Below are positions 1 through 64,000 of a DNA stretch of 64,000 bases, piece after piece (positions within the stretch are counted from its first letter, which is position 1; the number at the start of each line of letters is the position of its first letter). The notes beneath the pieces are model-generated. The model searched no databases and was not told the origin of the DNA. It saw only the letters and a program-made list of their open reading frames with translations. The translations under genes were made by a program, and so were the position numbers. The stretch is from Desulfobulbaceae bacterium (GTDB taxonomy: Bacteria > Desulfobacterota > Desulfobulbia > Desulfobulbales > Desulfobulbaceae), in NCBI GenBank assembly GCA_023544645.1, contig JAMJFO010000003.1, positions 1 through 64,000 on the forward strand. The letters are read 5' to 3'.

Positions 1-1
1 T

Positions 2-238
2 TCACCGCTGCCGGAAGATGCGGCACCGATTGATCAAATGAGGCATAAGCTCAAAACCCCTGATGGCCGCAAGGTTTATGCCAGACGCAAGAGCACGGTT
101 GAACCAGTCTTTGGCATAATCAAAAATATCCTGGGCTTCCGGCAATTTTTCCTGCGCGGGCTGGATGCGGTCGCCGGCGAATGGACACTTGTGTCCATGG
201 CATGGAATATTAAGCGGATGTTTATCCTAAATGGCTAA
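2..238 (+). CDS. IS1182-type transposase, C-terminal part (cut by window edge)
   Basis: The frame is open from the first bases of the window and ends at 238. The readable product ends in a stretch containing RRKSTVEPVFGIIKNILGFR and GEWTLVSMAWNIKR, which is the typical C-terminal end of DDE transposases of the IS1182 group; the Glu in TVEPVFG would be the last residue of the DDE triad. Only the last ~78 residues are present and the start lies to the left of the window, so whether the element is intact cannot be judged. I could not identify its right terminal inverted repeat in the AT-rich stretch 239-354. The family call is from memory of the motif; an IS5-like assignment is the alternative. 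Confidence 0.75.
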   Translation, partial: SPLPEDAAPIDQMRHKLKTPDGRKVYARRKSTVEPVFGIIKNILGFRQFFLRGLDAVAGEWTLVSMAWNIKRMFILNG

Positions 239-354
239 AAATATGTCAAAGAACGAGGCAACTTGAGCAGATTTGTACTCAGAAAGCCTTTTTTTACCGA
301 GTTAATAATAATGGTTATCAAACGACTCGATTTGTTTGTTTTATTGGTTAGAAA

Positions 355-1311
355 CTATCTTTTTTGAGAGATCGAACTCCGACAGACTCCGAGGATTTTG
401 AGAAAAAAAATGAGAACTCCGACAAAGGGCATGAGGACCAGGCTGACCGTGACGTTGAATACGCTGTGGGCATTGGCTATCAGCCTGGGCATGTCGGTTG
501 CGGTCAGGGAGATCATCTCGGCAAAGAGATCGAGAAAAGGATAGAACAGCAGGGCGCCGAAAATATTTATGATAAACTGCGCCACGCCGGTTCTCTTTGC
601 AGCCGTGCTGGTGCCGACCGCAGCGATCAGCTCCAGGACACAGGTGCCTATATTGGCGCCGATGATCAGGGCAATGCCCGATTGAAGCCCGATTACCCCC
701 TCCATGCTCATGGCGATAACCAGGCTTGTGGTGGCGGAACTGCTGTTGGTGATCGCAGTTATGGTCGCGCCGATCAGGATCCCCATTGCAGGATAAACGC
801 CAAAATTTGTGATGATGTCCAGCACCTGAGGAAAATCGCGCAAAGGCCTTGACCCGTCGGCCATGATTTTCATGGCCAAAAAGATCATTCCCATAAACAG
901 GAGTATCTCACCTGTATGCTTCAGCTTTTCCTTTGTGCAGAGCAGGCTCATGGCAAATCCGGCGATCATGAACGGATAAAAGATGATTTTTACCTTGAAG
1001 GCGACTATCTGAGCGGTGATGGTGGTACCGATTTCCGAGCCGAGGATTACATAGACCGCTTGGCGCAGATTCATTATACCGGCATTGACCAGGCCGAGAA
1101 GCAGCAGTACCGTTATGCTCGAACTCTGGACGATAAAAGTGACCATCGTTCCCATGCAGGCGCCCTTGACAGGGTTAGCGGTCGCTTTTTGCAGGATGGT
1201 TTTAAGGTGGATGCTGGAGATTTTTTTCAGGGTATTGCTCAGCATGCGGATGCTGAACAGGAAGAGAACAAGCCCTCCGCCGATTTGTGTAAGTATGAAA
1301 AGTACGTCCAT
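355..1311 (-). CDS. Na+/phosphate symporter family protein (NptA/PNaS type), short form
   Basis: An integral membrane protein of about 318 residues with hydrophobic segments throughout. It carries the two inverted QSSS-type signatures of Na/Pi cotransporters: a first VQSSSITVLLLLGLVNAG-like block near residue 64 and a second TNSSSATTSLVIAMSMEG block near residue 190. These mark the two halves of the transporter that bind sodium and phosphate. Bacterial members often continue into a PhoU-like cytoplasmic domain; this one stops after the transport core. A TTG at 1317 could be used, but ATG 1311 (two codons later) is preferred, with an AAGG about ten bases upstream. It probably takes up phosphate at the inner membrane. 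It stands alone and is followed on the same strand by no other intact gene. Confidence 0.85.
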   Translation of the reverse strand: MDVLFILTQIGGGLVLFLFSIRMLSNTLKKISSIHLKTILQKATANPVKGACMGTMVTFIVQSSSITVLLLLGLVNAGIMNLRQAVYVILGSEIGTTITAQIVAFKVKIIFYPFMIAGFAMSLLCTKEKLKHTGEILLFMGMIFLAMKIMADGSRPLRDFPQVLDIITNFGVYPAMGILIGATITAITNSSSATTSLVIAMSMEGVIGLQSGIALIIGANIGTCVLELIAAVGTSTAAKRTGVAQFIINIFGALLFYPFLDLFAEMISLTATDMPRLIANAHSVFNVTVSLVLMPFVGVLIFFLKILGVCRSSISQKR

Positions 1312-1378
1312 TCCCAATGAACCTTGACCGCTTTTTCCCGCGGTTCGATATAGTTTTATCGGTATCGGGCGGGAAATA

Positions 1379-1663
1379 TCAGTCGGTATCTTGCGTGCTG
1401 TTTCTGCGTAAAGGATTGCGCAGATAGACGAACCAGTACACCGCTCCGACCATGATCGTTCCCCCGATCAGGTTGCCAATGGTCACCGGGGCGAGGTTAT
1501 TCACGAGGTAAAAAAATGGCGCCCAGGGCAATGAAGGCTCCTGCCAGAACAGCCAGCACAAACATCGTCAGCGCCGGCATGGCTGCCTTTTTGCCCCGGC
1601 TTCTTCTGCCTTATGAGCCATTTCAGCCGGCAGGAGTGCGTCTATGTCATACGTCATGGGCAT
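1379..1663 (-). pseudogene. formate/nitrite transporter (FNT) remnant with large internal deletion and frameshift
   Basis: On the minus strand, ATG 1663 opens a reading frame giving MPMTYDIDALLPAEMAHKAE, the usual start of FocA/NirC-family channels, but the frame breaks in a run of A near 1587-1591. Restoring one A continues the family sequence as AKKAAMPALTMFVLAVLAGA (first transmembrane helix). About 25 bases later the sequence jumps directly to LVNNLAPVTIGNLIGG and VGAVYWFVYLRNP, the last helix and C-terminal tail, in yet another frame. FNT proteins are about 270-290 residues, so roughly 180 residues, i.e. helices 2 to 5 with the channel pore, are missing. The gene cannot make a functional channel. 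It probably decayed recently, since the flanking ends are still readable. Confidence 0.85.
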
Positions 1664-1707
1664 GGCAGCACGTTTCGTCCGTTTATGAAAGGGGTTTTGT
1701 CAGTCGC

Positions 1708-2064
1708 TCATGGCAGCTTGTATTCAAGTACCTTTTCCGGAGAGATGGTGATGGTGTCGGAGATGACTTTTTCGCCCTCCTTCAAGATGACCAGTCGATG
1801 TTCGCCCTTGGGAACAAGCAGGGTGAACGGAGTGCGGTCTTTGAACTGCTCCTTGACGACCTGGTTGTCGTCGCAGGTATCGAGCTTGAAGTAAATGCTT
1901 TCCTCCATGCACTCGCCCTCGATGAGTACGCAGACGCCTTCCCGTTCACCAACAAAGGTGACTCCGCCCAGCATTTCTTCGCCGAGGCAGATGGTGGGGG
2001 CGATAGAGAGAATGACTGCAATAAACGCTGCTGTGATGAGCAGGGATAAAGAATGACGCCGCAT
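1708..2064 (-). CDS. small secreted protein, PEGA-like
   Basis: A 118-residue protein with a clear signal peptide (MRRHSLSLLITAAFIAVILS, cleavage probably after ICLGE/residue ~28). The mature part is acidic and beta-rich; the segment TPFTLLVPKGEHRLVILKEG near residues 78-98 resembles a PEGA-type surface domain, in which PxG-H-L-V/I is typical. Three cysteines lie close together (residues ~45-65). A strong ribosome binding site (GAAAGGAGG) sits directly upstream of the ATG. I do not recognise a specific family; the product is probably periplasmic or cell-surface. It is transcribed toward the broken FNT gene and may once have shared a transcript with it. Confidence 0.6.
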   Translation of the reverse strand: MRRHSLSLLITAAFIAVILSIAPTICLGEEMLGGVTFVGEREGVCVLIEGECMEESIYFKLDTCDDNQVVKEQFKDRTPFTLLVPKGEHRLVILKEGEKVISDTITISPEKVLEYKLP

Positions 2065-2189
2065 GAAAACCTCCTTTCATTTCATTGAGCATATTGACGG
2101 GATGATCCGATCCATATTTCATTATACGACGGCTGACCCGACTGTGTCAAAATCCATTGACCTGCGGATGGAAACAATCGAATTCAGCA

Positions 2190-2230
2190 AACCGGAGAAT
2201 TAATGAGTGATAATTATCCGGTTTTCTTTT
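2190..2230 (+). other. hairpin with T-rich tail in the 2065-2281 intergenic region
   Basis: AACCGGA (2190-2196) pairs with TCCGGTT (2217-2223), with a partly self-complementary interior (AATTA...TAATT) and a following TTTTCTTTT. It has the shape of a rho-independent terminator for + strand transcription, but no + strand gene lies upstream except the distant transposase tail, so its role is unclear. Confidence 0.35.
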
Positions 2231-2281
2231 ATCAGAAGGTGGAGCTGAATTTTTTCATGCCCAAGTATTGAAGGGAGAATT

Positions 2282-3778
2282 TTGCTGCCGTTGCCGAGAG
2301 AAGGCCAAGACTCTCCCTGCATGAATTTGCAAGCCGGACACAAATCAGAACCCCGAACCAAACATTACAATGCAAGGCCGACGGTGGAGAAATTTGCCCG
2401 AAACCGCCTTAATGATGATATGAGTGAGAAGAAAATCAGCAGAACCCCGCGCCATCTTGCTGTTCTCTGTCTGGTCAACTGGGACAGGGAACGGCAGGCC
2501 GTCCAGCCGCACATCGAGGCCATGATCTACAGGGCTCCGTTTGCCGCCGGTGACCGTCACCTTGCGGTGATGATGGTCCAGGGGGTCCTCCGGCAAATGC
2601 AATATCTTGACGCGATTATCTCACGGTTTGCCAGGCACCCTCTGGCAAAGATGAAGCCCCTGACCCTCATGGCCCTCAGGGTCGGGGCGTACCAGCTCCT
2701 TTTTCTTGACCGGGTGCCTGATTCCGCGGCGGTCAACGAAACGGTCAAGGTGCTGCAGGCGGAACGGCAGCCCAAGTGGATTGTCAGTTTTGCCAACGCC
2801 ATACTGCGAAATATCAGCCGGCAGAAAGAAGAGCTTCCCGGGCTGGACACGGCCGGGAAAAACGGCAGGGCAGTTCTCAACCACCCGGCATGGCTGGTCA
2901 AGCGTTGGCAGCAGCGATACGGTGTTGAAAAGACAGGAGAAATATGTCGCCTCAACAACCAGGAACCGTTTCTGGCCCTTCGTGCCAACACCTTGTCATC
3001 CGATGCCCAAAGCCTTATCCGACTGTTCAGCGAAGCAGGGGTTAAGGCCCATGAGGGGCGTTATGCGACGGATGCATTGATCCTTGATTCTCAGGCTGGT
3101 CCGGTAGCAGGGCTGCCGGGTTACGACAGGGGATTTTTTCATGTCCAGGATGAAGCAGCACAACTGGTCACAAAGCTGCTGGGGCCGTTTGAAGATCGAG
3201 GGCTTTACCTTGACGCCTGTGCAGGGCTGGGGGGGAAAACATGCCAGCTTGCCCAACTGGTGCCGGCCGGCGCACAGCTGTTTGCTGTTGAACCAAGCAG
3301 GCATCGTTTTCAGCTGCTGCAGGAAAATCTCCAGCGCCTTGGTCTGGAAAAAAGAGTGGGGATTTTCCAGGGACGGGTTGGGGAAAAGGGGACGGACAAA
3401 TTTCATGGCATCCTTGTTGATGCCCCCTGTTCCGGGACAGGGGTTATTCGGCGTCATCCGGATATTCGCTGGAACCGCCGCCCCCGGGATTTGCGCATGT
3501 ATCAACGGCAGCAGGTGGAAATTCTGCGTCAGGCCGCCAACCTCCTCCTGCCCGGCGGCATCCTGGTGTATGCCACCTGCAGTATGGAACCGGAAGAAAA
3601 TGAGCAGGTGATAGAAATTTTTTTAAGCGGCAATCGTGAATTTAGCGTGAGTAATGCGCGGCATTTTCTACCCGGCGCCGCGGCAGAGCTGGTAAATTCC
3701 GCGGGTTTCTTTTCATCGACTCCGGCCCAGGGCCTGGATGGGTTTTTTGGGGTCCGGCTGGTACGGGCATCAGGCTAA
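2282..3778 (+). CDS. rsmB: 16S rRNA m5C967 methyltransferase RsmB
   Basis: This enzyme methylates C967 of 16S rRNA using S-adenosylmethionine, in the cytoplasm. The N-terminal third (about residues 55-195) is a NusB-like RNA-binding domain (PRHLAVLCLVNWDRERQAV start). The rest is a NOL1/NOP2/Sun methyltransferase with a SAM loop (LDACAGLGGKTCQLAQL), motif IV DAPCSGTG with Cys383, and motif VI ATCSMEPEENE with Cys433. Their 50-residue spacing matches the two catalytic cysteines of the E. coli enzyme. Start: TTG 2282 has an AGGGAGA ribosome site just upstream, giving 498 residues; ATG 2420 gives 452 residues and a more typical length but has no clear ribosome site. The residue numbers here use the TTG start. 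It is the first of a run of co-directional genes to 7.6 kb. Confidence 0.93.
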   Translation: MLPLPREGQDSPCMNLQAGHKSEPRTKHYNARPTVEKFARNRLNDDMSEKKISRTPRHLAVLCLVNWDRERQAVQPHIEAMIYRAPFAAGDRHLAVMMVQGVLRQMQYLDAIISRFARHPLAKMKPLTLMALRVGAYQLLFLDRVPDSAAVNETVKVLQAERQPKWIVSFANAILRNISRQKEELPGLDTAGKNGRAVLNHPAWLVKRWQQRYGVEKTGEICRLNNQEPFLALRANTLSSDAQSLIRLFSEAGVKAHEGRYATDALILDSQAGPVAGLPGYDRGFFHVQDEAAQLVTKLLGPFEDRGLYLDACAGLGGKTCQLAQLVPAGAQLFAVEPSRHRFQLLQENLQRLGLEKRVGIFQGRVGEKGTDKFHGILVDAPCSGTGVIRRHPDIRWNRRPRDLRMYQRQQVEILRQAANLLLPGGILVYATCSMEPEENEQVIEIFLSGNREFSVSNARHFLPGAAAELVNSAGFFSSTPAQGLDGFFGVRLVRASG

Positions 3779-3854
3779 ACGTTTTCATCTCTTGTCTGTC
3801 CCAAGGATTTTGCGTATAATCGGTTGTCTGATAATCACTGTGGAGAATATAAAT

Positions 3855-4448
3855 ATGGCAGAAATAAAGAGCACCATGGACCTGGTCATGGAGCGGGCAG
3901 CCCGGATAGGCAGCGCCTCCAGCGAGGAACTGCGCCTGGAGGAGGCGAGAAAAAAAGGTATAGAGGTGGCCGTTGCGTATCTCGACGGCGATCTTGAAGA
4001 TCCGCTGGCAGCCATTACAAACCAGGAAAGCAGTGTGCAGGTGGGCGTTCTCCAGGGGATGACCGAGACCATTTTGCGCAACATTTTTCTTCCGCGGGAC
4101 GAGATCCAGCAGGAAAGAGCCCTCAAAGCTGTCAATGGCATCATGAAGATTGAAGGCGGTTCCGGCGAAATTGCCTCCATCTGCAAGGAATTGACCAATA
4201 TTCTCCGAGGATATATGCAGCATCGGGAACAGTTGCGTGGTCAACTCGAGGAGCAGGTCATGGCCCAGTATGAAAATCTCCTCGCCCAGCAGCCGGAAAT
4301 GCAGCGGCAGGGCATTCGGATCGACCCGACCCGGCAGCCACGATTCCAAGAGGAGTGGAACAGGGTCGAGGCTGAGCTGAACAGCCAGTACACCAAGGCG
4401 CTGGATCAGTTCAAACAGCAGATCGGGCAACGGCTGAAAATAGGATAA
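3855..4448 (+). CDS. conserved hypothetical, coiled-coil-rich soluble protein
   Basis: A 197-residue soluble protein starting at ATG 3855 (GTGGAG upstream); an upstream extension in the same frame overlaps rsmB and is not used. It is charged and helical, with heptad-like stretches near the middle (EEARKKGIEVAVAYLDGDLE) and in the C-terminal half (HREQLRGQLEEQVMAQYENL and WNRVEAELNSQYTKALDQFK). There is no signal peptide or membrane segment and no catalytic motif that I recognise. It lies between rsmB and an M24 peptidase gene that begins six bases after its stop, so it is probably co-transcribed with both. I recall similar uncharacterised proteins next to this peptidase in related deltaproteobacteria, but cannot verify it. 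Confidence 0.7.
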   Translation: MAEIKSTMDLVMERAARIGSASSEELRLEEARKKGIEVAVAYLDGDLEDPLAAITNQESSVQVGVLQGMTETILRNIFLPRDEIQQERALKAVNGIMKIEGGSGEIASICKELTNILRGYMQHREQLRGQLEEQVMAQYENLLAQQPEMQRQGIRIDPTRQPRFQEEWNRVEAELNSQYTKALDQFKQQIGQRLKIG

Positions 4449-4453
4449 GACCA

Positions 4454-5557
4454 TTGGATCATCATCCAGAACGCCTGAGGCGTCTGCAGGCCTCTCTCAA
4501 ACGGAAAAAACTTTCCGCCCTCCTGGTTACCCATCCGGCCAACCGGAGGTATCTCAGCGGCTACACCGCCCTTGATCACGGAATTCATGAAAGTGCCGGC
4601 GTTTTATTGATACCCGCCCGGGGCAAACCCTTTCTGTTGACGGATTCACGGTATGTCCTCCAGGCCCAGGAAGAGGCAAGGGGATATTTCGTCCGCTTGT
4701 TTACCAAAGGCCTCATGCCCGGTCTGCAGAAACTGCTGCCCGAGCTTGGGGTAAAAAAGCTCGGTTTTGAAAGCCATTATCTGCTTCATTCCGCTGCCGG
4801 CCGGCTGGGGCATCTGGCTGCGTCCCTCAAGGTGGAGCTTGTGCCCCTTACGAAAATAATCGAGCCTTTGCGGGTGGTAAAGACCGAAGAGGAGATCAGC
4901 CGAATCCGCGATGCGGTTTTGCTCAACGAGGAGGTCTTCCAGGAGGTCTATCCGTCGATTAGGCCCGGCAAGTCCGAGAGACAGATAGCACTTGCCATTG
5001 AAAATAGTATGCGGGAAAAGGGAGCGGATCGTCCGAGTTTCGATACCATCGTCGCTTTTGGAACCAATGCGGCTAAGCCCCATGCTGTTCCCGGTGGCCG
5101 GATCCTGGTTAAAGGCGAAACTGTGCTGGTTGATATGGGATTGGTCCTGGATGGCTATTGTTCGGACATGACCCGTACATTTGTTGTCGGTAAACCGGAT
5201 TCTGTTTTCCGTGAACGGTTAAGGATTGTGCGCAGGGCGCAGCTCGCCGCGATGAAGGTTATCCGTTCCGGTGTGACCTGCCGGGAGGTGGATATGGCTG
5301 CCAGGCGGGTCATCCGGGAGGCCGGATATGGTGATTTTTTCGGCCATGCCCTGGGACACGGAGTAGGGCTGGATGTTCATGAGGCGCCGCGACTGAGCGG
5401 TCACAGCCGGAAAAAACTGCGCAGCGGCATGGTCGTTACCGTTGAGCCGGGTATCTACCTGCCGGATTGGGGTGGAATACGCCTGGAAAACATGGTGGTG
5501 GTCCGGGACAGTGGTTGTGAACTGCTCAATACTGACAGGACATTTCTTGATCTATAA
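4454..5557 (+). CDS. Xaa-Pro aminopeptidase-like metallopeptidase (M24)
   Basis: A 367-residue cytosolic dimetal peptidase that removes an N-terminal residue preceding proline or cleaves X-Pro dipeptides. Residues 1-125 form the creatinase-type N-terminal domain (LLVTHPANRRYLSGYTALDH). The pita-bread catalytic domain follows, with metal ligands in VDMGLVLDGYCSDMTRTF (two Asp), HALGHGVGLDVHE (His), TVEPGIYLP (Glu) and GGIRLENMVVV (Glu). All five ligands are present. The start is TTG 4454, in frame immediately after the previous gene's stop, with AGGAT just upstream. Whether it is PepP- or PepQ-like in specificity cannot be decided from the sequence. Confidence 0.9.
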   Translation: MDHHPERLRRLQASLKRKKLSALLVTHPANRRYLSGYTALDHGIHESAGVLLIPARGKPFLLTDSRYVLQAQEEARGYFVRLFTKGLMPGLQKLLPELGVKKLGFESHYLLHSAAGRLGHLAASLKVELVPLTKIIEPLRVVKTEEEISRIRDAVLLNEEVFQEVYPSIRPGKSERQIALAIENSMREKGADRPSFDTIVAFGTNAAKPHAVPGGRILVKGETVLVDMGLVLDGYCSDMTRTFVVGKPDSVFRERLRIVRRAQLAAMKVIRSGVTCREVDMAARRVIREAGYGDFFGHALGHGVGLDVHEAPRLSGHSRKKLRSGMVVTVEPGIYLPDWGGIRLENMVVVRDSGCELLNTDRTFLDL

Positions 5558-5582
5558 AATCAACAGATAAAGGAACCCGTTC

Positions 5583-6893
5583 GTGCCCAAATACTTCATA
5601 CTCGACACCAATGTTCTTCTGCACAACAGCAAGGCCGTGACCTCATTTGCCGACAACGTGGTTGTGCTGCCGATGACGGTGATCGAGGAGCTGGACAAAT
5701 TTAAAAAGAATAACGATGAGCTTGGCCGCAATGCCCGGAACGTTATCCGTACCCTGGACAGCCTGCGGACCCTGGGCAGCCTTGGCGAAGGCGTGCCCAT
5801 GGATAACGGCGGCATGCTGAAAATCACCGTGGAAAAGGAGGAGATGCCCAATTCGTGCATCGACCTCACCATTCCCGACAACCTGATCATTGCCACGGCA
5901 TATAACCTGAAACAGCAGGGGTTCCGGTCCATTTTCGTGACCAAGGATATCAATGCCCGACTCAAGGCCGATGCCCTGGGCATTGAGGTGATGGATTTTG
6001 AACAGGAAAAGGCGGATTTCGACACCCTGTACCAGGGGTGGCGCGAAATGGTGGTACCCTCAGCAACCGTAGACAGCTTTTACCAGACCGAGATCCTGGC
6101 GATGGATACCGCGGATTTGCGGTTCAATGAATTCATCCTGCTGCGAGATGAAACAAATCCCAAGCATTCCGGCATCGCCCGCGCGGTGGATGCCGCTCAT
6201 GTGAAACACCTGTCAACAACGTTTGATACTGCCTGGCGGGTCAAGCCGCGCAGCAAGGAACAGCGGATGGCCCTGGAACTGCTGCTGGACCCCGAGGTTG
6301 ACCTGGTAACCCTGATCGGCCAGGCCGGCACCGGTAAAACCCTCCTTGCCCTGGCAGCCGGTTTAACCACGACATTGAATGACGAACGGTATGAAAAACT
6401 CCTGGTTTCGCGGCCGGTGATCCCTCTTGGCCGGGATATCGGGTACCTTCCCGGCACCAAGGATGAAAAAATGAAATTATGGATGCAGCCGATATTTGAT
6501 AATCTTTCATATCTGATGAGTCTGCTGCATAATGGAGATGAGCAGGAAACAACCCAGCAGATGGTTGCCCGCCTGATCAAGGACGATAATGTGGAGCTTG
6601 AAGCGTTGACTTACATCCGCGGCCGCTCGATATCCAAACAGTACGTGGTGGTCGACGAAGCGCAGAACCTTACCCCCCATGAAGTGAAAACGATCATCAG
6701 CCGGGTGGGTGAGGGAACCAAAATGGTTCTGACCGGTGATCCCCAGCAGATAGACAATCCCTATCTCGATTCCAGCAGCAACGGCTTGACCTATACAGTG
6801 GAAAGGCTTAAGGGGCGCCAGGGATGCGGGCATGTGACCCTGACCAAGAGTGAACGCAGCCGCCTTTCTTCGCTGGCGGCAGAATATTTATAG
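5583..6893 (+). CDS. PIN domain plus PhoH-like ATPase (YlaK type)
   Basis: 436 residues, GTG start at 5583 with AAAGGAAC upstream. The N-terminal ~150 residues are a PIN nuclease domain: YFILDTNVLLHN carries the first conserved Asp, followed by IEELDKFKK and a late SIFVTKDINARLKA acidic cluster. The C-terminal half is a PhoH/superfamily-1-like P-loop ATPase with Walker A LIGQAGTGKT, Walker B YVVVDEAQNL and a sensor-like TGDPQQID. PIN-PhoH fusions are thought to act as RNA helicase/ribonucleases in RNA turnover. It is complete for the family. It is tightly spaced with both neighbours (25 bases after the M24 gene, 17 before the next). Confidence 0.9.
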   Translation: MPKYFILDTNVLLHNSKAVTSFADNVVVLPMTVIEELDKFKKNNDELGRNARNVIRTLDSLRTLGSLGEGVPMDNGGMLKITVEKEEMPNSCIDLTIPDNLIIATAYNLKQQGFRSIFVTKDINARLKADALGIEVMDFEQEKADFDTLYQGWREMVVPSATVDSFYQTEILAMDTADLRFNEFILLRDETNPKHSGIARAVDAAHVKHLSTTFDTAWRVKPRSKEQRMALELLLDPEVDLVTLIGQAGTGKTLLALAAGLTTTLNDERYEKLLVSRPVIPLGRDIGYLPGTKDEKMKLWMQPIFDNLSYLMSLLHNGDEQETTQQMVARLIKDDNVELEALTYIRGRSISKQYVVVDEAQNLTPHEVKTIISRVGEGTKMVLTGDPQQIDNPYLDSSSNGLTYTVERLKGRQGCGHVTLTKSERSRLSSLAAEYL

Positions 6894-6910
6894 ACCGGGA
6901 GACTTTTTTC

Positions 6911-7243
6911 ATGCGACAGTATCTTATTGATGAAATTTCCTTTCTGGAAAGGGATAATATTGAACATTACCTGAAACGGACGCTCAAGTCAGGCCCGATA
7001 GAAGGCGTTTTCTGGCTGGAAGTGCCCGCGGATCTGCTCGGTCCGCAGCAACAAGGCCATGATAAGTGCGCGCCCTTTTATTTTTCCCTTGTACTTGAAG
7101 AAAATTCGCTGCGCTGTGAATTTCTGGTCCGCAGTGTTGATAACCTGCACTGCTCATGTATTGCCTGGGCCACTCCGGGCCAACGGCAGTTTGCTCTGGA
7201 TTATGTCGACAGACTCCTGAAGGAGGAGAAGATCCGCGCCTGA
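6911..7243 (+). CDS. conserved hypothetical protein
   Basis: 110 residues, ATG 6911, 17 bases after the PhoH gene and so probably in its transcript. It has no signal peptide or membrane segment. The sequence has alternating beta/alpha character with the segments EGVFWLEVPADLLGPQQQGH, YFSLVLEENSLRCEFLVRS and a C-terminal amphipathic helix (FALDYVDRLLKEEKIRA). Four cysteines occur, including DNLHCSCIAW, but not in a clear zinc motif. I do not recognise the family. The position after a PIN/PhoH protein may hint at RNA metabolism, but this is a guess. Confidence 0.65.
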   Translation: MRQYLIDEISFLERDNIEHYLKRTLKSGPIEGVFWLEVPADLLGPQQQGHDKCAPFYFSLVLEENSLRCEFLVRSVDNLHCSCIAWATPGQRQFALDYVDRLLKEEKIRA

Positions 7244-7295
7244 ACCGCCGGATTCATAAAATTTATCGTCAGCGATAGTTTTTGGGGAAAAGCGA

Positions 7296-7637
7296 ATGAT
7301 TGAACTGGATCAGGGAAACCGGAGGCAATCCGTCCGACTGGATTTTGTTTCTGATGTTATCGTTCGTTCGGCAAAAGGTGATAAAATTATCAAGGGGGAG
7401 CTGATAAATCTCAGTATCGGCGGAATGTCGCTCAGGACGCCGGTACTGCTTGACAACGGATTGCAATGTATCGTGGCGATTCTTATAAAGGATAGATATT
7501 CACAGCTGGTCATCAAGGATGTGGAGGGGGTGGTCGTACGGTCCAGCGATGGCGAGATAGGGATTAAATTCAAACATCATTTTGAATGGCTGGCGCTTTT
7601 TCACGTGTACTACAGTAAATCTTCCGAAACAGATTGA
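7296..7637 (+). CDS. PilZ domain protein, probable c-di-GMP effector
   Basis: 113 residues, ATG 7296 with GGGGAAA about nine bases upstream. The whole protein is one PilZ domain: the N-terminal RRQSVRL supplies the RxxxR arm that wraps c-di-GMP, and LINLSIGGMSLRTP supplies the (D/N)xSxxG motif, both intact. The rest is the beta barrel ending in VRSSDGEIGIKFKHHFEWLA. It should bind c-di-GMP in the cytoplasm and pass the signal to an unknown partner. In this window the same second messenger is predicted to act through a riboswitch at 35.1 kb, and a type IV pilus operon is nearby, a frequent target of PilZ proteins. It is followed by a strong terminator. Confidence 0.88.
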   Translation: MIELDQGNRRQSVRLDFVSDVIVRSAKGDKIIKGELINLSIGGMSLRTPVLLDNGLQCIVAILIKDRYSQLVIKDVEGVVVRSSDGEIGIKFKHHFEWLALFHVYYSKSSETD

Positions 7638-7665
7638 ACCGCTGCCCCTGTATATGTTCCAACCG

Positions 7666-7712
7666 AAAAAAAAAAGCTGTGTCCACTATAAATATGGACA
7701 CAGCTTTTTTTT
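7666..7712. terminator. bidirectional rho-independent terminator
   Basis: A perfect ten-base stem (GCTGTGTCCA with TGGACACAGC) is flanked by A-rich sequence on the left and T-rich on the right, so it serves both the + strand run ending with the PilZ gene and the - strand membrane-protein gene starting at 8423. Confidence 0.92.
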
Positions 7713-7730
7713 GAACCTTTTTTTGTTCTG

Positions 7731-8423
7731 CTAAATTTTTTGGTCCGGCTCTGACTTTGCTTCGTCCGGCTCTGCCTCTTCTTTATCATCTTCCGGTTGA
7801 GGCGGCGGCGGAGGTGGCGGAGGTGCGGCTGTCTGGGACGAACGTTGTTCAGGCTGCGTCTTTTCAACTTCCACACCGGTTTTTTCTTCAAAGGCATAGA
7901 GGATAAAAAGGGTTGCGAAGGGCATAGCAAAGACTATGCCGAAGGGCACCACCTGCCCGAGCGCGGTGATGGCGATATATATTGCAACCACGGCGACATG
8001 TTCGACAACCGGATCCTCCATGGCCATGCGGCTGCTTTCCTTGACCGCCTCAATAAGCCCCATGCCCTTGTCAGTCATCAACGGCAGCATATAGAGGCAG
8101 AAAAAATAGAGGGCGATGGCGGCAATTATGCCGGGCAGGACCAGCAGTAGGAAGCCGACAAAGACGGCGAGTCCGGCAACGATGAAAAATCCAAGCAGGG
8201 GCAGGAAGAGATTCATCCGGGAAAAAAGATCTCCGACTTCCGGCTTCCGGTCGTCCCTGATTGCCATGAGAAGCGACTGCATATATCCGGCTGTGCACAC
8301 AGGGGCGAGGATACCAAGAGTAAATACGGAAACCACAAGCAGAACAAGGGTGTTGATGAGCAGGGAGGGAAGGAAGCTGGTAAAGCTTTTCCACGATTTT
8401 TCGAGCAGTTCTTTGAAATCCAT
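7731..8423 (-). CDS. integral membrane protein with proline-rich acidic tail
   Basis: 230 residues. Residues ~17-170 hold four or five hydrophobic segments separated by short loops (for example SLLINTLVLLVVSVFTLGIL and LGFFIVAGLAVFVGFLLLVL). The organisation, with charged loops such as MAIRDDRKPEVGDLFSR, resembles the glycerophosphoryl/DUF975-like membrane proteins that look like stress-response or insertion factors. The last ~50 residues are a soluble tail with eight consecutive prolines followed by EDDKEEAEPDEAKSEP, probably a cytoplasmic linker or docking tail. I do not recognise a defined function. It ends at the shared terminator and stands alone on the minus strand. Confidence 0.75.
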   Translation of the reverse strand: MDFKELLEKSWKSFTSFLPSLLINTLVLLVVSVFTLGILAPVCTAGYMQSLLMAIRDDRKPEVGDLFSRMNLFLPLLGFFIVAGLAVFVGFLLLVLPGIIAAIALYFFCLYMLPLMTDKGMGLIEAVKESSRMAMEDPVVEHVAVVAIYIAITALGQVVPFGIVFAMPFATLFILYAFEEKTGVEVEKTQPEQRSSQTAAPPPPPPPPQPEDDKEEAEPDEAKSEPDQKI

Positions 8424-8487
8424 ATCAACTCTCCGGTAAAAGTATTATTGTAGTGTTAATTGTACGGATTTTGCCGTGTTATGCAAG

Positions 8488-9858
8488 TCATGGATGAAAA
8501 ATTTGTTCCACCACGTCCTGCACGGTCCGGACCCCGATTATCAACATATTTTTGCTGCTGGTTTTTTCCTGACCCTGTTTGCTGGAGGCGGGCATGAGAA
8601 AAGTTTTGAATCCCAGCCGTTCAGCCTCCCGCAGCCGCATATCCATGCCGCCGACGGCCCGTACTTCACCGGCCAGGCCGACCTCGCCGCAGACAACGGT
8701 CTCCGGAGCAACGGTTTTTTCATAGAGACTTGAAAGCAGGGCAACAACGACACCGAGGTCCAGCGCCGGTTCATCGATGCGGATGCCGCCGGCGATATTC
8801 AAAAAGATGTCGTGATCATACAATGTGACCCCGAGTTTTTTTTCCAGTACGGCCGTCAGCAGGGCAAGGCGCTGGGGATCGGCGCCGATGGCCGTTCGCC
8901 GGGCCGTGCCGAGGCTGCTCGGGCTGACCAGCGCCTGGACCTCGACCAGGATGGGGCGGGTTCCCTCGACGCTCGGCAGTACGACGGAACCGGGCACGTT
9001 TACCGGACGTTCTGCCAGAAAAAGAGCGGAGGGATTTTCCACCTCGACAAGACCACTCTCCTTCATTTCAAAAACACCAATTTCGTTGGTGGAGCCGAAG
9101 CGGTTTTTCACCGTGCGCAGGATCCTGAAAACCTGACCGCGATCACCTTCAAAGTAGAGGACCGTATCCACCATATGTTCGAGAACCCTGGGCCCGGCAA
9201 GTGTCCCGTCCTTGGTTACATGACCGATGAGAATGACCGGCAGGCCGCTTCCTTTGGCCATGGCGACAAGCCGGGCGGTGGACTCCCTCACCTGGGTAAC
9301 GCTCCCGGGGGCGGACGCGACCTCCTCACTGTACATGGTCTGGATGGAATCGACGGCCAGGAGCGCGGGTTGAAGTTCCGCGGCCATGGCCACGATGGAT
9401 TCGACGCAATTTTCAGTGGCCAGATAGATCTGTTCCTGGCTGACGGCAAGCCGGTCGGCCCGCATCCTGATCTGTTCGGCCGATTCCTCCCCCGTCACAT
9501 ACAGGACATTCCGGTTGTCGGCAGCCAAGGCTGCAAGCAGCTGCAGGATAATGGTTGATTTGCCGATTCCGGGATCGCCGCCGATCAGGGTCATGGAGCC
9601 GGGCACGATTCCGCCGCCCAGTACCCTGTCCAGCTCTCCGATGCCGGTGATCAGCCGGGCCAAAGGCGCCTGGGAAGTCTGTTTCAGCGCCAGGACCCGG
9701 AAATCAGCCTTTGCCGATGAAAGTATCCGGGATGTCCGTTTCTCTTCAGCCAGGGTGTCCCATCCGCCGCAATCAGGACACCTGCCGAGCCATTTACGGC
9801 TTTGATAACCACACTGGTGGCAGACAAAACAAACCTGTTCTTTTTTCGATACAGTCAC
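8488..9858 (-). CDS. radA: DNA repair protein RadA (Sms)
   Basis: 456 residues from GTG 9858, which has GGGAGAAATC directly upstream. RadA is a RecA-like helicase that processes recombination intermediates. The order is N-terminal C4 zinc finger (CHQCGYQSRKWLGRCPDCGGW, residues ~10-31), RecA-type core with Walker A GGDPGIGKST, Walker B LLAVDSIQTMYSEE, the RadA signature KNRFGSTNEIGVF, and a C-terminal Lon-protease-like domain (about residue 290 on) without protease residues. The length is normal. The frame stays open upstream to 10167, and ATG 10083 with an AAGAGGTG site would add 75 residues with no RadA similarity (see findings). It is transcribed divergently from amrS. Confidence 0.95.
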   Translation of the reverse strand: MTVSKKEQVCFVCHQCGYQSRKWLGRCPDCGGWDTLAEEKRTSRILSSAKADFRVLALKQTSQAPLARLITGIGELDRVLGGGIVPGSMTLIGGDPGIGKSTIILQLLAALAADNRNVLYVTGEESAEQIRMRADRLAVSQEQIYLATENCVESIVAMAAELQPALLAVDSIQTMYSEEVASAPGSVTQVRESTARLVAMAKGSGLPVILIGHVTKDGTLAGPRVLEHMVDTVLYFEGDRGQVFRILRTVKNRFGSTNEIGVFEMKESGLVEVENPSALFLAERPVNVPGSVVLPSVEGTRPILVEVQALVSPSSLGTARRTAIGADPQRLALLTAVLEKKLGVTLYDHDIFLNIAGGIRIDEPALDLGVVVALLSSLYEKTVAPETVVCGEVGLAGEVRAVGGMDMRLREAERLGFKTFLMPASSKQGQEKTSSKNMLIIGVRTVQDVVEQIFHP

Positions 9859-10246
9859 GATTTCTCCCGATGAATGGAGCGGACAGGCCTCTTGGGCGGA
9901 TCCGCGGCACCATGTAGTTACTGCGCATGCAGGATAAAGCGCAATACGTGGTTCCTGCTCCGTGAATACGTACAACAGGATCAGATGATCGATCCATGGC
10001 GCCGATGTCCTGTGGGTGGTTACCCAGCATGTTTGCATGTTCCTGCCGGTAAAGGGCATGGGTTCTGCAAGCGACTTAAGCATTTTTTCACCTCTTTTAC
10101 AAGAAGGCAAAGGAAGATGAGCTTGAAGGACCGGTAGCAAGAATGATACAATAAAAGTATCTCTCAAAGACGCAGCATAGATGCAGTATTTTGCCGTAAA
10201 CCCTGGTGCCTTGAATAATAAGCATTCCGGGCAAGGAGAGGTTGTT
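9859..10246. other. intergenic region between radA and amrS
   Basis: 388 bases separating divergent genes. It should contain both promoters, but I cannot place a convincing pair of -35/-10 boxes. On the minus strand the radA frame stays open here, with an ATG at 10083 preceded by AAGAGGTG. On the plus strand, AAGGAGAGG at about 10232-10240 is the ribosome site of amrS. Confidence 0.5.
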
Positions 10247-11278
10247 ATGCACGAAGCTTTATTCTACCATGCCGGTGAAGACAAGCAGGTCTCCTGCAAC
10301 CTGTGCAGCCACCGATGCAGGATAAAACCGGGGAAACGCGGCATCTGCGGAGTCAGGGAAAACCGGGACGGTACCCTCTACAGCCTGGTGTATGGCAGAT
10401 TGGTGGCCGAAAACGCGGATCCCATCGAAAAAAAACCTCTTTTTCATTTTTTGCCCGGCAGTTTTTCCTACTCCATCTCAACGGTGGGATGTAATTTCCG
10501 CTGTCTTCACTGCCAGAATTTTACTATCTCCCAGTACCCCCATGACCATGACGGCCAGGTAACAGGAACTCACCGCAGCCCGGAGGAAGTCGCTGATGCA
10601 GCGGCACGGACCGGCTGCCGGAGCATCAGCTATACATATGTGGAACCGACGATTTTTTATGAATTTGCGCGGGACTGCGCGGTGCTTGCCCATGAACGGG
10701 GGATGAAAAATGTTTTTGTCAGCAACGGCTATATGACACCCGAGGTGACCCGTGATTTGGCGCCACTCCTGGATGCGATCAATATTGATATAAAGGCGTA
10801 TTCGGATGATTTTTACAAGAAGGTGTGCAAAGCCCGTTTGCAGCCGGTTCTGGACAGTGTCCGTCTGATGCATGAACTGGGAGTCTGGGTCGAGGTGACC
10901 ACCCTGGTCATTCCGGGATGGAACGATTCCGAACAGGAGCTTCGTGAAATAGCCCGGTTCATCAAGGGGGTCGATGCGGGCATGCCCTGGCACGTGACTG
11001 CCTTCCGACCCACATATAAAATGACCGATCGTCCGTCAACCCCTGTTGAAACCCTGAAGAAGGCAAGAAAGATCGGTATTGAAGAGGGACTGCAGTATGT
11101 TTTTGAAGGAAATGTTCCCGGCCATGGCGGAGAGAACACCTTCTGTCCATCCTGCCAGGCAGAGATAATAACCCGTTTCGGTTTCAGCATCAGCGACATA
11201 AAGATGACCGACGGCCGCTGTTCCAGCTGCGGAACAATCATCAGCGGCGTTTGGCAGGGTGAGCAAAAACCGTTTTGA
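10247..11278 (+). CDS. amrS: AmmeMemoRadiSam system radical SAM enzyme
   Basis: 343 residues from ATG 10247, chosen for its AAGGAGAGG site; an upstream in-frame start lacks one. The N-terminal part has a CNLCSHRCRIKPGKRGICGV cysteine block. The radical-SAM cluster motif CNFRCLHCQN (CxxxCxxC) lies near residue 80, and the C-terminal part has an additional zinc-like CPSCQAE...CSSCG pair. This order is typical of the radical-SAM member of the AMMECR1/Memo/radical-SAM trio, found in many anaerobes; its reaction is not established. Neither of the two usual partner genes lies in this window. It is coupled to a nitroreductase gene. Confidence 0.88.
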   Translation: MHEALFYHAGEDKQVSCNLCSHRCRIKPGKRGICGVRENRDGTLYSLVYGRLVAENADPIEKKPLFHFLPGSFSYSISTVGCNFRCLHCQNFTISQYPHDHDGQVTGTHRSPEEVADAAARTGCRSISYTYVEPTIFYEFARDCAVLAHERGMKNVFVSNGYMTPEVTRDLAPLLDAINIDIKAYSDDFYKKVCKARLQPVLDSVRLMHELGVWVEVTTLVIPGWNDSEQELREIARFIKGVDAGMPWHVTAFRPTYKMTDRPSTPVETLKKARKIGIEEGLQYVFEGNVPGHGGENTFCPSCQAEIITRFGFSISDIKMTDGRCSSCGTIISGVWQGEQKPF

Positions 11279-11295
11279 AGGCGAGAGGAATGAGA

Positions 11296-11853
11296 ATGGA
11301 TACAGTGATGGAGGTCATAACCGGCCGTCGGAGCATCCGGCGGTATACCAGCGAAGACGTGCCGCCGCAGGTTCTGGAGGATATTTTCGCAGCAGTACGA
11401 TGGGCCCCTTCCTGGGCCAACACTCAGTGCTGGGAGATTGTGGTGGTCAGCGATCAACAGATAAAAGAACAGCTCCAGGGGGTGTTGTCACCAAAAAATC
11501 CTGCCTGCCTGGCTATGATAAACGCTCCGCTGGTGCTGGCGGTCTGTGGTAAAAATAAAGTTTCCGGTTTCTACAAAGGTGAGGCTGTTACCAGGCATGG
11601 GGACTGGAAGCTCTACGACCTGGGCCTGGCCACCCAGAATATCCTTCTTGCCGCCGCCTCCCATGGTCTGGGAACGGTGGTGGTCGGCGCCTTTGATCAT
11701 GAAAAAGCCGCCGGGATCCTTGCTCTGCCTGAAGATGTTGAGGTCGTTACCCTTGTGCCCCTGGGATATCCTGATCATGCGCCCGGCCCGCCCGGACGGA
11801 AAGCATTGGCAGAATTCGTCCACCGGAACCAATACGGATCCCTCCACGAATAA
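11296..11853 (+). CDS. nitroreductase family flavoprotein
   Basis: About 185 residues. The family start MEVITGRRSIRRYTSEDVPP binds the FMN phosphate through the RRSIRRY arginines. WAPSWANTQCWEIVVVSD follows, and LGLATQNILLAAASHGLGTVVVGAFD forms the dimer/FMN core. It should be an FMN-dependent NAD(P)H oxidoreductase working as a homodimer in the cytoplasm; the substrate is unknown. The frame overlaps the end of amrS if the TTG at 11275 is used. ATG 11296 is preferred because GAGAGGA lies at the right distance. The overlap or very short gap implies co-transcription with amrS. Confidence 0.88.
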   Translation: MDTVMEVITGRRSIRRYTSEDVPPQVLEDIFAAVRWAPSWANTQCWEIVVVSDQQIKEQLQGVLSPKNPACLAMINAPLVLAVCGKNKVSGFYKGEAVTRHGDWKLYDLGLATQNILLAAASHGLGTVVVGAFDHEKAAGILALPEDVEVVTLVPLGYPDHAPGPPGRKALAEFVHRNQYGSLHE

Positions 11854-11861
11854 ATGACTAG

Positions 11862-12037
11862 CCCGCATTTCTCACCACTTTCCTACTGCAAGCCTGTATA
11901 TCGGCTCCCCACAAGCATTTCCTCGGTCAAGGGTGCTCGACATACCGTCAAGTATGCCTGCGCCCCCTTTTGGTCGGAAACGCTTGTGGGAAACCAATCT
12001 CCGGGCTTTCGTAACGAAAACTGTTGAGAAATGCGGG
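11862..12037. repeat. palindromic repeat element, copy A (176 bp)
   Basis: The ends are perfect 13-base inverted repeats: CCCGCATTTCTCA (11862-11874) and TGAGAAATGCGGG (12025-12037). Inside is a long imperfect hairpin: CCCACAAGCATTTCC-like sequence at 11909-11925 pairs with GGAAACGCTTGTGGG near 11979-11993, with a GACATAC/GTATG core around 11939-11955. Related copies occur at 43467-43640 and 53307-53354. The right end contains the ATG used by the following MFS gene. Confidence 0.85.
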
Positions 12038-13194
12038 ACAGGGAAGGTGTCGAGCGGTTCTGGGTCTTGACCGCAGCTGCTCTGAACGTTTTTGTTCTGT
12101 ATGCTCCCCAGCCTCTGCTTCCTTTTTTTGGCAGCCTGTACGGTGTGAATGAACCGACTGCCGGTCTCATAATGACGGCGACCATGCTGCCGCTGGCCAT
12201 TGCCCCTCTCTCCTATGGTTACCTCCTGGGGTATGTACAGGTCCTGGGACTGCTGAGACTCTCACTGCTCCTGCTGGCCATCCTCACCGCCCTTACCGGT
12301 TTTGTTCAGACTTTTCCTCAGCTGTTGATTGTGCGTTTTCTGCAGGGGATGATTATTCCCGCCTCTTTAACCGCGGTGATGGCTTTTCTCGCCCAGTCCG
12401 GAAAGCCCGGCGCCAGTCTGCAGCGGGCCATGTCTTTGTATGTTGCCGCAACAATTTCCGGCGGCTTCCTGGGACGTTTGCTGGCGGGGGCCAGTTCAGC
12501 CGTTATTCACTGGCAGACTTTTTTTTATCTTCTGGCGGTGATACTTGCTTTCTGCTGTTATATGATCCAGCCCCGGCAGACCGCCAGGTCGGCAGTGGGA
12601 AAATCCGCTCCATTGGATCGATCCCTGGCCGCTCTGGCCGCCGTTCGCCCCTGCCTGCCGGTGTACCTGGCTATTTTTCTGTTGTTTTTTGTTTTCTGCG
12701 GCGCGCTTAATTTTTTGCCGTTCAGGACCATGGAACTGACAGGGAGCAGGTCAGGGCTGCTTGTCGGGGTAATGTATTGTGGTTACATTACCGGTATTGC
12801 CACGTCAATGGGGGCAGGAAAGATCATTAATCTGGCCGGTTCCGAGGCCCGGGTGATGATCGGCGGGTATCTTCTGTTCGTTGCCGCATTGCTCGGCATG
12901 CTCATACCGCACACGATCCTGCTGTTTCTACTGCTGTTTCCATTTTGCGGGGCCATGTTTCTTGTCCACTGTGTGGCGACGGCGGTGGTGAACAGCAGGG
13001 CCGAGGGCAACAGAGGAATGGCCAGCGCTCTTTATGTCTCCAGTTATTACTGCGGCGGAGTACTGGGATCCTATTTCCCCGGGTTCATTTTCAACGGACT
13101 GGGATGGGGAACAATGGTTGCAGCCCTTGCGGCCTTTGCTCTTCTTGGGGTGGCTTTTCTCGCTGTATTTTTCCGGACAACGCCAAAAAAGTAA
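12031..13194 (+). CDS. MFS efflux transporter
   Basis: 387 residues with about twelve hydrophobic segments, typical of a major facilitator superfamily exporter (arabinose-efflux/YnfM type). The first helix reads LTAAALNVFVLYAPQPLLPF, and the family LYGVNEPTAGLIMTATMLPL and cytoplasmic loop 2-3 are recognisable, although the usual GxxxDRxGRR motif is replaced by LLGYVQVLGLLR. The substrate is unknown. The only upstream ATG (12031) lies inside the right end of repeat copy A (GAGAAATGCGGG), with no Shine-Dalgarno before it; TTG 12067 is a possible internal start. The first residues MRDREGVERFW are hydrophilic and may not be native to the family. Confidence 0.85.
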   Translation: MRDREGVERFWVLTAAALNVFVLYAPQPLLPFFGSLYGVNEPTAGLIMTATMLPLAIAPLSYGYLLGYVQVLGLLRLSLLLLAILTALTGFVQTFPQLLIVRFLQGMIIPASLTAVMAFLAQSGKPGASLQRAMSLYVAATISGGFLGRLLAGASSAVIHWQTFFYLLAVILAFCCYMIQPRQTARSAVGKSAPLDRSLAALAAVRPCLPVYLAIFLLFFVFCGALNFLPFRTMELTGSRSGLLVGVMYCGYITGIATSMGAGKIINLAGSEARVMIGGYLLFVAALLGMLIPHTILLFLLLFPFCGAMFLVHCVATAVVNSRAEGNRGMASALYVSSYYCGGVLGSYFPGFIFNGLGWGTMVAALAAFALLGVAFLAVFFRTTPKK

Positions 13195-13286
13195 AAAACG
13201 GGATGGTAGTTTTTCCCGCTGGATTTCGAAGGTGACCGGTCGGTGGCGTTCTCCTTGGAGCAAGCGATGATTAACTGAAATTACGG

Positions 13287-13598
13287 CTAGATGTCGCCTT
13301 CCAGATCATCTTCATCATCTTCATTGTCATCATCGGTTTCTGTTTCCTCATCGTCCGGTGAGATTTCGGGCGTCGCGTCGTACTCGTCATCGCGTTCCGA
13401 TTTGGGGATTTTTGCTTCCGGCAGAACGAAATCACGAATTTTTTCTATTTCATCCGCAAGTAAAGGGTCTTGCCGGCATACATCGCAATATTGGATATGC
13501 TTGTCGGCAAATTGCATCATGCGTGCCGGGGCCATGGTTTCTTCCTGTACATGAAGATACCAGTCCTTCATGAGGCGTATGAGTTGATTACACTGCAT
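13287..13598 (-). CDS. small protein with acidic tail and CxxC motif
   Basis: 103 residues. The N-terminal half is helical and holds HIQYCDVCRQDP, together with a Cys at residue 3; H-x3-C-x2-C could bind a metal. The C-terminal 40 residues are almost entirely Asp/Glu (DDEETETDDDNEDDEDDLEG). There is no signal peptide or membrane segment. I do not recognise a function, but similar short proteins with acidic tails are common in Desulfobacterota and may be nucleic-acid or chaperone associated. It lies alone between the MFS gene and selC, on the opposite strand from both. Confidence 0.6.
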   Translation of the reverse strand: MQCNQLIRLMKDWYLHVQEETMAPARMMQFADKHIQYCDVCRQDPLLADEIEKIRDFVLPEAKIPKSERDDEYDATPEISPDDEETETDDDNEDDEDDLEGDI

Positions 13599-13726
13599 GG
13601 AAAATCCGGGACGGCAGCGTCCTCTCCTGTATTAAATTCAACTGTGGTTAATCTGTCGCAAATGAATATGAACAATAATAAAAAGTTGTTTTTCAGGTCA
13701 ACAATTATTAGAGTGCCTGTCACCGT

Positions 13727-13824
13727 GGAAGTGGATAGGGCGCTGGTGGCCCTCCCGGACTTCAAATCCGGTGCGCCGGGTGAACAGCCTGGCGGGTGGG
13801 TTCGATTCCCATGCACTTCCGCCA
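13727..13824 (+). tRNA. selC: tRNA-Sec (anticodon UCA)
   Basis: 98 bases including an encoded CCA. The acceptor stem pairs GGAAGTG at 13727 with CACTTCC before GCCA. There is a long D arm (GGGCGCTGGTGGCCC), an anticodon stem-loop CCGGACTTCAAATCCGG with anticodon TCA, a long variable arm (GCGCCGGGTGAACAGCCTGGCGG) and a T arm GGGTTCGATTCCC. The UCA anticodon, the long acceptor/variable arms and the total length identify selenocysteine tRNA rather than tRNA-Ser. It implies that the organism inserts selenocysteine at UGA; selA, selB and selD are not in the window. Its 3' end lies seven bases from the 3' end of glyQ on the other strand. Confidence 0.95.
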
Positions 13825-13831
13825 CTTTTTT

Positions 13832-14737
13832 TCATGTATGCATCCCCGCTCCGGAGATTCTTTCTTTTTTTTCGTGCAGCAGGGGATAGCCCATTGCTTC
13901 CCGCTGTTCAAGGTATCGTTGAGCGACCTTTCTGGCTATATTGCGAATGCGGCCGATATATCTGGTCCGCTCCGCCACGCTTATTGCCTTGCGGGCATCC
14001 AGCAGATTGAAGGTGTGCGAGCATTTGAGGCAGTAATCGTAGCCTGGAAGTATCAGGCCTTTGTCGATCAGCTGCAGTGCGTCACGCTCGTAATGATCAA
14101 ATGAAGCGGTCAGGTCGGCTATGTTTGCCTCTTCAAAATTAAAGGCGGAGAATTCCTTTTCAGCCTGGTGGAAGATCTGTCCATAGGTCACATCCTCATT
14201 CCAGGCGATATCATACACGGAATCGACTTTCTGCAGGTACATGGCGATACGCTCAAGACCGTAGGTGATCTCAACGGTGATCGGTTTTAAATCAATGGAG
14301 CCTGCCTGCTGGAAATAAGTGAACTGGGTTATCTCCATGCCGTCAAGCCATACCTCCCAGCCCAGCCCCCAGGCGCCGAGAGTTGGTGATTCCCAGTCGT
14401 CCTCGACAAAACGGATATCATGCTCCAGCAGGTTGAGTCCGAACCGCTTAAGGCTTTCAAGGTACATGTCCTGAATTTCCTTGGGAGAGGGCTTGAGGAC
14501 AACCTGGTACTGGTAATAATGCTGCAGACGGTTGGGATTCTCGCCGTACCTGCCGTCCGTGGGGCGTCTGGACGGCTGGACATATGACGCTTTCCAGGGC
14601 TCGGGTCCGAGACTCCGGAGCAGGGTGGCCGGATGGAACGTTCCGGCTCCGACTTCCATGTCATATGGCTGCAGAACCACGCATCCGGCCGAGGCCCAGT
14701 AGGAGTTGAGTTCTTTGATAATATCCTGGAAATACAT
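13832..14737 (-). CDS. glyQ: glycyl-tRNA synthetase alpha subunit
   Basis: 301 residues, a normal length. It is the class II catalytic subunit of the alpha2-beta2 glycyl-tRNA synthetase: [20 protein letters not shown] at the start, [20 protein letters not shown] and [20 protein letters not shown] (motif 2 region), and [15 protein letters not shown] (motif 3) are all present. It activates glycine and needs the beta subunit (glyS) to charge tRNA. In most genomes glyS follows directly; here the region after glyQ is occupied by selC on the opposite strand, so glyS must be elsewhere. Confidence 0.97.
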
Positions 14738-14850
14738 GTCAGAAAATACTTATCCGTATTGATTCCTGATGAAATATGAATACAAGTAAACTGAGACATT
14801 ACCATAGCAGATTTATGCGGTAAACGATTTTATTCAAGGAAACGGGACAC

Positions 14851-15279
14851 ATGATACAACTTCCTTCCATTGGGGAAATTCAGGCTGTTTTGCGCAAGTA
14901 TTCGGTGATCGCCATGGTCGGCCTCTCGCCCAAGCCTGTTCGGCCAAGCCACCGGGTCGCTCAATACATGCGTATGGCTGGATACCGGATAATTCCGGTC
15001 AACCCCGGTCATGCGGAAATCCTTGGCCTGCAGTGTTATCCTGACTTGTTGTCTGTGCCGGAAGATATCGACATCGTGAATATCTTCCGCCGCTCGGACC
15101 AGGTGCTGCCGGTGGTTCAGGATGCGATTACCGTGAAGGCAAAAGTGATCTGGATGCAGGAAGGCGTCGTCAATGAACAGGCGGCAAAACTGGCGGAAGA
15201 ACACGGACTGGTCGTTATCATGGACAGGTGCATAATGGTGGATCACCGGCAATACTATCATAGCCCTGACGAGGTGTAA
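14851..15279 (+). CDS. CoA-binding domain protein (YccU type)
   Basis: 142 residues forming one Rossmann-like CoA-binding domain. It starts with the usual lead-in [20 protein letters not shown] and continues with [68 protein letters not shown] and the closing IMVDHRQY. It is the stand-alone form related to the N-terminal part of succinyl-CoA synthetase alpha. It probably binds CoA or an acyl-CoA in the cytoplasm; no enzyme activity is established. Its stop overlaps the start of uvrA (TAATG), so the two are translationally coupled. Confidence 0.88.
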
Positions 15280-18119
15280 TGGAACCGCAATTTCTCAGCA
15301 TCCGGGGAGCACGGATGCATAATCTGAAGAATATTGACGTTGACCTGCCCCGGAACCGGCTGATCGTTTTTACCGGACTTTCCGGCTCCGGCAAGTCGAC
15401 TCTCGCCTTTGATACCCTGTATGCGGAAGGCCAGCGTCGCTATGTTGAGTCGCTTTCCACCTATGCCCGTCAGTTTCTTGGCCAGATGGACAAGCCGGAG
15501 GTTGATTCCCTGGAAGGGCTGTCCCCGGCCGTCTCCATAGAACAGAAAACAACGAGTAAAAACCCGCGCTCAACGGTAGGCACCGTGACCGAAGTGTATG
15601 ATTACCTTCGCCTCCTCTTTGCCCGCGCCGGAGTTCCTCATTGCCCGGAATGCGGGCAGGAAATCTGTTCCCAGTCTGTTGAAGATATGGTGGTGTCGCT
15701 GATGAGCCGGCCCGATGGCGAAAAGGTCATTCTACTTGCCCCGCTGGTGGCAAGACGCAAGGGGCAGCATGAAAAGGTTTTTGATCGTCTCCGCAAGGAT
15801 GGATTTGTCCGGGTTCGGGTGAACGGAACCATTGCCAACCTTTCTGATCCTATATCACTGGACAAGAAAAAACACCATACCATTGAGGTGGTGGTTGACC
15901 GGCTTGTGATCAACCGGGAAGTGCGTCGGCGTCTTGAGGAATCAGTCGCCACGGCAGTCAGGTTGAGTGAAGGATCCATGCTGGCATACTTCCCCGATCG
16001 GGATGAAGAGCAATTTTTCAGTGAATCCGCAGCGTGCGATCGCTGTGGCGTGTCGGTTCCGGAGCTGTCCACCCAGCTGTTTTCATTCAATAATCCACAG
16101 GGGGCGTGCCCGGAATGCAGCGGTTTGGGGGTTCGGCAGTTTTTTGATCCTGAACTGGTGGTGCCGGACTCTTCCCTGAGCCTCCTGGATGGTGCCATCG
16201 CCGCCTGGAGCACCAGGACCCTCTCCAGCTACAGCGGCCAGATGCTTGCTTCGCTGGCCGCGCATTACGGGTTTGACCTAAATGTTCCGTTCCGGAAACT
16301 GGGATCCCGCATCCAGGACATCATCCTGTATGGGTCCGGGAAGGAGTCCATTGAGTTCCGATACCGGAAGGGAAGGCGCAAGCTTGTTTCCCAGGTTATT
16401 TTTGAAGGGGTGCTGCCGCAGCTGGAGCGACGCTTTCATGAAACAGCCTCACCGATGATCCGGGAGGAACTGGGCCGTTTCATCAATGAACAGCCCTGCC
16501 CGGTCTGTTACGGCGCCCGGCTGAAACAGGAGGCGCTGGCGGTGCGGATAGGGCCATGGTCGATCATAGAGCTGACCAGGCTGTCAATAACCCGGCTGAT
16601 GAATGAAATAGATGCATTCGCCTTTTCCGAGCGGCAGCAGATTATTTCCCAACCGATTCTGAAGGAGGTGGTAGCCAGGCTCAGCTTTCTTCGGGATGTG
16701 GGACTAGGATATCTCACCCTGGATCGAAAGGCCGGCACCCTATCAGGCGGGGAGGCCCAGCGTATCAGGCTGGCTTCGCAGATCGGCTCACGTCTGGCCG
16801 GGGTTCTCTATATCCTGGATGAACCGAGCATCGGTCTGCATCAGCGGGACAACGCCAAGCTGATCAAAACTCTTGAAAGTCTCCGTGATCTCGGCAACAC
16901 GGTCATTGTTGTTGAACACGATACCGATACCATTGCCTCTGCCGATCATGTGCTGGACATGGGGCCCGGCGCTGGAGTGCATGGCGGCCGGGTGATCTAT
17001 TCCGGCAGTGTCCCTGGCCTGCTGGATTGTGAACAGTCGTTGACCGGAGGCTATCTGGCAGGCCGGCTGGAGATCGCCATTCCGAAGGCAAGACGGAAAG
17101 TGAGAAAGTCCGCGGCATACCGGATTACGGTTAAAAATACCACTGTGAATAATCTGCAGAACCTGACCGTGGCTTTTCCCCTGAGGGTGCTGACCTGTGT
17201 CACAGGTGTCTCCGGTTCCGGCAAGAGTTCGCTGGTGATCGAGACCCTGTATAAACGGGTACGTAATGCGCTGCAGGGAGAACGGCCGGGAAAAGACGGC
17301 CATCTTGCCGGCATCGCCAATATCGACAAGGTGATCGACATAGACCAGAGCCCCATCGGCCGGACTCCGCGTTCCAATCCGGCCACCTATACCGGAGTCA
17401 TGACTCCGGTTCGCGAACTGCTTGCCCGCCTGCCTGAATCGCGGGCCCGAGGGTATAAGCCGGGGCGCTTCAGTTTCAACCTCAAGGGAGGGCGTTGTGA
17501 ATCCTGTGAAGGTGACGGGGTAATCAGGATCGCCATGCACTTCCTGCCTGATATATTCGTTACCTGCGAACAGTGCAAGGGAAAGCGCTACAATAGGGAA
17601 ACCCTGGAGATACGGTACCGCGACAAAAACATAGCGGATATCCTGGCAATGACCGTTGAAGAGGCGCTTGATTTTTTCCGTAATATTCCGCCGATTAAAC
17701 GGCGGCTGCAAACCGTTTTTGATGTAGGCCTCGGGTATATTACCCTGGGCCAGTCATCGGTAACCTTGTCCGGCGGCGAAGCGCAGCGGGTCAAACTGGC
17801 CAAGGAACTGAGCCGCCAGAGTACGGGCCGCACGTTATACATTCTTGATGAACCGACCACCGGACTGCATCCGGCTGATATCCAGTATTTGCTCAAGGTG
17901 CTGGGCCGACTCGTTGATAACGGCAATACCGTGGTGGTGATTGAGCATAACCTTGATGTCATCAAAACAGCGGATTATGTAATAGATGTCGGCCCCGAGG
18001 GAGGGGACCGGGGCGGTCGGATCGTTGCCAGCGGAACGCCCGAGCAAGTTGCCCGCTGCGACGACTCCTTTACCGGGATGTTCCTCAAGCAGACCCTGCA
18101 GAAAAACGTGCGGCCATGA
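15279..18119 (+). CDS. uvrA: excinuclease ABC subunit A
   Basis: 946 residues, full length for UvrA, the damage-recognition ATPase of nucleotide excision repair. It has two ABC ATPase halves. The first has Walker [21 protein letters not shown], a zinc module (CPECGQEIC...CDRCG...CPECSG), signature [17 protein letters not shown] and Walker [13 protein letters not shown]. The second has Walker [19 protein letters not shown], zinc finger CESCEGDG...CEQCKG, signature [16 protein letters not shown] and [12 protein letters not shown]. The ATG overlaps the stop of the CoA-binding gene. uvrB and uvrC are not in the window. Confidence 0.98.
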
Positions 18120-18306
18120 CATATTGCTGTTTCTCCTTGCGTACTTTCATTTTTGCGTTAAAAAGAGGCACGGCAATCAATAATTGATAAGCTCGTAAAA
18201 AGTAAAAACCTGCCGGGCATTATGCTCTTGCACAGAGCTGTCACGCTGATCCATTGTGTTTGCGATTTTTTGTGATACCGGCAACAATTTAATTGAAAGG
18301 AAGAAA

Positions 18307-18777
18307 ATGACTGAACAGACACCTCCCCAGGATGCGCCGGTTTTTCGGCTGCAGAAGATGTACATCAAGGATTTTTCGTTTGAAAACCCCAATGCGCCTC
18401 AGGTATTTCTTGCCCGCAACCAGGAACCGAAAGTTGATTTTAACCTCCAGTTGAACCGCAGGAAAATCGATGAAGATCACTGGGAGGTGTCACTTGCCAT
18501 CACGGCCAAGATGATGGACAAAAACGCTGATGATCAAACGATGTTTGTCGCGGAAATTGAGCATGCCGGCATATTTACCCTCAAAAACATCCCGGCAGAA
18601 CATGTTGAGCGGGTATTGGCCATTGATTGCCCGCTCATGCTATTTCCCTTTACCCGCCAGATAATCAGCCAGACTTCGGTGGATGGCGGATTCATGCCAT
18701 TTTTGATGGAGCCTATTAATTTTATCGCATTGTATGAAAATGCGCAGCGGCAGCAGAAAGACGAGCAGAAGCAGTAG
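18307..18777 (+). CDS. secB: protein-export chaperone SecB
   Basis: 156 residues from ATG 18307, preceded by AAGGAAG; the upstream extension is not needed. SecB holds preproteins unfolded and hands them to SecA at the membrane. Recognisable parts are FRLQKMYIKDFSFENPNAPQ, DHWEVSLAITAK, FVAEIEHAGIFTLKNIP and the C-terminal LMLFPFTRQIISQTSVDGGF with DGGFMPFLMEPINF. The family acidic/charged tail ends in QRQQKDEQKQ. The length is normal. A strong terminator follows. Confidence 0.95.
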   Translation: MTEQTPPQDAPVFRLQKMYIKDFSFENPNAPQVFLARNQEPKVDFNLQLNRRKIDEDHWEVSLAITAKMMDKNADDQTMFVAEIEHAGIFTLKNIPAEHVERVLAIDCPLMLFPFTRQIISQTSVDGGFMPFLMEPINFIALYENAQRQQKDEQKQ

Positions 18778-18795
18778 TGAGAATGGGAAAAATAT

Positions 18796-18828
18796 AAAAA
18801 GGCCTGTCAATAACGACAGGCCTTTTTA
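18796..18828. terminator. bidirectional rho-independent terminator
   Basis: AAAAAGGCCTGTC (18796-18808) pairs with GACAGGCCTTTTT (18815-18827), loop AATAAC. A tracts and T tracts on both sides let it end both secB and the minus-strand pilus operon whose last gene stops at 18855. Confidence 0.93.
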
Positions 18829-18854
18829 CTTGATCAGGAAGGATGAAGAATTAA

Positions 18855-19877
18855 CTACATTGCCTGAGAGACAAAGTTGTCCACCAGGGTGCTTATTGCT
18901 TTTTCAGTTGCGCTTTCAAAAAGCACATCGTATTGATGATCAGCCAAAACAGATTCAGGTGAAACCTTCACATCTACCCTGTTGGTCCATACAACGCTGC
19001 CGGTGTAGGCGTCCTGCACCCATATGCGCAGTTGAACGACTGCCTGTGAGGCCTGGCTCTTCTGGGCGATCTCGCCGAATTGCGAACCAACACCGCCCCA
19101 GAAAATTGTGTTGGCATCACGACCGCCGGAGATGCCAAGGATGGTCTGGTCTGCCTGTCCGGGATTCCAGGGGAATGTGGCGCCGTTTCCCAAAAGTCCG
19201 CCCCATACTGCGCCGGCAAGCATGTAGCCGGTCATATCATACCTCTCTGAAGTTGCATTGCCGAAAGCAAGCCTGCTGGTTGTGCCTCCCAGGAAAGTGA
19301 GGATACCTTTTTTCAACGGTTCCCACGAAGGATCGACCCTGGTCTTGTACTCAATGATCCGGCCCCGGACAATGTAGTCCGCGCCGAAATGCCGGCCGAT
19401 TCTCACTACTTCCTGCTGGCTGAGACCATGGGTGCCGGGACTTTCCATCACCGGCTGGTCGTTGCCGGCGTTTTTGGTCTGGGTGATATAGCGCTGGAGA
19501 TGTGATTTCATCACCGACGACCATTCGCCATTCATCTCCCGCTGGAGATGGGTTGTTTTGGTGTCTTCGTATGCAACCAGATTGATAATATTCTGGCTGA
19601 TCAGGTAGTTGAATACATCTTCCTGGACAGGTAGATGAAAACTGTTGCTGACCAGCTGGTCCGTCAGGTTTTCTGTTATGTAGATATTCCTGCGGTACGC
19701 GGTTTCAAGATCATCAGCATACGAGTAATCGGCAAAAGGCAGAATAACGATGGATTTATCAGCCCCGGCCCTGCTTTTCATTTCGGGCTGAACTTTAAGC
19801 GATTTCTGGACAGTTTGTCCGCAGCCGCTGACGAGTAATGCCAGCAGAACGTAAAGCAGATAGCGACTGTAGTTCAT
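18855..19877 (-). CDS. outer-membrane-type lipoprotein at the end of the pilus operon
   Basis: 340 residues with a lipoprotein signal peptide (LLYVLLALLVSGCGQ; lipidated Cys at residue ~19). After a linker it has SIVILPFADYSYADDLETAY near residues 42-62 and FHLPVQEDVFNYLISQNIIN. A later block IGRHFGADYIVRGRIIEYKT, a glycine-rich hydrophobic stretch (YMLAGAVWGGLLGNG) and VQLRIWVQDAYTGSVVWTNR follow. This arrangement resembles CsgG/FlgT-like or TolB-N-like lipoproteins that bind partners in the periplasm. It lies 47 bases after the secretin gene, so it may be a pilotin or secretin accessory lipoprotein. That role is inferred from position only. Confidence 0.65.
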   Translation of the reverse strand: MNYSRYLLYVLLALLVSGCGQTVQKSLKVQPEMKSRAGADKSIVILPFADYSYADDLETAYRRNIYITENLTDQLVSNSFHLPVQEDVFNYLISQNIINLVAYEDTKTTHLQREMNGEWSSVMKSHLQRYITQTKNAGNDQPVMESPGTHGLSQQEVVRIGRHFGADYIVRGRIIEYKTRVDPSWEPLKKGILTFLGGTTSRLAFGNATSERYDMTGYMLAGAVWGGLLGNGATFPWNPGQADQTILGISGGRDANTIFWGGVGSQFGEIAQKSQASQAVVQLRIWVQDAYTGSVVWTNRVDVKVSPESVLADHQYDVLFESATEKAISTLVDNFVSQAM

Positions 19878-19924
19878 TCTTCTTCTCCTGTTATGTCTTG
19901 ATGTTCTGAATATCCTGGTTCAAG

Positions 19925-21613
19925 TTAGATAATTGTCGGGGTCAGGAGGATGACCAACTCCCGCTTTTGCTTTATTTTTTCTTCCACGCCAAACAGGTAC
20001 CTGATGAAAGGGATGTTGCCGACCACCGGAGCAAAATCCTCGTCTTTGCGATCTGCGGAATCGATAAGCCCGCCGATGATCAACATCTCGCCATTGTTCA
20101 CCTGCACCATGGTGGACACCTCCCTAACCTGCACAACCGGCAGGCCCACCTCACCGAATCCGACCTGGCGGTATTCAATGGTATCTCCGACTATATCCGT
20201 GGTGATCGGCGTCAGGTGCAGGATGACTGATTCTTCATCCAGAATTGACGCCATAACGCCAAAGGCGACGCCTTCGACAATACTGTCGGTGTTGACCGTA
20301 TAGGTGCGGTCGCCGGTGTCATCATCCACTTCAACTTCAATGGAATCAATATAGGTGACATCCGTGCCGACATTAATTAGCGCCGGCTGGCCGTTCATCA
20401 CAGTGATTTTCGGATTGGACAATACAGTGGCTTCACCCTGCTCGTTAAGGGCATTCAGCATCAGGTTGAATGGCACTGCATCCATTGCCACACGGTAGAT
20501 CATGCTGTCGGGATATTGGGGCAGATATCTGGCGCTGACTTTCGGGTCGTCACGGGGAGGATTCCACGGCCAAACAGTCCCAAGAAGCCCTCCTGTGCCG
20601 AATTCCACCCAGCCGGAAAGATCGAAGTTTTTCAGTACCTGGCTCCAGTCAATACCGATTTTGGAATTGTCCTGCAGAAAAACTTCAATAATTTTTGCTT
20701 CAATGATAACCTGGCGGAAAAGTTCTTTTTTCAGCGTGTCGATATAATGATTAACCTTTTCCAGTAAAGGGCGTGGCGCTGTTACCGTTATGAGTCCAAC
20801 CGACCTATCGATGGTATAGTAGGATGAGCCAAGGGTAACCCGGCGGGTTGCCTGCTGCGTAGTCTGTTCGGATTTCCCGGCCTCACCGGAATCCGCCTTG
20901 TCCGCGGTTATAATTTCCTTTTGTTCTGTTGTCTGGGTACGCCATTCCTGCATGATGGCATTCATATTGGTGGTGATATTCTCCCATATATCAAACTTGT
21001 TGCCGTCACTCTGTACCTTGACAGTTCCCTCGGTGCCGGTGGCCGCTTCCCGGCCGGCGAGAAAATTGCCGCCAACGTTGGAAGTGTAGGTGCCTTTCAT
21101 GTACGGGATGGGAATGTTGAATTTTTTTGTTTCGCGGTATTTGACAACAATGACATTGCGCTCAACTTCATGAAAATAGTCAACCTGGCGCAGCAGGTTA
21201 TCAATGGCTTCGTAATAATTGTCTTCCGCGCTGATATCAACGTCAACGAGCACATTCTGGTCAACATCGCTTGCCCAGCTGACGCTCATTCCCTTGAGGT
21301 TGGCTACCCGTTTGAGGATATCCCATAACGGCTGGGGACCCTTGGTGGATGTAATATTTGCTCCAACTTTAATTTCATAATCTTCGGAATCTTCGCCAAG
21401 AACATCCGCTCCCTGTTCATCCTGGATGAAGTAGGAGGGGCTCTGGAACCGGACCGGCAGTTGGGCCGGGTCGCTGTTTGTTTCAGCTACCGTTGGCGGG
21501 GGCGTGTTTGCCTCGTTGGCTGGAGGCGCTGTTTCCTGGTTAGCACAGGAAACAAGCATAACCGTGAGTAAGGCAATAGGAATGAGTGCCAGTCGGGAAT
21601 TATTTCGTTTCAT
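19925..21613 (-). CDS. MshL/PilQ-like outer-membrane secretin, lipoprotein form
   Basis: 562 residues from ATG 21613 (GAGG upstream). A lipobox LLTVMLVSCAN gives a lipidated Cys near residue 23. After a proline/threonine linker there is an N-domain (QPLWDILKRVANLKGMSVSW...YYEAIDNLLRQVDYFHEV), a low-complexity loop, then N-terminal secretin subdomain (VITADKADSG...LGSSYYTIDRSVGLITVTAP). The secretin beta-barrel follows: IEAKIIEVFLQDNSKIGIDW, NPKITVMNGQPALINVGTDV and the closing VVGNIPFIRYLFGVEEKIK with VILLTPTII. It should form the multimeric outer-membrane gate for the pilus. The N-terminal AMIN domains normally found in PilQ are absent and are coded by the preceding gene. The overall type is closer to MSHA-pilus MshL. 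Confidence 0.88.
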   Translation of the reverse strand: MKRNNSRLALIPIALLTVMLVSCANQETAPPANEANTPPPTVAETNSDPAQLPVRFQSPSYFIQDEQGADVLGEDSEDYEIKVGANITSTKGPQPLWDILKRVANLKGMSVSWASDVDQNVLVDVDISAEDNYYEAIDNLLRQVDYFHEVERNVIVVKYRETKKFNIPIPYMKGTYTSNVGGNFLAGREAATGTEGTVKVQSDGNKFDIWENITTNMNAIMQEWRTQTTEQKEIITADKADSGEAGKSEQTTQQATRRVTLGSSYYTIDRSVGLITVTAPRPLLEKVNHYIDTLKKELFRQVIIEAKIIEVFLQDNSKIGIDWSQVLKNFDLSGWVEFGTGGLLGTVWPWNPPRDDPKVSARYLPQYPDSMIYRVAMDAVPFNLMLNALNEQGEATVLSNPKITVMNGQPALINVGTDVTYIDSIEVEVDDDTGDRTYTVNTDSIVEGVAFGVMASILDEESVILHLTPITTDIVGDTIEYRQVGFGEVGLPVVQVREVSTMVQVNNGEMLIIGGLIDSADRKDEDFAPVVGNIPFIRYLFGVEEKIKQKRELVILLTPTII

Positions 21614-21652
21614 GAAGTTTACCTCTATCATTGGCTCGTGATTCAGTTACTT

Positions 21653-23209
21653 TCACTGGTTGAGCGCGATGCGGCTATTAATGTAATTTTTCAAATCCGG
21701 TGGAATCTGATAACCTGACAACAGTATTGATTTGTATTTTTCCGTGGCAGCATCCCGGCTCCCCTGCTTGTCGAGCAGTCGGGCATAGGCGATCATGGAA
21801 TCAAGATTGGCTCCATACAGCATTTCATACTTGTCGAGTAGTTTAACTGCTCCCTGATATTGCCCCTGCTCTTCACTGAAAACGGCGTAACTGAGCAGAG
21901 CTTCCTTTGAGGGCTTTGACACGCTGACAGCCTGGTCAAAGTACTGCTGCGCCTCGCCTTGCTCTTGCATGTTTGCCAGGGCTATGGCCGCATTGAGGGC
22001 CGCGCGGTCATTATTGGGATTGATAGCCAGTGCCTGCTTGGCATAGTGCACTGCCCGGGCATTCTGGCGCAGATAAACCAGGTAGATTGAGGAGATCTTA
22101 TTGGCCAGCCGCTCATTGTCCGGCCACTTGGCAAATGCGTCCGCGTAGGCAGTGATGGCGTCCTGGTAATGGCCTTTCTTTTCTGCCTCCCGTCCTTTCT
22201 GGATATCTTTTTTTGCTTCAATGACCTCGGGCGGAAGATTGAGCTGCTGCTGGATGACAATGGCTTCCTGAACTGCCAGGTTCTCGTCGGCTTCAAAGTT
22301 AAGGTTGTCTTCGGCTCTTTCCGGCCAGGCAAATTCTTTCTTCCCCGGAAGGATGACGATGGTGTTAAAGCGTTCTTCCTTGTGCAGGTCCTTCAGGTTT
22401 AAAATTATATCCAAGGCAAAATCCCATGGCACATCGTTCAGGGCCAACGTTAAGGAACCTTTTACCGCCTCATCCACGACAAGATTCAAATCGCTCACTT
22501 CTCGGATAAGACGAAACACATTGTGCAGATCAATTTTGTAAAAATCAACGGAAATTCTCGTTTTGTCATATCCGCCAAAGGTAAAACTGCTGCGCATTGA
22601 GTCTCCAGCGCTCTTTGCGCCTGCAGATCCGGCAGGACCGGAGGATCCTGTGCCGGCTAGAGTCGCGGCAGGGAGCTGACTTTCGATATTTTGTTTTTCA
22701 GCAATCAGCGAATCTATCTGGCCGGGGGATGATTCCTGCCCTGCCATGGTACTGCCATCTTCATCCATGGTAACTGTAAGGATAATAGCATTGTTCATTG
22801 TTTTGACATCATACGTGGTGTAGTCATTATCAAAAGTGAACTCCAGTCTGGTCAATGAAGGATCGGTGTCGGATACTGTTGTGGAATTGAGACGTATCGG
22901 TATGGAGCTCGGCAGTTTGACAGAATTTTCGTCTGCCGGAGAAGTGTTGGCGATATCGACGATAATCCGCGAGGGATTAAAAAGTTCATACACGGTGTAT
23001 GCCGGATCGGACTTTGTTTGAATCGTGATTGTATTCATCACTCCCGATGACTCAGCCTGAACAGCGGAAATCATATTCATCGGCTGGCCGACAGCGTTGG
23101 TATTGGCCGTAAAAAAGAGTCCTGTAAGCATTATTATCATCATTGCCGCAAGTCTGGTGCGGTGCTTCAGGAAAACAACTCTCCCGGATACTGTAGAAGA
23201 ATGAGCCAT
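21653..23209 (-). CDS. AMIN-STN-TPR periplasmic protein of the pilus operon
   Basis: 518 residues with an N-terminal signal/anchor (LAAMMIIMLTGLFFTANTNA). Residues ~55-150 form an AMIN domain (YTVYELFNPSRIIVDIANTS...RLEFTFDND), which in PilQ binds peptidoglycan. Residues ~220-300 are a secretin/TonB N-terminal (STN) domain (ISVDFYKIDLHNVFRLIREV...LTLALNDVPWDFALDIIL). The C-terminal ~200 residues are TPR repeats (AEKKGHYQDAITAYADAFAK, ARAVHYAKQALAINPNNDRA). These parts normally precede the secretin in a single PilQ chain; here they are separate and gain TPRs, as in an MshN-like partner. It starts three bases after the pilP stop and probably tethers the secretin to the cell wall and to PilP. 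Confidence 0.82.
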   Translation of the reverse strand: MAHSSTVSGRVVFLKHRTRLAAMMIIMLTGLFFTANTNAVGQPMNMISAVQAESSGVMNTITIQTKSDPAYTVYELFNPSRIIVDIANTSPADENSVKLPSSIPIRLNSTTVSDTDPSLTRLEFTFDNDYTTYDVKTMNNAIILTVTMDEDGSTMAGQESSPGQIDSLIAEKQNIESQLPAATLAGTGSSGPAGSAGAKSAGDSMRSSFTFGGYDKTRISVDFYKIDLHNVFRLIREVSDLNLVVDEAVKGSLTLALNDVPWDFALDIILNLKDLHKEERFNTIVILPGKKEFAWPERAEDNLNFEADENLAVQEAIVIQQQLNLPPEVIEAKKDIQKGREAEKKGHYQDAITAYADAFAKWPDNERLANKISSIYLVYLRQNARAVHYAKQALAINPNNDRAALNAAIALANMQEQGEAQQYFDQAVSVSKPSKEALLSYAVFSEEQGQYQGAVKLLDKYEMLYGANLDSMIAYARLLDKQGSRDAATEKYKSILLSGYQIPPDLKNYINSRIALNQ

Positions 23210-23212
23210 GAT

Positions 23213-23713
23213 TTACCGATCTCCCTCTTTATTCAAACGCATAATAACAGGGGTAACTATCTCTTTGCCGGCTACTGTACGCGTTTCTGTGATGTTGACT
23301 TGATCATTTCTGATTTGGCTTACAACGCCGTATCGTCCAACGGGCATGCCTTCGTTTAATATATATCCTTTACCGGTTACGTCTTCAACCATCGCATATT
23401 TCTTCTTGGCCGAAAACATAATGCCGACCAGTTTTAACTGGCCGGGTTCAAATAGCTGCATTCCGGTCAGAATGACTTCATCTTCCTCCGGAATACTTTT
23501 TGTGGCTACCTCCGGTTCTATGAATGGCATAAAAGGATCTTGCCTGTCCTCAAAAACATATTCCCATTCTGCATCATCAGCCTTGGTCTCTTCAGCAGGC
23601 GAAGGTTCGGTGGAATTTTCGATTGCTGCAAAAGACAGTGAGCTGCAGAAAAGAAAAAGAATACCTAAAACCATCAAGCCGGAACAGACATGTAATAACT
23701 CTTTTCTTACCAT
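23213..23713 (-). CDS. pilP: type IV pilus inner-membrane-associated protein PilP
   Basis: 166 residues with a signal peptide (SGLMVLGILFLFCSSLSFAA); there is no lipobox in the usual place, although Cys near residue 23 lies in the hydrophobic part. The family-typical FEDRQDPFMPFIEPE leads into the beta domain LKLVGIMFSAKKKYAMVEDVTGKGYILNEGMPVG. PilP links the PilN/PilO complex to the secretin through the periplasm. The gene order pilM-N-O-P upstream supports the call. Its stop is three bases from the next gene. Confidence 0.9.
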   Translation of the reverse strand: MVRKELLHVCSGLMVLGILFLFCSSLSFAAIENSTEPSPAEETKADDAEWEYVFEDRQDPFMPFIEPEVATKSIPEEDEVILTGMQLFEPGQLKLVGIMFSAKKKYAMVEDVTGKGYILNEGMPVGRYGVVSQIRNDQVNITETRTVAGKEIVTPVIMRLNKEGDR

Positions 23714-23778
23714 TGTGAAGTAGTTGTAATTGATGGTTAATAAAGTCTACTTGTTTTTTTGATATTCACACTCTCTGC

Positions 23779-24417
23779 TTATCTACGTCCAGGCTTGCCC
23801 TTTTGAGGCTGAGCTTGTTGTATGCCCGTATAGCGATAGGTGGTCAGCCGGCAATTTGAGCTTAAGATCATTTCGTTGCCTTCCTTCTTGGGGCTGGAGA
23901 TATTTATGTTGTCTACGGTTACAATCCGCTCAAGCTTGCTCACTTTGTCAAGAAAATACCCAAGATTGTGATACGGTCCTTTGATCTGGATATCAACAGG
24001 AATCTCTGCATAAAAATCCTTTGGTATTTCACCGCCGGGTTTAAACTGGTTGAATTCAAGTCCGGCTCTTTTTCCAAGATCTGAGATACTGGTCAGCAGC
24101 CCGGGAATTTCTTTTTCCTTTGGCAGGACAGTTGCTGTTTTTTTGAAAAGTTCCTCAGTTTCCATTTTCGCTGCTTTCATTTTGTCCAGTTCCGCGGCAG
24201 CTTTTTTCGCTTTGGCGATTTCTGCCTGGAGCGTCGCTTTTTGTTTGTTAAGATTATCTATCTGTTGCACATTTTTTGTATATACTAAAAAATAAAATAA
24301 CCCTATGGGCACCACAAGAAGGGCAATGAATATTGCCAATTTTATCTTGTTATCAAGAGGTATATACTTTGTATCAAGGAAGGCGTTGAATTTTGATGCC
24401 TTGTTGTCTGAAGCCAT
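23779..24417 (-). CDS. pilO: type IV pilus assembly protein PilO
   Basis: 212 residues: short cytoplasmic N-terminus, one transmembrane helix (KLAIFIALLVVPIGLFYFLV, residues ~24-46), coiled coil (QQIDNLNKQKATLQAEIAKA) and a periplasmic ferredoxin-like domain (GLLTSISDLGKRAGLEFNQF and VDIQIKGPYHNLGYFLDKVS). It forms a heterodimer with PilN in the inner-membrane alignment complex. It begins 13 bases after pilN. Confidence 0.93.
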   Translation of the reverse strand: MASDNKASKFNAFLDTKYIPLDNKIKLAIFIALLVVPIGLFYFLVYTKNVQQIDNLNKQKATLQAEIAKAKKAAAELDKMKAAKMETEELFKKTATVLPKEKEIPGLLTSISDLGKRAGLEFNQFKPGGEIPKDFYAEIPVDIQIKGPYHNLGYFLDKVSKLERIVTVDNINISSPKKEGNEMILSSNCRLTTYRYTGIQQAQPQKGKPGRR

Positions 24418-24429
24418 AACTGATCGCCT

Positions 24430-25017
24430 TTATTGCTGTTTAGTCCCAGGACCAGTTTCCTGATTATTTGCTTCCGGCAGAACAAGACTACAGGAGAGCG
24501 AAAAAGATTTAAGATTGCGCCCGGCGTAAGTAGTTAGAGTTGTGTTTACAAGATTTACTTCACTTATATAGTCTGAAGTTTTCAAGGTTTCCATGTAGCT
24601 GGCAATAGTTTGGTTGTCCAGCGCAATCCCTGTCATCCTGGCTGTCATGCCATTTTGCACTATGGTATTGAGCCACATCCGTTTGGAGGGGGTCAATTTG
24701 GCAATTTCATCGAGAACATGGACCGTGAGCGCTTTTGATTTCTGAAGCTCTTTGATAACGGCAATTTTATTCTCAATCATTTTTTTGTCTTTTTCAAGTT
24801 GCGCAATTTCTTTGAGAATTTCGTTGTATCGTGTTTTTTCCTTGTTGAGTGAGGTGATTTCACTCGCCAGGGCTGAAACAATATTTGCCTGATAAAACCA
24901 GAAGGCGCCGATTGCAACCAGGATTGCGATGAAACATACGCCAATCAGGGACAACTGCTGTACGGCCTTAGCGCGCTTTTTGATTTCCCGTATAGGGAGA
25001 AGATTTATATAAACCAT
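24430..25017 (-). CDS. pilN: type IV pilus assembly protein PilN
   Basis: 195 residues. The conserved cytoplasmic start MVYINLLPIREIKKRAK (the INLLP motif that binds PilM) is followed by a transmembrane helix (LIGVCFIAILVAIGAFWFYQ), a coiled coil (LNKEKTRYNEILKEIAQLEK) and a periplasmic fimbrial-assembly domain (LTPSKRMWLNTIVQNGMTAR). It joins PilM in the cytoplasm to PilO in the periplasm. It lies 11 bases after pilM. Confidence 0.95.
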   Translation of the reverse strand: MVYINLLPIREIKKRAKAVQQLSLIGVCFIAILVAIGAFWFYQANIVSALASEITSLNKEKTRYNEILKEIAQLEKDKKMIENKIAVIKELQKSKALTVHVLDEIAKLTPSKRMWLNTIVQNGMTARMTGIALDNQTIASYMETLKTSDYISEVNLVNTTLTTYAGRNLKSFSLSCSLVLPEANNQETGPGTKQQ

Positions 25018-25028
25018 GTCCTGTTACG

Positions 25029-26078
25029 TTATATTTCTGATGGTCTTATTGCTAATCCAGCCGCAATTGTCATTTGCGGGGCAATAGCGTCTATATAGTC
25101 ACGGTCGATCTTCTTTTCGTTAACTTTCATCCCGGCAAAAGGGTTGAAAGGAGTCACTTCAATACCAACTTCTTTGCCGATGAATTCGGCAAGACCTTTG
25201 ACCTTGGAGCCGCCCCCGCTTAGAAAGATCCTGGTCAGGGGTCTGTCGGCATTTTTGGAGCGATACAGGTCTACAGCCTTTTGGATTTCAAAGACCCAGT
25301 TGGTGCAGGTCTGGGTAACCAGCTCTTCCAGTTCTGCCTGCCGTTCTCCTGCAGGAATGACGCCGATTTTTATTTGTTCCGCTTCTTCTTCATCAATATC
25401 AAAGGTCCTGGCGATCAGGCTGGTCAACTGGGAGCTCCCGACACCGATATCCCTTGCCAGTACGGAGGTGCCGTTGACAATGATGTTAATGTTCATTTTT
25501 TCGGCGCCGATATCAACCAGTGCCACATTTTCTGCGCTTTTCTCAACGGTGGTCCATATGTTTTCCAGTGCAAAGCCGTCTACATCCACGAGCAGGGGGA
25601 CAAGTTTCACATCCCGCAACATATCAAGATATCCGTCAACCACTTCCTTTTTGGCCGCCACCAGCATGATGTCTGTCTGGTCATATTCCTCTTTGGCGGT
25701 TTTCAGGTCCTGAAAGTCCAGGTAGACGTCTTCAATGTCAAACGGGATGTATTGTTCAGCTTCGGCATTCAGGTATTGTTCCAGTTCATCCTCTTTCATG
25801 ACATCAACTTTGATTTTTTTGACGATGACGGAAAATCCGGATATGGAGATTGCAACCTTGGTATTTTTTTTGAACTTGAGGTTTTTGAACAGTTTGGTGA
25901 TGGCCTCGCCCACCACCTCCGGTTCCTGGAGCACCCCGTCTTCGACGGAATCAGGGGGCAGGGCAACGCTGCCAAGAGCGACAAGGGTATAGGTGTTGCC
26001 CGATTTCTGCAATTGGCAAGCTTTTACAGCACTTGAGCCAATATCTACGCCAACAAGGAGTTTTTCTTTTTTTGCCAT
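25029..26078 (-). CDS. pilM: type IV pilus assembly protein PilM
   Basis: 349 residues, an actin-like (FtsA fold) cytoplasmic ATPase. The phosphate-1 motif LVGVDIGSSAVKACQLQKSG, EYDQTDIMLVAAKKEVVDGY, the phosphate-2-like VALVDIGAEKMNINII and the adenosine motif RIFLSGGGSKVKGLAEFIGK are all present. PilM binds the N-terminus of PilN and connects the pilus motor to the alignment complex. It is the first gene of the minus-strand operon and is divergent from lepB. The pilus motors (pilB, pilT), pilC and pilins are not in this window, but a prepilin peptidase is at 61 kb. Confidence 0.96.
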   Translation of the reverse strand: MAKKEKLLVGVDIGSSAVKACQLQKSGNTYTLVALGSVALPPDSVEDGVLQEPEVVGEAITKLFKNLKFKKNTKVAISISGFSVIVKKIKVDVMKEDELEQYLNAEAEQYIPFDIEDVYLDFQDLKTAKEEYDQTDIMLVAAKKEVVDGYLDMLRDVKLVPLLVDVDGFALENIWTTVEKSAENVALVDIGAEKMNINIIVNGTSVLARDIGVGSSQLTSLIARTFDIDEEEAEQIKIGVIPAGERQAELEELVTQTCTNWVFEIQKAVDLYRSKNADRPLTRIFLSGGGSKVKGLAEFIGKEVGIEVTPFNPFAGMKVNEKKIDRDYIDAIAPQMTIAAGLAIRPSEI

Positions 26079-26439
26079 GAAAAGGTTCTCTTGCCTTTAG
26101 CTGATCCTCAACAATCCATATAAATTATTGTACGATTTTGCAGCGCTTAGTACAAAAATTTTTCTTCCAACAAGTATATTAAGCGCATAAAAAAAATACT
26201 TTGTCAAGCAAATCGGTGTTTTTTTTTATGTTATTTCATTAAATTACAGTGAGATAAAGATTTCCATAGCTCGAATTTGTACAAGATATTGTACTTTTTT
26301 TTCTTTCAGTAGCTTATTTTGTGTGTTTAGAGGGGTTAGAGAATTCTGCAGTTTTTTTCGATCCCGCTTGAATTTTCTTTTACTTTCAAGTAGTTTTTTG
26401 AGGGTTTCAGCATACTAATATTCCTGCAGGTTTACGATA
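26079..26439. other. divergent regulatory region between pilM and lepB
   Basis: 361 AT-rich bases with no gene. It must contain the promoters of the pilus operon (minus) and of lepB-pyrB-pyrC (plus). A palindromic GTACAAGATATTGTAC lies at about 26279-26294 and could be an operator; this is seen but its role is a guess. I could not fix -35/-10 boxes. Confidence 0.5.
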
Positions 26440-27081
26440 GTGTCAAAAAATATCTCTTCAAATCCCAAGTCAACGGTCAGGGAATACGCTGAAGCAATTA
26501 TTATTGCTCTTGTTCTTGCCCTGTTTATCCGTACCTTTATCGTCCAGGCGTTCAAAATACCTTCCGGTTCCATGCTGCCGACGTTGCAAATTGGTGATCA
26601 TCTCCTGGTCAACAAGTTTATTTATGGGGTTAAGCTACCTTTTTCAGGAAAGGTGCTTATCCCTGTCAGTGAACCGGACCGCAATGATATCATTGTCTTC
26701 AAATTTCCCCAGGATCCGAAGCTCGATTACATAAAAAGGGTGATCGGCGTCGGCGGTGATGTGGTTGAGGGGCGCGATAAGACCATATATATAAATGGCA
26801 AGCCTTTTGATGATCCATACGGTTTTCATCTGGATGATGCTGTCGTCGACGGCCCCAGGGACAACTTCGGGCCCGTGACTGTGCCGGAGGGCAAGGTCTT
26901 TGTCATGGGAGACAACAGGGACAACAGCTTTGACAGCCGGTTCTGGGGATTTGTCGATGAAAAGGCGATCCTGGGAAAGGCCCTGATAATTTACTGGTCC
27001 TGGGACGTGAATAAATCGCTGCTGTCCATTGAGCGGATCAACTCCGTCCGCTGGAACAGGATCGGGGATATCATCCATTGA
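26440..27081 (+). CDS. lepB: signal peptidase I
   Basis: 213 residues, GTG start. It removes type I signal peptides outside the inner membrane. One N-terminal transmembrane helix ([20 protein letters not shown]) is followed by box [13 protein letters not shown] with the nucleophile Ser44 and box [16 protein letters not shown] with the general base Lys99. Box [14 protein letters not shown] is near the C-terminus. Short for E. coli LepB but normal for the single-helix type. It overlaps or nearly abuts pyrB. Confidence 0.95.
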
Positions 27082-27095
27082 TCTCGGGGAAATCG

Positions 27096-28028
27096 ATGAG
27101 CTCCGGGTACCATTTCTCACAGAAACATATTCTGGGCATTCGGGATCTTTCTCCTGAAGACATCGATTTTATTCTCCAAACCGCGGATTCATTCAAAGAG
27201 ATTTCCTCCCGGGCGATCAAAAAGGTGCCCACCTTGCGTGGGAACACCATTGTCAACGTATTTTACGAGCCCAGCACCCGAACCCGTCTTTCTTTTGAAA
27301 TTGCCGCCAAAAGGATGAGCGCCGACACCTTCAATATTGCCGCATCAGCCAGCAGCGTCACCAAAGGTGAAACCCTTATCGACACCGCCAGGAATATAGC
27401 GGCGATGAAGCCTGATATAATCATTATCCGTCATTCTCACTCAGGGGCGGCGCAGATGCTGACCAGATATATAGACGCATCGGTTATCAATGCCGGCGAC
27501 GGGACCCATGAGCATCCGTCCCAGGGTCTGCTGGACATGATGACCGTCCGCGAGCACAAAGGCCGGCTGGATGGACTCAAGGTCGCAATAATCGGGGATA
27601 TTCTGCACAGTCGGGTGGCCCATTCCGATATACTTGGTTTTACCAGGATGGGATCCAGCGTTCATGTATACGGACCTGCCACACTTCTGCCGCAGGGGCT
27701 TGAAGAACTCGGCGCCGTTGTCTGTTCCAGCCTGGAAGAGGCTGTTCGGGACGCTGATGTCATCATCACGCTCCGTATCCAGCTGGAAAGGCAGAATGAT
27801 CCGCTGTTTCCCTCGCTCAGGGAGTATGCGCAGAAATACGGGGTTAACCGCGAGGTCGTGAAACTAGCGCAGCCCGATGCCATTGTCATGCATCCTGGTC
27901 CCATCAATCGTGGCGTTGAACTGATGCCTGATGTGGCGGACGGGCCGCAGTCGGTTATTCTTGACCAGGTAACCAACGGTGTCGCGGTGCGGATGGCGCT
28001 GCTCTACCTGGTCATGGGCAATTCCTGA
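27096..28028 (+). CDS. pyrB: aspartate carbamoyltransferase catalytic subunit
   Basis: 310 residues from ATG 27096 (a TTG at 27078 overlaps lepB but adds non-family residues). It makes carbamoyl-aspartate in pyrimidine synthesis. The carbamoyl-phosphate motif [13 protein letters not shown], the [14 protein letters not shown] loop, [28 protein letters not shown] and [13 protein letters not shown] are all intact. No pyrI regulatory gene follows; instead pyrC begins 21 bases later. Confidence 0.96.
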
Positions 28029-28049
28029 TCCTTCAGACAGGGCTGAACT

Positions 28050-29333
28050 ATGTCGCACAACTGGTTGTTTCAGAACGGCAGGATAATAGACCCGGACAAC
28101 GGTGTCGACCGGCAGGGCGATCTGCTCATTGTCGATGGCCGCGTTGCACCTGCCGGCGAGGCCGGGCCGGACAGCGTCCGGACCATCGATGTGCAGGGGT
28201 GCTGGATTGTTCCGGGGCTGATCGATATGCATGTCCATCTTCGGGAACCGGGACAGGAGTATAAAGAAGATATTATCACAGGCACACGGGCTGCCGCTGC
28301 CGGTGGTTTCACTGCTGTGGCCTGTATGCCCAATACCCGGCCGGTCAATGACTGTGCCTCGGTCACCGCCACAATTCTCGAACGGGCCAGACAGGGGTTT
28401 GCCAGGGTGTATCCTGTCGGGGCGATCAGTCGTGGCAGCAGGGGAGAGAGCCTGGCCGGTTACGGAGAACTTAAAGACGCCGGCGCTGTTGCTGTTTCCG
28501 ATGACGGGCTGCCGGTGCACGACAGTCAGCTTATGCGCCGGGCGCTTGAGTATGCTTCAGATCATCGGCTGGCTGTCATTTCGCACAGCGAGGAGAGCGC
28601 CCTGGCCAGAAACGGGGTCATGAACGAGGGGATTGTTTCCACCCGCCTCGGTCTCAAAGGCATTCCGACGGCGGCGGAATCCATCATGGTGTACCGGGAC
28701 ATAGCCCTGGCGGAATATACGGGTAAACCGGTGCATATTGCCCATGTGAGTTCTGCCATGTCTGTTGACCTTATCCGCTCGGCCAAGGCCAGGGGGGTGA
28801 ACGTGACGGCCGAGACAGCTCCGCATTACTTTACGCTCACCGATGAGGCTGTCCAGGATTATAATACCAGCGCCAAGATGAACCCGCCTCTGCGGACGGA
28901 GGCCGACCGCCGGGCGATCCATGCCGCCCTGGCGGACGGGACCCTTGATGCCGTCGCCACCGATCACGCTCCTCATTCCATGCTGGAAAAGGAAGTGGAG
29001 TTTGACCTGGCTGCCAACGGGATCATCGGCCTGGAAACTTCGTTGTCCCTGACCCTGGCTCTTGTCCGGGAAGGAGTGATTGATGCCGGACGGCTGGTTG
29101 AGCTGCTTTCCGTCAATCCCGCCCGGATTCTTGGCGTCGCGGGCGGATCCCTTGCTTCCGGTGAACCGGCCGATGTGACCGTGATAAACCCGGAACTGGA
29201 GTTTGACTATCGCGAGGAGTCCGTGGTTTCCAAGAGCAAAAATTCCCCGTTTTTCGGATGGCCCATGCGGGGAAGAGCGGTCCTGAGCATGGTCGGCGGC
29301 CGGATTACCTTTGATCTTCTTGGCCGGGTTTGA
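28050..29333 (+). CDS. pyrC: dihydroorotase
   Basis: 427 residues, class I type. It closes carbamoyl-aspartate to dihydroorotate. Metal ligands are in [18 protein letters not shown] (HxH), a Lys equivalent is replaced in the usual way for this class, and [12 protein letters not shown] (His), [12 protein letters not shown] (His) and [10 protein letters not shown] (Asp) are present. The sequence is complete and follows pyrB with no room for a promoter. Its last 29 bases overlap the 3' end of queC on the other strand. Confidence 0.95.
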
Positions 29334-30039
29334 TCCGACCCGCGTAGGGTAAGGGATCAACCGCGCCTGCTTCGAAAAAGCCCTGCAGCCGCAATCTGCA
29401 GGAATCACAACGCCCGCATGCCAGTTCACCCTCGGGATCGTAACAGCTGTGGGTCAATGAGTAATCCACCCCCAGGCCTAATCCTTTTTTGATTATTTCC
29501 TTTTTGCTCAAATGCATTAATGGCGCATGGAAGGTGAACGGCCTGCCATGGCTGCCGGCCCTGGTACCCAGGTTGGCCATTTTTTCAAAGGCGGCCAGAA
29601 AGTCCGGCCGGCAGTCCGGGTAACCGCTGTAATCAACGGCGTTGATGCCGAGGAAAATGTCCGAGGCGCCCAGAACCTCGGCCCAGGAAAGGGCATAGGC
29701 AAGAAAGATTATATTGCGTCCCGGGACATAGGTGACGGGTATCTCTCCTTCAATTTCTTCACGCTGCCGGTCCTTCGGCACAGCAAGAGTATCAGTCAGG
29801 GCTGAGCCCCCTATGGCATCGAGATCCACGCGCAGGACCAGGTGTCGGCGTATTCCCATGGTGGTGCAGATAGTTTCCGCCTGCCGCAGTTCCCGGGCAT
29901 GGCGTTGGCCGTAACTGAAACTGAGGCAGGAGCATGTATATCCCTGGTCAAGGGCAATAGCAAGGACGGTTGTTGAATCAAGGCCGCCACTGAGCAGGAC
30001 CACGGCTTGTTTATCTGATCCGGGCATTGTCTGATCCAT
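29305..30039 (-). CDS. queC: 7-cyano-7-deazaguanine synthase
   Basis: 244 residues. It makes preQ0, the precursor of queuosine, from CDG with ATP and ammonia. The PP-loop [20 protein letters not shown] and the C-terminal zinc motif [21 protein letters not shown] are present, with [20 protein letters not shown] between. Its start codon shares a base with the sfsA stop, so the two are translationally coupled. It converges on pyrC with a 29-base tail overlap. Confidence 0.95.
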
Positions 30040-30755
30040 TATTGTTCAGAGGGTTGAGCGGTATCAAAAACAGGGATCTTTCTGACAATGGTAACGCCGT
30101 CCGGACTGACATCGGCCAGGTAGGCCAGGGCCCTGACGCCGTTGTCATGCACCCTGTACAGGGTATCCGCGTACTCGGGATCAATGGACCGCGCCGGCAT
30201 AAAGCGCGCGGCATCGGCGCGCTGCACACAGAAAATAACAGCTGTGTCAACTCCTTCCAGTCTCAGCCGCTCCAACTCACGAAGATGCCGGGTGCCCCGA
30301 CTGGTTACCGCATCGGGAAACAGGGCGACACCGTTTTCGACCAGAGAACAGTTTTTGACCTCGATATACCACTTGCTGCCGCCGGCATGAACGAGAAAAT
30401 CAAGGCGGCTTTTATCTGCAACCTTCACCTCCGCCTGGATGGTGTCTATGGGGCCGAAATCGTCTATTATTCCTGATTCAAGGCCTTCCCTGACCAGCTT
30501 GTTGGTCAGGGAGGTGTTGACCCCGATCCAGCAGTTGTTTTCTCTGACCATTTCCAGTGTCCAGGGGTATTTCCGCTTGGGGTTGGGAGATCGGGAGATG
30601 ACAACTTCACTGCCCGGGGTGGAGCATCCTTTCATGGCGCCGGAGTTGGGGCAGTGGACGGTCACTGTGGTATGGTCCAAAAGGCGGATGTCCGCCAGAA
30701 ACCGCTGGTAGCGTTTGACGAGATAGCCTTGCTGTTTTGGCTCCGGGATCTGCAC
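30039..30755 (-). CDS. sfsA: SfsA family protein
   Basis: 238 residues, normal length. The start [20 protein letters not shown], the [18 protein letters not shown] segment and the C-terminal nuclease-like part ([40 protein letters not shown]) are typical of SfsA. The family has been called a sugar-fermentation regulator, but the PD-(D/E)xK-like core suggests DNA or RNA binding/cleavage. It is coupled to queC. Confidence 0.93.
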
Positions 30756-31011
30756 GAGCTCAGATTAAAATAAATTTATGATGAACGGGTTTGGCGAAAT
30801 TGTTGCGTCTGTTTTACAGGTTTAGTCTTTCCGCAAATGGGATTATCGACTATACTAGCCATCGTTTTTGAAAATGTCTATCGAGACTTTTTTCAACGCA
30901 TCCTTCTGGTTGTTGTTTTTCAACGCAATGGGTGCCGGACTTGGCGCCAGGGATGCATTACCATGAATAATCGACGTTGATAAACAAAACCTGGAAAGGA
31001 GATTTTGCATA

Positions 31012-32232
31012 ATGAAACTCGGAATCAATGGCCTTGGCAGGATAGGCAAACTTTCGCTGTGGCACCATGTTTCCCGTAAATTTTTTCCGGAAATTGTCGT
31101 CAATCTGGGGCGCAATGTTGGAAACGGCCTGCAGGATATTGCCGCTTCCATTGAAAAGGACTCGACTTACGGCCGTCTCCCGGTTTACCTGAATGGGCAC
31201 CGGGGAGGCCGGGTTATTGAGAACCTGCGCGAGGAGGAAGGGACCATGACCGTCAACGGCGTGCCGGTCACCATCCTCCGCGAAGCACGAAATCCCAAGG
31301 ATATCAAGTGGCAGGAAAACGATGTGCGCCTGGTTGTCGACACCACCGGAGTGTTCAAGGATCCGACCACGGATGCAGAGGCTGCCGGCGGGGCCATTCG
31401 CGGCCATTTACAGGCCGGGGCGGAAAAGGTGCTCCTGTCCGCACCCTTCAAGATCAAGTCCAAGGGCATTGATATGCCGGAAGATGCCGTAACCACGGTT
31501 ATGGGCATTAACAACGACGATTACGTCTCGACCCGGCACAATGTTATTTCAGCTGCGTCCTGCACCACCACATGCCTGTCCTATATGATCAAGCCGCTGA
31601 TTGATCAATTCGGCGCCGACCGCCTGCTGTCGGCATCAATGGTAACGGTGCATGCCGCCACCGGCAGCCAGCAGGTTCTTGACCGCCTGCCCGGGGCCGG
31701 CGCTTCTGATCTGCGAAAAAACAGATCAACCCTTAATAATATTATCCTTACCACCACTGGCGCTGCCAAGGCGTTGGGGCTGGTCATCCCGGAGATGAAG
31801 TCCATCGGTTTCATCGCCGAGTCGGTGCGGGTTCCGACCTCCACCGGCTCCCTGATCGTCCTGGTCCTGAACCTGCAGGATGACCTGGACAACGCTGTCG
31901 GGCGTTCCATGATCAACGCCATTTACAAGGATTATGCCGCCGGTTCACCATATCTCAAGTATTCCGAGGAGCAGAATGTATCTTCCGATATCATCGGTTA
32001 TCCGGCGGCAGCGGCGGTCATTGAATCTACGGAAACCCATACCCGCACGGCGTCCATCAAGGTTAACCTGAAAAATATCAAAAGCTGCAATTTTGAGCCG
32101 GGACAGGCTCCGCCTATCCTGGAGGTGCCGGTCACCCAGGCCGTTATTTATGGATGGTATGACAACGAGCTCGGCAGCTATACAAATATGCTGGGTGACC
32201 TCACCGTCTTTGTTGCCGAGAGCATGGTGTAG
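31012..32232 (+). CDS. gap: glyceraldehyde-3-phosphate dehydrogenase, long divergent form
   Basis: 406 residues against about 335 for the common enzyme. It oxidises glyceraldehyde-3-phosphate in glycolysis or runs in reverse. The NAD(P)-binding start MKLGINGLGRIGKLSLW is recognisable, as are VVDTTGVFKDP, the catalytic block ISAASCTTTCLSYMIKPL with the active-site Cys, the MVTVHAATGSQQVLDRLPG loop and the end VIYGWYDNELGSYTNM. The usual SNASCTTNCL is altered to SAASCTTTCL, and extra sequence sits in the N-terminal domain (KFFPEIVVNLGRNVGNGLQD) and near residues 300-330. It starts the gap-pgk-tpiA-secG operon. Confidence 0.93.
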   Translation: MKLGINGLGRIGKLSLWHHVSRKFFPEIVVNLGRNVGNGLQDIAASIEKDSTYGRLPVYLNGHRGGRVIENLREEEGTMTVNGVPVTILREARNPKDIKWQENDVRLVVDTTGVFKDPTTDAEAAGGAIRGHLQAGAEKVLLSAPFKIKSKGIDMPEDAVTTVMGINNDDYVSTRHNVISAASCTTTCLSYMIKPLIDQFGADRLLSASMVTVHAATGSQQVLDRLPGAGASDLRKNRSTLNNIILTTTGAAKALGLVIPEMKSIGFIAESVRVPTSTGSLIVLVLNLQDDLDNAVGRSMINAIYKDYAAGSPYLKYSEEQNVSSDIIGYPAAAAVIESTETHTRTASIKVNLKNIKSCNFEPGQAPPILEVPVTQAVIYGWYDNELGSYTNMLGDLTVFVAESMV

Positions 32233-32261
32233 TTTCGTCGGAAAAATCCCAGGAGAAATTC

Positions 32262-33443
32262 ATGAAGTCGATCCGCGAGTTGGACATTGAGGGAAAGAAA
32301 ATTCTTATCCGGGTGGATTTCAATGTTCCCATGGATGACACGGGGAGCATTACCGATGACATCAGGATCAGGATGGTTCTGCCGACAATCAAGTATGCTC
32401 TGGAAAAAAATGCCAGGGTGGTCCTCTGCTCACATATGGGCCGCCCCAAGGGAAAAAAAGTCGCCGAGTTTTCACTTGCCCCGGTGGCGGAAGCCCTGGC
32501 GGCAATGCTGGGGAAGCCGGTGGCCATGGCGCCGGACTGCATTGGTCCTGAGGTCGAAGCGGTTGTCGATCGGATGCAAGACGGCGACATCGTCCTGCTG
32601 GAGAATCTTCGCTTTCATGAAGGCGAGCAGGCCAATGACCCGGAATTTGCAAGAGGACTTGCGGCGCTGGTTGATGTCTATGTCAATGATGCCTTTGCCG
32701 TTTCCCACCGGGCCCACGCCTCGGTGGAAGCGGTGACCGCCCACTTTGCGATAAAAAGCGCCGGCTTTCTGCTGGAAAAGGAAATGGACTACTTTCACCG
32801 GTCCATGGATGAGCCGGTTCGTCCGCTCGTGGCTATCATCGGCGGAGCAAAGGTTTCGAGCAAACTAGGCGCCCTGGAGAATATGCTGGACAGGGTGGAT
32901 CGTTTGCTGATCGGCGGGGCCATGGCTAACACTTTTTTGAAGAGCCAGGGGTACGCAGTCGGCGCATCAAAGGTGGAAGATGAACTGCTGGACGATGCTT
33001 CCAGGATGCTGGTCAAGGCAAGGGAGAAAGGCGTAAAGGTCTACCTGCCGGTTGATGTGATCGCCGCGGACCGGTTTGCCCCCGATGCGGTCAGTAAACA
33101 GGTAACGGTACAGGATATCCCCGATGGCTGGATGGCCCTGGACATCGGACCGGCAACGGTTCTGTTGTTCACGGAGGCCCTGTCCGATGCCAAAACCATT
33201 GTCTGGAACGGTCCCATGGGCGCTTTTGAAATGGATGCCTTTGCCATGGGAACAATGGCGTTGGCCCGGGTTGTGGGTTCCTCCCACGCGCTGAGTATCA
33301 CCGGCGGCGGCGATTCAAACGCTGCGGTCAAACAATCGGGTGAGGCAGGCAACATTACCTATATGTCAACCGGGGGTGGAGCGTTCCTTGAGTTGATGGA
33401 GGGGAAAACACTGCCTGGGGTGGCAGCCCTGGAAGCGGGTTAA
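32262..33443 (+). CDS. pgk: phosphoglycerate kinase
   Basis: 393 residues, normal. It interconverts 1,3-bisphosphoglycerate plus ADP with 3-phosphoglycerate plus ATP. RVDFNVPMDDTGSITDD, LCSHMGRPKG, ENLRFHEGEQAND, NDAFAVSHRAHAS, AIIGGAKVSSK, WNGPMGAFEM and SITGGGDSNAAVKQSG are all intact. It follows gap after 29 bases; AGGAGAAATTC precedes the ATG. Confidence 0.98.
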   Translation: MKSIRELDIEGKKILIRVDFNVPMDDTGSITDDIRIRMVLPTIKYALEKNARVVLCSHMGRPKGKKVAEFSLAPVAEALAAMLGKPVAMAPDCIGPEVEAVVDRMQDGDIVLLENLRFHEGEQANDPEFARGLAALVDVYVNDAFAVSHRAHASVEAVTAHFAIKSAGFLLEKEMDYFHRSMDEPVRPLVAIIGGAKVSSKLGALENMLDRVDRLLIGGAMANTFLKSQGYAVGASKVEDELLDDASRMLVKAREKGVKVYLPVDVIAADRFAPDAVSKQVTVQDIPDGWMALDIGPATVLLFTEALSDAKTIVWNGPMGAFEMDAFAMGTMALARVVGSSHALSITGGGDSNAAVKQSGEAGNITYMSTGGGAFLELMEGKTLPGVAALEAG

Positions 33444-33472
33444 TCGTCAATTTCCGCACAAAGGAGAAAAGG

Positions 33473-34231
33473 ATGAGCCGAAGACCGTTGATTGCCGGGA
33501 ATTGGAAAATGTATCTCACCAAGGATGAAGCGGTGCAGCTGGCTTCGTCCATCGCTTCAAGCTGTCGGGGAATTGATGACCGGGACGTCATGCTTGCTCC
33601 GCCGTCTATTTTTCTCCAGGCTGTCTCTGAATCTGTGCGGGACTCTCCTGTGATGGTTGCCGGGCAGAATGTATGCTGGGAAAGTGAAGGGGCGTTTACC
33701 GGCGAGATTTCTCCGGTCATGCTGAAAAATGCCGGCGCGGCCATGGTCATTCTCGGTCATTCCGAGCGCCGCCATATTTTTCACGAAAGCGATGAACTGG
33801 TGAATAAACGTCTTCTTGGGGCCCTCAGGTTTGATCTCATACCGATTCTCTGCATCGGGGAAACTCTTGACCAGCGGGAAGAGGAGCAAACCTTTGCGGT
33901 TCTTGAGCAGCAGCTCGCAAAGGGGTTTGCCGATGTTTGTCTGGAAGATGCCGAAAAGGTGCTGATCGCCTATGAACCGGTCTGGGCTATCGGGACCGGG
34001 AAAACAGCGACCAGGGAGCAGGCTCAGGATGCGCATTATTTTGTCCGCGGGGTGCTTTCCGGACTTTACGAGAAAAAACTTGCTGACAAAGTAAGGATAT
34101 TGTATGGTGGCTCGGTTAAGCCAGATAATATCGACAGTTTGATGGCTGAGCCCGATATTGACGGAGCGCTTGTGGGCGGTGCTGCATTGCAGTCCGAGTC
34201 GTTTGACCGGATTATTCATTTTAGTAAATGA
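33473..34231 (+). CDS. tpiA: triosephosphate isomerase
   Basis: 252 residues, normal. Catalytic residues are in GNWKMYL (Lys), VILGHSERRHIFHE (His) and LIAYEPVWAIGTGKTAT (Glu, with the mobile loop), and the phosphate-binding end is VRILYGGSVKPDNIDSLMAE. AAAGGAGAAAAGG precedes the ATG. Its stop overlaps the start of secG. Confidence 0.98.
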   Translation: MSRRPLIAGNWKMYLTKDEAVQLASSIASSCRGIDDRDVMLAPPSIFLQAVSESVRDSPVMVAGQNVCWESEGAFTGEISPVMLKNAGAAMVILGHSERRHIFHESDELVNKRLLGALRFDLIPILCIGETLDQREEEQTFAVLEQQLAKGFADVCLEDAEKVLIAYEPVWAIGTGKTATREQAQDAHYFVRGVLSGLYEKKLADKVRILYGGSVKPDNIDSLMAEPDIDGALVGGAALQSESFDRIIHFSK

Positions 34232-34629
34232 CAACTATACTCATAATCATCCATATTCTGGTCTGCCTGTTTCTCATCGGCATTGTCCTGCTGCAGCATG
34301 GCAAAGGGGCTGATGTCGGCGCCACCTTCGGCGGATCGAGCCAGTCGTTGTTCGGAACCGAGGGGCCGGTGCCCCTCCTGAACAAGGTTACGACCATGGC
34401 CGCTATTATTTTCATGGCAACATCAATTTCTCTTGCGTATATTTCAGCCCATAAAAGCACCGGTACGGTCATGGAAGATGTGCAGGTAGAGAAAGTTCCC
34501 CAGTTGCCGTCTCAGGAGCTGCCTGTCGATCCCAATGCGCCTATAACCATTCCGGCGCCGGAAGCTGTCACCGAGCCTGCTGCAATTCCTGAGGAAATGC
34601 CGGTGGAGAGAAGCGCGCCGCAACAGTAA
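34228..34629 (+). CDS. secG: preprotein translocase subunit SecG with extended tail
   Basis: 133 residues. Two transmembrane helices (LIIIHILVCLFLIGIVLLQH and ATMAAIIFMATSISLAYISA) flank the family loop GKGADVGATFGGSSQSLFGT. It is the accessory subunit of the SecYEG channel. The family is usually 70-120 residues; here a proline/glutamate-rich tail (about residues 85-133, PAPEAVTEPAAIPEEMPVER) is added. The ATGA overlap with tpiA is the common tpiA-secG arrangement. tRNA-Leu follows after 12 bases and may be co-transcribed. Confidence 0.95.
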   Translation: MTTILIIIHILVCLFLIGIVLLQHGKGADVGATFGGSSQSLFGTEGPVPLLNKVTTMAAIIFMATSISLAYISAHKSTGTVMEDVQVEKVPQLPSQELPVDPNAPITIPAPEAVTEPAAIPEEMPVERSAPQQ

Positions 34630-34641
34630 GTCAACAAGTTT

Positions 34642-34727
34642 GCCGAAGTGGTGGAATTGGTAGACACGCTATCTTGAGGGGGTAGTAGGCTACGCCTGTG
34701 CGAGTTCGAATCTCGCCTTCGGCACCA
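34642..34727 (+). tRNA. tRNA-Leu (anticodon GAG)
   Basis: 86 bases with encoded CCA. The acceptor stem pairs GCCGAAG with CTTCGGC. The anticodon stem-loop is CTATCTTGAGGGGGTAG, anticodon GAG. The long class II variable arm and the T arm CGAGTTCGAATCTCG are clear. It follows secG closely, and a terminator-containing repeat begins at its 3' end. Confidence 0.97.
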
Positions 34728-34800
34728 TTTTCAAGTCCGGGAGCATCCGATAAGCTCCACCAGACCCGCAGCCGGAAACGGTTTGCGGGTTTTTTGTTTC
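34728..34800 (+). repeat. terminator-containing repeat, left copy
   Basis: About 73 bases directly after tRNA-Leu, matching 37707-37780 with roughly ten differences; the last 37 bases (34764-34800) are identical. The identical part is a rho-independent terminator: ACCCGCAGCCG pairs with CGGTTTGCGGGT around a GAAA tetraloop, then six T. It ends the gap-tRNA transcript. The two copies enclose the riboswitch-protease segment. Confidence 0.88.
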
Positions 34801-35083
34801 ATGGGCTTGTGTTCAGGTGAAAAATACTGAACCAACCGCACAGTGACGTGAGACAGGTGGGCCTACCATGAAAAACAAAGGGCAAATAATTAACGGCTCA
34901 AGCGCAGATATTTCGTTTATTTGAAGGAAGTCAGGTGTCATAGGGCTAGACTTTCTGCTGCCCACTGTTCCATTATTTAAAATGTCGACCAGTAACTCGG
35001 TCCAGACTTTGTCCCCTTTGCAATACACCTCAGGCCCCTATCCTTTGAAGGTTGGTGATTGCCGGTAGCCATGTTTTTTTGCT

Positions 35084-35113
35084 TTGACTTTCATTGTCGT
35101 GAAAATGTAAAAT
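35084..35113 (+). promoter_or_regulatory. sigma70-type promoter of the riboswitch-protease unit
   Basis: TTGACT (35084-35089), 18-base spacer, TAAAAT (35108-35113). Transcription would begin about 35120, just before the c-di-GMP aptamer. The position relative to the aptamer makes this convincing. Confidence 0.65.
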
Positions 35114-35129
35114 ATAAGAAGATATTTTG

Positions 35130-35202
35130 AACAAGAAAATGCCAAACCTGCCGTAAGACAGGGACGGAAAGCCACGGATCTTTTAAGACAGCCGGGTTGC
35201 CT
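35130..35202 (+). promoter_or_regulatory. cyclic di-GMP-I (GEMM) riboswitch aptamer
   Basis: The sequence holds the GEMM-I landmarks in order: GCCAAACC (35141-35148), a short P2 hairpin with a GTAA turn (CCTGCCGTAAGACAGG), the tetraloop-receptor/joining segment GGGACGGAAAGCC, a P3 helix CACGGATC...GA and the closing CAGCCGGGTTGCC (35189-35201). These match the known pattern GGGCAAACC / GGGACGCAAAGCC / CAGCCGGGTTGCC closely, with GACGGAAAGCC in place of GACGCAAAGCC. The 3' strand is also the left arm of a terminator, so the switch probably controls transcription read-through into the protease gene at 35338. The sign of control (on or off with ligand) is inferred: ligand binding would hold the 3' strand and favour read-through. 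Confidence 0.85.
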
Positions 35203-35229
35203 TGCATAAAGGCAACCCGGTTTTTTTTA
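35191..35229 (+). terminator. riboswitch expression-platform terminator
   Basis: CCGGGTTGCC (35192-35201) pairs perfectly with GGCAACCCGG (35211-35220), followed by eight T. The left arm is the 3' strand of the c-di-GMP aptamer, so aptamer folding and terminator folding exclude each other. Confidence 0.9.
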
Positions 35230-35337
35230 TTGAATCAAAGGAAAGGAGGTGATTGTAGAGATAAGAATTTTTGCATGTAATTATCATTTTTTGGGGGAGC
35301 AGGTATGCAGAGTTGCAAATAAATAAAGGGGGGAATT

Positions 35338-37662
35338 ATGCAAAAAAAACTAGGGAAAAATCACTATCTTCGTATTGTGGCAGGCGTCTTCGTGGCCACG
35401 GTTCTACTTTTCGGTACCTTGTTGAACCAGCCATATGCACAGGACAACGAGAAAGAAAATGCTGCTGCCCAGTTATCGATGTCAGGCTGGTTCTCAATTA
35501 TCTGGGGGGATAGCAAGGATGGAAAATCAAGCATGATCTACACCCTGACCGATGAAAAGGGACAGCAGATCTTATTGCAGGTGGACGAGGCAGTGGTCAG
35601 GAAGCTTGGAGGGGTTCTGAAATTCAATGGAAAGTATGTGAATGTGGAGGGAACTTCAGCCATCCCCCCGGAGAACAATGCGACTTTCGATACCAATGGG
35701 GCTGTCGATTCTGCGGAAAAATCTCCGGCAGTGCTTAAGGTAGATTCGATAACCATTGCTCCATCTGCCAAATTCCAAGCACTGACTGTAAACGGTATCA
35801 CTGCCCTGGCGGTAAGCGGTTCACATCCCTGGGTCACCATTATGTGCAAATTCTCCGATATTGCCAATGAACCCAATGATGTCGCGTATTTTCAGGGGAT
35901 GTACAGTGATACCCAACCAGGACTCAACCATTACTGGAAGGAGCTGTCTTTTAACACTGCCGATATTACCGGAAGCACGGTCGGAGGAACAGGCTGGTAT
36001 ACTTTGCCCGAAACCGAGTTGCATTACAACCCCACCGATACGGAAAAAGGAACCGATCTAAGCGCGTTAGCCGATGATTGCGTTGCCGCAGCGGATGCTG
36101 ATGTGGATTATTCGCTCTACTCCGGCATAAATATGATGTTCAACTCTGATTTTGATAACGGCTGGGCCTGGGGGGGATCAAGAACGTATACTCTTGATGG
36201 TGTCACCAAAACCTGGAGTATAACCTGGGAGCCGCCATGGTCATATCATAACATTTCGGTTATAGCCCATGAAATGGGGCATGGTTTCGGCTTACCGCAT
36301 TCTTCCTACGACCGGGCAGCGGTTTATGATAATCCCTGGGACGTTATGAGTCAGGATCGTTATAATTGCGCTGCGGCCACCGATCCTACATACGGCTGCA
36401 TGGCACAGCACACAATTTCCTATCACAAAGACCTGCTGGACTGGATCCCCGGCCCGCAAAAAACAACGGTAGCAACAGGCGCTTTCTCTACGATTACGCT
36501 GGAGGACCTGGCCGCCCCGACATCCACCAACTATCAGATGGCAAGTATCCCCATAGGCGGGTCTGCCACCAATTTTTATACCGTGGAAGCCCGGCGGTTT
36601 ACCGGTTATGACGCCAAGTTGCCTGCCGAAGGAGTGGTTATCCACAATGTCGATAAGGCAGAAGGCATACCGGCGATGCTGGTTCCTGATGGAGCGAGAA
36701 CTGATCCATGGAGTGAGGGAGAGATCTTTATCGACGAAACCAACAGTATCGCAGTAATGGTGAACGCTGACACGGGTACCGGATTTGAAGTGACGATATC
36801 AAACGGGAACCTCCCTCCCACAAGCGAAGCCGGCGGGCCTTATACAGAGGAATGTATGGGATCCACAACCACTGTGGCGCTGGATGGTAATGGATCCAGC
36901 GATCCAGAGGGCTTCCCCTTGACATACTCCTGGAGCACAACCTGTAACGGAACCTTCAGTGACCCCACACTCGCCCAGCCGACGTTGACCGTCCAGACTT
37001 CGGACATCTGCAATTACGGTTGCAGCGTTTTGCTGACAGTAACGGACAATGAAGGGCTTTCGGGTCTGAGTGACTCCGCGATCGTCACCATCGTTGACAC
37101 GACTCCGCCGACCCTTGTCGGAGTTCCCAACGATACAACTGTCGAGTGCGACGCGGTACCGCCGCCCGCCGGAGTAACCGCAACAGATACGTGCGATGCA
37201 AGTGTCATCCCGGGTTTTGAGGAAACACGGGTAGACGGGAGCTGTGCAGACAACTATTTGCTGACGAGGACCTGGACCGGTGTCGATGGTTGCGGATATA
37301 GCAGTAGCGCCGTACAAACAATCACTGTACAGGATACGGTGGGTCCGGTTATCAGCTGCAACAACTCCGCCACCATTACACCCGCAGGCGCCCCTGTTTC
37401 TTTTACTGCTACCGCAACCGATAACTGCGCGGCCTATCCTTCTGTTGAAATCATTGGCTATGACTGCTTTAAATTCACCAGGAAAGGCCTAAGGGTCGAC
37501 AAGACGGATTCGTGCATGGTTGAGGTGTCCGGCGACACAGTCATCATTACCGATTCCGGTGGAGTAGGTGATAATATAGTTTGGACTGCTCGATCAAATG
37601 ACAACTGCGGTAATGTTAATGAATCCACGTGCTCGGTTAGTGTGGTGAAGCCGGAAAAATAA
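35338..37662 (+). CDS. secreted metzincin-type metalloprotease with PKD/HYR-like repeats
   Basis: 774 residues with a signal peptide (YLRIVAGVFVATVLLFGTLL, cleavage after PYAQ near residue 35). The catalytic domain (about residues 150-430) carries HEMGHGFGLPH with His311, the HExxHxxGxxH zinc motif of metzincins, and a downstream NPWDVMSQ Met-turn, as in M6/M11 (gametolysin-like) peptidases. Residues ~500-575 form a PKD domain (AGGPYTEECMGSTTTVALDG...LTYSWSTTC). Two or three HYR/Ig-like repeats with paired Cys follow (DTTPPTLVGVPNDTTVECDA, DTVGPVISCNNSATITPAGA). A pilus, envelope or host/matrix protein may be the substrate. The gene is preceded by the c-di-GMP riboswitch and by GGGGG near 35328; it is flanked by the repeated terminators. 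Confidence 0.85.
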   Translation: MQKKLGKNHYLRIVAGVFVATVLLFGTLLNQPYAQDNEKENAAAQLSMSGWFSIIWGDSKDGKSSMIYTLTDEKGQQILLQVDEAVVRKLGGVLKFNGKYVNVEGTSAIPPENNATFDTNGAVDSAEKSPAVLKVDSITIAPSAKFQALTVNGITALAVSGSHPWVTIMCKFSDIANEPNDVAYFQGMYSDTQPGLNHYWKELSFNTADITGSTVGGTGWYTLPETELHYNPTDTEKGTDLSALADDCVAAADADVDYSLYSGINMMFNSDFDNGWAWGGSRTYTLDGVTKTWSITWEPPWSYHNISVIAHEMGHGFGLPHSSYDRAAVYDNPWDVMSQDRYNCAAATDPTYGCMAQHTISYHKDLLDWIPGPQKTTVATGAFSTITLEDLAAPTSTNYQMASIPIGGSATNFYTVEARRFTGYDAKLPAEGVVIHNVDKAEGIPAMLVPDGARTDPWSEGEIFIDETNSIAVMVNADTGTGFEVTISNGNLPPTSEAGGPYTEECMGSTTTVALDGNGSSDPEGFPLTYSWSTTCNGTFSDPTLAQPTLTVQTSDICNYGCSVLLTVTDNEGLSGLSDSAIVTIVDTTPPTLVGVPNDTTVECDAVPPPAGVTATDTCDASVIPGFEETRVDGSCADNYLLTRTWTGVDGCGYSSSAVQTITVQDTVGPVISCNNSATITPAGAPVSFTATATDNCAAYPSVEIIGYDCFKFTRKGLRVDKTDSCMVEVSGDTVIITDSGGVGDNIVWTARSNDNCGNVNESTCSVSVVKPEK

Positions 37663-37706
37663 CAGTATTAAAAAATATAGATTTATTCGGCTCCCGCCTT
37701 TGCCTC

Positions 37707-37780
37707 ATTTTTAAATCCGGGAGTATCCGTTAAGCGCAACCAAACCCGCAGCCGGAAACGGTTTGCGGGTTTTTTGTTTC
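37707..37780 (+). repeat. terminator-containing repeat, right copy
   Basis: A copy of 34728-34800, with the same terminator hairpin (ACCCGCAGCCG/CGGTTTGCGGGT, GAAA loop, T tract; identical over 37 bases at 37744-37780). It serves as the terminator of the protease gene. The sequence just left of it (CCCGCCTTTGCCTCA) vaguely resembles the end of tRNA-Leu (TCGCCTTCGGCACCA). Confidence 0.88.
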
Positions 37781-37884
37781 CATGGTCTGCCGTTATTATC
37801 CGTTCAAACCATCGGATGGGCTGACAAAAAAAAGCCGCTCCAGCTCAGCGAAAGTTTTCCCTATAACCTTTCAGCAGGAATGGT

Positions 37885-37914
37885 TTGACTTTGTCAGGCC
37901 TGAAGGCCTAAACT
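37885..37914 (+). promoter_or_regulatory. sigma70-type promoter of the binding-protein/kinase operon
   Basis: TTGACT (37885-37890), 18-base spacer that contains the palindrome AGGCCTGAAGGCCT, TAAACT (37909-37914). The predicted leader to the ATG at 38112 is about 190 bases and contains several G/C-rich hairpins but no riboswitch that I recognise. Confidence 0.5.
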
Positions 37915-38111
37915 GAAAGTGAAGAAGATTGGAACTGTGTCTGCCGCCATTTCCGGTTTAAACGCACTCGTTCTCCCGGTTCGTTTTGCGGAGTTGCAAT
38001 GATACAGTTCCCCCTGCAACCGTGGTTATCTCTGTTTCGGCCGATGCATGTTTGAATTGCCGGGGGGAAGTGGGGATTGGTCTTCAACAATACCTGTCAG
38101 GGGGAATTGGA

Positions 38112-38963
38112 ATGCGGAAAATATTTTTCATTCTGTCGGTTCTGGTTCTGTCAGCGTTTCCGCTGGCCCTCATAGAGGGGCAGCCGCGGTGTTTCGCCCA
38201 TGATTCGAGCAATGTCATCAAGTTCGGGGTATATCCCTACGAATCCCCCCGGTCGGTCTACACTCTTTACGCCCCACTGGCCAGGCGCATTGAAGCAAAA
38301 ACGGGCAAAAAGGTAGAGCTCGTTTCCGCGCCAGATCAGGAAACTTTTATTGAGCGGACCCGTCAGGGCGCCTATGATCTGGCTCTGGTTTCACCTGTTT
38401 GTTTTTTCAAGGTCCAGGATGCGGGCTATCATGTCATTGCCCGTGGAAAACCCTCGTTTTACGGGGGCGTGATCGTCAGAAGCGACAGCGGCATTACCTC
38501 AGCAGAGCAGCTGCGAAAGAAAAAAGTTGCCGCTATCGGCCAATATTCCTATGGCGGCTATCTTTTTTTTCGCCAGGAGCTTGCCGGTCTTGGCATTTCT
38601 CCTGACCGGGACGTGCAGTTCAGTTTTTTGGATAAAGTTAATTCCGTCATATTCGGCGTCCTCAATAAACAGTATGATGCCGGCATTCTCAGGATAGATA
38701 CCTTGAACCGCCCGGAATTTATCGCCATACGCGACAAGGTGCGCATTATCTCCAGGTCGCCGGAAATTCCCCAGTTTCCTTTTGTTGTCATGAACAACCT
38801 GTCGGAGGCCACCGTGCAATTGATTTTGGAAGTGATGACGGCGATTTCCCCGGAAAACCTGGAAGGCAGTAACATCCTGACCAGCCTTCAGATTGACCGG
38901 ATAGTTGCTGCCCGTGACTCTGACTATGATGCTTTCCGGCGAGTCATCAAAGAGGTAGAGTAA
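38112..38963 (+). CDS. PhnD-like periplasmic phosphate/phosphonate-type binding protein
   Basis: 283 residues from ATG 38112 (CAGGGGGAATTGG upstream). A signal peptide (KIFFILSVLVLSAFPLALIE) precedes a two-lobed solute-binding protein: IKFGVYPYESPRSVYTLYAPLARRIEAKTGKKVELV-type start, FIERTRQGAYDLALVSP and the hinge-to-second-lobe AEQLRKKKVAAIGQYSYGGY. This is the PhnD/SsuA-like fold used for phosphonate or other oxyanions. No ABC transporter genes follow; a membrane kinase gene begins ten bases later. It is therefore more likely the ligand-sensing subunit of that kinase than a transport protein. Confidence 0.85.
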   Translation: MRKIFFILSVLVLSAFPLALIEGQPRCFAHDSSNVIKFGVYPYESPRSVYTLYAPLARRIEAKTGKKVELVSAPDQETFIERTRQGAYDLALVSPVCFFKVQDAGYHVIARGKPSFYGGVIVRSDSGITSAEQLRKKKVAAIGQYSYGGYLFFRQELAGLGISPDRDVQFSFLDKVNSVIFGVLNKQYDAGILRIDTLNRPEFIAIRDKVRIISRSPEIPQFPFVVMNNLSEATVQLILEVMTAISPENLEGSNILTSLQIDRIVAARDSDYDAFRRVIKEVE

Positions 38964-38972
38964 CAAAAAGAA

Positions 38973-41630
38973 ATGATTTCCTTCCGAATCCGCACCCATC
39001 TGATTGTGTACTTGTCGGTGGTTACCCTGTTGCTCACCACGGCGATAATTTTTCTCTATACGGCCCGGTTTCGGGATTATGCGATGACCAATCTGTCCCG
39101 GTACGGCCTGACCATTGCACAGGATATTTCGGTTGTCGCGGCCGAGCATATTGTTGCCGAGAATTACGGATCTCTGCAGGAGATAGTCCAGGAATTTGCC
39201 AAGCTGCCCGATGTTGTCACCATCGAAATCAGTGATCCGCGCTGGACCATGCTCGCTGCCACGCAGATTGACAGGCTCGGGACAATGATGAGCCGGGATC
39301 CCTCCGGGAAGCAAGTTCTGCAGGGCAACACGCACTATGTCCATCTCGACGGAGCTGCCGGTCACCTCATCATCACGGTTCCTGTTCGTGTGGCAAGTGA
39401 CCTGATGGGGCATACCAGAGTCGTTATTTCCCTGGAGGCAATGGTGGCGCATATCAGGGATGTCCGGGAAAAAGGAGCCTTGACCGGTTTTTTCTTCTGG
39501 TTCGCCGCCGTGGTAGCCGGCTATTTTGCCGCCCGTTATCTGACCCGGCCGATGCAGGGTTTTGCCCAGGCGACTGAACGCATCAGTCACGGGGATTTCA
39601 ATGTCGCCCTGCCGTCACCCAGGATGGTTCTGGAACTGGAGAGATTTTCCGGGGCGCTCAAAGTCATGGTCCGGGCCATTGAGGGACGCGAACAGGCCCT
39701 GCGCGAATCGGAGAACAAGTTGCGAAACCTGTTTGAGCGGGCCATGGATGGGATATTTGTCTGCGACCGGCAGGGCGTGTTTGAGGATGTCAACCCGGCT
39801 CTGCTTGATATCCTTGGGTACACGAGCAAGGGCGATTTGCTCGCCCGTAATTTTTTCAATGATCTAGTTGCGGATCCCGAAGAAGTCGCCGATTTTCACA
39901 AGAACCTTTCCCGCCGCATGGTCCTGCAGGGATACGAACTCAGGCTTTTGTGCCGGGAAGGGGCCCCGATCACGGTTTCCCTGTCCTGTCACGCGGTGGT
40001 GAATGATCAGGGCGAGATCTTCCGCTATGAAGGGATGCTGCGGGATATCACCAGGCAGAAGAATGCGGCGGAGGAAATTGCCAGCATGCGCAACTATCTC
40101 AACAATATTATTGAATCCATGCCATCCATGCTCATTGCGGTGGACGAGGAGTCCAGGATCACCCAGTGGAACAGCGCCGTCTTCCACGTCACGGGTATTT
40201 CCGCCGCCGAGGCAAAGGGCGGAAAGTTGCAGGATATCGCTCCTTTCTTCAGCAGATACAGCGACCAGTTGAAATTCACCCAGACGAACCGAAAGTCCGT
40301 TAAGCTGCACCGCGAAGTCATCGCCATCAATGATGACCGAACCTATAACATCACTTTTTTCCCATTGGTGGCCAACAACGCTTCGGGTGCGGCCATCAGG
40401 CTCGATGACATCACCGAACTGGAAATGAAGGAAAAGCAGCTGTGCCAGGCGCAGAAAATGGAATCCGTCGGGAACCTGGCCGGTGGTCTGGCCCATGATT
40501 TCAACAACGTGCTGGGGGTCATTCTCGGCAATCTATCTCTTATCCGGTTCCGGCTTGATCATCGGGAGCATCTGCCCGAAGGGGAACTCCGTGAATATAC
40601 GGAACAGATGTCGGCGGCCGGCCACCGGGCGGCCGACCTGGTTCGTCAACTCCTGACTCTTTCCCGCACCCAGGAGATGAACCTGGTGCCGGTGGATCTG
40701 AATCTGTCCATCAAGCATATTCGCAAGATCGGGGAAAATACCTTTGACCGCTCCGTGGAGATTGTTACCAGGCCGTCCGGATCCCCGGCGCTGATTATGG
40801 GCGATCCCACCCAGATTGAGCAGGTGCTGCTCAATCTCTGCCTCAACTCGGTGCATTCCATGACCATCATGCATGAGAACCAGCCCTGGGGCGGAGTGCT
40901 GACCATCGAGGTGGCAAAGGTCGTCGCGGACGAAATGTTCTGCAAATATCACCCGGAAGCGCGGGAAATTCCTTACTGGAAGCTGGTTATCAGCGATACC
41001 GGGATTGGCATGGATACCAGGACGGTTTCCAAAATCTTTGATCCTTTTTTTTCCACCAAGGAAAAAGACGTGGGAACGGGATTGGGCTTGACCATGGTCT
41101 ATAACATCGTCAAACAGCTGGACGGGTTTATCGATGTCTATTCCGAGCCTGGGCATGGCTCCACATTCAATGTCTTTATCCCGTTGGTTGATCGGGGTGC
41201 CGGGAAAGCCGTCAATGAGACGCCGTCCATGGTCCAGTGCGGCGGAGGCTGTATCCTGGTGGTTGACGACGATGAGATTCTGTGCAAAACGGCGCGCTCT
41301 ATTCTTGAATCCGTCGGCTACGCCGTGTTGATCGCCAGGGACGGTAAGGAAGGGGTGGAGCTGTATCGGGAAAACATGGAGCGGGTGGTGCTGGTCCTGC
41401 TGGATATGATCATGCCGGTAATGTCCGGCCGAGAGGCTTATGCTGCATTGAAGAAGATCAATCCGCAGGTCAAGGTGCTTATCAGCTCGGGATTCCATAA
41501 GGACTCCCGGGTAGAAGAGGTGATGGCCCTGGGCGGAAATGGTTTTCTGCAGAAGCCCTATACTCTGGAAAACCTGATCACCGCCATCCAGGAGGTCATC
41601 GGCGAAGAAGAAGGAGGGGCGACCACCTGA
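38973..41630 (+). CDS. hybrid sensor histidine kinase (dCache-like, HAMP, PAS-PAS, HisKA, HATPase, REC)
   Basis: 885 residues. Two transmembrane helices (LIVYLSVVTLLLTTAIIFLY and GALTGFFFWFAAVVAGYFAA) enclose a ~140-residue periplasmic sensor. After them come HAMP (residues ~190-240), two PAS domains (LRNLFERAMDGIFVCDRQGV; YLNNIIESMPSMLIAVDEES), the HisKA box GGLAHDFNNVLGVI with phospho-acceptor His508 and an HATPase domain (DTGIGMDTRTV and TGLGLTMVYNIVKQ). The C-terminal receiver has acidic DDD and phospho-acceptor Asp811 (LLDMIMP). It has no DNA-binding output, so it signals to an unlinked partner. It forms an operon with the PhnD-like gene, whose product probably binds its periplasmic part. 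Confidence 0.92.
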   Translation: MISFRIRTHLIVYLSVVTLLLTTAIIFLYTARFRDYAMTNLSRYGLTIAQDISVVAAEHIVAENYGSLQEIVQEFAKLPDVVTIEISDPRWTMLAATQIDRLGTMMSRDPSGKQVLQGNTHYVHLDGAAGHLIITVPVRVASDLMGHTRVVISLEAMVAHIRDVREKGALTGFFFWFAAVVAGYFAARYLTRPMQGFAQATERISHGDFNVALPSPRMVLELERFSGALKVMVRAIEGREQALRESENKLRNLFERAMDGIFVCDRQGVFEDVNPALLDILGYTSKGDLLARNFFNDLVADPEEVADFHKNLSRRMVLQGYELRLLCREGAPITVSLSCHAVVNDQGEIFRYEGMLRDITRQKNAAEEIASMRNYLNNIIESMPSMLIAVDEESRITQWNSAVFHVTGISAAEAKGGKLQDIAPFFSRYSDQLKFTQTNRKSVKLHREVIAINDDRTYNITFFPLVANNASGAAIRLDDITELEMKEKQLCQAQKMESVGNLAGGLAHDFNNVLGVILGNLSLIRFRLDHREHLPEGELREYTEQMSAAGHRAADLVRQLLTLSRTQEMNLVPVDLNLSIKHIRKIGENTFDRSVEIVTRPSGSPALIMGDPTQIEQVLLNLCLNSVHSMTIMHENQPWGGVLTIEVAKVVADEMFCKYHPEAREIPYWKLVISDTGIGMDTRTVSKIFDPFFSTKEKDVGTGLGLTMVYNIVKQLDGFIDVYSEPGHGSTFNVFIPLVDRGAGKAVNETPSMVQCGGGCILVVDDDEILCKTARSILESVGYAVLIARDGKEGVELYRENMERVVLVLLDMIMPVMSGREAYAALKKINPQVKVLISSGFHKDSRVEEVMALGGNGFLQKPYTLENLITAIQEVIGEEEGGATT

Positions 41631-41760
41631 TTCCTCAGCTCTGCTCTACATCGTGCCGGGCGTTGAGGGGGTTTGCTCACCCTTCGGTCGGGACTTGGGC
41701 AGCAGCCTTCCCGTCTTTTTCCTGAACAAAAGTCTTCATTTCCGGACAAACGCCAGCTGG

Positions 41761-43287
41761 TCACAATAACCGGTACTGCTTTTTCATCTCCTGGTAAACG
41801 AGGGTGGATACCTCCCTGATCACGTTGCCGCGGGTAAGCATCCAGTCGCCGTAATTGCTCGGCCTGGAACTGCGCTGGATAATGCCTACCAGGGCATAAG
41901 GATACCGGTTGCCTGATTTATCACGGGGAACCAGGATCCCCATGTCCCCGCAAAGATAAGCGGTCGAACCGGTCTTGTTGTAAACCAGGGTGCCCTGCGG
42001 GATCGGGGTGCGGTCATAGAGTCGATCGCGGCCGGGCAGGGACATCAGGCGGCGGATCTCCTTGCTGTGGGGCAGCTGATCATCCCAGAGAGCCTGCAGG
42101 AAGCGGATATAATCGGACGGCAGGGCTACGTTCTTATAGGTTTTGCCTCCGGGCGGAATATATTCGGTTATGACGGTGTTTTTAAAGATATCTCCATAAT
42201 GGGTCCGCAGAATCTCCTCGCACCGGGCCGGACCTCCGACCATGCGCATCACCCAGTTGGTGGCCCCGTTATTGCTGCGCTGAATCATCTGTTCCATGTT
42301 CCTGCGGCTCTTTGGGCCATATATCAATTCACCCTGCTGCACCCGGTGAAAAAAAGCCAGCGCCACAAAGGGCTTGATCATGCTTGCCGCCTGAAACCGC
42401 ATATCGCCGTTAATTTCAGCCAGGCTCTCCCTTTTGGTCAGGTCATAGACCATCCAGCCTGTTCGCTCGTCACTGGAAATCTTTCCTTTGCTGCGCAATT
42501 CTTTGATAAATGTCTCTATGGCCTGCTCAACTTCTTTTCGCCCGGCATTCGAAGACGCTTTGATAATCTTTGGGGGATCGGCGTTGTTTTTATATGCGGG
42601 CTCGGGTGGTATGATGCCCTTTGCCGCCGCAGGCTTCTTTTTCGCCGCGATGGTAATGGTCTCAAATGATGCGTCATCATTAAGGTGAGAAGACTCTCCG
42701 AAAACGACGGGATTGTTTTTCTCGACAATGATGGTTGTGGAGATTCCCTTGTGTTTCAGGAGTGTTGCATGCTTTTGGGCAACCTTGTAGGTGGATGAGC
42801 GGTCGCCGCGGCGCCGGTAGATAAGTGTGTAATTATCACCTGTAGTCTGTTCGATAAAAAGATTTTTGCCGACTTCGCTGCCAAGATAACTGTACACCCG
42901 GTTATACTTTTTTTTCAGGCTCTCGAGGTTGGGTCCCAGACCGTAGCTGACATTGTACAGCTGGTAATACCCTTTATCCTCGACGACCAAACAATCGGCC
43001 AGTCCGGCCTTTCTGAGTATTTCGTTTTGCTGGATCATCAGCTGGGCGGAACTGAGTGCTGTACCGTTGTGATCATAGATAAGTCCGAAATCTCCCTGCC
43101 GGCGGCCGACAATACGCAGGTTTCGGGCAATTTCGGGTTCCAGGATCTCTTCGAGCTGATTCTGGTAATCAAGCACGTTGTCCAGACTTTTGTCCCATAA
43201 ATAGGCCAGGTCGTATTGACCGGGTTGGGAAAATGCCTGCCCGGGAAGCACTAAAAAACACAGCAAAAAAATTACTCTGGCAAACAT
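41761..43287 (-). CDS. exported beta-lactamase-fold serine hydrolase with N-terminal SPOR-like region
   Basis: 508 residues with a signal peptide (FARVIFLLCFLVLPGQAFSQ). Residues ~40-190 contain two weak repeats (LRIVGRRQGDFGLIYDHNGT and YTLIYRRRGDRSSTYKVAQK) that could be SPOR-like peptidoglycan-binding modules. The C-terminal ~260 residues are a class A beta-lactamase/D-Ala-D-Ala peptidase fold: AASMIKPFVALAFF gives SxxK, IQRSNNGATNWVM gives SxN, and YNKTGSTAYLCGDMG gives KTG. It probably acts on peptidoglycan in the periplasm; a true beta-lactamase is less likely given the long N-terminal part. It is divergent from the M15 peptidase gene, so the two may form a cell-wall pair. Confidence 0.82.
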   Translation of the reverse strand: MFARVIFLLCFLVLPGQAFSQPGQYDLAYLWDKSLDNVLDYQNQLEEILEPEIARNLRIVGRRQGDFGLIYDHNGTALSSAQLMIQQNEILRKAGLADCLVVEDKGYYQLYNVSYGLGPNLESLKKKYNRVYSYLGSEVGKNLFIEQTTGDNYTLIYRRRGDRSSTYKVAQKHATLLKHKGISTTIIVEKNNPVVFGESSHLNDDASFETITIAAKKKPAAAKGIIPPEPAYKNNADPPKIIKASSNAGRKEVEQAIETFIKELRSKGKISSDERTGWMVYDLTKRESLAEINGDMRFQAASMIKPFVALAFFHRVQQGELIYGPKSRRNMEQMIQRSNNGATNWVMRMVGGPARCEEILRTHYGDIFKNTVITEYIPPGGKTYKNVALPSDYIRFLQALWDDQLPHSKEIRRLMSLPGRDRLYDRTPIPQGTLVYNKTGSTAYLCGDMGILVPRDKSGNRYPYALVGIIQRSSRPSNYGDWMLTRGNVIREVSTLVYQEMKKQYRLL

Positions 43288-43466
43288 TTTTTTGTACAGA
43301 TCCCTTTCTGATTAGTTAATCATCAATACAATGCTGCCAACCACTATAACAAAAATAGCTGGTCATCTCTGTAAAAAAATCCTGCCCATGGCAAATATCC
43401 CGTACTCGGGAAAAACGGCTTCGGTAATAGTTGTTGCCGGTACCCGGGAGTTTTGCTACCATTAAG

Positions 43467-43640
43467 CCCGCATTTATCGCAAGGGTCGTCGCGAGAAGCC
43501 GTAAAGTGCTATGGATGCAAGGCGCTGTACCGAAAACACTCACAGACATACTGTACGTATGTCGAGAATGTTTTCGATGCTGCAACGCAGTAGACATGGT
43601 GCTTTACGGGTTCGCAGTAGATTCTTGTGAGAAATGCGGG
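43467..43640. repeat. palindromic repeat element, copy B (174 bp)
   Basis: The ends are CCCGCATTTATCG (43467) and TGAGAAATGCGGG (43628-43640), like copy A with two changes. An internal hairpin pairs CGTAAAGTGCTATG with CATGGTGCTTTACG, and CCGAAAACACTC with GAATGTTTTCG around the core GACATACTGTACGTATGTC. The core is shared with copy A. It lies 24 bases before the start of the next gene. Confidence 0.85.
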
Positions 43641-43664
43641 GTAACTGCCAACGTTGACAAGACT

Positions 43665-44375
43665 ATGATTTTTAAATTATTTCATACCTTCCTCTATACA
43701 ATTTTTTTTCAGGTTGTGCTGGTTTTGGTTTGTGCGCCGCATCCGGCTCGCTGCTCCCAGCCATCCACCTCTTCGCCGCAGTCTTTGGAATCAGACATTT
43801 CACAGCTGGATGAATCGCGGGAAATGTTGATTATCGAGGGTGAATCCTACATAATTCCTCCGCCCTGGAGGGGAAACAGATTCATTGCACCGGAGTACGA
43901 TTACTCGGATTTTCGCCTTATCCCCGTTGAATATACACACAATGGCACCAAAATCTATATTCTGTCCACAGCGCATCAGCCACTGGTGGCTCTACTGGAG
44001 GCGGCGGAAAAGGACGGGATATTTCTCAAGGTTGAATCAGCTTACCGGAGCGAAGGGTATCAGACGCGTATTTTCAGGCGGATGCTTGCCGAAGGCCGGA
44101 CCTTCGATGATATCGTTCGTTATGTCGCTCCACCTGGCTATTCGCAGCATATACTCGGCACGGCTGTCGATTTTTTTCCGAGCAACTGGCGCTTTGCCGG
44201 CACCCCTGCCTACACCTGGCTCCAGGAAAACGGCCGGCGCTTTGGGTTCGCGGAGACCTATTCCCGATTCAACCTCATGAAGATACCGTGGGAGTCGTGG
44301 CATTGGAATTTCATCGGCAGGGATGACGTTGATCAGGATGGATCGACGATGACATCCGGAGATGGGAAAAAATAG
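43665..44375 (+). CDS. M15-type D-alanyl-D-alanine carboxypeptidase
   Basis: 236 residues from ATG 43665; a longer frame from 43431 runs through repeat copy B and is rejected. A signal peptide (FHTFLYTIFFQVVLVLVCAP) precedes the VanY-like domain. KVESAYRSEGYQTRIF, the zinc motif SQHILGTAVDFFPS (HxxxxxxD) and WESWHWNFIG (the third ligand His and the catalytic region) are present. It should trim the terminal D-Ala from peptidoglycan peptides in the periplasm. It is transcribed away from the serine hydrolase gene. No clear Shine-Dalgarno precedes it. Confidence 0.85.
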   Translation: MIFKLFHTFLYTIFFQVVLVLVCAPHPARCSQPSTSSPQSLESDISQLDESREMLIIEGESYIIPPPWRGNRFIAPEYDYSDFRLIPVEYTHNGTKIYILSTAHQPLVALLEAAEKDGIFLKVESAYRSEGYQTRIFRRMLAEGRTFDDIVRYVAPPGYSQHILGTAVDFFPSNWRFAGTPAYTWLQENGRRFGFAETYSRFNLMKIPWESWHWNFIGRDDVDQDGSTMTSGDGKK

Positions 44376-44554
44376 AGTACCCGGTTTGCCGCTTATTCTC
44401 AATCTTACCGGCATTTTCAGCCTGGAGCATCCCCTGTTATGCGAACTTGGTTGCCGTGGGGAGAGCGGGTAATCCTGTGGTTCAGGGGAAAAGATTGCCG
44501 CATCTCTCTGCAGTGCCGGTGTTCATCGAAGAGCCGGTAAAAACCCGGCAGATT

Positions 44555-45133
44555 TCACTGGCCATGGGGTGGTTGTTGTACAGGCCCTTTGATCAGCTTC
44601 TGCAGAATTTGTCCGGCTGCGCTGCAATCGCGGCTCGGGACCAGGATAAGAATGTTTTTGAGCTGTTTCAGTATTGCTGCGTCAATGGCCTGTAGCAACA
44701 TCTTCATGCTTGCGTCTGGGGAAAAGTTGCCATGCACACTTCCCAGCAGGGGAACACCGATTTTCCGTATTCGCTTTTTTTCGCCGAGCAGGAGGATTTC
44801 CCGGTAGGCTTTTTCAATCCAGGCCTGTCTCCAGGTCGGCTCCCTGTCCAGATCGTGGACAACAGCGTACCAGCTGCCACTATTTGTCACAACCGAGCCC
44901 GGTTTACGGGGTTTTGCTTCCATTACACTGGTCATCAGCCGTATCGGGTGTTCCTCTGTATAGCGTATGACGGGGTCAACAGTGAGCACCAGGTGGGTAT
45001 CTTCCTCGAAGACGCGGACTTCGGCCGGAAGGGGAGAGAGGGAGTCGGGGACCACGGCGAGGGAAACGGTATTGACGGTTGGCTGTTTACCCCTGCCGCC
45101 CTCCAGCACGGTAAATCGGGTTGTATCGGTCAT
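44555..45133 (-). CDS. conserved hypothetical, possibly macro-domain-like
   Basis: 192 residues with no signal or membrane segment. The C-terminal half, with IRKIGVPLLGSVHGNFSPD followed by SMKMLLQAIDAAILKQLKNI, vaguely recalls macro domains (Lxx...G.GxxxG) that bind ADP-ribose; the N-terminal half with VRVFEEDTHLVLTVDPVIRY is beta-rich. The conserved macro motif NxAN is not obvious: VVTNSGSWYAVV is the nearest. The relation is weak and the function is unknown. It lies alone between + strand genes. Confidence 0.5.
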   Translation of the reverse strand: MTDTTRFTVLEGGRGKQPTVNTVSLAVVPDSLSPLPAEVRVFEEDTHLVLTVDPVIRYTEEHPIRLMTSVMEAKPRKPGSVVTNSGSWYAVVHDLDREPTWRQAWIEKAYREILLLGEKKRIRKIGVPLLGSVHGNFSPDASMKMLLQAIDAAILKQLKNILILVPSRDCSAAGQILQKLIKGPVQQPPHGQ

Positions 45134-45380
45134 GTATCCTCTTCAGTTTGCCGGTTAATATGCATTATATCATAATTCATGGAGATATTGGCGGAACAAG
45201 ATCGGATTTTCAGCGTACATGATGAAATTTTTCAGGATAATCATACGGTTCCGTGAAAATGAACCTTGATTTTTTGGCTGCCGTTGTGCGATAATATGAA
45301 AATTGAAGAAGTTGTTAAGTCGTTTCACCTTACTTTTAAAGGTGATTGCGAGAAATTAATTTCCAGCAAAGGCGAGTATC

Positions 45381-46049
45381 ATGCGTTGTCCAAAGTGCGG
45401 TTTTATTTCGTTCGATCTGATTGAAAGCTGTGTCAAATGTGGAAAAAATATTGCTGATGCGGCAACAGGACTTCACGGTACTGTTGCCGGCGTGGCGCCT
45501 CCTGTTTTTTTGAGGATGCCCGGCGAGGAAGCAACAGTCGTCGATGCTGAAGAACCGCTGGATTTCGGTACGGATACGGAAGAAGAAACAGTGGATTTTT
45601 CTTTTGACGAGGAGTCATCCGGCCAACAAGGCGAAGAGGTTGAGTTGAATCTCGGAGAGATGGATGACACTGCTCCTGAAATCGACTTTGGCGGCGAGAC
45701 GGCAGGAGATGAGGAGGCTCCTGAGATTGACCTGGGTTTTGATGAAGAGGTTGTTGAGGAGCCGCAAACAGAGGAGTCTATCGATATCTCTGATCTGGGG
45801 CCTTCCGAGGAAGTCGAAGAGACGCCGTCTCAGGAATTCCTTGAAGAAGAGCCTGAAGCGACTGTCGAAGAGACCGCTGCCGCCGGTGCCGGTCAGGGGC
45901 TGGAAGACCTGAAGGTTGAAGGGATCGATCTGGAGAGCACCCCCGGGGCCCCTGATTCGGGCAAAGTCATGCCGTCGGTGAAGACCGGTACCGCTCTTGA
46001 TGATTTTGATATCGACCTGGGAGACTTGATCACCAGCAAAAAAGACTGA
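45381..46049 (+). CDS. zinc-ribbon acidic repeat protein
   Basis: 222 residues. It begins with a C4 zinc ribbon (MRCPKCGFISFDLIESCVKC). The rest is a highly acidic low-complexity region with repeated LDFG.ETEEE/IDFGGE/IDLGFDEE units (for example TVDFSFDEESSGQQGEEVEL). It ends with a more ordered stretch, TALDDFDIDLGDLITSKKD. There is no membrane segment. Proteins of this build (N-terminal zinc ribbon plus acidic repeats) are common in Desulfobacterota and of unknown role. A terminator follows. Confidence 0.65.
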   Translation: MRCPKCGFISFDLIESCVKCGKNIADAATGLHGTVAGVAPPVFLRMPGEEATVVDAEEPLDFGTDTEEETVDFSFDEESSGQQGEEVELNLGEMDDTAPEIDFGGETAGDEEAPEIDLGFDEEVVEEPQTEESIDISDLGPSEEVEETPSQEFLEEEPEATVEETAAAGAGQGLEDLKVEGIDLESTPGAPDSGKVMPSVKTGTALDDFDIDLGDLITSKKD

Positions 46050-46070
46050 TCCTTCTTTATCCTGTTGCAA

Positions 46071-46116
46071 GCCCTCCGGCGGGGAATGTCCTGTTCCGCG
46101 CCCGAGGGTTTTTTTA
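46071..46116 (+). terminator. rho-independent terminator
   Basis: CCCTCCGGCGGGGAA (46072-46086) pairs imperfectly with TTCCGCGCCCGAGGG, followed by TTTTTTT. It ends the zinc-ribbon gene. Confidence 0.8.
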
Positions 46117-46150
46117 TGGGTAATCCGGTTTGCCCGCTGTCTACTTGTGC

Positions 46151-46179
46151 TTGACACGATCTTTTTTTTCGTTTATTAT
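46151..46179 (+). promoter_or_regulatory. strong sigma70-type promoter in the region before tRNA-Phe
   Basis: TTGACA (46151-46156), 17-base spacer, TATTAT (46174-46179): near-consensus boxes with ideal spacing. The start would be about 46186, 160 bases before tRNA-Phe. No ORF lies between; it may be a second tRNA promoter or a small RNA promoter. Confidence 0.5.
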
Positions 46180-46297
46180 TTAAAATTTTTGCTGCACATA
46201 ATTCTGCCGGAGCCGGCCATATTTAACCTTCCTTTGCCCCCAGTGATTATTAACTGCCGGGTGATTCTAACGTATGGGGAAAGTTGAATTATTTTTC

Positions 46298-46327
46298 TTG
46301 ACTGGCTGCTCCGAATTAGGCTATTAA
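46298..46327 (+). promoter_or_regulatory. promoter of tRNA-Phe
   Basis: TTGACT (46298-46303), 18-base spacer, TATTAA (46322-46327); the predicted start is about 15 bases before the tRNA. Confidence 0.6.
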
Positions 46328-46346
46328 ACAGCTTTAAAGCTACGGT

Positions 46347-46422
<76 letters not shown>

Positions 46423-46434
46423 TTTAAGCATGGT

Positions 46435-46470
46435 AAGGAGTTGCAGAGCTCACTGTAACTCCTTTTTTTA
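46435..46470 (+). terminator. rho-independent terminator after tRNA-Phe
   Basis: AAGGAGTT (46435-46442) pairs with AACTCCTT (46457-46464), with GCAGAGCTCACTGT as apical region, followed by a T tract. Confidence 0.85.
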
Positions 46471-46547
46471 TTTACAGATAACAAAGCAACGCTAAGGCCG
46501 GGACTCGGAGATATGGTGCCCGGTGTTATTCATTGAGGAACAGCGAG

Positions 46548-48632
46548 ATGAAAAGGGATTTGAACAAGGTACGTAATATTGGGATCAGCGCCCATATAGA
46601 TTCGGGTAAAACAACTCTGACCGAGCGCATTCTTTTTTACACCCAGAGGATCCATGCCATTCACGAGGTGCGGGGCAAGGATGGCGTCGGCGCGACCATG
46701 GATTCCATGGAGCTGGAAAAAGAGCGCGGCATTACGATTCAGTCGGCAGCGACCTATTGCAGCTGGAAGAACCACGATATCAATATCATCGATACCCCCG
46801 GTCATGTTGACTTCACCATTGAGGTTGAGCGGGCCCTTCGCGTGCTCGACGGCGCAGTGCTCATCCTCTGCTCTGTGGGGGGGGTTCAGTCCCAGTCAAT
46901 CACGGTCAACCGGCAGATGACCCGCTACAAGGTTCCGCGTATTGCCTTTGTCAACAAGTGTGACCGGACCGGCGCCAATCCGAAAAGGGTTACCCAGCAG
47001 CTCCGTGACAAACTGGGCCTCAATGCAATAATGCTGCAGCTGCCCATCGGCCTGGAAAGCGAGCTGGAAGGCATTGTTGACCTGGTCAGCATGAAAGCAG
47101 TGTATTTTGACGGGGACCAGGGTGAGACCATCCGTTATGAGGAGATTCCCGACAACATGAAAGCGGAAGCCGAGGAAAAACGCGAAGAGTTGCTTGATGC
47201 GGTTTCCATGTTTTCCGATGAACTGATGGAGGCTATACTCGAGGAGAGGGCGCCCAGCGAAGAAATGATTATGGATGCCATCAGGAAGGGAACGCTGAAC
47301 CTTGAATTTACCCCGGTCCTGATGGGTTCAGCCTATAAGAATAAAGGGGTCCAGCCCCTGCTTGACGCGGTCAACGATTATCTTCCCTGCCCCACCGATG
47401 TTGAAAGCACAGCCCTGGACCTGAACAACAATGAGGCTGAACAGCCGGTTACCAATAATTCCGATGATCCGCTGATTGCCCTGGCCTTCAAACTTGAAGA
47501 GGGGCGCTATGGTCAGTTGACCTATGTGCGGACCTACCAGGGGACTATCAGGAAAGGTGAGGCCATCGTCAATGCCCGCACCGGCAAAAAGGTGAAGGTG
47601 GGTCGTCTGGTGCGCATGCATGCCGACCAGATGGAGGAGATCGAGGAGGCCGGTGCCGGGGATATTGTCGCCCTGTTCGGCATTGATTGCGCGTCAGGTG
47701 ATTCGTTCTGTGACGAGCGGATCAATGTTTCAATGAGCTCCATGCATGTTCCGACTCCGGTTATCTCCCTGGCGATCAGGCCGGTGGACAACAAGGCGCA
47801 GAACAACATGTCCAAGGCTTTGAACCGATTCGGCAAGGAAGATCCGACGTTCAAGACCTTTGTTGACCATGAGACCAACGAGACAATTATCTCCGGAATG
47901 GGCGAACTCCACCTTGAAGTCTATATTGAACGGATGAAAAGGGAGTACAAGGCCGAGGTCGAGGTCGGCGCCCCGCGGGTTGCCTATCGGGAGACCATCA
48001 GCCAGCGGGCCGATTTCAACTACACCCACAAGAAGCAGACCGGTGGCTCCGGCCAGTTCGGTCGTGTTGCAGGCTATCTGGAGCCGCTGGAAGAGGGCGA
48101 ATACGAATTTGTCGACCAGATCGTTGGCGGTTCGATTCCCCGGGAATACATTCCTTCCTGTGATAAAGGCTTTCAGAAGTCCATGGAAAAGGGAATTCTC
48201 ACCGGCTCGCCGATCACCGGGGTGCGGGTGGTGATCAACGACGGCAGTTACCATACTGTCGACTCCTCGGACGTCGCCTTTCAGCTGGCGGCTATCGGGG
48301 GCTATAAAGAAGCGTATGCCAAGGCCAGTCCCGTTGTCAAGGAGCCGATCATGAAAGTGGCCGTTGAGGGGCCGTCGGAATTCCAGGGCGCTATCATGGG
48401 CAGCATCAACCAGCGGCGCGGTATCATTGTCGGCACCTTTGAGGAGGGTAATTATACAGTGGTCGAGGCCGAAGTGCCGCTGGCCGAGATGTTCGGCTAT
48501 TCAACGGTTCTGCGTTCGCTGACCCAGGGCAAGGCCGAATTCACCATGGAGTTCAGCTCCTACAAGCAGGTGCCGAAAAGTGTTTCGGAAGAGCTGATCA
48601 AGGCTTACCAGGAAGAAAAGAAAAATCAATAG
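46548..48632 (+). CDS. fusA: elongation factor G, mitochondrial-like type
   Basis: 694 residues from ATG 46548 (GAGGA upstream). GTP-dependent ribosome translocase. G1 [11 protein letters not shown]2 around [12 protein letters not shown]3 [11 protein letters not shown] and G4 NKCDRTGA are intact. Domains II to V follow, with [20 protein letters not shown] and the domain IV region [16 protein letters not shown]. The [20 protein letters not shown] sequence is closer to mitochondrial EF-G1 than to the common bacterial form. Such EF-G lineages are known in spirochaetes, planctomycetes and deltaproteobacteria. It stands outside the usual rpsL-rpsG-fusA-tuf cluster, so a second, standard EF-G gene may exist elsewhere. 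Confidence 0.94.
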
Positions 48633-48692
48633 ACTGTGGTGCGCCATAGCGTTATTATAAAAATACATCTATAACATATTTGGGGTGTGGCA

Positions 48693-49388
48693 ATGGGATA
48701 TGAGCCTCTGGCGAATAAGAATCCTCTCCGGGTTCTGAAAATAGGACAAGAAAGAACAAGTGAAATGGGTCTGGTCATGGCCCGGGCCGGGCTGGGCAAA
48801 ACCGCCCTGCTGGTCCAGATAGCGCTCGATTCGATCCTGCTGGGTAACAGGGTTATCCATGTCAGCATCGGAGAATCCATCGATAAAACAAGGGTCTGGT
48901 ATGACGATATCCTTCGGCATATTCTCCAGGAGGAGAGCGTAACCAGGCCGCACGAGCTGATCGATATGGTGCAGCGTCATCGGATGATCATGACCTTCAA
49001 GGAATCGGCGTTCACCCGGCCACGCCTGGAGGAGCGGCTCAATGACATGATCATGCAGGATATTTTCAAGCCGAATTGTCTGGTGATCGACGGATTTGAC
49101 TTTGAAACCGCTGACCGGTCCACCCTTGAAGATATCAGGGAAATGGCGGAAACCATGAGCCTCCATGTCTGGTTTTCAGCGGTCAGTCATCGTGAAGATA
49201 CCAGGGTATCCAGCGCAGGTGTGCCTGCGCCCTGTCATGAGGTGGATGATCTTTTTGATACGGTCATCCTTCTCAAGCCTGAAAAGAATAAGATCCGTCT
49301 CGATATAGTCAAAAACAAGGGTGAGGCGCCTGAGGCCGGAGTTGACCTTGATCTCGACCCGACAACCATGATGATTCAAAAGGGATAA
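48693..49388 (+). CDS. KaiC/RecA-like P-loop ATPase
   Basis: 231 residues from ATG 48693 (a GTG two codons earlier is also possible). The N-terminal region has an atypical Walker A MGLVMARAGLGKTALLVQIA, followed by RVIHVSIGESIDKTRVWYDD. Walker B FKPNCLVIDGFDF lies near residue 130. After it comes a serine-rich segment HVWFSAVSHREDTRVSSAGV and a C-terminal DTVILLKPEKNKIRLDIVKN. This is the core of the KaiC/RadA-like RecA family without extra domains. No specific function is known. It lies between fusA and the eukaryote-type hisA gene, all on the plus strand. Confidence 0.75.
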   Translation: MGYEPLANKNPLRVLKIGQERTSEMGLVMARAGLGKTALLVQIALDSILLGNRVIHVSIGESIDKTRVWYDDILRHILQEESVTRPHELIDMVQRHRMIMTFKESAFTRPRLEERLNDMIMQDIFKPNCLVIDGFDFETADRSTLEDIREMAETMSLHVWFSAVSHREDTRVSSAGVPAPCHEVDDLFDTVILLKPEKNKIRLDIVKNKGEAPEAGVDLDLDPTTMMIQKG

Positions 49389-49472
49389 ACCCCCGTTGTT
49401 TCCATAGCTTCCCGGCCCGGGAGAAAATTCTCCCGGGCTGTTACTCCGGCATTCAGCATTAACGAGAATTCT

Positions 49473-50243
49473 ATGCGATTTCGACCCTGTATCGACCTCC
49501 ATGGAGGCCGGGTCAAGCAGATTGTCGGGTCAACCCTCCAGGATGATCGTGCCGACTCCCTGCAGACGAATTTTTCCTCGGATTTCCCTCCGTCCCACTA
49601 CGCAGAAATTTACCGTAAAGACCGTCTTACCGGTGGCCATATCATCATGCTCGGCCGGGGTAATGAAGCTGCCGCCATTGATGCGCTCAACGCCTGGCCG
49701 GGAGGAATGCAGGTCGGCGGCGGTATCAGTGCGGATAATGCCTCCTGGTGGATTGAGCAGGGCGCCTCGCATGTGATAGTCACTTCCCATGTTTTTCATA
49801 ACGGCATTCTGAATGAGGAGCGGTTGACCTCTTTGCGGGACCTTGTCGGCCGGACCAGGCTGGTCCTTGACCTGAGCTGCCGCTGGCGTGAGGACGGCTA
49901 TTATGTCGTCACGGACCGCTGGCAGAAGTTTACTGGTCTGCAGGTGTCTGAAAAGACCTTGGCATGGCTGGCCGGTTTCTGCGACGAGTTTCTGGTGCAT
50001 GCGGTGGATGTTGAGGGAAAGTGCATGGGTGTTGATGAACCCCTTATCCGCTTGCTCGCTCAATATACCACGATTCCGACTACATATGCCGGCGGGGTGT
50101 CGACCATGGCAGACCTTGAATTGATAAGGGATGCCGGCAACGGCAGGCTCGATGTGACAGTGGGCAGTGCGCTGGATATATTCGGCGGCACCGGATTGAC
50201 CTACGCTGAAGTTGTGGCGCTGCACAATTCCATGAACCGGTGA
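49473..50243 (+). CDS. hisA: eukaryote-type HisA (ProFAR isomerase, His6 type)
   Basis: 256 residues, a TIM barrel catalysing the fourth step of histidine synthesis. The start MRFRPCIDLHGGRVKQIVGS with the catalytic Asp is the plant/yeast HIS6 pattern, not the usual bacterial IPAIDLxxGxxVRL. HIIMLGRGNEAAAIDALNAW, the GGGIS phosphate loop and LVLDLSCRWREDGYYVVTDR are also of that type. The second phosphate loop YAGGVSTMADLELI and the end DVTVGSALDIFGG are intact. Other his genes are not nearby. The family is scattered among bacteria and probably spread by transfer. Confidence 0.9.
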   Translation: MRFRPCIDLHGGRVKQIVGSTLQDDRADSLQTNFSSDFPPSHYAEIYRKDRLTGGHIIMLGRGNEAAAIDALNAWPGGMQVGGGISADNASWWIEQGASHVIVTSHVFHNGILNEERLTSLRDLVGRTRLVLDLSCRWREDGYYVVTDRWQKFTGLQVSEKTLAWLAGFCDEFLVHAVDVEGKCMGVDEPLIRLLAQYTTIPTTYAGGVSTMADLELIRDAGNGRLDVTVGSALDIFGGTGLTYAEVVALHNSMNR

Positions 50244-50256
50244 AATTTCCTGAACA

Positions 50257-50445
50257 ATGAACGAATTCAATCGACAGCAGGATCCGGCGCCTAGCGAATT
50301 GGCGGAATTGAAACTGTTCGTCGAGGAAGATCTGTGCAGGGCATTTCAGCGGTGTGTCTGGATACTGATTAACGAGACAGGCCGCGATAAACATGACATT
50401 ATGCGGGAGGCAGTCAGGGATTTTCTGGTGAAGCACGGGTGTTGA
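50257..50445 (+). CDS. small conserved hypothetical protein
   Basis: 62 residues, ATG 50257, 13 bases after hisA and so probably in its transcript. Mostly helical, with FVEEDLCRAFQRCVWILINE and GRDKHDIMREAVRDFLVKHG. Two cysteines flank the central helix. It has no membrane segment or recognisable motif; the end VRDFLVKHGC resembles short CopG/Arc-like or regulator tails. Function unknown. Confidence 0.55.
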   Translation: MNEFNRQQDPAPSELAELKLFVEEDLCRAFQRCVWILINETGRDKHDIMREAVRDFLVKHGC

Positions 50446-50670
50446 TCGAGCAGTTGGAGGGTGCGCAAGCTAAAGTACTTGATTCCAACGAAATAAAAGC
50501 GGTAAAATAAATATAGGATTCATAGTGGCGGCGAGATGATAATGGCAGGCACGCTGGACCCAGGCGCCACTGAACTTTACTATTTCCCCTGATTTCTGTC
50601 CGTCCTTGCACATGATTGCGGAAAAAGCATGTATAATAACCTATTAAGCGATGTCAGCGCATCCCGGTAA

Positions 50671-51057
50671 ATGAAATACCAGATCAAAAAAGAAGATAAC
50701 CTGCCATACTACCTGGTTCAATTATCAGGTCCTTTGTGCCTTGACCAACTCGAAAAGTGCTATGTTGAAATAATCAATCATCCTCAATGGAAGCCGGATA
50801 CTGATATTCTTTGGGATGCGCAGCAATGCATTTTTGATCATCTGGACAGTGAGGATCTGAATTCCATCGGTACTATGACATTAAAATACAAGGAAAAAAG
50901 AGGAAGAGGGAAAGCCGCGTGGGTCGTTGCCAGAGAAATCGATTTTGGCGTATCACGGATGTTTGATATTTTAAGTGAAGGGAAAGTCGCCTTTCATTTT
51001 CGCGTTTTCAAAAATATGCAAAATGCCCGACAATTTTTTTCCCAGGGAGATGATTGA
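50671..51057 (+). CDS. STAS/SpoIIAA-like small protein
   Basis: 128 residues, ATG 50671. The alternating pattern YYLVQLSGPLCLDQLEKCYV, ILWDAQQCIFDHLDSEDLNS, AAWVVAREIDFGVSRMFDIL and HFRVFKNMQNARQFF fits the SpoIIAA/STAS-like fold found in many bacterial proteins of unknown role. There is no conserved phosphorylated Ser in the expected place. A TATAAT box lies about 35 bases before the ATG (50633-50638), but its -35 partner is not clear. It stands alone. Confidence 0.6.
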   Translation: MKYQIKKEDNLPYYLVQLSGPLCLDQLEKCYVEIINHPQWKPDTDILWDAQQCIFDHLDSEDLNSIGTMTLKYKEKRGRGKAAWVVAREIDFGVSRMFDILSEGKVAFHFRVFKNMQNARQFFSQGDD

Positions 51058-51395
51058 AACGGAAAAAACCGACTTGCACAATTTTTCATGCGCCGGTCCC
51101 GGCAATTTCCCCGTCTGGGCAGAGAGTTTGCTACAATCAGGCGCAGCCTTAACTTCATAATGAAAGTATACTCCGACTCCAGCTTTATTGCTCTTGGTCA
51201 ATGCTCTTGTTTTTTGGTACGTGTTGCTGTATATACCACCGTCATACCAAACCCATCGTGCTGCTTGAAAAGCAATATGATGAGCGCGAAAAAGGAAGCA
51301 ATAACGGGCGGGCCTTAAACTAATTCAAGCAGTTGCGAAGCTGATCCTTGTTGCTGAAAGTTTCAGGGAAACCTGCACATACCACATTGTCAATT
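51058..51395. other. 338-base intergenic region before tRNA-Leu(CAA)
   Basis: No coding sequence is supported. The ORFs in the area overlap the tRNA or run in weak frames. It must hold the tRNA promoter, which I cannot place with confidence. Confidence 0.45.
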
Positions 51396-51483
51396 GCCGG
51401 AGTGGTGAAACTGGTAGACGCACTGGACTCAAAATCCAGCGGGCCTTGCGCCCATGTCGGTTCGATTCCGACCTCCGGCACCA
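51396..51483 (+). tRNA. tRNA-Leu (anticodon CAA)
   Basis: 88 bases with encoded CCA. The acceptor stem pairs GCCGGAG with CTCCGGC. The anticodon arm CTGGACTCAAAATCCAG gives anticodon CAA; the variable arm is CGGGCCTTGCGCCCATG and the T arm GTCGGTTCGATTCCGAC. Confidence 0.97.
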
Positions 51484-51495
51484 TTAGATATCAAC

Positions 51496-51526
51496 GGGTT
51501 AGGTCTTCAGGGCTTAACCCTTTTTT
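51496..51526 (+). terminator. rho-independent terminator after tRNA-Leu(CAA)
   Basis: GGGTTAGG... pairs with ...CTTAACCC, followed by TTTTTT. Transcription of the CAP gene behind it needs its own promoter or read-through. Confidence 0.75.
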
Positions 51527-51542
51527 GTCAGGATTTTTGACC

Positions 51543-52100
51543 GTGTTTCAGTGTAATCGTAACTGCATTATTCTCATAATTTTATTCTTTGCCTTGCCGG
51601 CGACGTTCAATAATGTTGCCGCCGGCGAGAGAGGGATTATGCGGGGCATGACGGCAGCGCATAACAGCGTGCGATCCGGGGTGGGCGTCCAGCCACTCGT
51701 CTGGTCCGATGAGCTGGCCGGGACCGCTCAGGAATGGGCTGACCATCTCGAGGAGAACAGCGGATGTACACTGCGGCATCGACCGCGGGATGGCATATTT
51801 GCCCATGGTTATGGCGAAAATCTCTACTGGGCCGGCCCCTTGAGGATGTCCGGCGGCCAAAAGGAAATACAGCAGGTAACTCCCGACAAAGTGGTGAAAA
51901 GCTGGGCAGGAGAAGCTGCAGACTATGAATACGAGAGCAATTCCTGCAGGTCGGGGATGACTTGCGGCCATTACACCCAGGTTGTCTGGAGGCAGACAGC
52001 CCGAGTTGGTTGTGGACGGGCCGTGTGCGCCGATAAAAGCCAGGTCTGGGTATGCAATTATGATCCGGCCGGCAATTTTCTCGGTCAAAAACCATATTAA
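51543..52100 (+). CDS. secreted CAP (SCP/PR-1) domain protein
   Basis: 185 residues from GTG 51543 (CAGGA upstream); a longer frame starting at 51348 runs through the tRNA and is rejected. A signal peptide (CIILIILFFALPATFNNVAA) precedes a full CAP domain: MTAAHNSVRSGVGVQPLVWS, AQEWADHLEENSGCTLRHRP (His), AHGYGENLYWAG (Glu/Asn cavity), CGHYTQVVWRQTARVGCGRA (His and the classic GHYTQVVW signature) and WVCNYDPAGNFLGQKPY. CAP proteins are extracellular and often bind lipids or act on the envelope. Four or more Cys may form disulfides. Confidence 0.9.
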   Translation: MFQCNRNCIILIILFFALPATFNNVAAGERGIMRGMTAAHNSVRSGVGVQPLVWSDELAGTAQEWADHLEENSGCTLRHRPRDGIFAHGYGENLYWAGPLRMSGGQKEIQQVTPDKVVKSWAGEAADYEYESNSCRSGMTCGHYTQVVWRQTARVGCGRAVCADKSQVWVCNYDPAGNFLGQKPY

Positions 52101-52317
52101 CCGGTTGAAACCGGTAATACATTTTTCCCGGGCGATTTTTGGCATATACCCTTAAAAATCAGCAGGTTGTCATCATTAAAAAAAGGAGTCCAAAAATTTG
52201 ACTTTGGTACCACGGTGTGATACGGTTAAATAAGTTGAAAGTGCGTCAGCCTGACCGACCTAGTCAAAAATAATTGCACGCCTTCCTGAATGCACTTCAG
52301 CTTGTTTCTCCTTGATA

Positions 52318-52360
52318 AGGGGCCCGGGACGAGATGTCGATCCGGGCCCTGTCTTTTTTC
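52318..52360 (+). terminator. rho-independent terminator in 52101-52464
   Basis: GGGGCCCGG (52319-52327) pairs with CCGGGCCC (52341-52348), followed by a T-rich tail. It ends the CAP-protein transcript. The rest of this 364-base intergenic stretch shows no gene that I can support. Confidence 0.7.
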
Positions 52361-52464
52361 TTCCTTTCTTTTCGTTAATTTTCTGTTATTTTTTATTTTT
52401 TCATCCCGGAAAACAGGAAGTATCGTTCATTGTTAACATGTGGACCATGCGCGGAGGAGCCCTC

Positions 52465-53157
52465 ATGGCATTGATGTCCTTGCTGAAAAAAACGCTGCAC
52501 TCCATCACCCGGGCAAGACTCCTGGTCTTGATGCTGCTGTGCGCCGGCCTGGCCCTGGTGCTGGTTGTTGTCACGGTCATAGGTTTCACCTGGCTTGCCG
52601 CTCATGTCATAACGTTTGAGCAGGGATGGCTTGATACATTAATGAACTGGATGGTTGGCGTGGTTCTGGGGGCAGGAGGCTGGTTTATGCTCCCGGTTCT
52701 TGTTATCCTGATTGCGGGCGCCTTTCAGGATGTGACCATTCACAGGGTTGAAAGCGTGGAATATCCCGATGAGGTCCGGCAGGGTGAACCGCGTTTCTGG
52801 CCGGATGTTGTACACGATATCCGTTTTACCCTGAAAGCATTAGTGCTCAATATAAGTATTCTGCCGTTTTATTTTATCGGAATAGGTTTTCTTCTCACCA
52901 TCCTGCTTAACAGCTACCTCCTTGGCCGTGAATTTTTTGAAAGCGCTGCCGGATATCATCTCGGCAAGGCAGAAGCGCAGCAATTGGGCCGTCGTAATAG
53001 AAAAATGGTGTATGGAAGCGGGTTGCTGATAACCCTGGTAAGCCTGGTGCCGGTTCTCAATCTTTTTGCGCCGATCATCGCAATTGTGTGGATGGTTCAT
53101 CTCTACCATAACCTTCCCGAACGGGCGAAAACCAGTTTGCCATCATCAGGCCTGTAG
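52465..53157 (+). CDS. CysZ/EI24-like membrane protein
   Basis: 230 residues from ATG 52465, which has GCGGAGGAG at the right distance; the upstream frame from 52312 is not needed. Three or four hydrophobic segments (LLVLMLLCAGLALVLVVVTV, LMNWMVGVVLGAGGWFMLPV, LNISILPFYFIGIGFLLTIL, YGSGLLITLVSLVPVLNLFA) and the short loop NSYLLGREFFESAAGYHLGK are typical of the EI24/CysZ family. CysZ members are sulfate channels in some bacteria, but the family is broader; here no sulfate-assimilation genes are adjacent. Probably an inner-membrane protein of unknown substrate. Confidence 0.8.
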   Translation: MALMSLLKKTLHSITRARLLVLMLLCAGLALVLVVVTVIGFTWLAAHVITFEQGWLDTLMNWMVGVVLGAGGWFMLPVLVILIAGAFQDVTIHRVESVEYPDEVRQGEPRFWPDVVHDIRFTLKALVLNISILPFYFIGIGFLLTILLNSYLLGREFFESAAGYHLGKAEAQQLGRRNRKMVYGSGLLITLVSLVPVLNLFAPIIAIVWMVHLYHNLPERAKTSLPSSGL

Positions 53158-53306
53158 TCCTTGATATTCAAGGGATGCGATAGAAGCGGAGGACTGTATT
53201 TCCCGCTGGCCAGCCTACGATGTGGCCGTGCGACAATTTGCCACATTCTTTTGCTTCCACTGATATTATAAAGTTCTTTTTATATGTTTAAAAATGCAGC
53301 TGTTAA

Positions 53307-53354
53307 CCCGCATTTCCCAATAGTTTTCGTTATGAAAGCGGTGAGAAATGCGGG
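53307..53354. repeat. palindromic repeat element, copy C (48 bp, centre deleted)
   Basis: The ends are CCCGCATTTCCCA and GTGAGAAATGCGGG; between them is AGTTTTCGTTATGAAAGCGG, matching the reverse complement of the right end of copy A (AGTTTTCGTTACGAAAGCCC). It is a short derivative of the same family, 43 bases upstream of the selenocytochrome gene. Confidence 0.82.
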
Positions 53355-53397
53355 TTTAAGGGGAAATGGCTGCTGATTCTTTCAAAAAGGAGGTATT

Positions 53398-55512
53398 ATG
53401 ATTGTTTCACGGTGGATTATCACCACGCCATTTCTCCTGGCCTGCGCCGGGATACTGGCGTGGTCCACGCAGGCTGGCGCGGCTGCATCTTCAAGTTGCG
53501 TTACCTGTCATCTTGATGAAGACATGCTGACCGATAACCTTGCTGTCGTCAAGGCAAAGGCTTCGGCAAAGCAGTCGGGCTCCGGCTGAGGCGGGAAAGT
53601 GGCTCCGTTGGAGCCGCAGACAAAAGTCCTGGTCTCAGAAGAATTTTTAAATTCAACCCATGGCGAGATCAGCTGCGAAGAGTGCCATGGCGGCAACCCG
53701 GCAGAGGTTGACAAAGCCAAGGCCCATGACGGTATGGAACCCTATCCGGCGCTGAAAAATCCGGAAAAGGCCTGTGGCGAGTGCCACGAGGATATTGTCA
53801 AGACAGCGAAAAATTCACTGCATGCAACCCTTTCAACCTTTGAGACAGTGCTGAAGTCCAGGGCTGACATGGCTTTGTGGGACCAGATCGATGAGGCCCG
53901 CTCCAACCATTGCGCGGCCTGTCATACCAACAGCTGTGCCGCCTGTCATATCAGCAGGCCCAAGGCGTCCAAGAAGGGTTTTATCAATGGGCATGTTTTC
54001 CAGAAGCACACTGATCCCGTCAACCAGTGTACCGCCTGTCACGGCAGCCGTGTCGGCATGGAATACTACGGTTCGCGGGGAGAGGGAGATGTGCATGCCG
54101 CCAAATACAACATGGATTGCGTATCCTGTCACAAGGCGGAAGAAATGCATGCCGACGGTACAGGTCTGCCCGGCCGTTATCACCTGCAGGAGATGGTCCA
54201 CTGTGAAGACTGCCATCCGAAACTTGAGCACGGTTCCGTGCGTGATCATGCCATTCATATCGGCAAGGTCCAGTGCCAGGTCTGTCATTCCCAGACCTAT
54301 GTCAACTGCTACAGTTGTCATACCGGGCGGGATGAGGAAGGTCTCTACTACTTTGTCAACCAGAAAGAAGTCGAATCCATGAAGATCGGCATGAACTATG
54401 ATAAAGACGCCCCGCAAGCAGGTTATGATTACATGCTGGTGCGCCATATCCCGGTGGATCCTGATCTGTTCAAGTTCTATATAGAGGATGCTCTGAAAAA
54501 TTTCGACCAGGTGCCGAACTGGAAGCGCACCTCGCCGCATAACATCCAGAGAAAAACCTGGCAGAATGCAAATTGCAACAACTGCCATGGTCAGAGAGAA
54601 CTTTTTCTGAGCAATGATGATCTGTTGGATTACGAGAAAAAGGCCAATGCGCCTGTTGTGGTTGCCAAGGTGCCCGAGGCGATTAAAGAAACGACGCCGT
54701 TCAGTGTCGATACCTCAGGTGTCAGAAAGTCCATGGTTGTTGATGCCAAGTGGCTGCATGACAACATGGGCAAGGTACTTCTGATTGATGCCCGGTCGGA
54801 AGACGAATATGACAATGGTCATATCGAAGGTGCGATTTCGCTTAATCCTCTAGCCGCTGCTTTCCGCACCGATCCTGATGACGACAATCCTCTGACCCTG
54901 GTCGACTTTGAAAACATTGCCGAAATCCTCGGCAGTGCTGGTATTGGCGTCAATGACCATGTTGTGGTCTACGATAAGGCCGGCCCCATCTCAGGGTACC
55001 TGCTCTGGATCCTTGAGTATGCCGGGGTAAAAAATATCTCGTATCTGGAAGGCGGCATCGAGGGTTGGCATGAAGCCGGATATCATGTAACTGATAAGCC
55101 CACCGAGGCCAAGGCGGCGAAGTTTGACGGTAAGGCAAATCCACAGTTTGTCACCGGCAATGACTTTGTCCGGGCAAACCTGGATAATGCCGATGTGGTG
55201 GTACTGGATGCCAGGATTATTACCCAGGCCAAAGGCATGATCGGCCACGGTCTTGCAGAACGCGCCGGGCATATCCCCGGATCCGTTAACCTGCCATTGT
55301 CCGCCCTGTATATGGATAATGGAGCCTTAAAATCACCGGATGAATTGCTCTGGATGCTGAAGAAGTACGGAATCACTCCGGACAAGACAGTCATTACCAC
55401 CTGCAACACCGGTCAGCTGGCTGCAGGCGCCTTTTTCATGCTGCGCTATCTCGGCTTTGACGATGTCAAGGTCCATGATGATTCGTGGATCAGCTGGTGC
55501 GCCACTGAATAA
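53398..55512 (+). CDS. predicted selenocysteine-containing undecaheme cytochrome c with two rhodanese domains
   Basis: One frame from ATG 53398 (AAGGAGG ribosome site) to 55512, read through an in-frame TGA at 53587-53589 as selenocysteine (residue 64 of 704). A signal peptide (IITTPFLLACAGILAWSTQA) is followed by the first heme motif CVTCH (residue 34), then KASAKQSGSG-Sec-GGKVAP. Ten more CxxCH motifs occur at about residues 93, 126, 172, 180, 211, 241, 269, 293, 304 and 393, eleven in total. Residues ~445-570 are a rhodanese domain whose active-site Cys is replaced (VVVYDKAGPISGY). Residues ~585-704 are a second rhodanese domain with the active loop TCNTGQLA (Cys669). The second half has no own start with a ribosome site and no own signal peptide. 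It would be a periplasmic electron carrier/sulfur- or selenium-handling enzyme. If the TGA were a true stop, a 63-residue monoheme peptide would result. Confidence 0.82.
53587..53617 (+). promoter_or_regulatory. SECIS-like hairpin behind the in-frame TGA
   Basis: After TGA (53587-53589), GTGGCTCC (53599-53606) pairs with GGAGCCGC (53610-53617), with six perfect pairs plus a G-T wobble and an outer G-C pair. The three-base apical loop is GTT. The loop G is 18 bases after the TGA, within the 16-37 base window of known bacterial SECIS elements, and it has the expected G at the start of the loop. Confidence 0.7.
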
Positions 55513-55551
55513 CCAATAGTTTTCTCGCGATACGCCTGGAAATTGCAGTAC

Positions 55552-55592
55552 AAAAACGGCCCGGAAGATATTCTTCCGGGCCGTTTTTTTTG
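55552..55592. terminator. bidirectional rho-independent terminator
   Basis: AAAACGGCCCGGAAGA pairs with TCTTCCGGGCCGTTTT (16 perfect base pairs), with T and A tracts on either side. It ends the cytochrome gene and the minus-strand Cache gene. Confidence 0.93.
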
Positions 55593-55608
55593 TGCGGAGC
55601 AGGGAGGC

Positions 55609-56580
55609 TTATTTTTCGTTCCTGTTCTGTTTTACGGTAAATTTCGGATAGAGTTTTTCCGCACAGTCTGGACAGATGCTGTGGCTGAATTCTGCTTCGG
55701 AGTGCTGCCGGATGTAGGATTCGATCTGGTTCCAGTATCCCTTGTCATCGCGGATTTTTTTGCAGGAGGCGCAGATGGGAAGGAACCCGCTGAGAAGCTT
55801 GACTTTCGAAAGTGCTTCTTCCAGGTCCGCTGTCCGGTGTTTGACCAGCTCATCGAGGTGAGCGTTATGCTCCCGCAGTTCCTGTTCAGCGAAGATCCGT
55901 TTCCCTGTTTCCTTAACACCCTGATGAATAATGATCGCCGACAGGATAAAGATCATGATCAGGATCAGGGCGGATATAAAAATAAGCTTCCTCGATGTCC
56001 TGGTAAATTCCCGGTGAAGGTCATCGAGATAGACGCCGGTACCGATAACCCATCCCCACGGCTCGAAAAGCATGACGTAAGACAGCTTGGGAACGATCTG
56101 TTCGGGCAGGTCTTTCCATTGCCAGAGATAAGGGACATAGCCGTTGCCGTCCTGGCTGACCTTGTGTACAAATTCCATAAAAAGTTTTTTGCCGTTGAGA
56201 TCGGCGTAACCGGAAAGATCCTGTCCCTCCAAGTCCGGCCGGTAGGGATGCATGATCATGCGGGGATGGAGATCGGTGATCCAGAAATAATCCTTGTTGT
56301 CGGACCCGTAGCGCAGCTGCCGGAATTGTTGTTCGGCCATTGTCCGGGCTGTTTCGTCGGGAAGCTCGCCCGATTGAACGAGTTCATTGTAATAGCGCAG
56401 AATATTCGCTGCGGTTTGGGTTAAAATCGCAATTGATTCTTTTTTCTGTGTCAGCAGGTTGTCCTTTGAGACCGGCAGAACCAGGCCGAACAGGGTGACT
56501 ATGAACAGGATGCAGGCCAGCAGGGGAGCGGCGATAATCTTGAGGACATCTGATCTTGCTATAATATGCATGTAGTTCAC
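55609..56580 (-). CDS. sCache-domain membrane sensor with zinc-binding-like C-terminus
   Basis: 323 residues. An N-terminal transmembrane helix (IIAAPLLACILFIVTLFGLV) is followed by a single Cache domain in the periplasm (SIAILTQTAANILRYYNELV, YFWITDLHPRMIMHPYRPDL, FEPWGWVIGTGVYLDD) and a second helix (LIFISALILIMIFILSAIII). A coiled coil (ELREHNAHLDELVKHRTADL) leads to the cytoplasmic module LLSGFLPICASCKKIRDDKG with CASC and a later CPDC, a probable zinc-bound tail often found in deltaproteobacterial signal proteins. There is no kinase, GGDEF or chemoreceptor output in the frame. Its role may be regulatory through the tail. It is close to the ZIP transporter gene (13 bases). Confidence 0.8.
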   Translation of the reverse strand: MNYMHIIARSDVLKIIAAPLLACILFIVTLFGLVLPVSKDNLLTQKKESIAILTQTAANILRYYNELVQSGELPDETARTMAEQQFRQLRYGSDNKDYFWITDLHPRMIMHPYRPDLEGQDLSGYADLNGKKLFMEFVHKVSQDGNGYVPYLWQWKDLPEQIVPKLSYVMLFEPWGWVIGTGVYLDDLHREFTRTSRKLIFISALILIMIFILSAIIIHQGVKETGKRIFAEQELREHNAHLDELVKHRTADLEEALSKVKLLSGFLPICASCKKIRDDKGYWNQIESYIRQHSEAEFSHSICPDCAEKLYPKFTVKQNRNEK

Positions 56581-56592
56581 AATAGGTTGAGT

Positions 56593-57408
56593 TCAGCCAA
56601 GGGCAACGTCCAGGGTCATCATGACGGCGAACCCGGTAATCGCTCCCATGGTTGCCAGATCCGTATTGCCTGCCCGCTGCGACTCAGGAATGACTTCTTC
56701 CACCACGACAAAAATCATCGCACCTGCGGCAAAAGAAAGGGCGTAAGGAAGCATGGGCCGCATGGCGATAACCGCGAAAGCGCCGAGCACCGCGGCAACC
56801 GGCTCTACGGCCCCCGATAGCTGGCCATGCCAGAAACTTTTTCGTCTGGACATGCCTTCGCGGCGGAGGGGAACAGAAACGGCCGTCCCTTCCGGAAAGT
56901 TCTGTATGCCGATGCCAATGGCCAGGGCAACTGCCCCGGCAAGGGAAGCAGATGGAATATCTGCGGCCAGGGCGCCGAAGGCCACCCCTATAGCCAGCCC
57001 CTCGGGGATATTATGCAGGGTAATGGCCAGAACGAGCAGGGTGCTTTTATGCCAGGATGTTTTGACGCCTTCCGCCTCCCGCATGGGAAATCCGGCATGC
57101 AGGTGGGGGAGAATTTTGTCGATGAGCCAGAGGGACCAGGCGCCGAGGATGAAGCCGCATGTCGCCGGGAACCAGAAAAACCTGCTTGTCTCCTGCGCCA
57201 TGTCAATGGCCGGGATGAGTAAAGACCAACAGCTTGCAGCCATCATAACGCCGGCGGCAAAACCAAGCATGCCGTCAAGGACCCTCTGGTTAATGGTTGT
57301 GAAAAAAAAGACCAGTCCGGCGCCCAGGGCGGTGAGACCCCAGGTGAAAAGTGCGGCTATCAGGGCCTGGGTAACAGGATGAAGACCGGAAAACCATGCA
57401 GCACTCAC
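56593..57408 (-). CDS. ZIP-family metal transporter
   Basis: 271 residues with eight hydrophobic segments. The metal-transport helices carry [20 protein letters not shown] (helix IV) and [20 protein letters not shown] (helix V), the characteristic HNxPEG pair of ZupT-like proteins. It probably imports Zn2+, Fe2+ or Mn2+ through the inner membrane. The spacing to the Cache gene suggests a common transcript, so the Cache protein might sense the metal or its relation. The length is normal. Confidence 0.9.
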
Positions 57409-57464
57409 AATAAATTCTCCTGAATATGCCTCCCCAACCTGGTCATTGACCGGTGATGGCGCCG

Positions 57465-57968
57465 TTATTTTTCGAGAACCTGCAGAGCTGCCTCATAATC
57501 AGGTTCCTGGGCAATTTCGGGTACCTGCTCGGTATAGACAATCCTGCCTTCTTTATCAATGATGACAATTGCCCTGGAAAGCAGGCCGGCTATGGGGCCG
57601 CTGGCTATGGTCACGCCATAATTTTTGCCGAAGTCGGGAGACCGGAAAACAGACAGGGGAATGACCCGGTCCAGCCCTTCACCTTCACAGAATCGCTGGT
57701 GGGCAAAAGGGAGGTCAGCCGAAACGCAGAGAACCACAGTATTGTCGTAATTGCTGGCTTCGGCATTGAAGCGCCTCACCGAGGCAGCGCAGACAGAAGT
57801 GTCTATGCTGGGAAATATGTTGAGCACCACTGTCTGGCCGGAAAAATCGCTGAGGCGGCAATCGGAAAGATCTGTTCTGGTCAGGGTGAATTCCGGGGCC
57901 CGGGTATTCATACCGGGAAGGCTGCCAACAGTTTCAATGGGGTTGCCCTGCAGGGTAATCTGCGCCAT
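57465..57968 (-). CDS. tpx: thiol peroxidase
   Basis: 167 residues, a complete atypical two-Cys peroxiredoxin that reduces hydroperoxides. The family start [20 protein letters not shown], the peroxidatic site [19 protein letters not shown] (Cys60) and the resolving Cys in [13 protein letters not shown] (Cys94) are present. It stands alone, with its ribosome site AAGGAGAATTATT just before the ATG. Confidence 0.95.
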
Positions 57969-58139
57969 AATAATTCTCCTTGTGTAGATTGGTTAAGGAA
58001 GAAATGTTTTTTATTCTTAATAAGAGTCTTTCGCCTCCTGTCAATTTTATTGTATCATTGGTCCGGATATATTTCCATTAATCAGCAAGCGATTGTTATT
58101 TTTGTTCCATCCCCCTTAATTCGTGGGCTGCAGAGGAAA

Positions 58140-58343
58140 ATGAAGAAGGAATGCTCCGCCTGTGGCGGTACCGGACAGATCGGTTTTTTTCAGGGAGTCA
58201 GCCGTTTCCTGTTGTCCTGGGATGAATGCCCGCATTGCTGTGGGACAGGTTTCATGGACAATGGTGAGAGGAGATCATCCGCCCGGCGGAAGAATGAACA
58301 GGAAAAGGACAACCGGTTCGGCAAAAAAAGAAGGACTGAATAG
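58140..58343 (+). CDS. small DnaJ zinc-finger-like protein
   Basis: 67 residues from ATG 58140 (AGAGGA upstream). MKKECSACGGTGQIGFFQGV carries the CxxCxGxG motif of DnaJ zinc fingers, and DECPHCCGTGFMDNG a second CxxCxGxG-like site. The tail is basic (RRSSARRKNEQEKDN). It is short but has two ordered zinc motifs, so it is likely real. Function unknown. It is convergent with aroD, ending three bases from its stop. Confidence 0.65.
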   Translation: MKKECSACGGTGQIGFFQGVSRFLLSWDECPHCCGTGFMDNGERRSSARRKNEQEKDNRFGKKRRTE

Positions 58344-58346
58344 TGT

Positions 58347-59075
58347 TCAGGTTATGGAGGCCCTGCCGGAAAGACAGGCTATCGCCTCTTTGAGCTGGTG
58401 CACGGTAAGTTGACCGGGAGCGGTAGCCTGCTCCTCATCAAGCGCCGCATAGGTCATGAAGCCGCCCAGAAGAAGGGTGATTATCCTGCTCAATTTCCCG
58501 GCCTCGCCCATACAGAAAGCTATCAAGGGGAAGTTAAGGCTATGTGCCTCACACTGCAGATGGAGGACCCGGAGAACGTCGAGATGGGAGTGGGCCATGG
58601 TGATGATCTTGCCGACATGGGCCCCGCTGGCAACCTGATCCCGGAGTATGGCCGACAGGGCGGCTGCATCAGGGGTTGTTGTGAAATCATGATGGGAGAT
58701 GATCAGGCGTGTGGTGGAGCCGGATATTTCCGCCAGAAGGTGTTCCCGGTACTGAAGCGGCGTTGCAAGTTCCAGATCGACAAATGCGGCCTGTTGCCGG
58801 ACCGCTTCCAGGAGAGGATTGAGGCGCTCCTCTTCCGAATCGCGGCAGAGTCCTCCTTCCCATGACGCACGGTTGGTGAACAGCAGGGGATGGGTCATTT
58901 CCCGGCAGAGCACGGGGATTGAAAACTGCTGCATGGCATCAAGCCGTATTTCAACGACATCGATATCCCCGGCCAGCGGTTTGACCGCGGCAATGGCGCT
59001 GTCGGTATCCGGCAGGGCCACTGCAACGCAGATGCCGCCATCGAGCCCGGGTCTGTCTGGAGTCTTTTGCTTCAC
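58347..59075 (-). CDS. aroD: type I 3-dehydroquinate dehydratase
   Basis: 242 residues, normal for type I enzymes of the shikimate pathway. The Schiff-base Lys is in HVGKIITMAHSHLDV, the catalytic His in LIISHHDFTTTP, and VEIRLDAM and FTNRASWEGG are the substrate-binding parts. It removes water from 3-dehydroquinate. Other aro genes are not in the window. It lies five bases after pyrD on the same strand but may have its own promoter. Confidence 0.93.
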   Translation of the reverse strand: MKQKTPDRPGLDGGICVAVALPDTDSAIAAVKPLAGDIDVVEIRLDAMQQFSIPVLCREMTHPLLFTNRASWEGGLCRDSEEERLNPLLEAVRQQAAFVDLELATPLQYREHLLAEISGSTTRLIISHHDFTTTPDAAALSAILRDQVASGAHVGKIITMAHSHLDVLRVLHLQCEAHSLNFPLIAFCMGEAGKLSRIITLLLGGFMTYAALDEEQATAPGQLTVHQLKEAIACLSGRASIT

Positions 59076-59080
59076 TGTTA

Positions 59081-60016
59081 TTATACCTGCAGTGAATTGA
59101 TTACGGCACGGACACTTGCCATCCCCTGCTCATGAACGTACTGTTCCAGTCCGTCAACGATATCCATGACAGAAGTTGGGTGATAAAAATTGGCCGTGCC
59201 GACCTGCACAGCAGTTGCACCGGCCATGAGAAATTCCAGGGCATCCTCTGTTGTGCCGATACCCCCGATGCCTATGACCGGAATGGCAACAGCCTTGGCG
59301 GTCTGCCAGACCATGCGCAGGGCCACCGGCTTGATGGCCGGCCCGGAAAGACCCCCGACAACGTTTGCCAGCCGCGGTTTCCGGGTCTTGATGTCAATGG
59401 ACATGCCAAGCAGGGTGTTGATCAGGGAAACAGCATCGGCGCCGGCATCTTCAACGGCCCGGGCAATGGCACATACATCGGTGACATTGGGAGAAAGTTT
59501 GACAATGACCGGCAATCGTGTCTGTTGTCGGACTGCGCTGGTTACCGCGGCAGCCATTGTCGCATCCGTTCCAAAGGCGACACCCCCTTTCCTGACATTG
59601 GGACAGGAGATATTCACCTCCACGGCGGCGATTCCTTCAACCCTTTCCAGCCGCGCGGCCAGGTTTGCATAATCGTCAATACTTTCCCCAAGGACATTGA
59701 CAATCACCGGGGTGTCAAATTGCTGCAGATACGGGAGTTTGTCAGTAATAAACCGCTCAACCCCGACGTTCTCCAGGCCGATGGCATTGAGCATGCCGCA
59801 GGCGGTTTCGATGATCCGTGGCGGCGGATTGCCCGGCCGGGGTTCCTGGGAGATGCCTTTGACGATAATCGCCCCCAGGCGGTTCAGATCGACCAGGGAT
59901 GCAAATTCGCGGCCGTATCCAAAGGTCCCCGAGGCCGTCATCACCGGATTGCCGAGCTGCAGGTCACCGATGGTAACACGCATGTCGACGCTATGATTGG
60001 TATTTATAGGGTCCAT
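59081..60016 (-). CDS. pyrD: dihydroorotate dehydrogenase, catalytic subunit (class 1B)
   Basis: 311 residues. FMN enzyme that oxidises dihydroorotate using NAD+ through Pyr[39 protein letters not shown], the active-site region and [20 protein letters not shown] for FMN phosphate binding are intact. The start (ATG 60016) overlaps the end of pyrK by 13 bases; a later start (MRVTIGDLQ) is possible. It is with pyrK in one operon, away from pyrB-pyrC at 27 kb. Confidence 0.96.
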
Positions 60017-60789
60017 ATCACCTCATCAGCCGAGAGGACCGGCCCGTCCTTGCAAACGTGCTTATAGCCGCCGCCGGTGGCCGGGAAGGTGCAGCCAAGA
60101 CATGCTCCCAGGCCGCAGGCCATATGGGTTTCAAGGGAAACCTGGCAGGCAATACCTGCATCCCGGCATTTTAACGCCACTGTCCGCATCATCGGTATGG
60201 GACCACAAACATAGACCTGTTTGATTTTGCGCAGAATTTCGTCGAGCAGCTCAGTGACAAATCCCTGGTGTCCCAGCGTTCCATCATCCGTGGCCGTCAG
60301 CACCGAGTAGCCGAGCTCGGAGAATTCTTCCGCCAGCAGCAGCAGCTCTGCCTGGGTTTGGGAGCCAAGCAGGACCGGCTGGTTGTTTTCACGGTATTCA
60401 GACTGGCGAAATGTCTGGGCCAGGAAGTAAAGGGGCGCAATGCCCATTCCCCCGCCTATCATGCAGAATGGTCCCTGGGGATCCAGGTTAAATCCTTTGC
60501 CCAGCGGTCCGATCAGGCTCAACGCTGTGCCGGGATTCATCTCTGCCATCAGGCGGGTGCCTTTTCCAATAATTTTGAAAAGGATGGCCAGCGTTCCATC
60601 GGAATGGACACGGTGTATGGAAAAAGGGCGCCGCAGCAGCGGATCCAGTCCTTCACCTGTCCTGGCCATGACAAACTGACCGGGTTTTGCCGCAGCTGCT
60701 ATTTTCGGCGCCTTGAGGGTCAGGCGGATAACTTCCGGTGTCAGCGTCTCGCGAAGGGTTATTGTTGATTTTTCCTGGAATTCAGTCAT
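60004..60789 (-). CDS. pyrK: dihydroorotate dehydrogenase electron-transfer subunit
   Basis: 261 residues. FAD/2Fe-2S subunit that passes electrons from dihydroorotate to NAD+. The FAD part has [13 protein letters not shown], the NAD part has [20 protein letters not shown], and the 2Fe-2S ligands are in [20 protein letters not shown] plus HVCKDGPV. The start codon at 60787-60789 overlaps the possible start of the prepilin peptidase on the other strand. Confidence 0.96.
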
Positions 60790-60886
60790 GGAAAACGCTA
60801 CAAGAATAGGAGAACATTTTTTATTTTATATCGGCCATATTCAGCCCTGGTCGAGCAATCCTTCTCACCATCATCAAGAGTGTGTT

Positions 60887-61675
60887 GTGGATCCTGTATT
60901 CAGTGTAGCCAGTTTTTTGCTGGGAGCCGTTGTCGGAAGTTTTCTCAATGTGGTTATATTGCGGCTGCCTACGGAAGGAGAATCCATCGTCTTTCCTTCT
61001 TCCCGCTGTCCAGCATGCAGAACAGCCATCCGCTGGTATGATAATATTCCGGTGCTCAGCTATATTATGTTACGGGGCAAATGCCGCGCCTGCCGCACAT
61101 CCATATCTCTTCAGTATCCTCTGGTCGAGATCTGTATGGCCCTGCTGTCTCTGGCGTTATACACCAAATCAGGCCTTTCCTTCGAGTTTTTTTTCTATTT
61201 TCTTTTTCTCGGGGCGCTGCTGGCAGTTATTTTTATCGATATAGCGCATCAGATAATTCCTGACAAGATCACTCTGCCCGGTATTGTGATCGGTTTTGCC
61301 GGGTCGTTTTTCAGTACCGAGGTTACCTGGCAGCAATCCGGGCTGGGTATTCTGCTGGGCGGCGGGGTTCTCTATGCCATTGCCGAAGTCTATTATTTGC
61401 TGACTAAAAGAGAGGGGATGGGCGGCGGTGATATCAAGCTCCTGGCCATGATAGGCGCATTCCTGGGATGTCAGAGCCTGTTGTTTATTGTCTTTGCCAG
61501 TTCGCTGTCGGGCAGCGTGATTGGGATCATCGCCATGATCAGACAAGGCAAGGGAGGGCGGACACGCATACCTTTCGGACCATTTCTGGCCATGGCCGCA
61601 ATGGTATATCTGTTTTTTCAAAAGGAAATCGTGATCTGGTGGTCCAATTACCTGTACACCGGCGCCATTTTTTAA
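60887..61675 (+). CDS. pilD: prepilin peptidase / N-methyltransferase
   Basis: 262 residues from GTG 60887 (ATG 60788 would add 33 residues and overlap pyrK). It cleaves and methylates type IV prepilins. The family start FLLGAVVGSFLNVVILRLPT, the two CxxC pairs of the cytoplasmic domain (CPACRTAIRWYDNIPVLSY, CRACRTS), the first catalytic Asp in IFIDIAHQIIPDKIT and the second in GMGGGDIKLLAMIG are all intact. It should process the pilins assembled by the machinery at 19-26 kb. Confidence 0.94.
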   Translation: MDPVFSVASFLLGAVVGSFLNVVILRLPTEGESIVFPSSRCPACRTAIRWYDNIPVLSYIMLRGKCRACRTSISLQYPLVEICMALLSLALYTKSGLSFEFFFYFLFLGALLAVIFIDIAHQIIPDKITLPGIVIGFAGSFFSTEVTWQQSGLGILLGGGVLYAIAEVYYLLTKREGMGGGDIKLLAMIGAFLGCQSLLFIVFASSLSGSVIGIIAMIRQGKGGRTRIPFGPFLAMAAMVYLFFQKEIVIWWSNYLYTGAIF

Positions 61676-61788
61676 CGATATCCTGAATCCGATGAGATGG
61701 TCTCCCCCCGCTTTTCAAATCGGCATCATTGTGCCACGATGGAAGAATGTTTTTTTAACCATCAAACAAAAAGCAAGAGGAGACCAGG

Positions 61789-62841
61789 ATGAATATTACA
61801 ACAGTTGGTTTGGATTTGGCAAAGAATGTTTTTCATCTCATCGGCTTCAACGAGCGCGGCAAAGAGGTCAAGAAGCGTTACTCAGGCGTAATCAGGTCCT
61901 GCAATTCTTTGTACATTGCCACCGTGCCTGGTTTGCATGGAGGCTTGCGCCGGCTCGCATTACTGGGGGCGCGAATTACGTGCCCTGGGCCATGAAGTGA
62001 AACTTATACCTCCTCAACATGTGAAGCCCTATCTGAGAGGCAACAAAAATGATTATAACGATGCTCGCGCCATCGTCGAGGCAGCAAGTCGACCATCTAT
62101 GCCGGTTGTCGCAATCAAAACACCAGAAGAGCAGGATATGCAAGCCATTCACCGAATGCGTTCCCAGTGTCTTCGGGATCGCACGGCGCTATGCAATTCC
62201 ACCCGAGGACTCTTGGGTGAATACGGTATTGCCATGGCTAAAGGCGTTAGCAAATTGCGGAGCCTCATTCCCCGGCTTTTGGAAGATGCGCAGAACGGGC
62301 TGAGCGATCTTTTCCGTGAATTGCTTGCCCGTCGCTATGAGCAACTGATCGAGTTGGATGTGGGCAACTGATCGAGTTGGATGCTCATATAGAGTTTTTT
62401 ACGAGCAAACTTAAAATACTCGCTCAGCAGAATGACTCTTGTCAACGCTTGCAGACGATACCAGGCTTTGGCCCTATTGTTGCCAGTGCCTTTTGCGCAG
62501 TCATCGGAGATGGCCGTGCTTGTTGCCGTGGGCGAGATGCCGCTGCATCTTTGGGGCTGGTTCCCCGCCAGCACAGCACCGGCGGCAAAAACGTCCTTCT
62601 CGGCATAAGCAAACGAGGAGATAGCTATTTGCGTAGCCTGCTCGTTCACGGAGCACGTGCGGTCGTTCAACAAGCGGCCGGCAAAGAGGATAAGCTGAGC
62701 CGATGGATCAACCGAATATGCGAAGAGCGCGGATGGAACAAAGCGGTAGTCGCCATGGCAAACAAGATGACTCGTATGGGTTGGGCCATCTTGCGATATA
62801 ACACCAGTTATCAACCTGTTGTAGGCAGTCCTGTTCATTAA
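61789..62841 (+). pseudogene. IS110-family (IS1111-type) transposase, frameshifted
   Basis: The DEDD recombinase is spread over three frames. Frame one gives MNITTVGLDLAKNVFHLIGF (first Asp) as far as ~61880, a second frame continues LLRRNQVLQFFVH, and from ~61915 a third frame gives CLVCMEACAGSHYWGRELRA and NKNDYNDARAIVEAA (second acidic pair). At 62341-62383 a 20-base direct repeat (period 23) shifts the frame again and creates a stop. The last part, from ~62377, holds PGFGPIVASAFCAVIGDG, the HTH, and FGS-like end up to YNTSYQPVVGSP. At least three lesions make it inactive. GAGGAGACC precedes the ATG. Confidence 0.9.
62341..62383 (+). repeat. tandem duplication inside the transposase gene
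   Basis: GCAACTGATCGAGTTGGATG occurs at 62341-62360 and again at 62364-62383, separated by TGG; the period is 23 bases. Removing one unit restores the reading frame (EQLIELDAHIEFF), so it is a recent slippage or duplication event. Confidence 0.95.
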
Positions 62842-63336
62842 CAGAGTCTTACTTAACAACAAAACGAGAAGGAGATATCCCGCCAAAAATTGCGAAGGCA
62901 TTTTAAGTAACGATGACGAAACAGGTCAGACCAGCATATCGAAAACCTGACACTCACGGAGGTCCCCAAGACCGGGAATCCGATAAGGACGATATGAGCA
63001 GATTTCATCAAGGTCCGAGAGCATCACATTCTCTCAAAATGAGACCGGATATACGGCAGCAATCCTGTCCCTGTCATTTTAACTTAAAAACCCTTGCAAA
63101 AAGGGGGGAGACCATATACGTGAGCGTTCGAGAAGGGCATAAACAAGGCGGCAACGATGTTGATAATACTGATGGTATATCAACGAGTTGTCAACACAGC
63201 AGATGCGCCCTTATCGGGCGCCCCGCAGGGCGGCGGGGTGAACCCGGATAACAACGGTTGATTCAAGTTATTTTTTTAAATAACTTATACTTACCTGTGA
63301 AAACAGCACGAAGCCGTCACGGATTCAGGGATATTT
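62842..63336. other. non-coding 3' flank of the IS110-type element
   Basis: 495 bases without a supported gene. A 112-codon ORF (62913-63251) is present but is basic, compositionally odd and lies where IS1111-group elements have their long non-coding end; I do not accept it as protein-coding. The region may hold the element's right end and possibly its guide RNA gene. Its exact boundary was not found. Confidence 0.5.
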
Positions 63337-64000
63337 CTATGGCCGTGAAAGAGGGGTGTTAAAATCAAGCGACTGAATGTCGCCGTCGTCTTCGCTCATC
63401 TCCCTGCCGATCATCCGTCCGAATCGTTCAGCCTCTTCGAGCTGCTTTCTGCTGTGACCGTATTTCCGATATTTTTTCCGCAGCCAGGATCTTTTTTCCG
63501 GTATTTTACCGGCCAGCTTCAAAAAGACCCCAATGGTCCGCCAGGGCTCAATGCTTGGGTGGGAGAATACGATGAAGTTCCCGACCCGAGCTCCGCATTT
63601 CTGCAGGAGCCGTTTCAGACCCCAGGCGTGCAGGCGCCAGTAACCGCGGCATGATATCAGCGGCAGCACCTCCTGCCCGGGAAAAAGTTTATTGCCATCC
63701 CGGTTGATGAGAAAAAGAATGGGTCCGCTGGGATTGTATGACCATGTAGGGCCTGCCAGAATGATCAGATCATAGTTTTCAAAACACTGGGGGGATAAAG
63801 GTAGGATCGGCATGCGCTTGCGAAAGAACGTCTCCACCATCATGCTCATGGTCCCGGAAATGGTGCCTATGGGAAAACGAAGCTGCTCCAGCGGAATCAA
63901 CCTTTCCCGGAAAACTTCAACACGGTACTCCTCCAGACCGGTAACAAGGGTTTGGACCAGATTATTGGTCTGGCTGGAAAAGGAGTAATAAAGGAGCAGA
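63337..64000 (-). CDS. flavodoxin-like protein, 5' end beyond the window
   Basis: The frame stays open through the right edge, so the start is outside; at least 220 residues are present. The visible N-terminal part (YYSFSSQTNNLVQTLVTGLE near the edge) is the phosphate-binding FMN loop of the flavodoxin fold with S-x-T-x-N. NYDLIILAGPTWSYNPSGPI (second FMN loop) and LPLISCRGYWRLHAWGLKRL (aromatic region) follow. The last 60 residues are charged (PEKRSWLRKKYRKYGHSRKQ). It probably carries electrons or acts as a multimeric NAD(P)H quinone oxidoreductase in the cytoplasm. Confidence 0.8.
   Translation of the reverse strand, partial: LLLYYSFSSQTNNLVQTLVTGLEEYRVEVFRERLIPLEQLRFPIGTISGTMSMMVETFFRKRMPILPLSPQCFENYDLIILAGPTWSYNPSGPILFLINRDGNKLFPGQEVLPLISCRGYWRLHAWGLKRLLQKCGARVGNFIVFSHPSIEPWRTIGVFLKLAGKIPEKRSWLRKKYRKYGHSRKQLEEAERFGRMIGREMSEDDGDIQSLDFNTPLSRP

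Follow-up and report, generated by a model that had tools for sequence, protein, structure and literature searches.

The gene considered here lies on the forward strand of the 64,000-nucleotide stretch of DNA that was analysed (the window), where it stands alone, without a cluster around it. Its features, and the tRNA gene relevant to its decoding, are given below in window coordinates with strand.

13727 to 13824, + strand: selC, the tRNA for selenocysteine (Sec), anticodon TCA, found in the window
53389 to 53393, + strand: Shine-Dalgarno sequence GGAGG, 4 nt 5' of the ATG, read from the sequence
53398 to 55512, + strand: whole gene; predicted product of 704 residues, an undecahaem cytochrome with one Sec and a two-domain rhodanese at its C-terminus
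53398 to 53484, + strand: signal peptide (MIVSRWIITTPFLLACAGILAWSTQAGAA), from inspection of the sequence by eye, not computed
53497 to 54591, + strand: undecahaem cytochrome domain with 11 CXXCH motifs (residues 34–398), from motif count and alignment
53587 to 53589, + strand: UGA codon read as selenocysteine 64, from the reading frame and homologues
53599 to 53617, + strand: SECIS-like hairpin with an 8-bp stem and loop GUU, from folding and homologue comparison
54736 to 55083, + strand: rhodanese domain 1, with Asp replacing the catalytic Cys, from Pfam and comparison
55123 to 55509, + strand: rhodanese domain 2, with catalytic loop CNTGQLA, from sequence and fold comparison
55402 to 55404, + strand: codon (TGC) of rhodanese Cys669, invariant in the aligned fused Sec relatives
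55557 to 55590, + strand: terminator-like hairpin (GGCCCGGAAGATATTCTTCCGGGCC, then a T run), read from the sequence

Just 5' of the gene there is a perfect 12-base inverted repeat (53305–53316 and 53345–53356; AACCCGCATTTC and GAAATGCGGGTT) that could be an operator or a hairpin, and that is absent upstream of the gene in the five nearest relatives checked. Elsewhere the window contains a c-di-GMP-I-GGC riboswitch aptamer (35132–35205, + strand), which scores above the Rfam gathering score, and a region (61692–62841, + strand) with ORFs in several frames that by eye resemble a broken IS110-type transposase.

The frame from 53398 to 55512 has a single internal stop, which falls at residue 64 in the context SGSGUGGKVAPLEP. 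The original prediction had described a frame with a strong ribosome site and a signal peptide, interrupted solely by the TGA at 53587 in the context SGSG-TGA-GGK, with selC in the same window, and all of these elements were recovered. Its count of 641 codons after the TGA is corrected here to 640 sense codons. It had further held that the downstream part lacks start signals of its own, and the ORF after the TGA, taken alone, would indeed begin at the GTG at 53599, with neither a ribosome site nor a signal peptide. The architecture that it proposed, an 11-haem cytochrome with one Sec and two rhodanese domains of which one has an active-site Cys, agrees with the 11 CXXCH motifs and with the position of Cys669 in the second rhodanese domain.

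The CXXCH motifs begin at residues 34, 93, 126, 172, 180, 211, 241, 269, 293, 304 and 393, such that one haem motif precedes the UGA and ten follow it. All of the haem Cys and His residues are conserved in at least 90% of family members, and haem 1, the motif before the UGA, is invariant. Nine His residues outside the CXXCH motifs (88, 110, 142, 199, 233, 251, 284, 287 and 381) are conserved to the same extent. One member, L030, has 11 haems and exactly nine non-CXXCH His in total, and since nine other His cannot serve 11 haems, two of its haems cannot be bis-His ligated. The structure model predicted with the help of six relatives has pLDDT values below 50 for residues 17–436, which makes the haem part unusable. 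As judged at the level of sequence, the protein is exported to the periplasm as a c-type multihaem cytochrome. Two relatives (L034 and L036, family f37) have signal peptides with lipobox-like LASC and LMGC motifs, and may be lipoproteins.

Across 395 genomes from this phylum of sulfate reducers, the cytochrome part was found in 50 loci from 46 genomes, each with one or more in-frame TGAs; in some of these loci the extra stops separate an adjoining rhodanese gene. TGA occupies the equivalent codon in every extracted locus, within a G-x-G-U-[GA]-G or A-G-U-G-V motif, and this recurrence excludes chance or a sequencing error. Among the 50 matches listed in a class-level search, 38 have the TGA and 12 do not. 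Alignment of homologues at residue 64, the check suggested with the original prediction, gave UGA in 67 of 78 distinct members, Tyr (TAC or TAT) in ten and Cys (TGC) in one, and Trp was found at this position in none of the family members. Both U64 and Gly63 are conserved in at least 90% of members, although counting the later Tyr clade as well lowers U64 to 86%. The original prediction had named a sense codon other than one for Cys or Sec as counting against Sec, and the ten Tyr members do carry such a codon, but they belong to a derived clade nested among the UGA forms. The Tyr and Cys forms together make up one clade (tree support 100/100) within the fused forms, with Cys as sister to Tyr, in a tree where U was entered as Cys, a bias in 1 of 415 columns. 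The shortest codon path runs from TGA through TGC to TAC. Tyr is thus best regarded as a later loss, and not as counter-evidence to Sec. Loss of the Sec system was considered as the origin of the Tyr form and rejected, since genome G339 retains selB and selC. The Tyr64 members are still fused to a rhodanese and retain its Cys wherever the loop could be located, which argues that a selenium or sulfur nucleophile at position 64 is not required in every member. Genome G633 carries two fused forms (L130 and L128), one with Sec and one with Tyr, and genome G611 carries two Sec forms (L132 and L133), one fused and one split, so the variants do not simply stand in for one another.

The hairpin with loop GTT that was originally noted nine bases past the TGA was found at that position, its stem formed by pairing of 53599–53606 with 53610–53617. 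Folding of the window sequence from the UGA onward gave a minimum free energy of −25.3 kcal/mol (z −4.1), and none of 200 shuffled sequences was as stable. A hairpin is present in 69 of the 69 distinct UGA sequences tested, by a search rule that demands G among the first two loop bases, with the loop starting 16–18 nt 3' of the UGA and a median energy of −12.8 kcal/mol. In contrast, the median for Sec-less members is −2.25 kcal/mol (p 9e-6), with two of 12 (L119 and L127) having a hairpin as stable as those of the UGA forms. In 28 of the 33 genes tested, a hairpin of equal stability occurs at 5% or less of the other codons of the same gene. Covariation was assessed over the 8-bp stem in 21 gap-free sequences. 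Pairing was observed in 93.5% of cells, compared with an average of 83.4% in shuffles, which never reached the observed value, and at most 48% when the stem was slid; cells with double changes numbered 11, compared with 2.8 in shuffles. The clearest case is the exchange of GGCUCC-GUU-GGAGCC for GGAGCC-GUU-GGCUCC, for which the cost to the protein is a change from APLEP to EPLAP.

The genome also encodes selA, selB and two copies of selD outside the window, so that with selC the sel set is complete. The second selD (G000:C98:54936-55865, − strand) itself has an in-frame TGA, and the ordinary selD is on C76. Co-distribution with selC was dropped as evidence because 355 of the 395 phylum genomes exceed the cut-off, and it therefore discriminates nothing. 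The conserved residue, the covarying hairpin, the Cys homologue and the full sel set bear out the original assignment, and the UGA at 53587 is almost certainly decoded as selenocysteine 64. Decoding as Trp, or reading as a stop, was rejected in view of the lack of any Trp member and the covariation of the hairpin.

The C-terminal tail contains two rhodanese stretches recognised by Pfam (E 2e-33). By sequence and fold it is of the mercaptopyruvate/thiosulfate sulfurtransferase (MST/TST) type, with two domains and the catalytic Cys in the second, and sequence comparison identifies it as a mercaptopyruvate/thiosulfate-type sulfurtransferase. Gene models were available for 31 Sec loci: in six the cytochrome and a rhodanese are fused, in 21 the adjacent gene is a rhodanese, which makes 27 with such a partner, and in four none is seen there. 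The next gene is thus a signal-bearing rhodanese in 21 of the 25 unfused loci, on the same strand and usually within 110 bp. At least three kinds of partner occur: some are MST-like with two domains, some are short PspE-like proteins with one domain, and some belong to a 193-residue type. The fused forms occupy a single branch of the tree (30 rows, support 99/98) and all come from the taxonomic order to which the window's bacterium belongs, the rhodanese part being seen in those rows of the branch whose contig or stretch is long enough. On this tree the fusion arose once, within that taxonomic order, and elsewhere in the phylum the two parts are mostly neighbouring genes. In four relatives (L077, L078, L080 and L083) the cluster additionally encodes another rhodanese together with a nine-haem cytochrome whose membrane part is formate-dehydrogenase-gamma-like (cytochrome-b-like), and in three of the four it encodes a seven-haem protein as well. 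The membrane part suggests a link to the quinone pool, and these clusters possibly encode a whole quinol-to-chalcogen chain.

The originally suggested involvement in sulfur, selenium or tellurium chemistry is plausible given that a rhodanese is the conserved neighbour, and a redox role towards chalcogens is, in our estimate, slightly better than an even bet. Our best guess is that the protein is a periplasmic chalcogen reductase acting on thiosulfate, polysulfide or selenite, in which the rhodanese donates sulfane sulfur to a Sec beside a non-bis-His haem. In this scheme Cys669 in the second rhodanese domain would accept sulfane sulfur, or the corresponding selenium species, with thiosulfate, polysulfide or a persulfide as the source, and hand it to Sec64, which would adjoin, or ligate, a haem with a non-His distal ligand. 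Periplasmic carriers would feed electrons down the haem chain, and the chalcogen would leave as sulfide or selenide. There is a precedent in TsdA, in which a Cys haem ligand carries the substrate sulfur as a thiosulfonate (PMC4423706). The explanation as a whole, comprising Sec decoding, export, 11 haems and a rhodanese-to-Sec sulfur relay, seems to us reasonably likely, and the Sec-persulfide step as drawn is less likely than not.

We consider it doubtful that the protein is instead a selenite- or tellurite-handling cytochrome working like the Geobacter ext system, in which the Sec cytochrome ExtKL is clustered with the rhodanese ExtH and reduction of both selenite and tellurite suffers when the porin ExtI is lost (PMC5877670, PMC6148476). 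That system likewise combines a Sec cytochrome with a rhodanese that is exported, many of its rhodaneses being non-orthologous (PMC6148476, PMC5877670), and the profiles of ExtM and ExtH weakly resemble the cytochrome part and the tail, respectively, with scores far under cut-off. However, the NCBIfam ExtKL model NF040886 (cut-off 250 bits) did not match the window gene at an E threshold of 0.001, and by eye no ext-type porin was recognised beside it. In sediments, moreover, sulfur bacteria encounter thiosulfate and polysulfide far more than selenite. We think it unlikely that Sec64 serves as the axial ligand of one haem, selenolate-ligated and chalcogen-tuned like the Cys-ligated haems of SoxA and TsdA, with the Tyr and Cys forms keeping an anionic ligand. 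Each of Sec, Cys and Tyr could bind haem iron as an anion, at least two haems of member L030 are without a His partner, and residue 64 is otherwise conserved like the His ligands; however, the spare haems could have Met or Lys as ligands, or a spare haem may be an open site. Many multihaem cytochromes are conduits, and in several relatives the gene is near the nine-haem cytochrome with a cytochrome-b-like membrane part, as might be expected if the protein transferred electrons, its Sec did no more than switch redox state or trap metal, and the rhodanese were a separate sulfur-detoxifying domain. However, many families within one phylum have retained Sec and the cytochrome is repeatedly paired with different kinds of rhodanese, which suggests a catalytic unit and makes such a role quite improbable. 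Finally, almost no weight can be given to the TGA being a true stop or the mark of a pseudogene, with a separate or dead downstream frame, since the frame is formally interrupted but the same codon and flanking protein recur across the 50 loci, the hairpin covaries, start signals are absent downstream of the TGA and haem 1, upstream of it, is invariant.

Dozens of relatives keep both the Sec and its RNA signal, and the family therefore looks like an undescribed selenium-dependent enzyme family, which probably acts on sulfur or selenium compounds. It is common, occurring in about one in eight of the sampled phylum genomes. None of the four members tested scored above the cut-off of any NCBIfam model (June 2026), and annotation pipelines would therefore be expected to break the gene at the UGA, yielding a short fragment and a cytochrome that lacks its N-terminal part. 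A selenoproteome review of May 2026 lists as Sec cytochromes ExtKL and a GenBank-annotated octahaem protein, none with 11 haems or a fused rhodanese. Our literature search found nothing on an 11-haem Sec cytochrome–rhodanese architecture, nor any enzyme in which Sec, a haem chain and a sulfurtransferase act together; others may have noted single sequences. This is apparently a second, undescribed family of Sec multihaem cytochromes, here with a built-in sulfurtransferase. A stronger proposal, that its members are new selenoenzymes using Sec as haem ligand or adjacent nucleophile, to which a rhodanese, either fused or encoded next to it, delivers sulfane sulfur, is a speculative one that we rate as rather unlikely. 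If it held, the protein would represent a naturally occurring selenolate-haem (or Sec-persulfide) enzyme that reduces thiosulfate, polysulfide or selenite. The natural Sec, Cys and Tyr variants and the fused and split forms offer a test bed for the contribution of selenium to haem-based sulfur chemistry, which bears on sulfur and polysulfide respiration and disproportionation.

Among known systems, ExtKL/MccSep (NF040886; GSU2937-2936; PDB 9WT8, 9WT9) comes closest in kind, and it is the sole Sec cytochrome family with a solved structure that our searches turned up. It shares with the window protein an exported multihaem c-type cytochrome, one Sec and the same phylum, its Geobacter gene is clustered with a rhodanese-like protein, and members above the NF040886 cut-off are present in genomes G145 and G088. 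However, ExtKL/MccSep has five haems, with the Sec after all of them in AGHxIPDGU (residue 325, PDB 9WT9) and no fused rhodanese, whereas the window protein has 11 haems and its Sec between haems 1 and 2 in GxGUGG. Identity with ExtKL was rejected, as neither the model nor the anatomy fits. ExtH (NF040901) is likewise a rhodanese paired with a Sec cytochrome, but it is a separate lipoprotein, and the window tail matches it with 23 bits (cut-off 200) over one rhodanese part. The best solved-structure match of the family profile is octahaem tetrathionate reductase (1SP3, TIGR04315; E 2e-7, in CXXCH-rich stretches), a family for which PMC13188914 also notes a Sec-bearing GenBank entry. Identity with this enzyme was also rejected, the window protein scoring 21.7 bits with TIGR04315 (cut-off 375) and having 11 haems, not eight. 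Family searches revealed no sequence relation to TsdA or SoxA; the likeness is the proposed chalcogen residue at a haem carrying substrate sulfur, for which di-haem TsdA and its SoxA relatives use Cys and the window protein would use Sec. The C-terminal 265 residues resemble MST/TST enzymes (SseA, 1URH, and bovine rhodanese) in having two domains with the Cys in the second, and are distinguished from them by the loop CNTGQLA and by fusion to an exported cytochrome.
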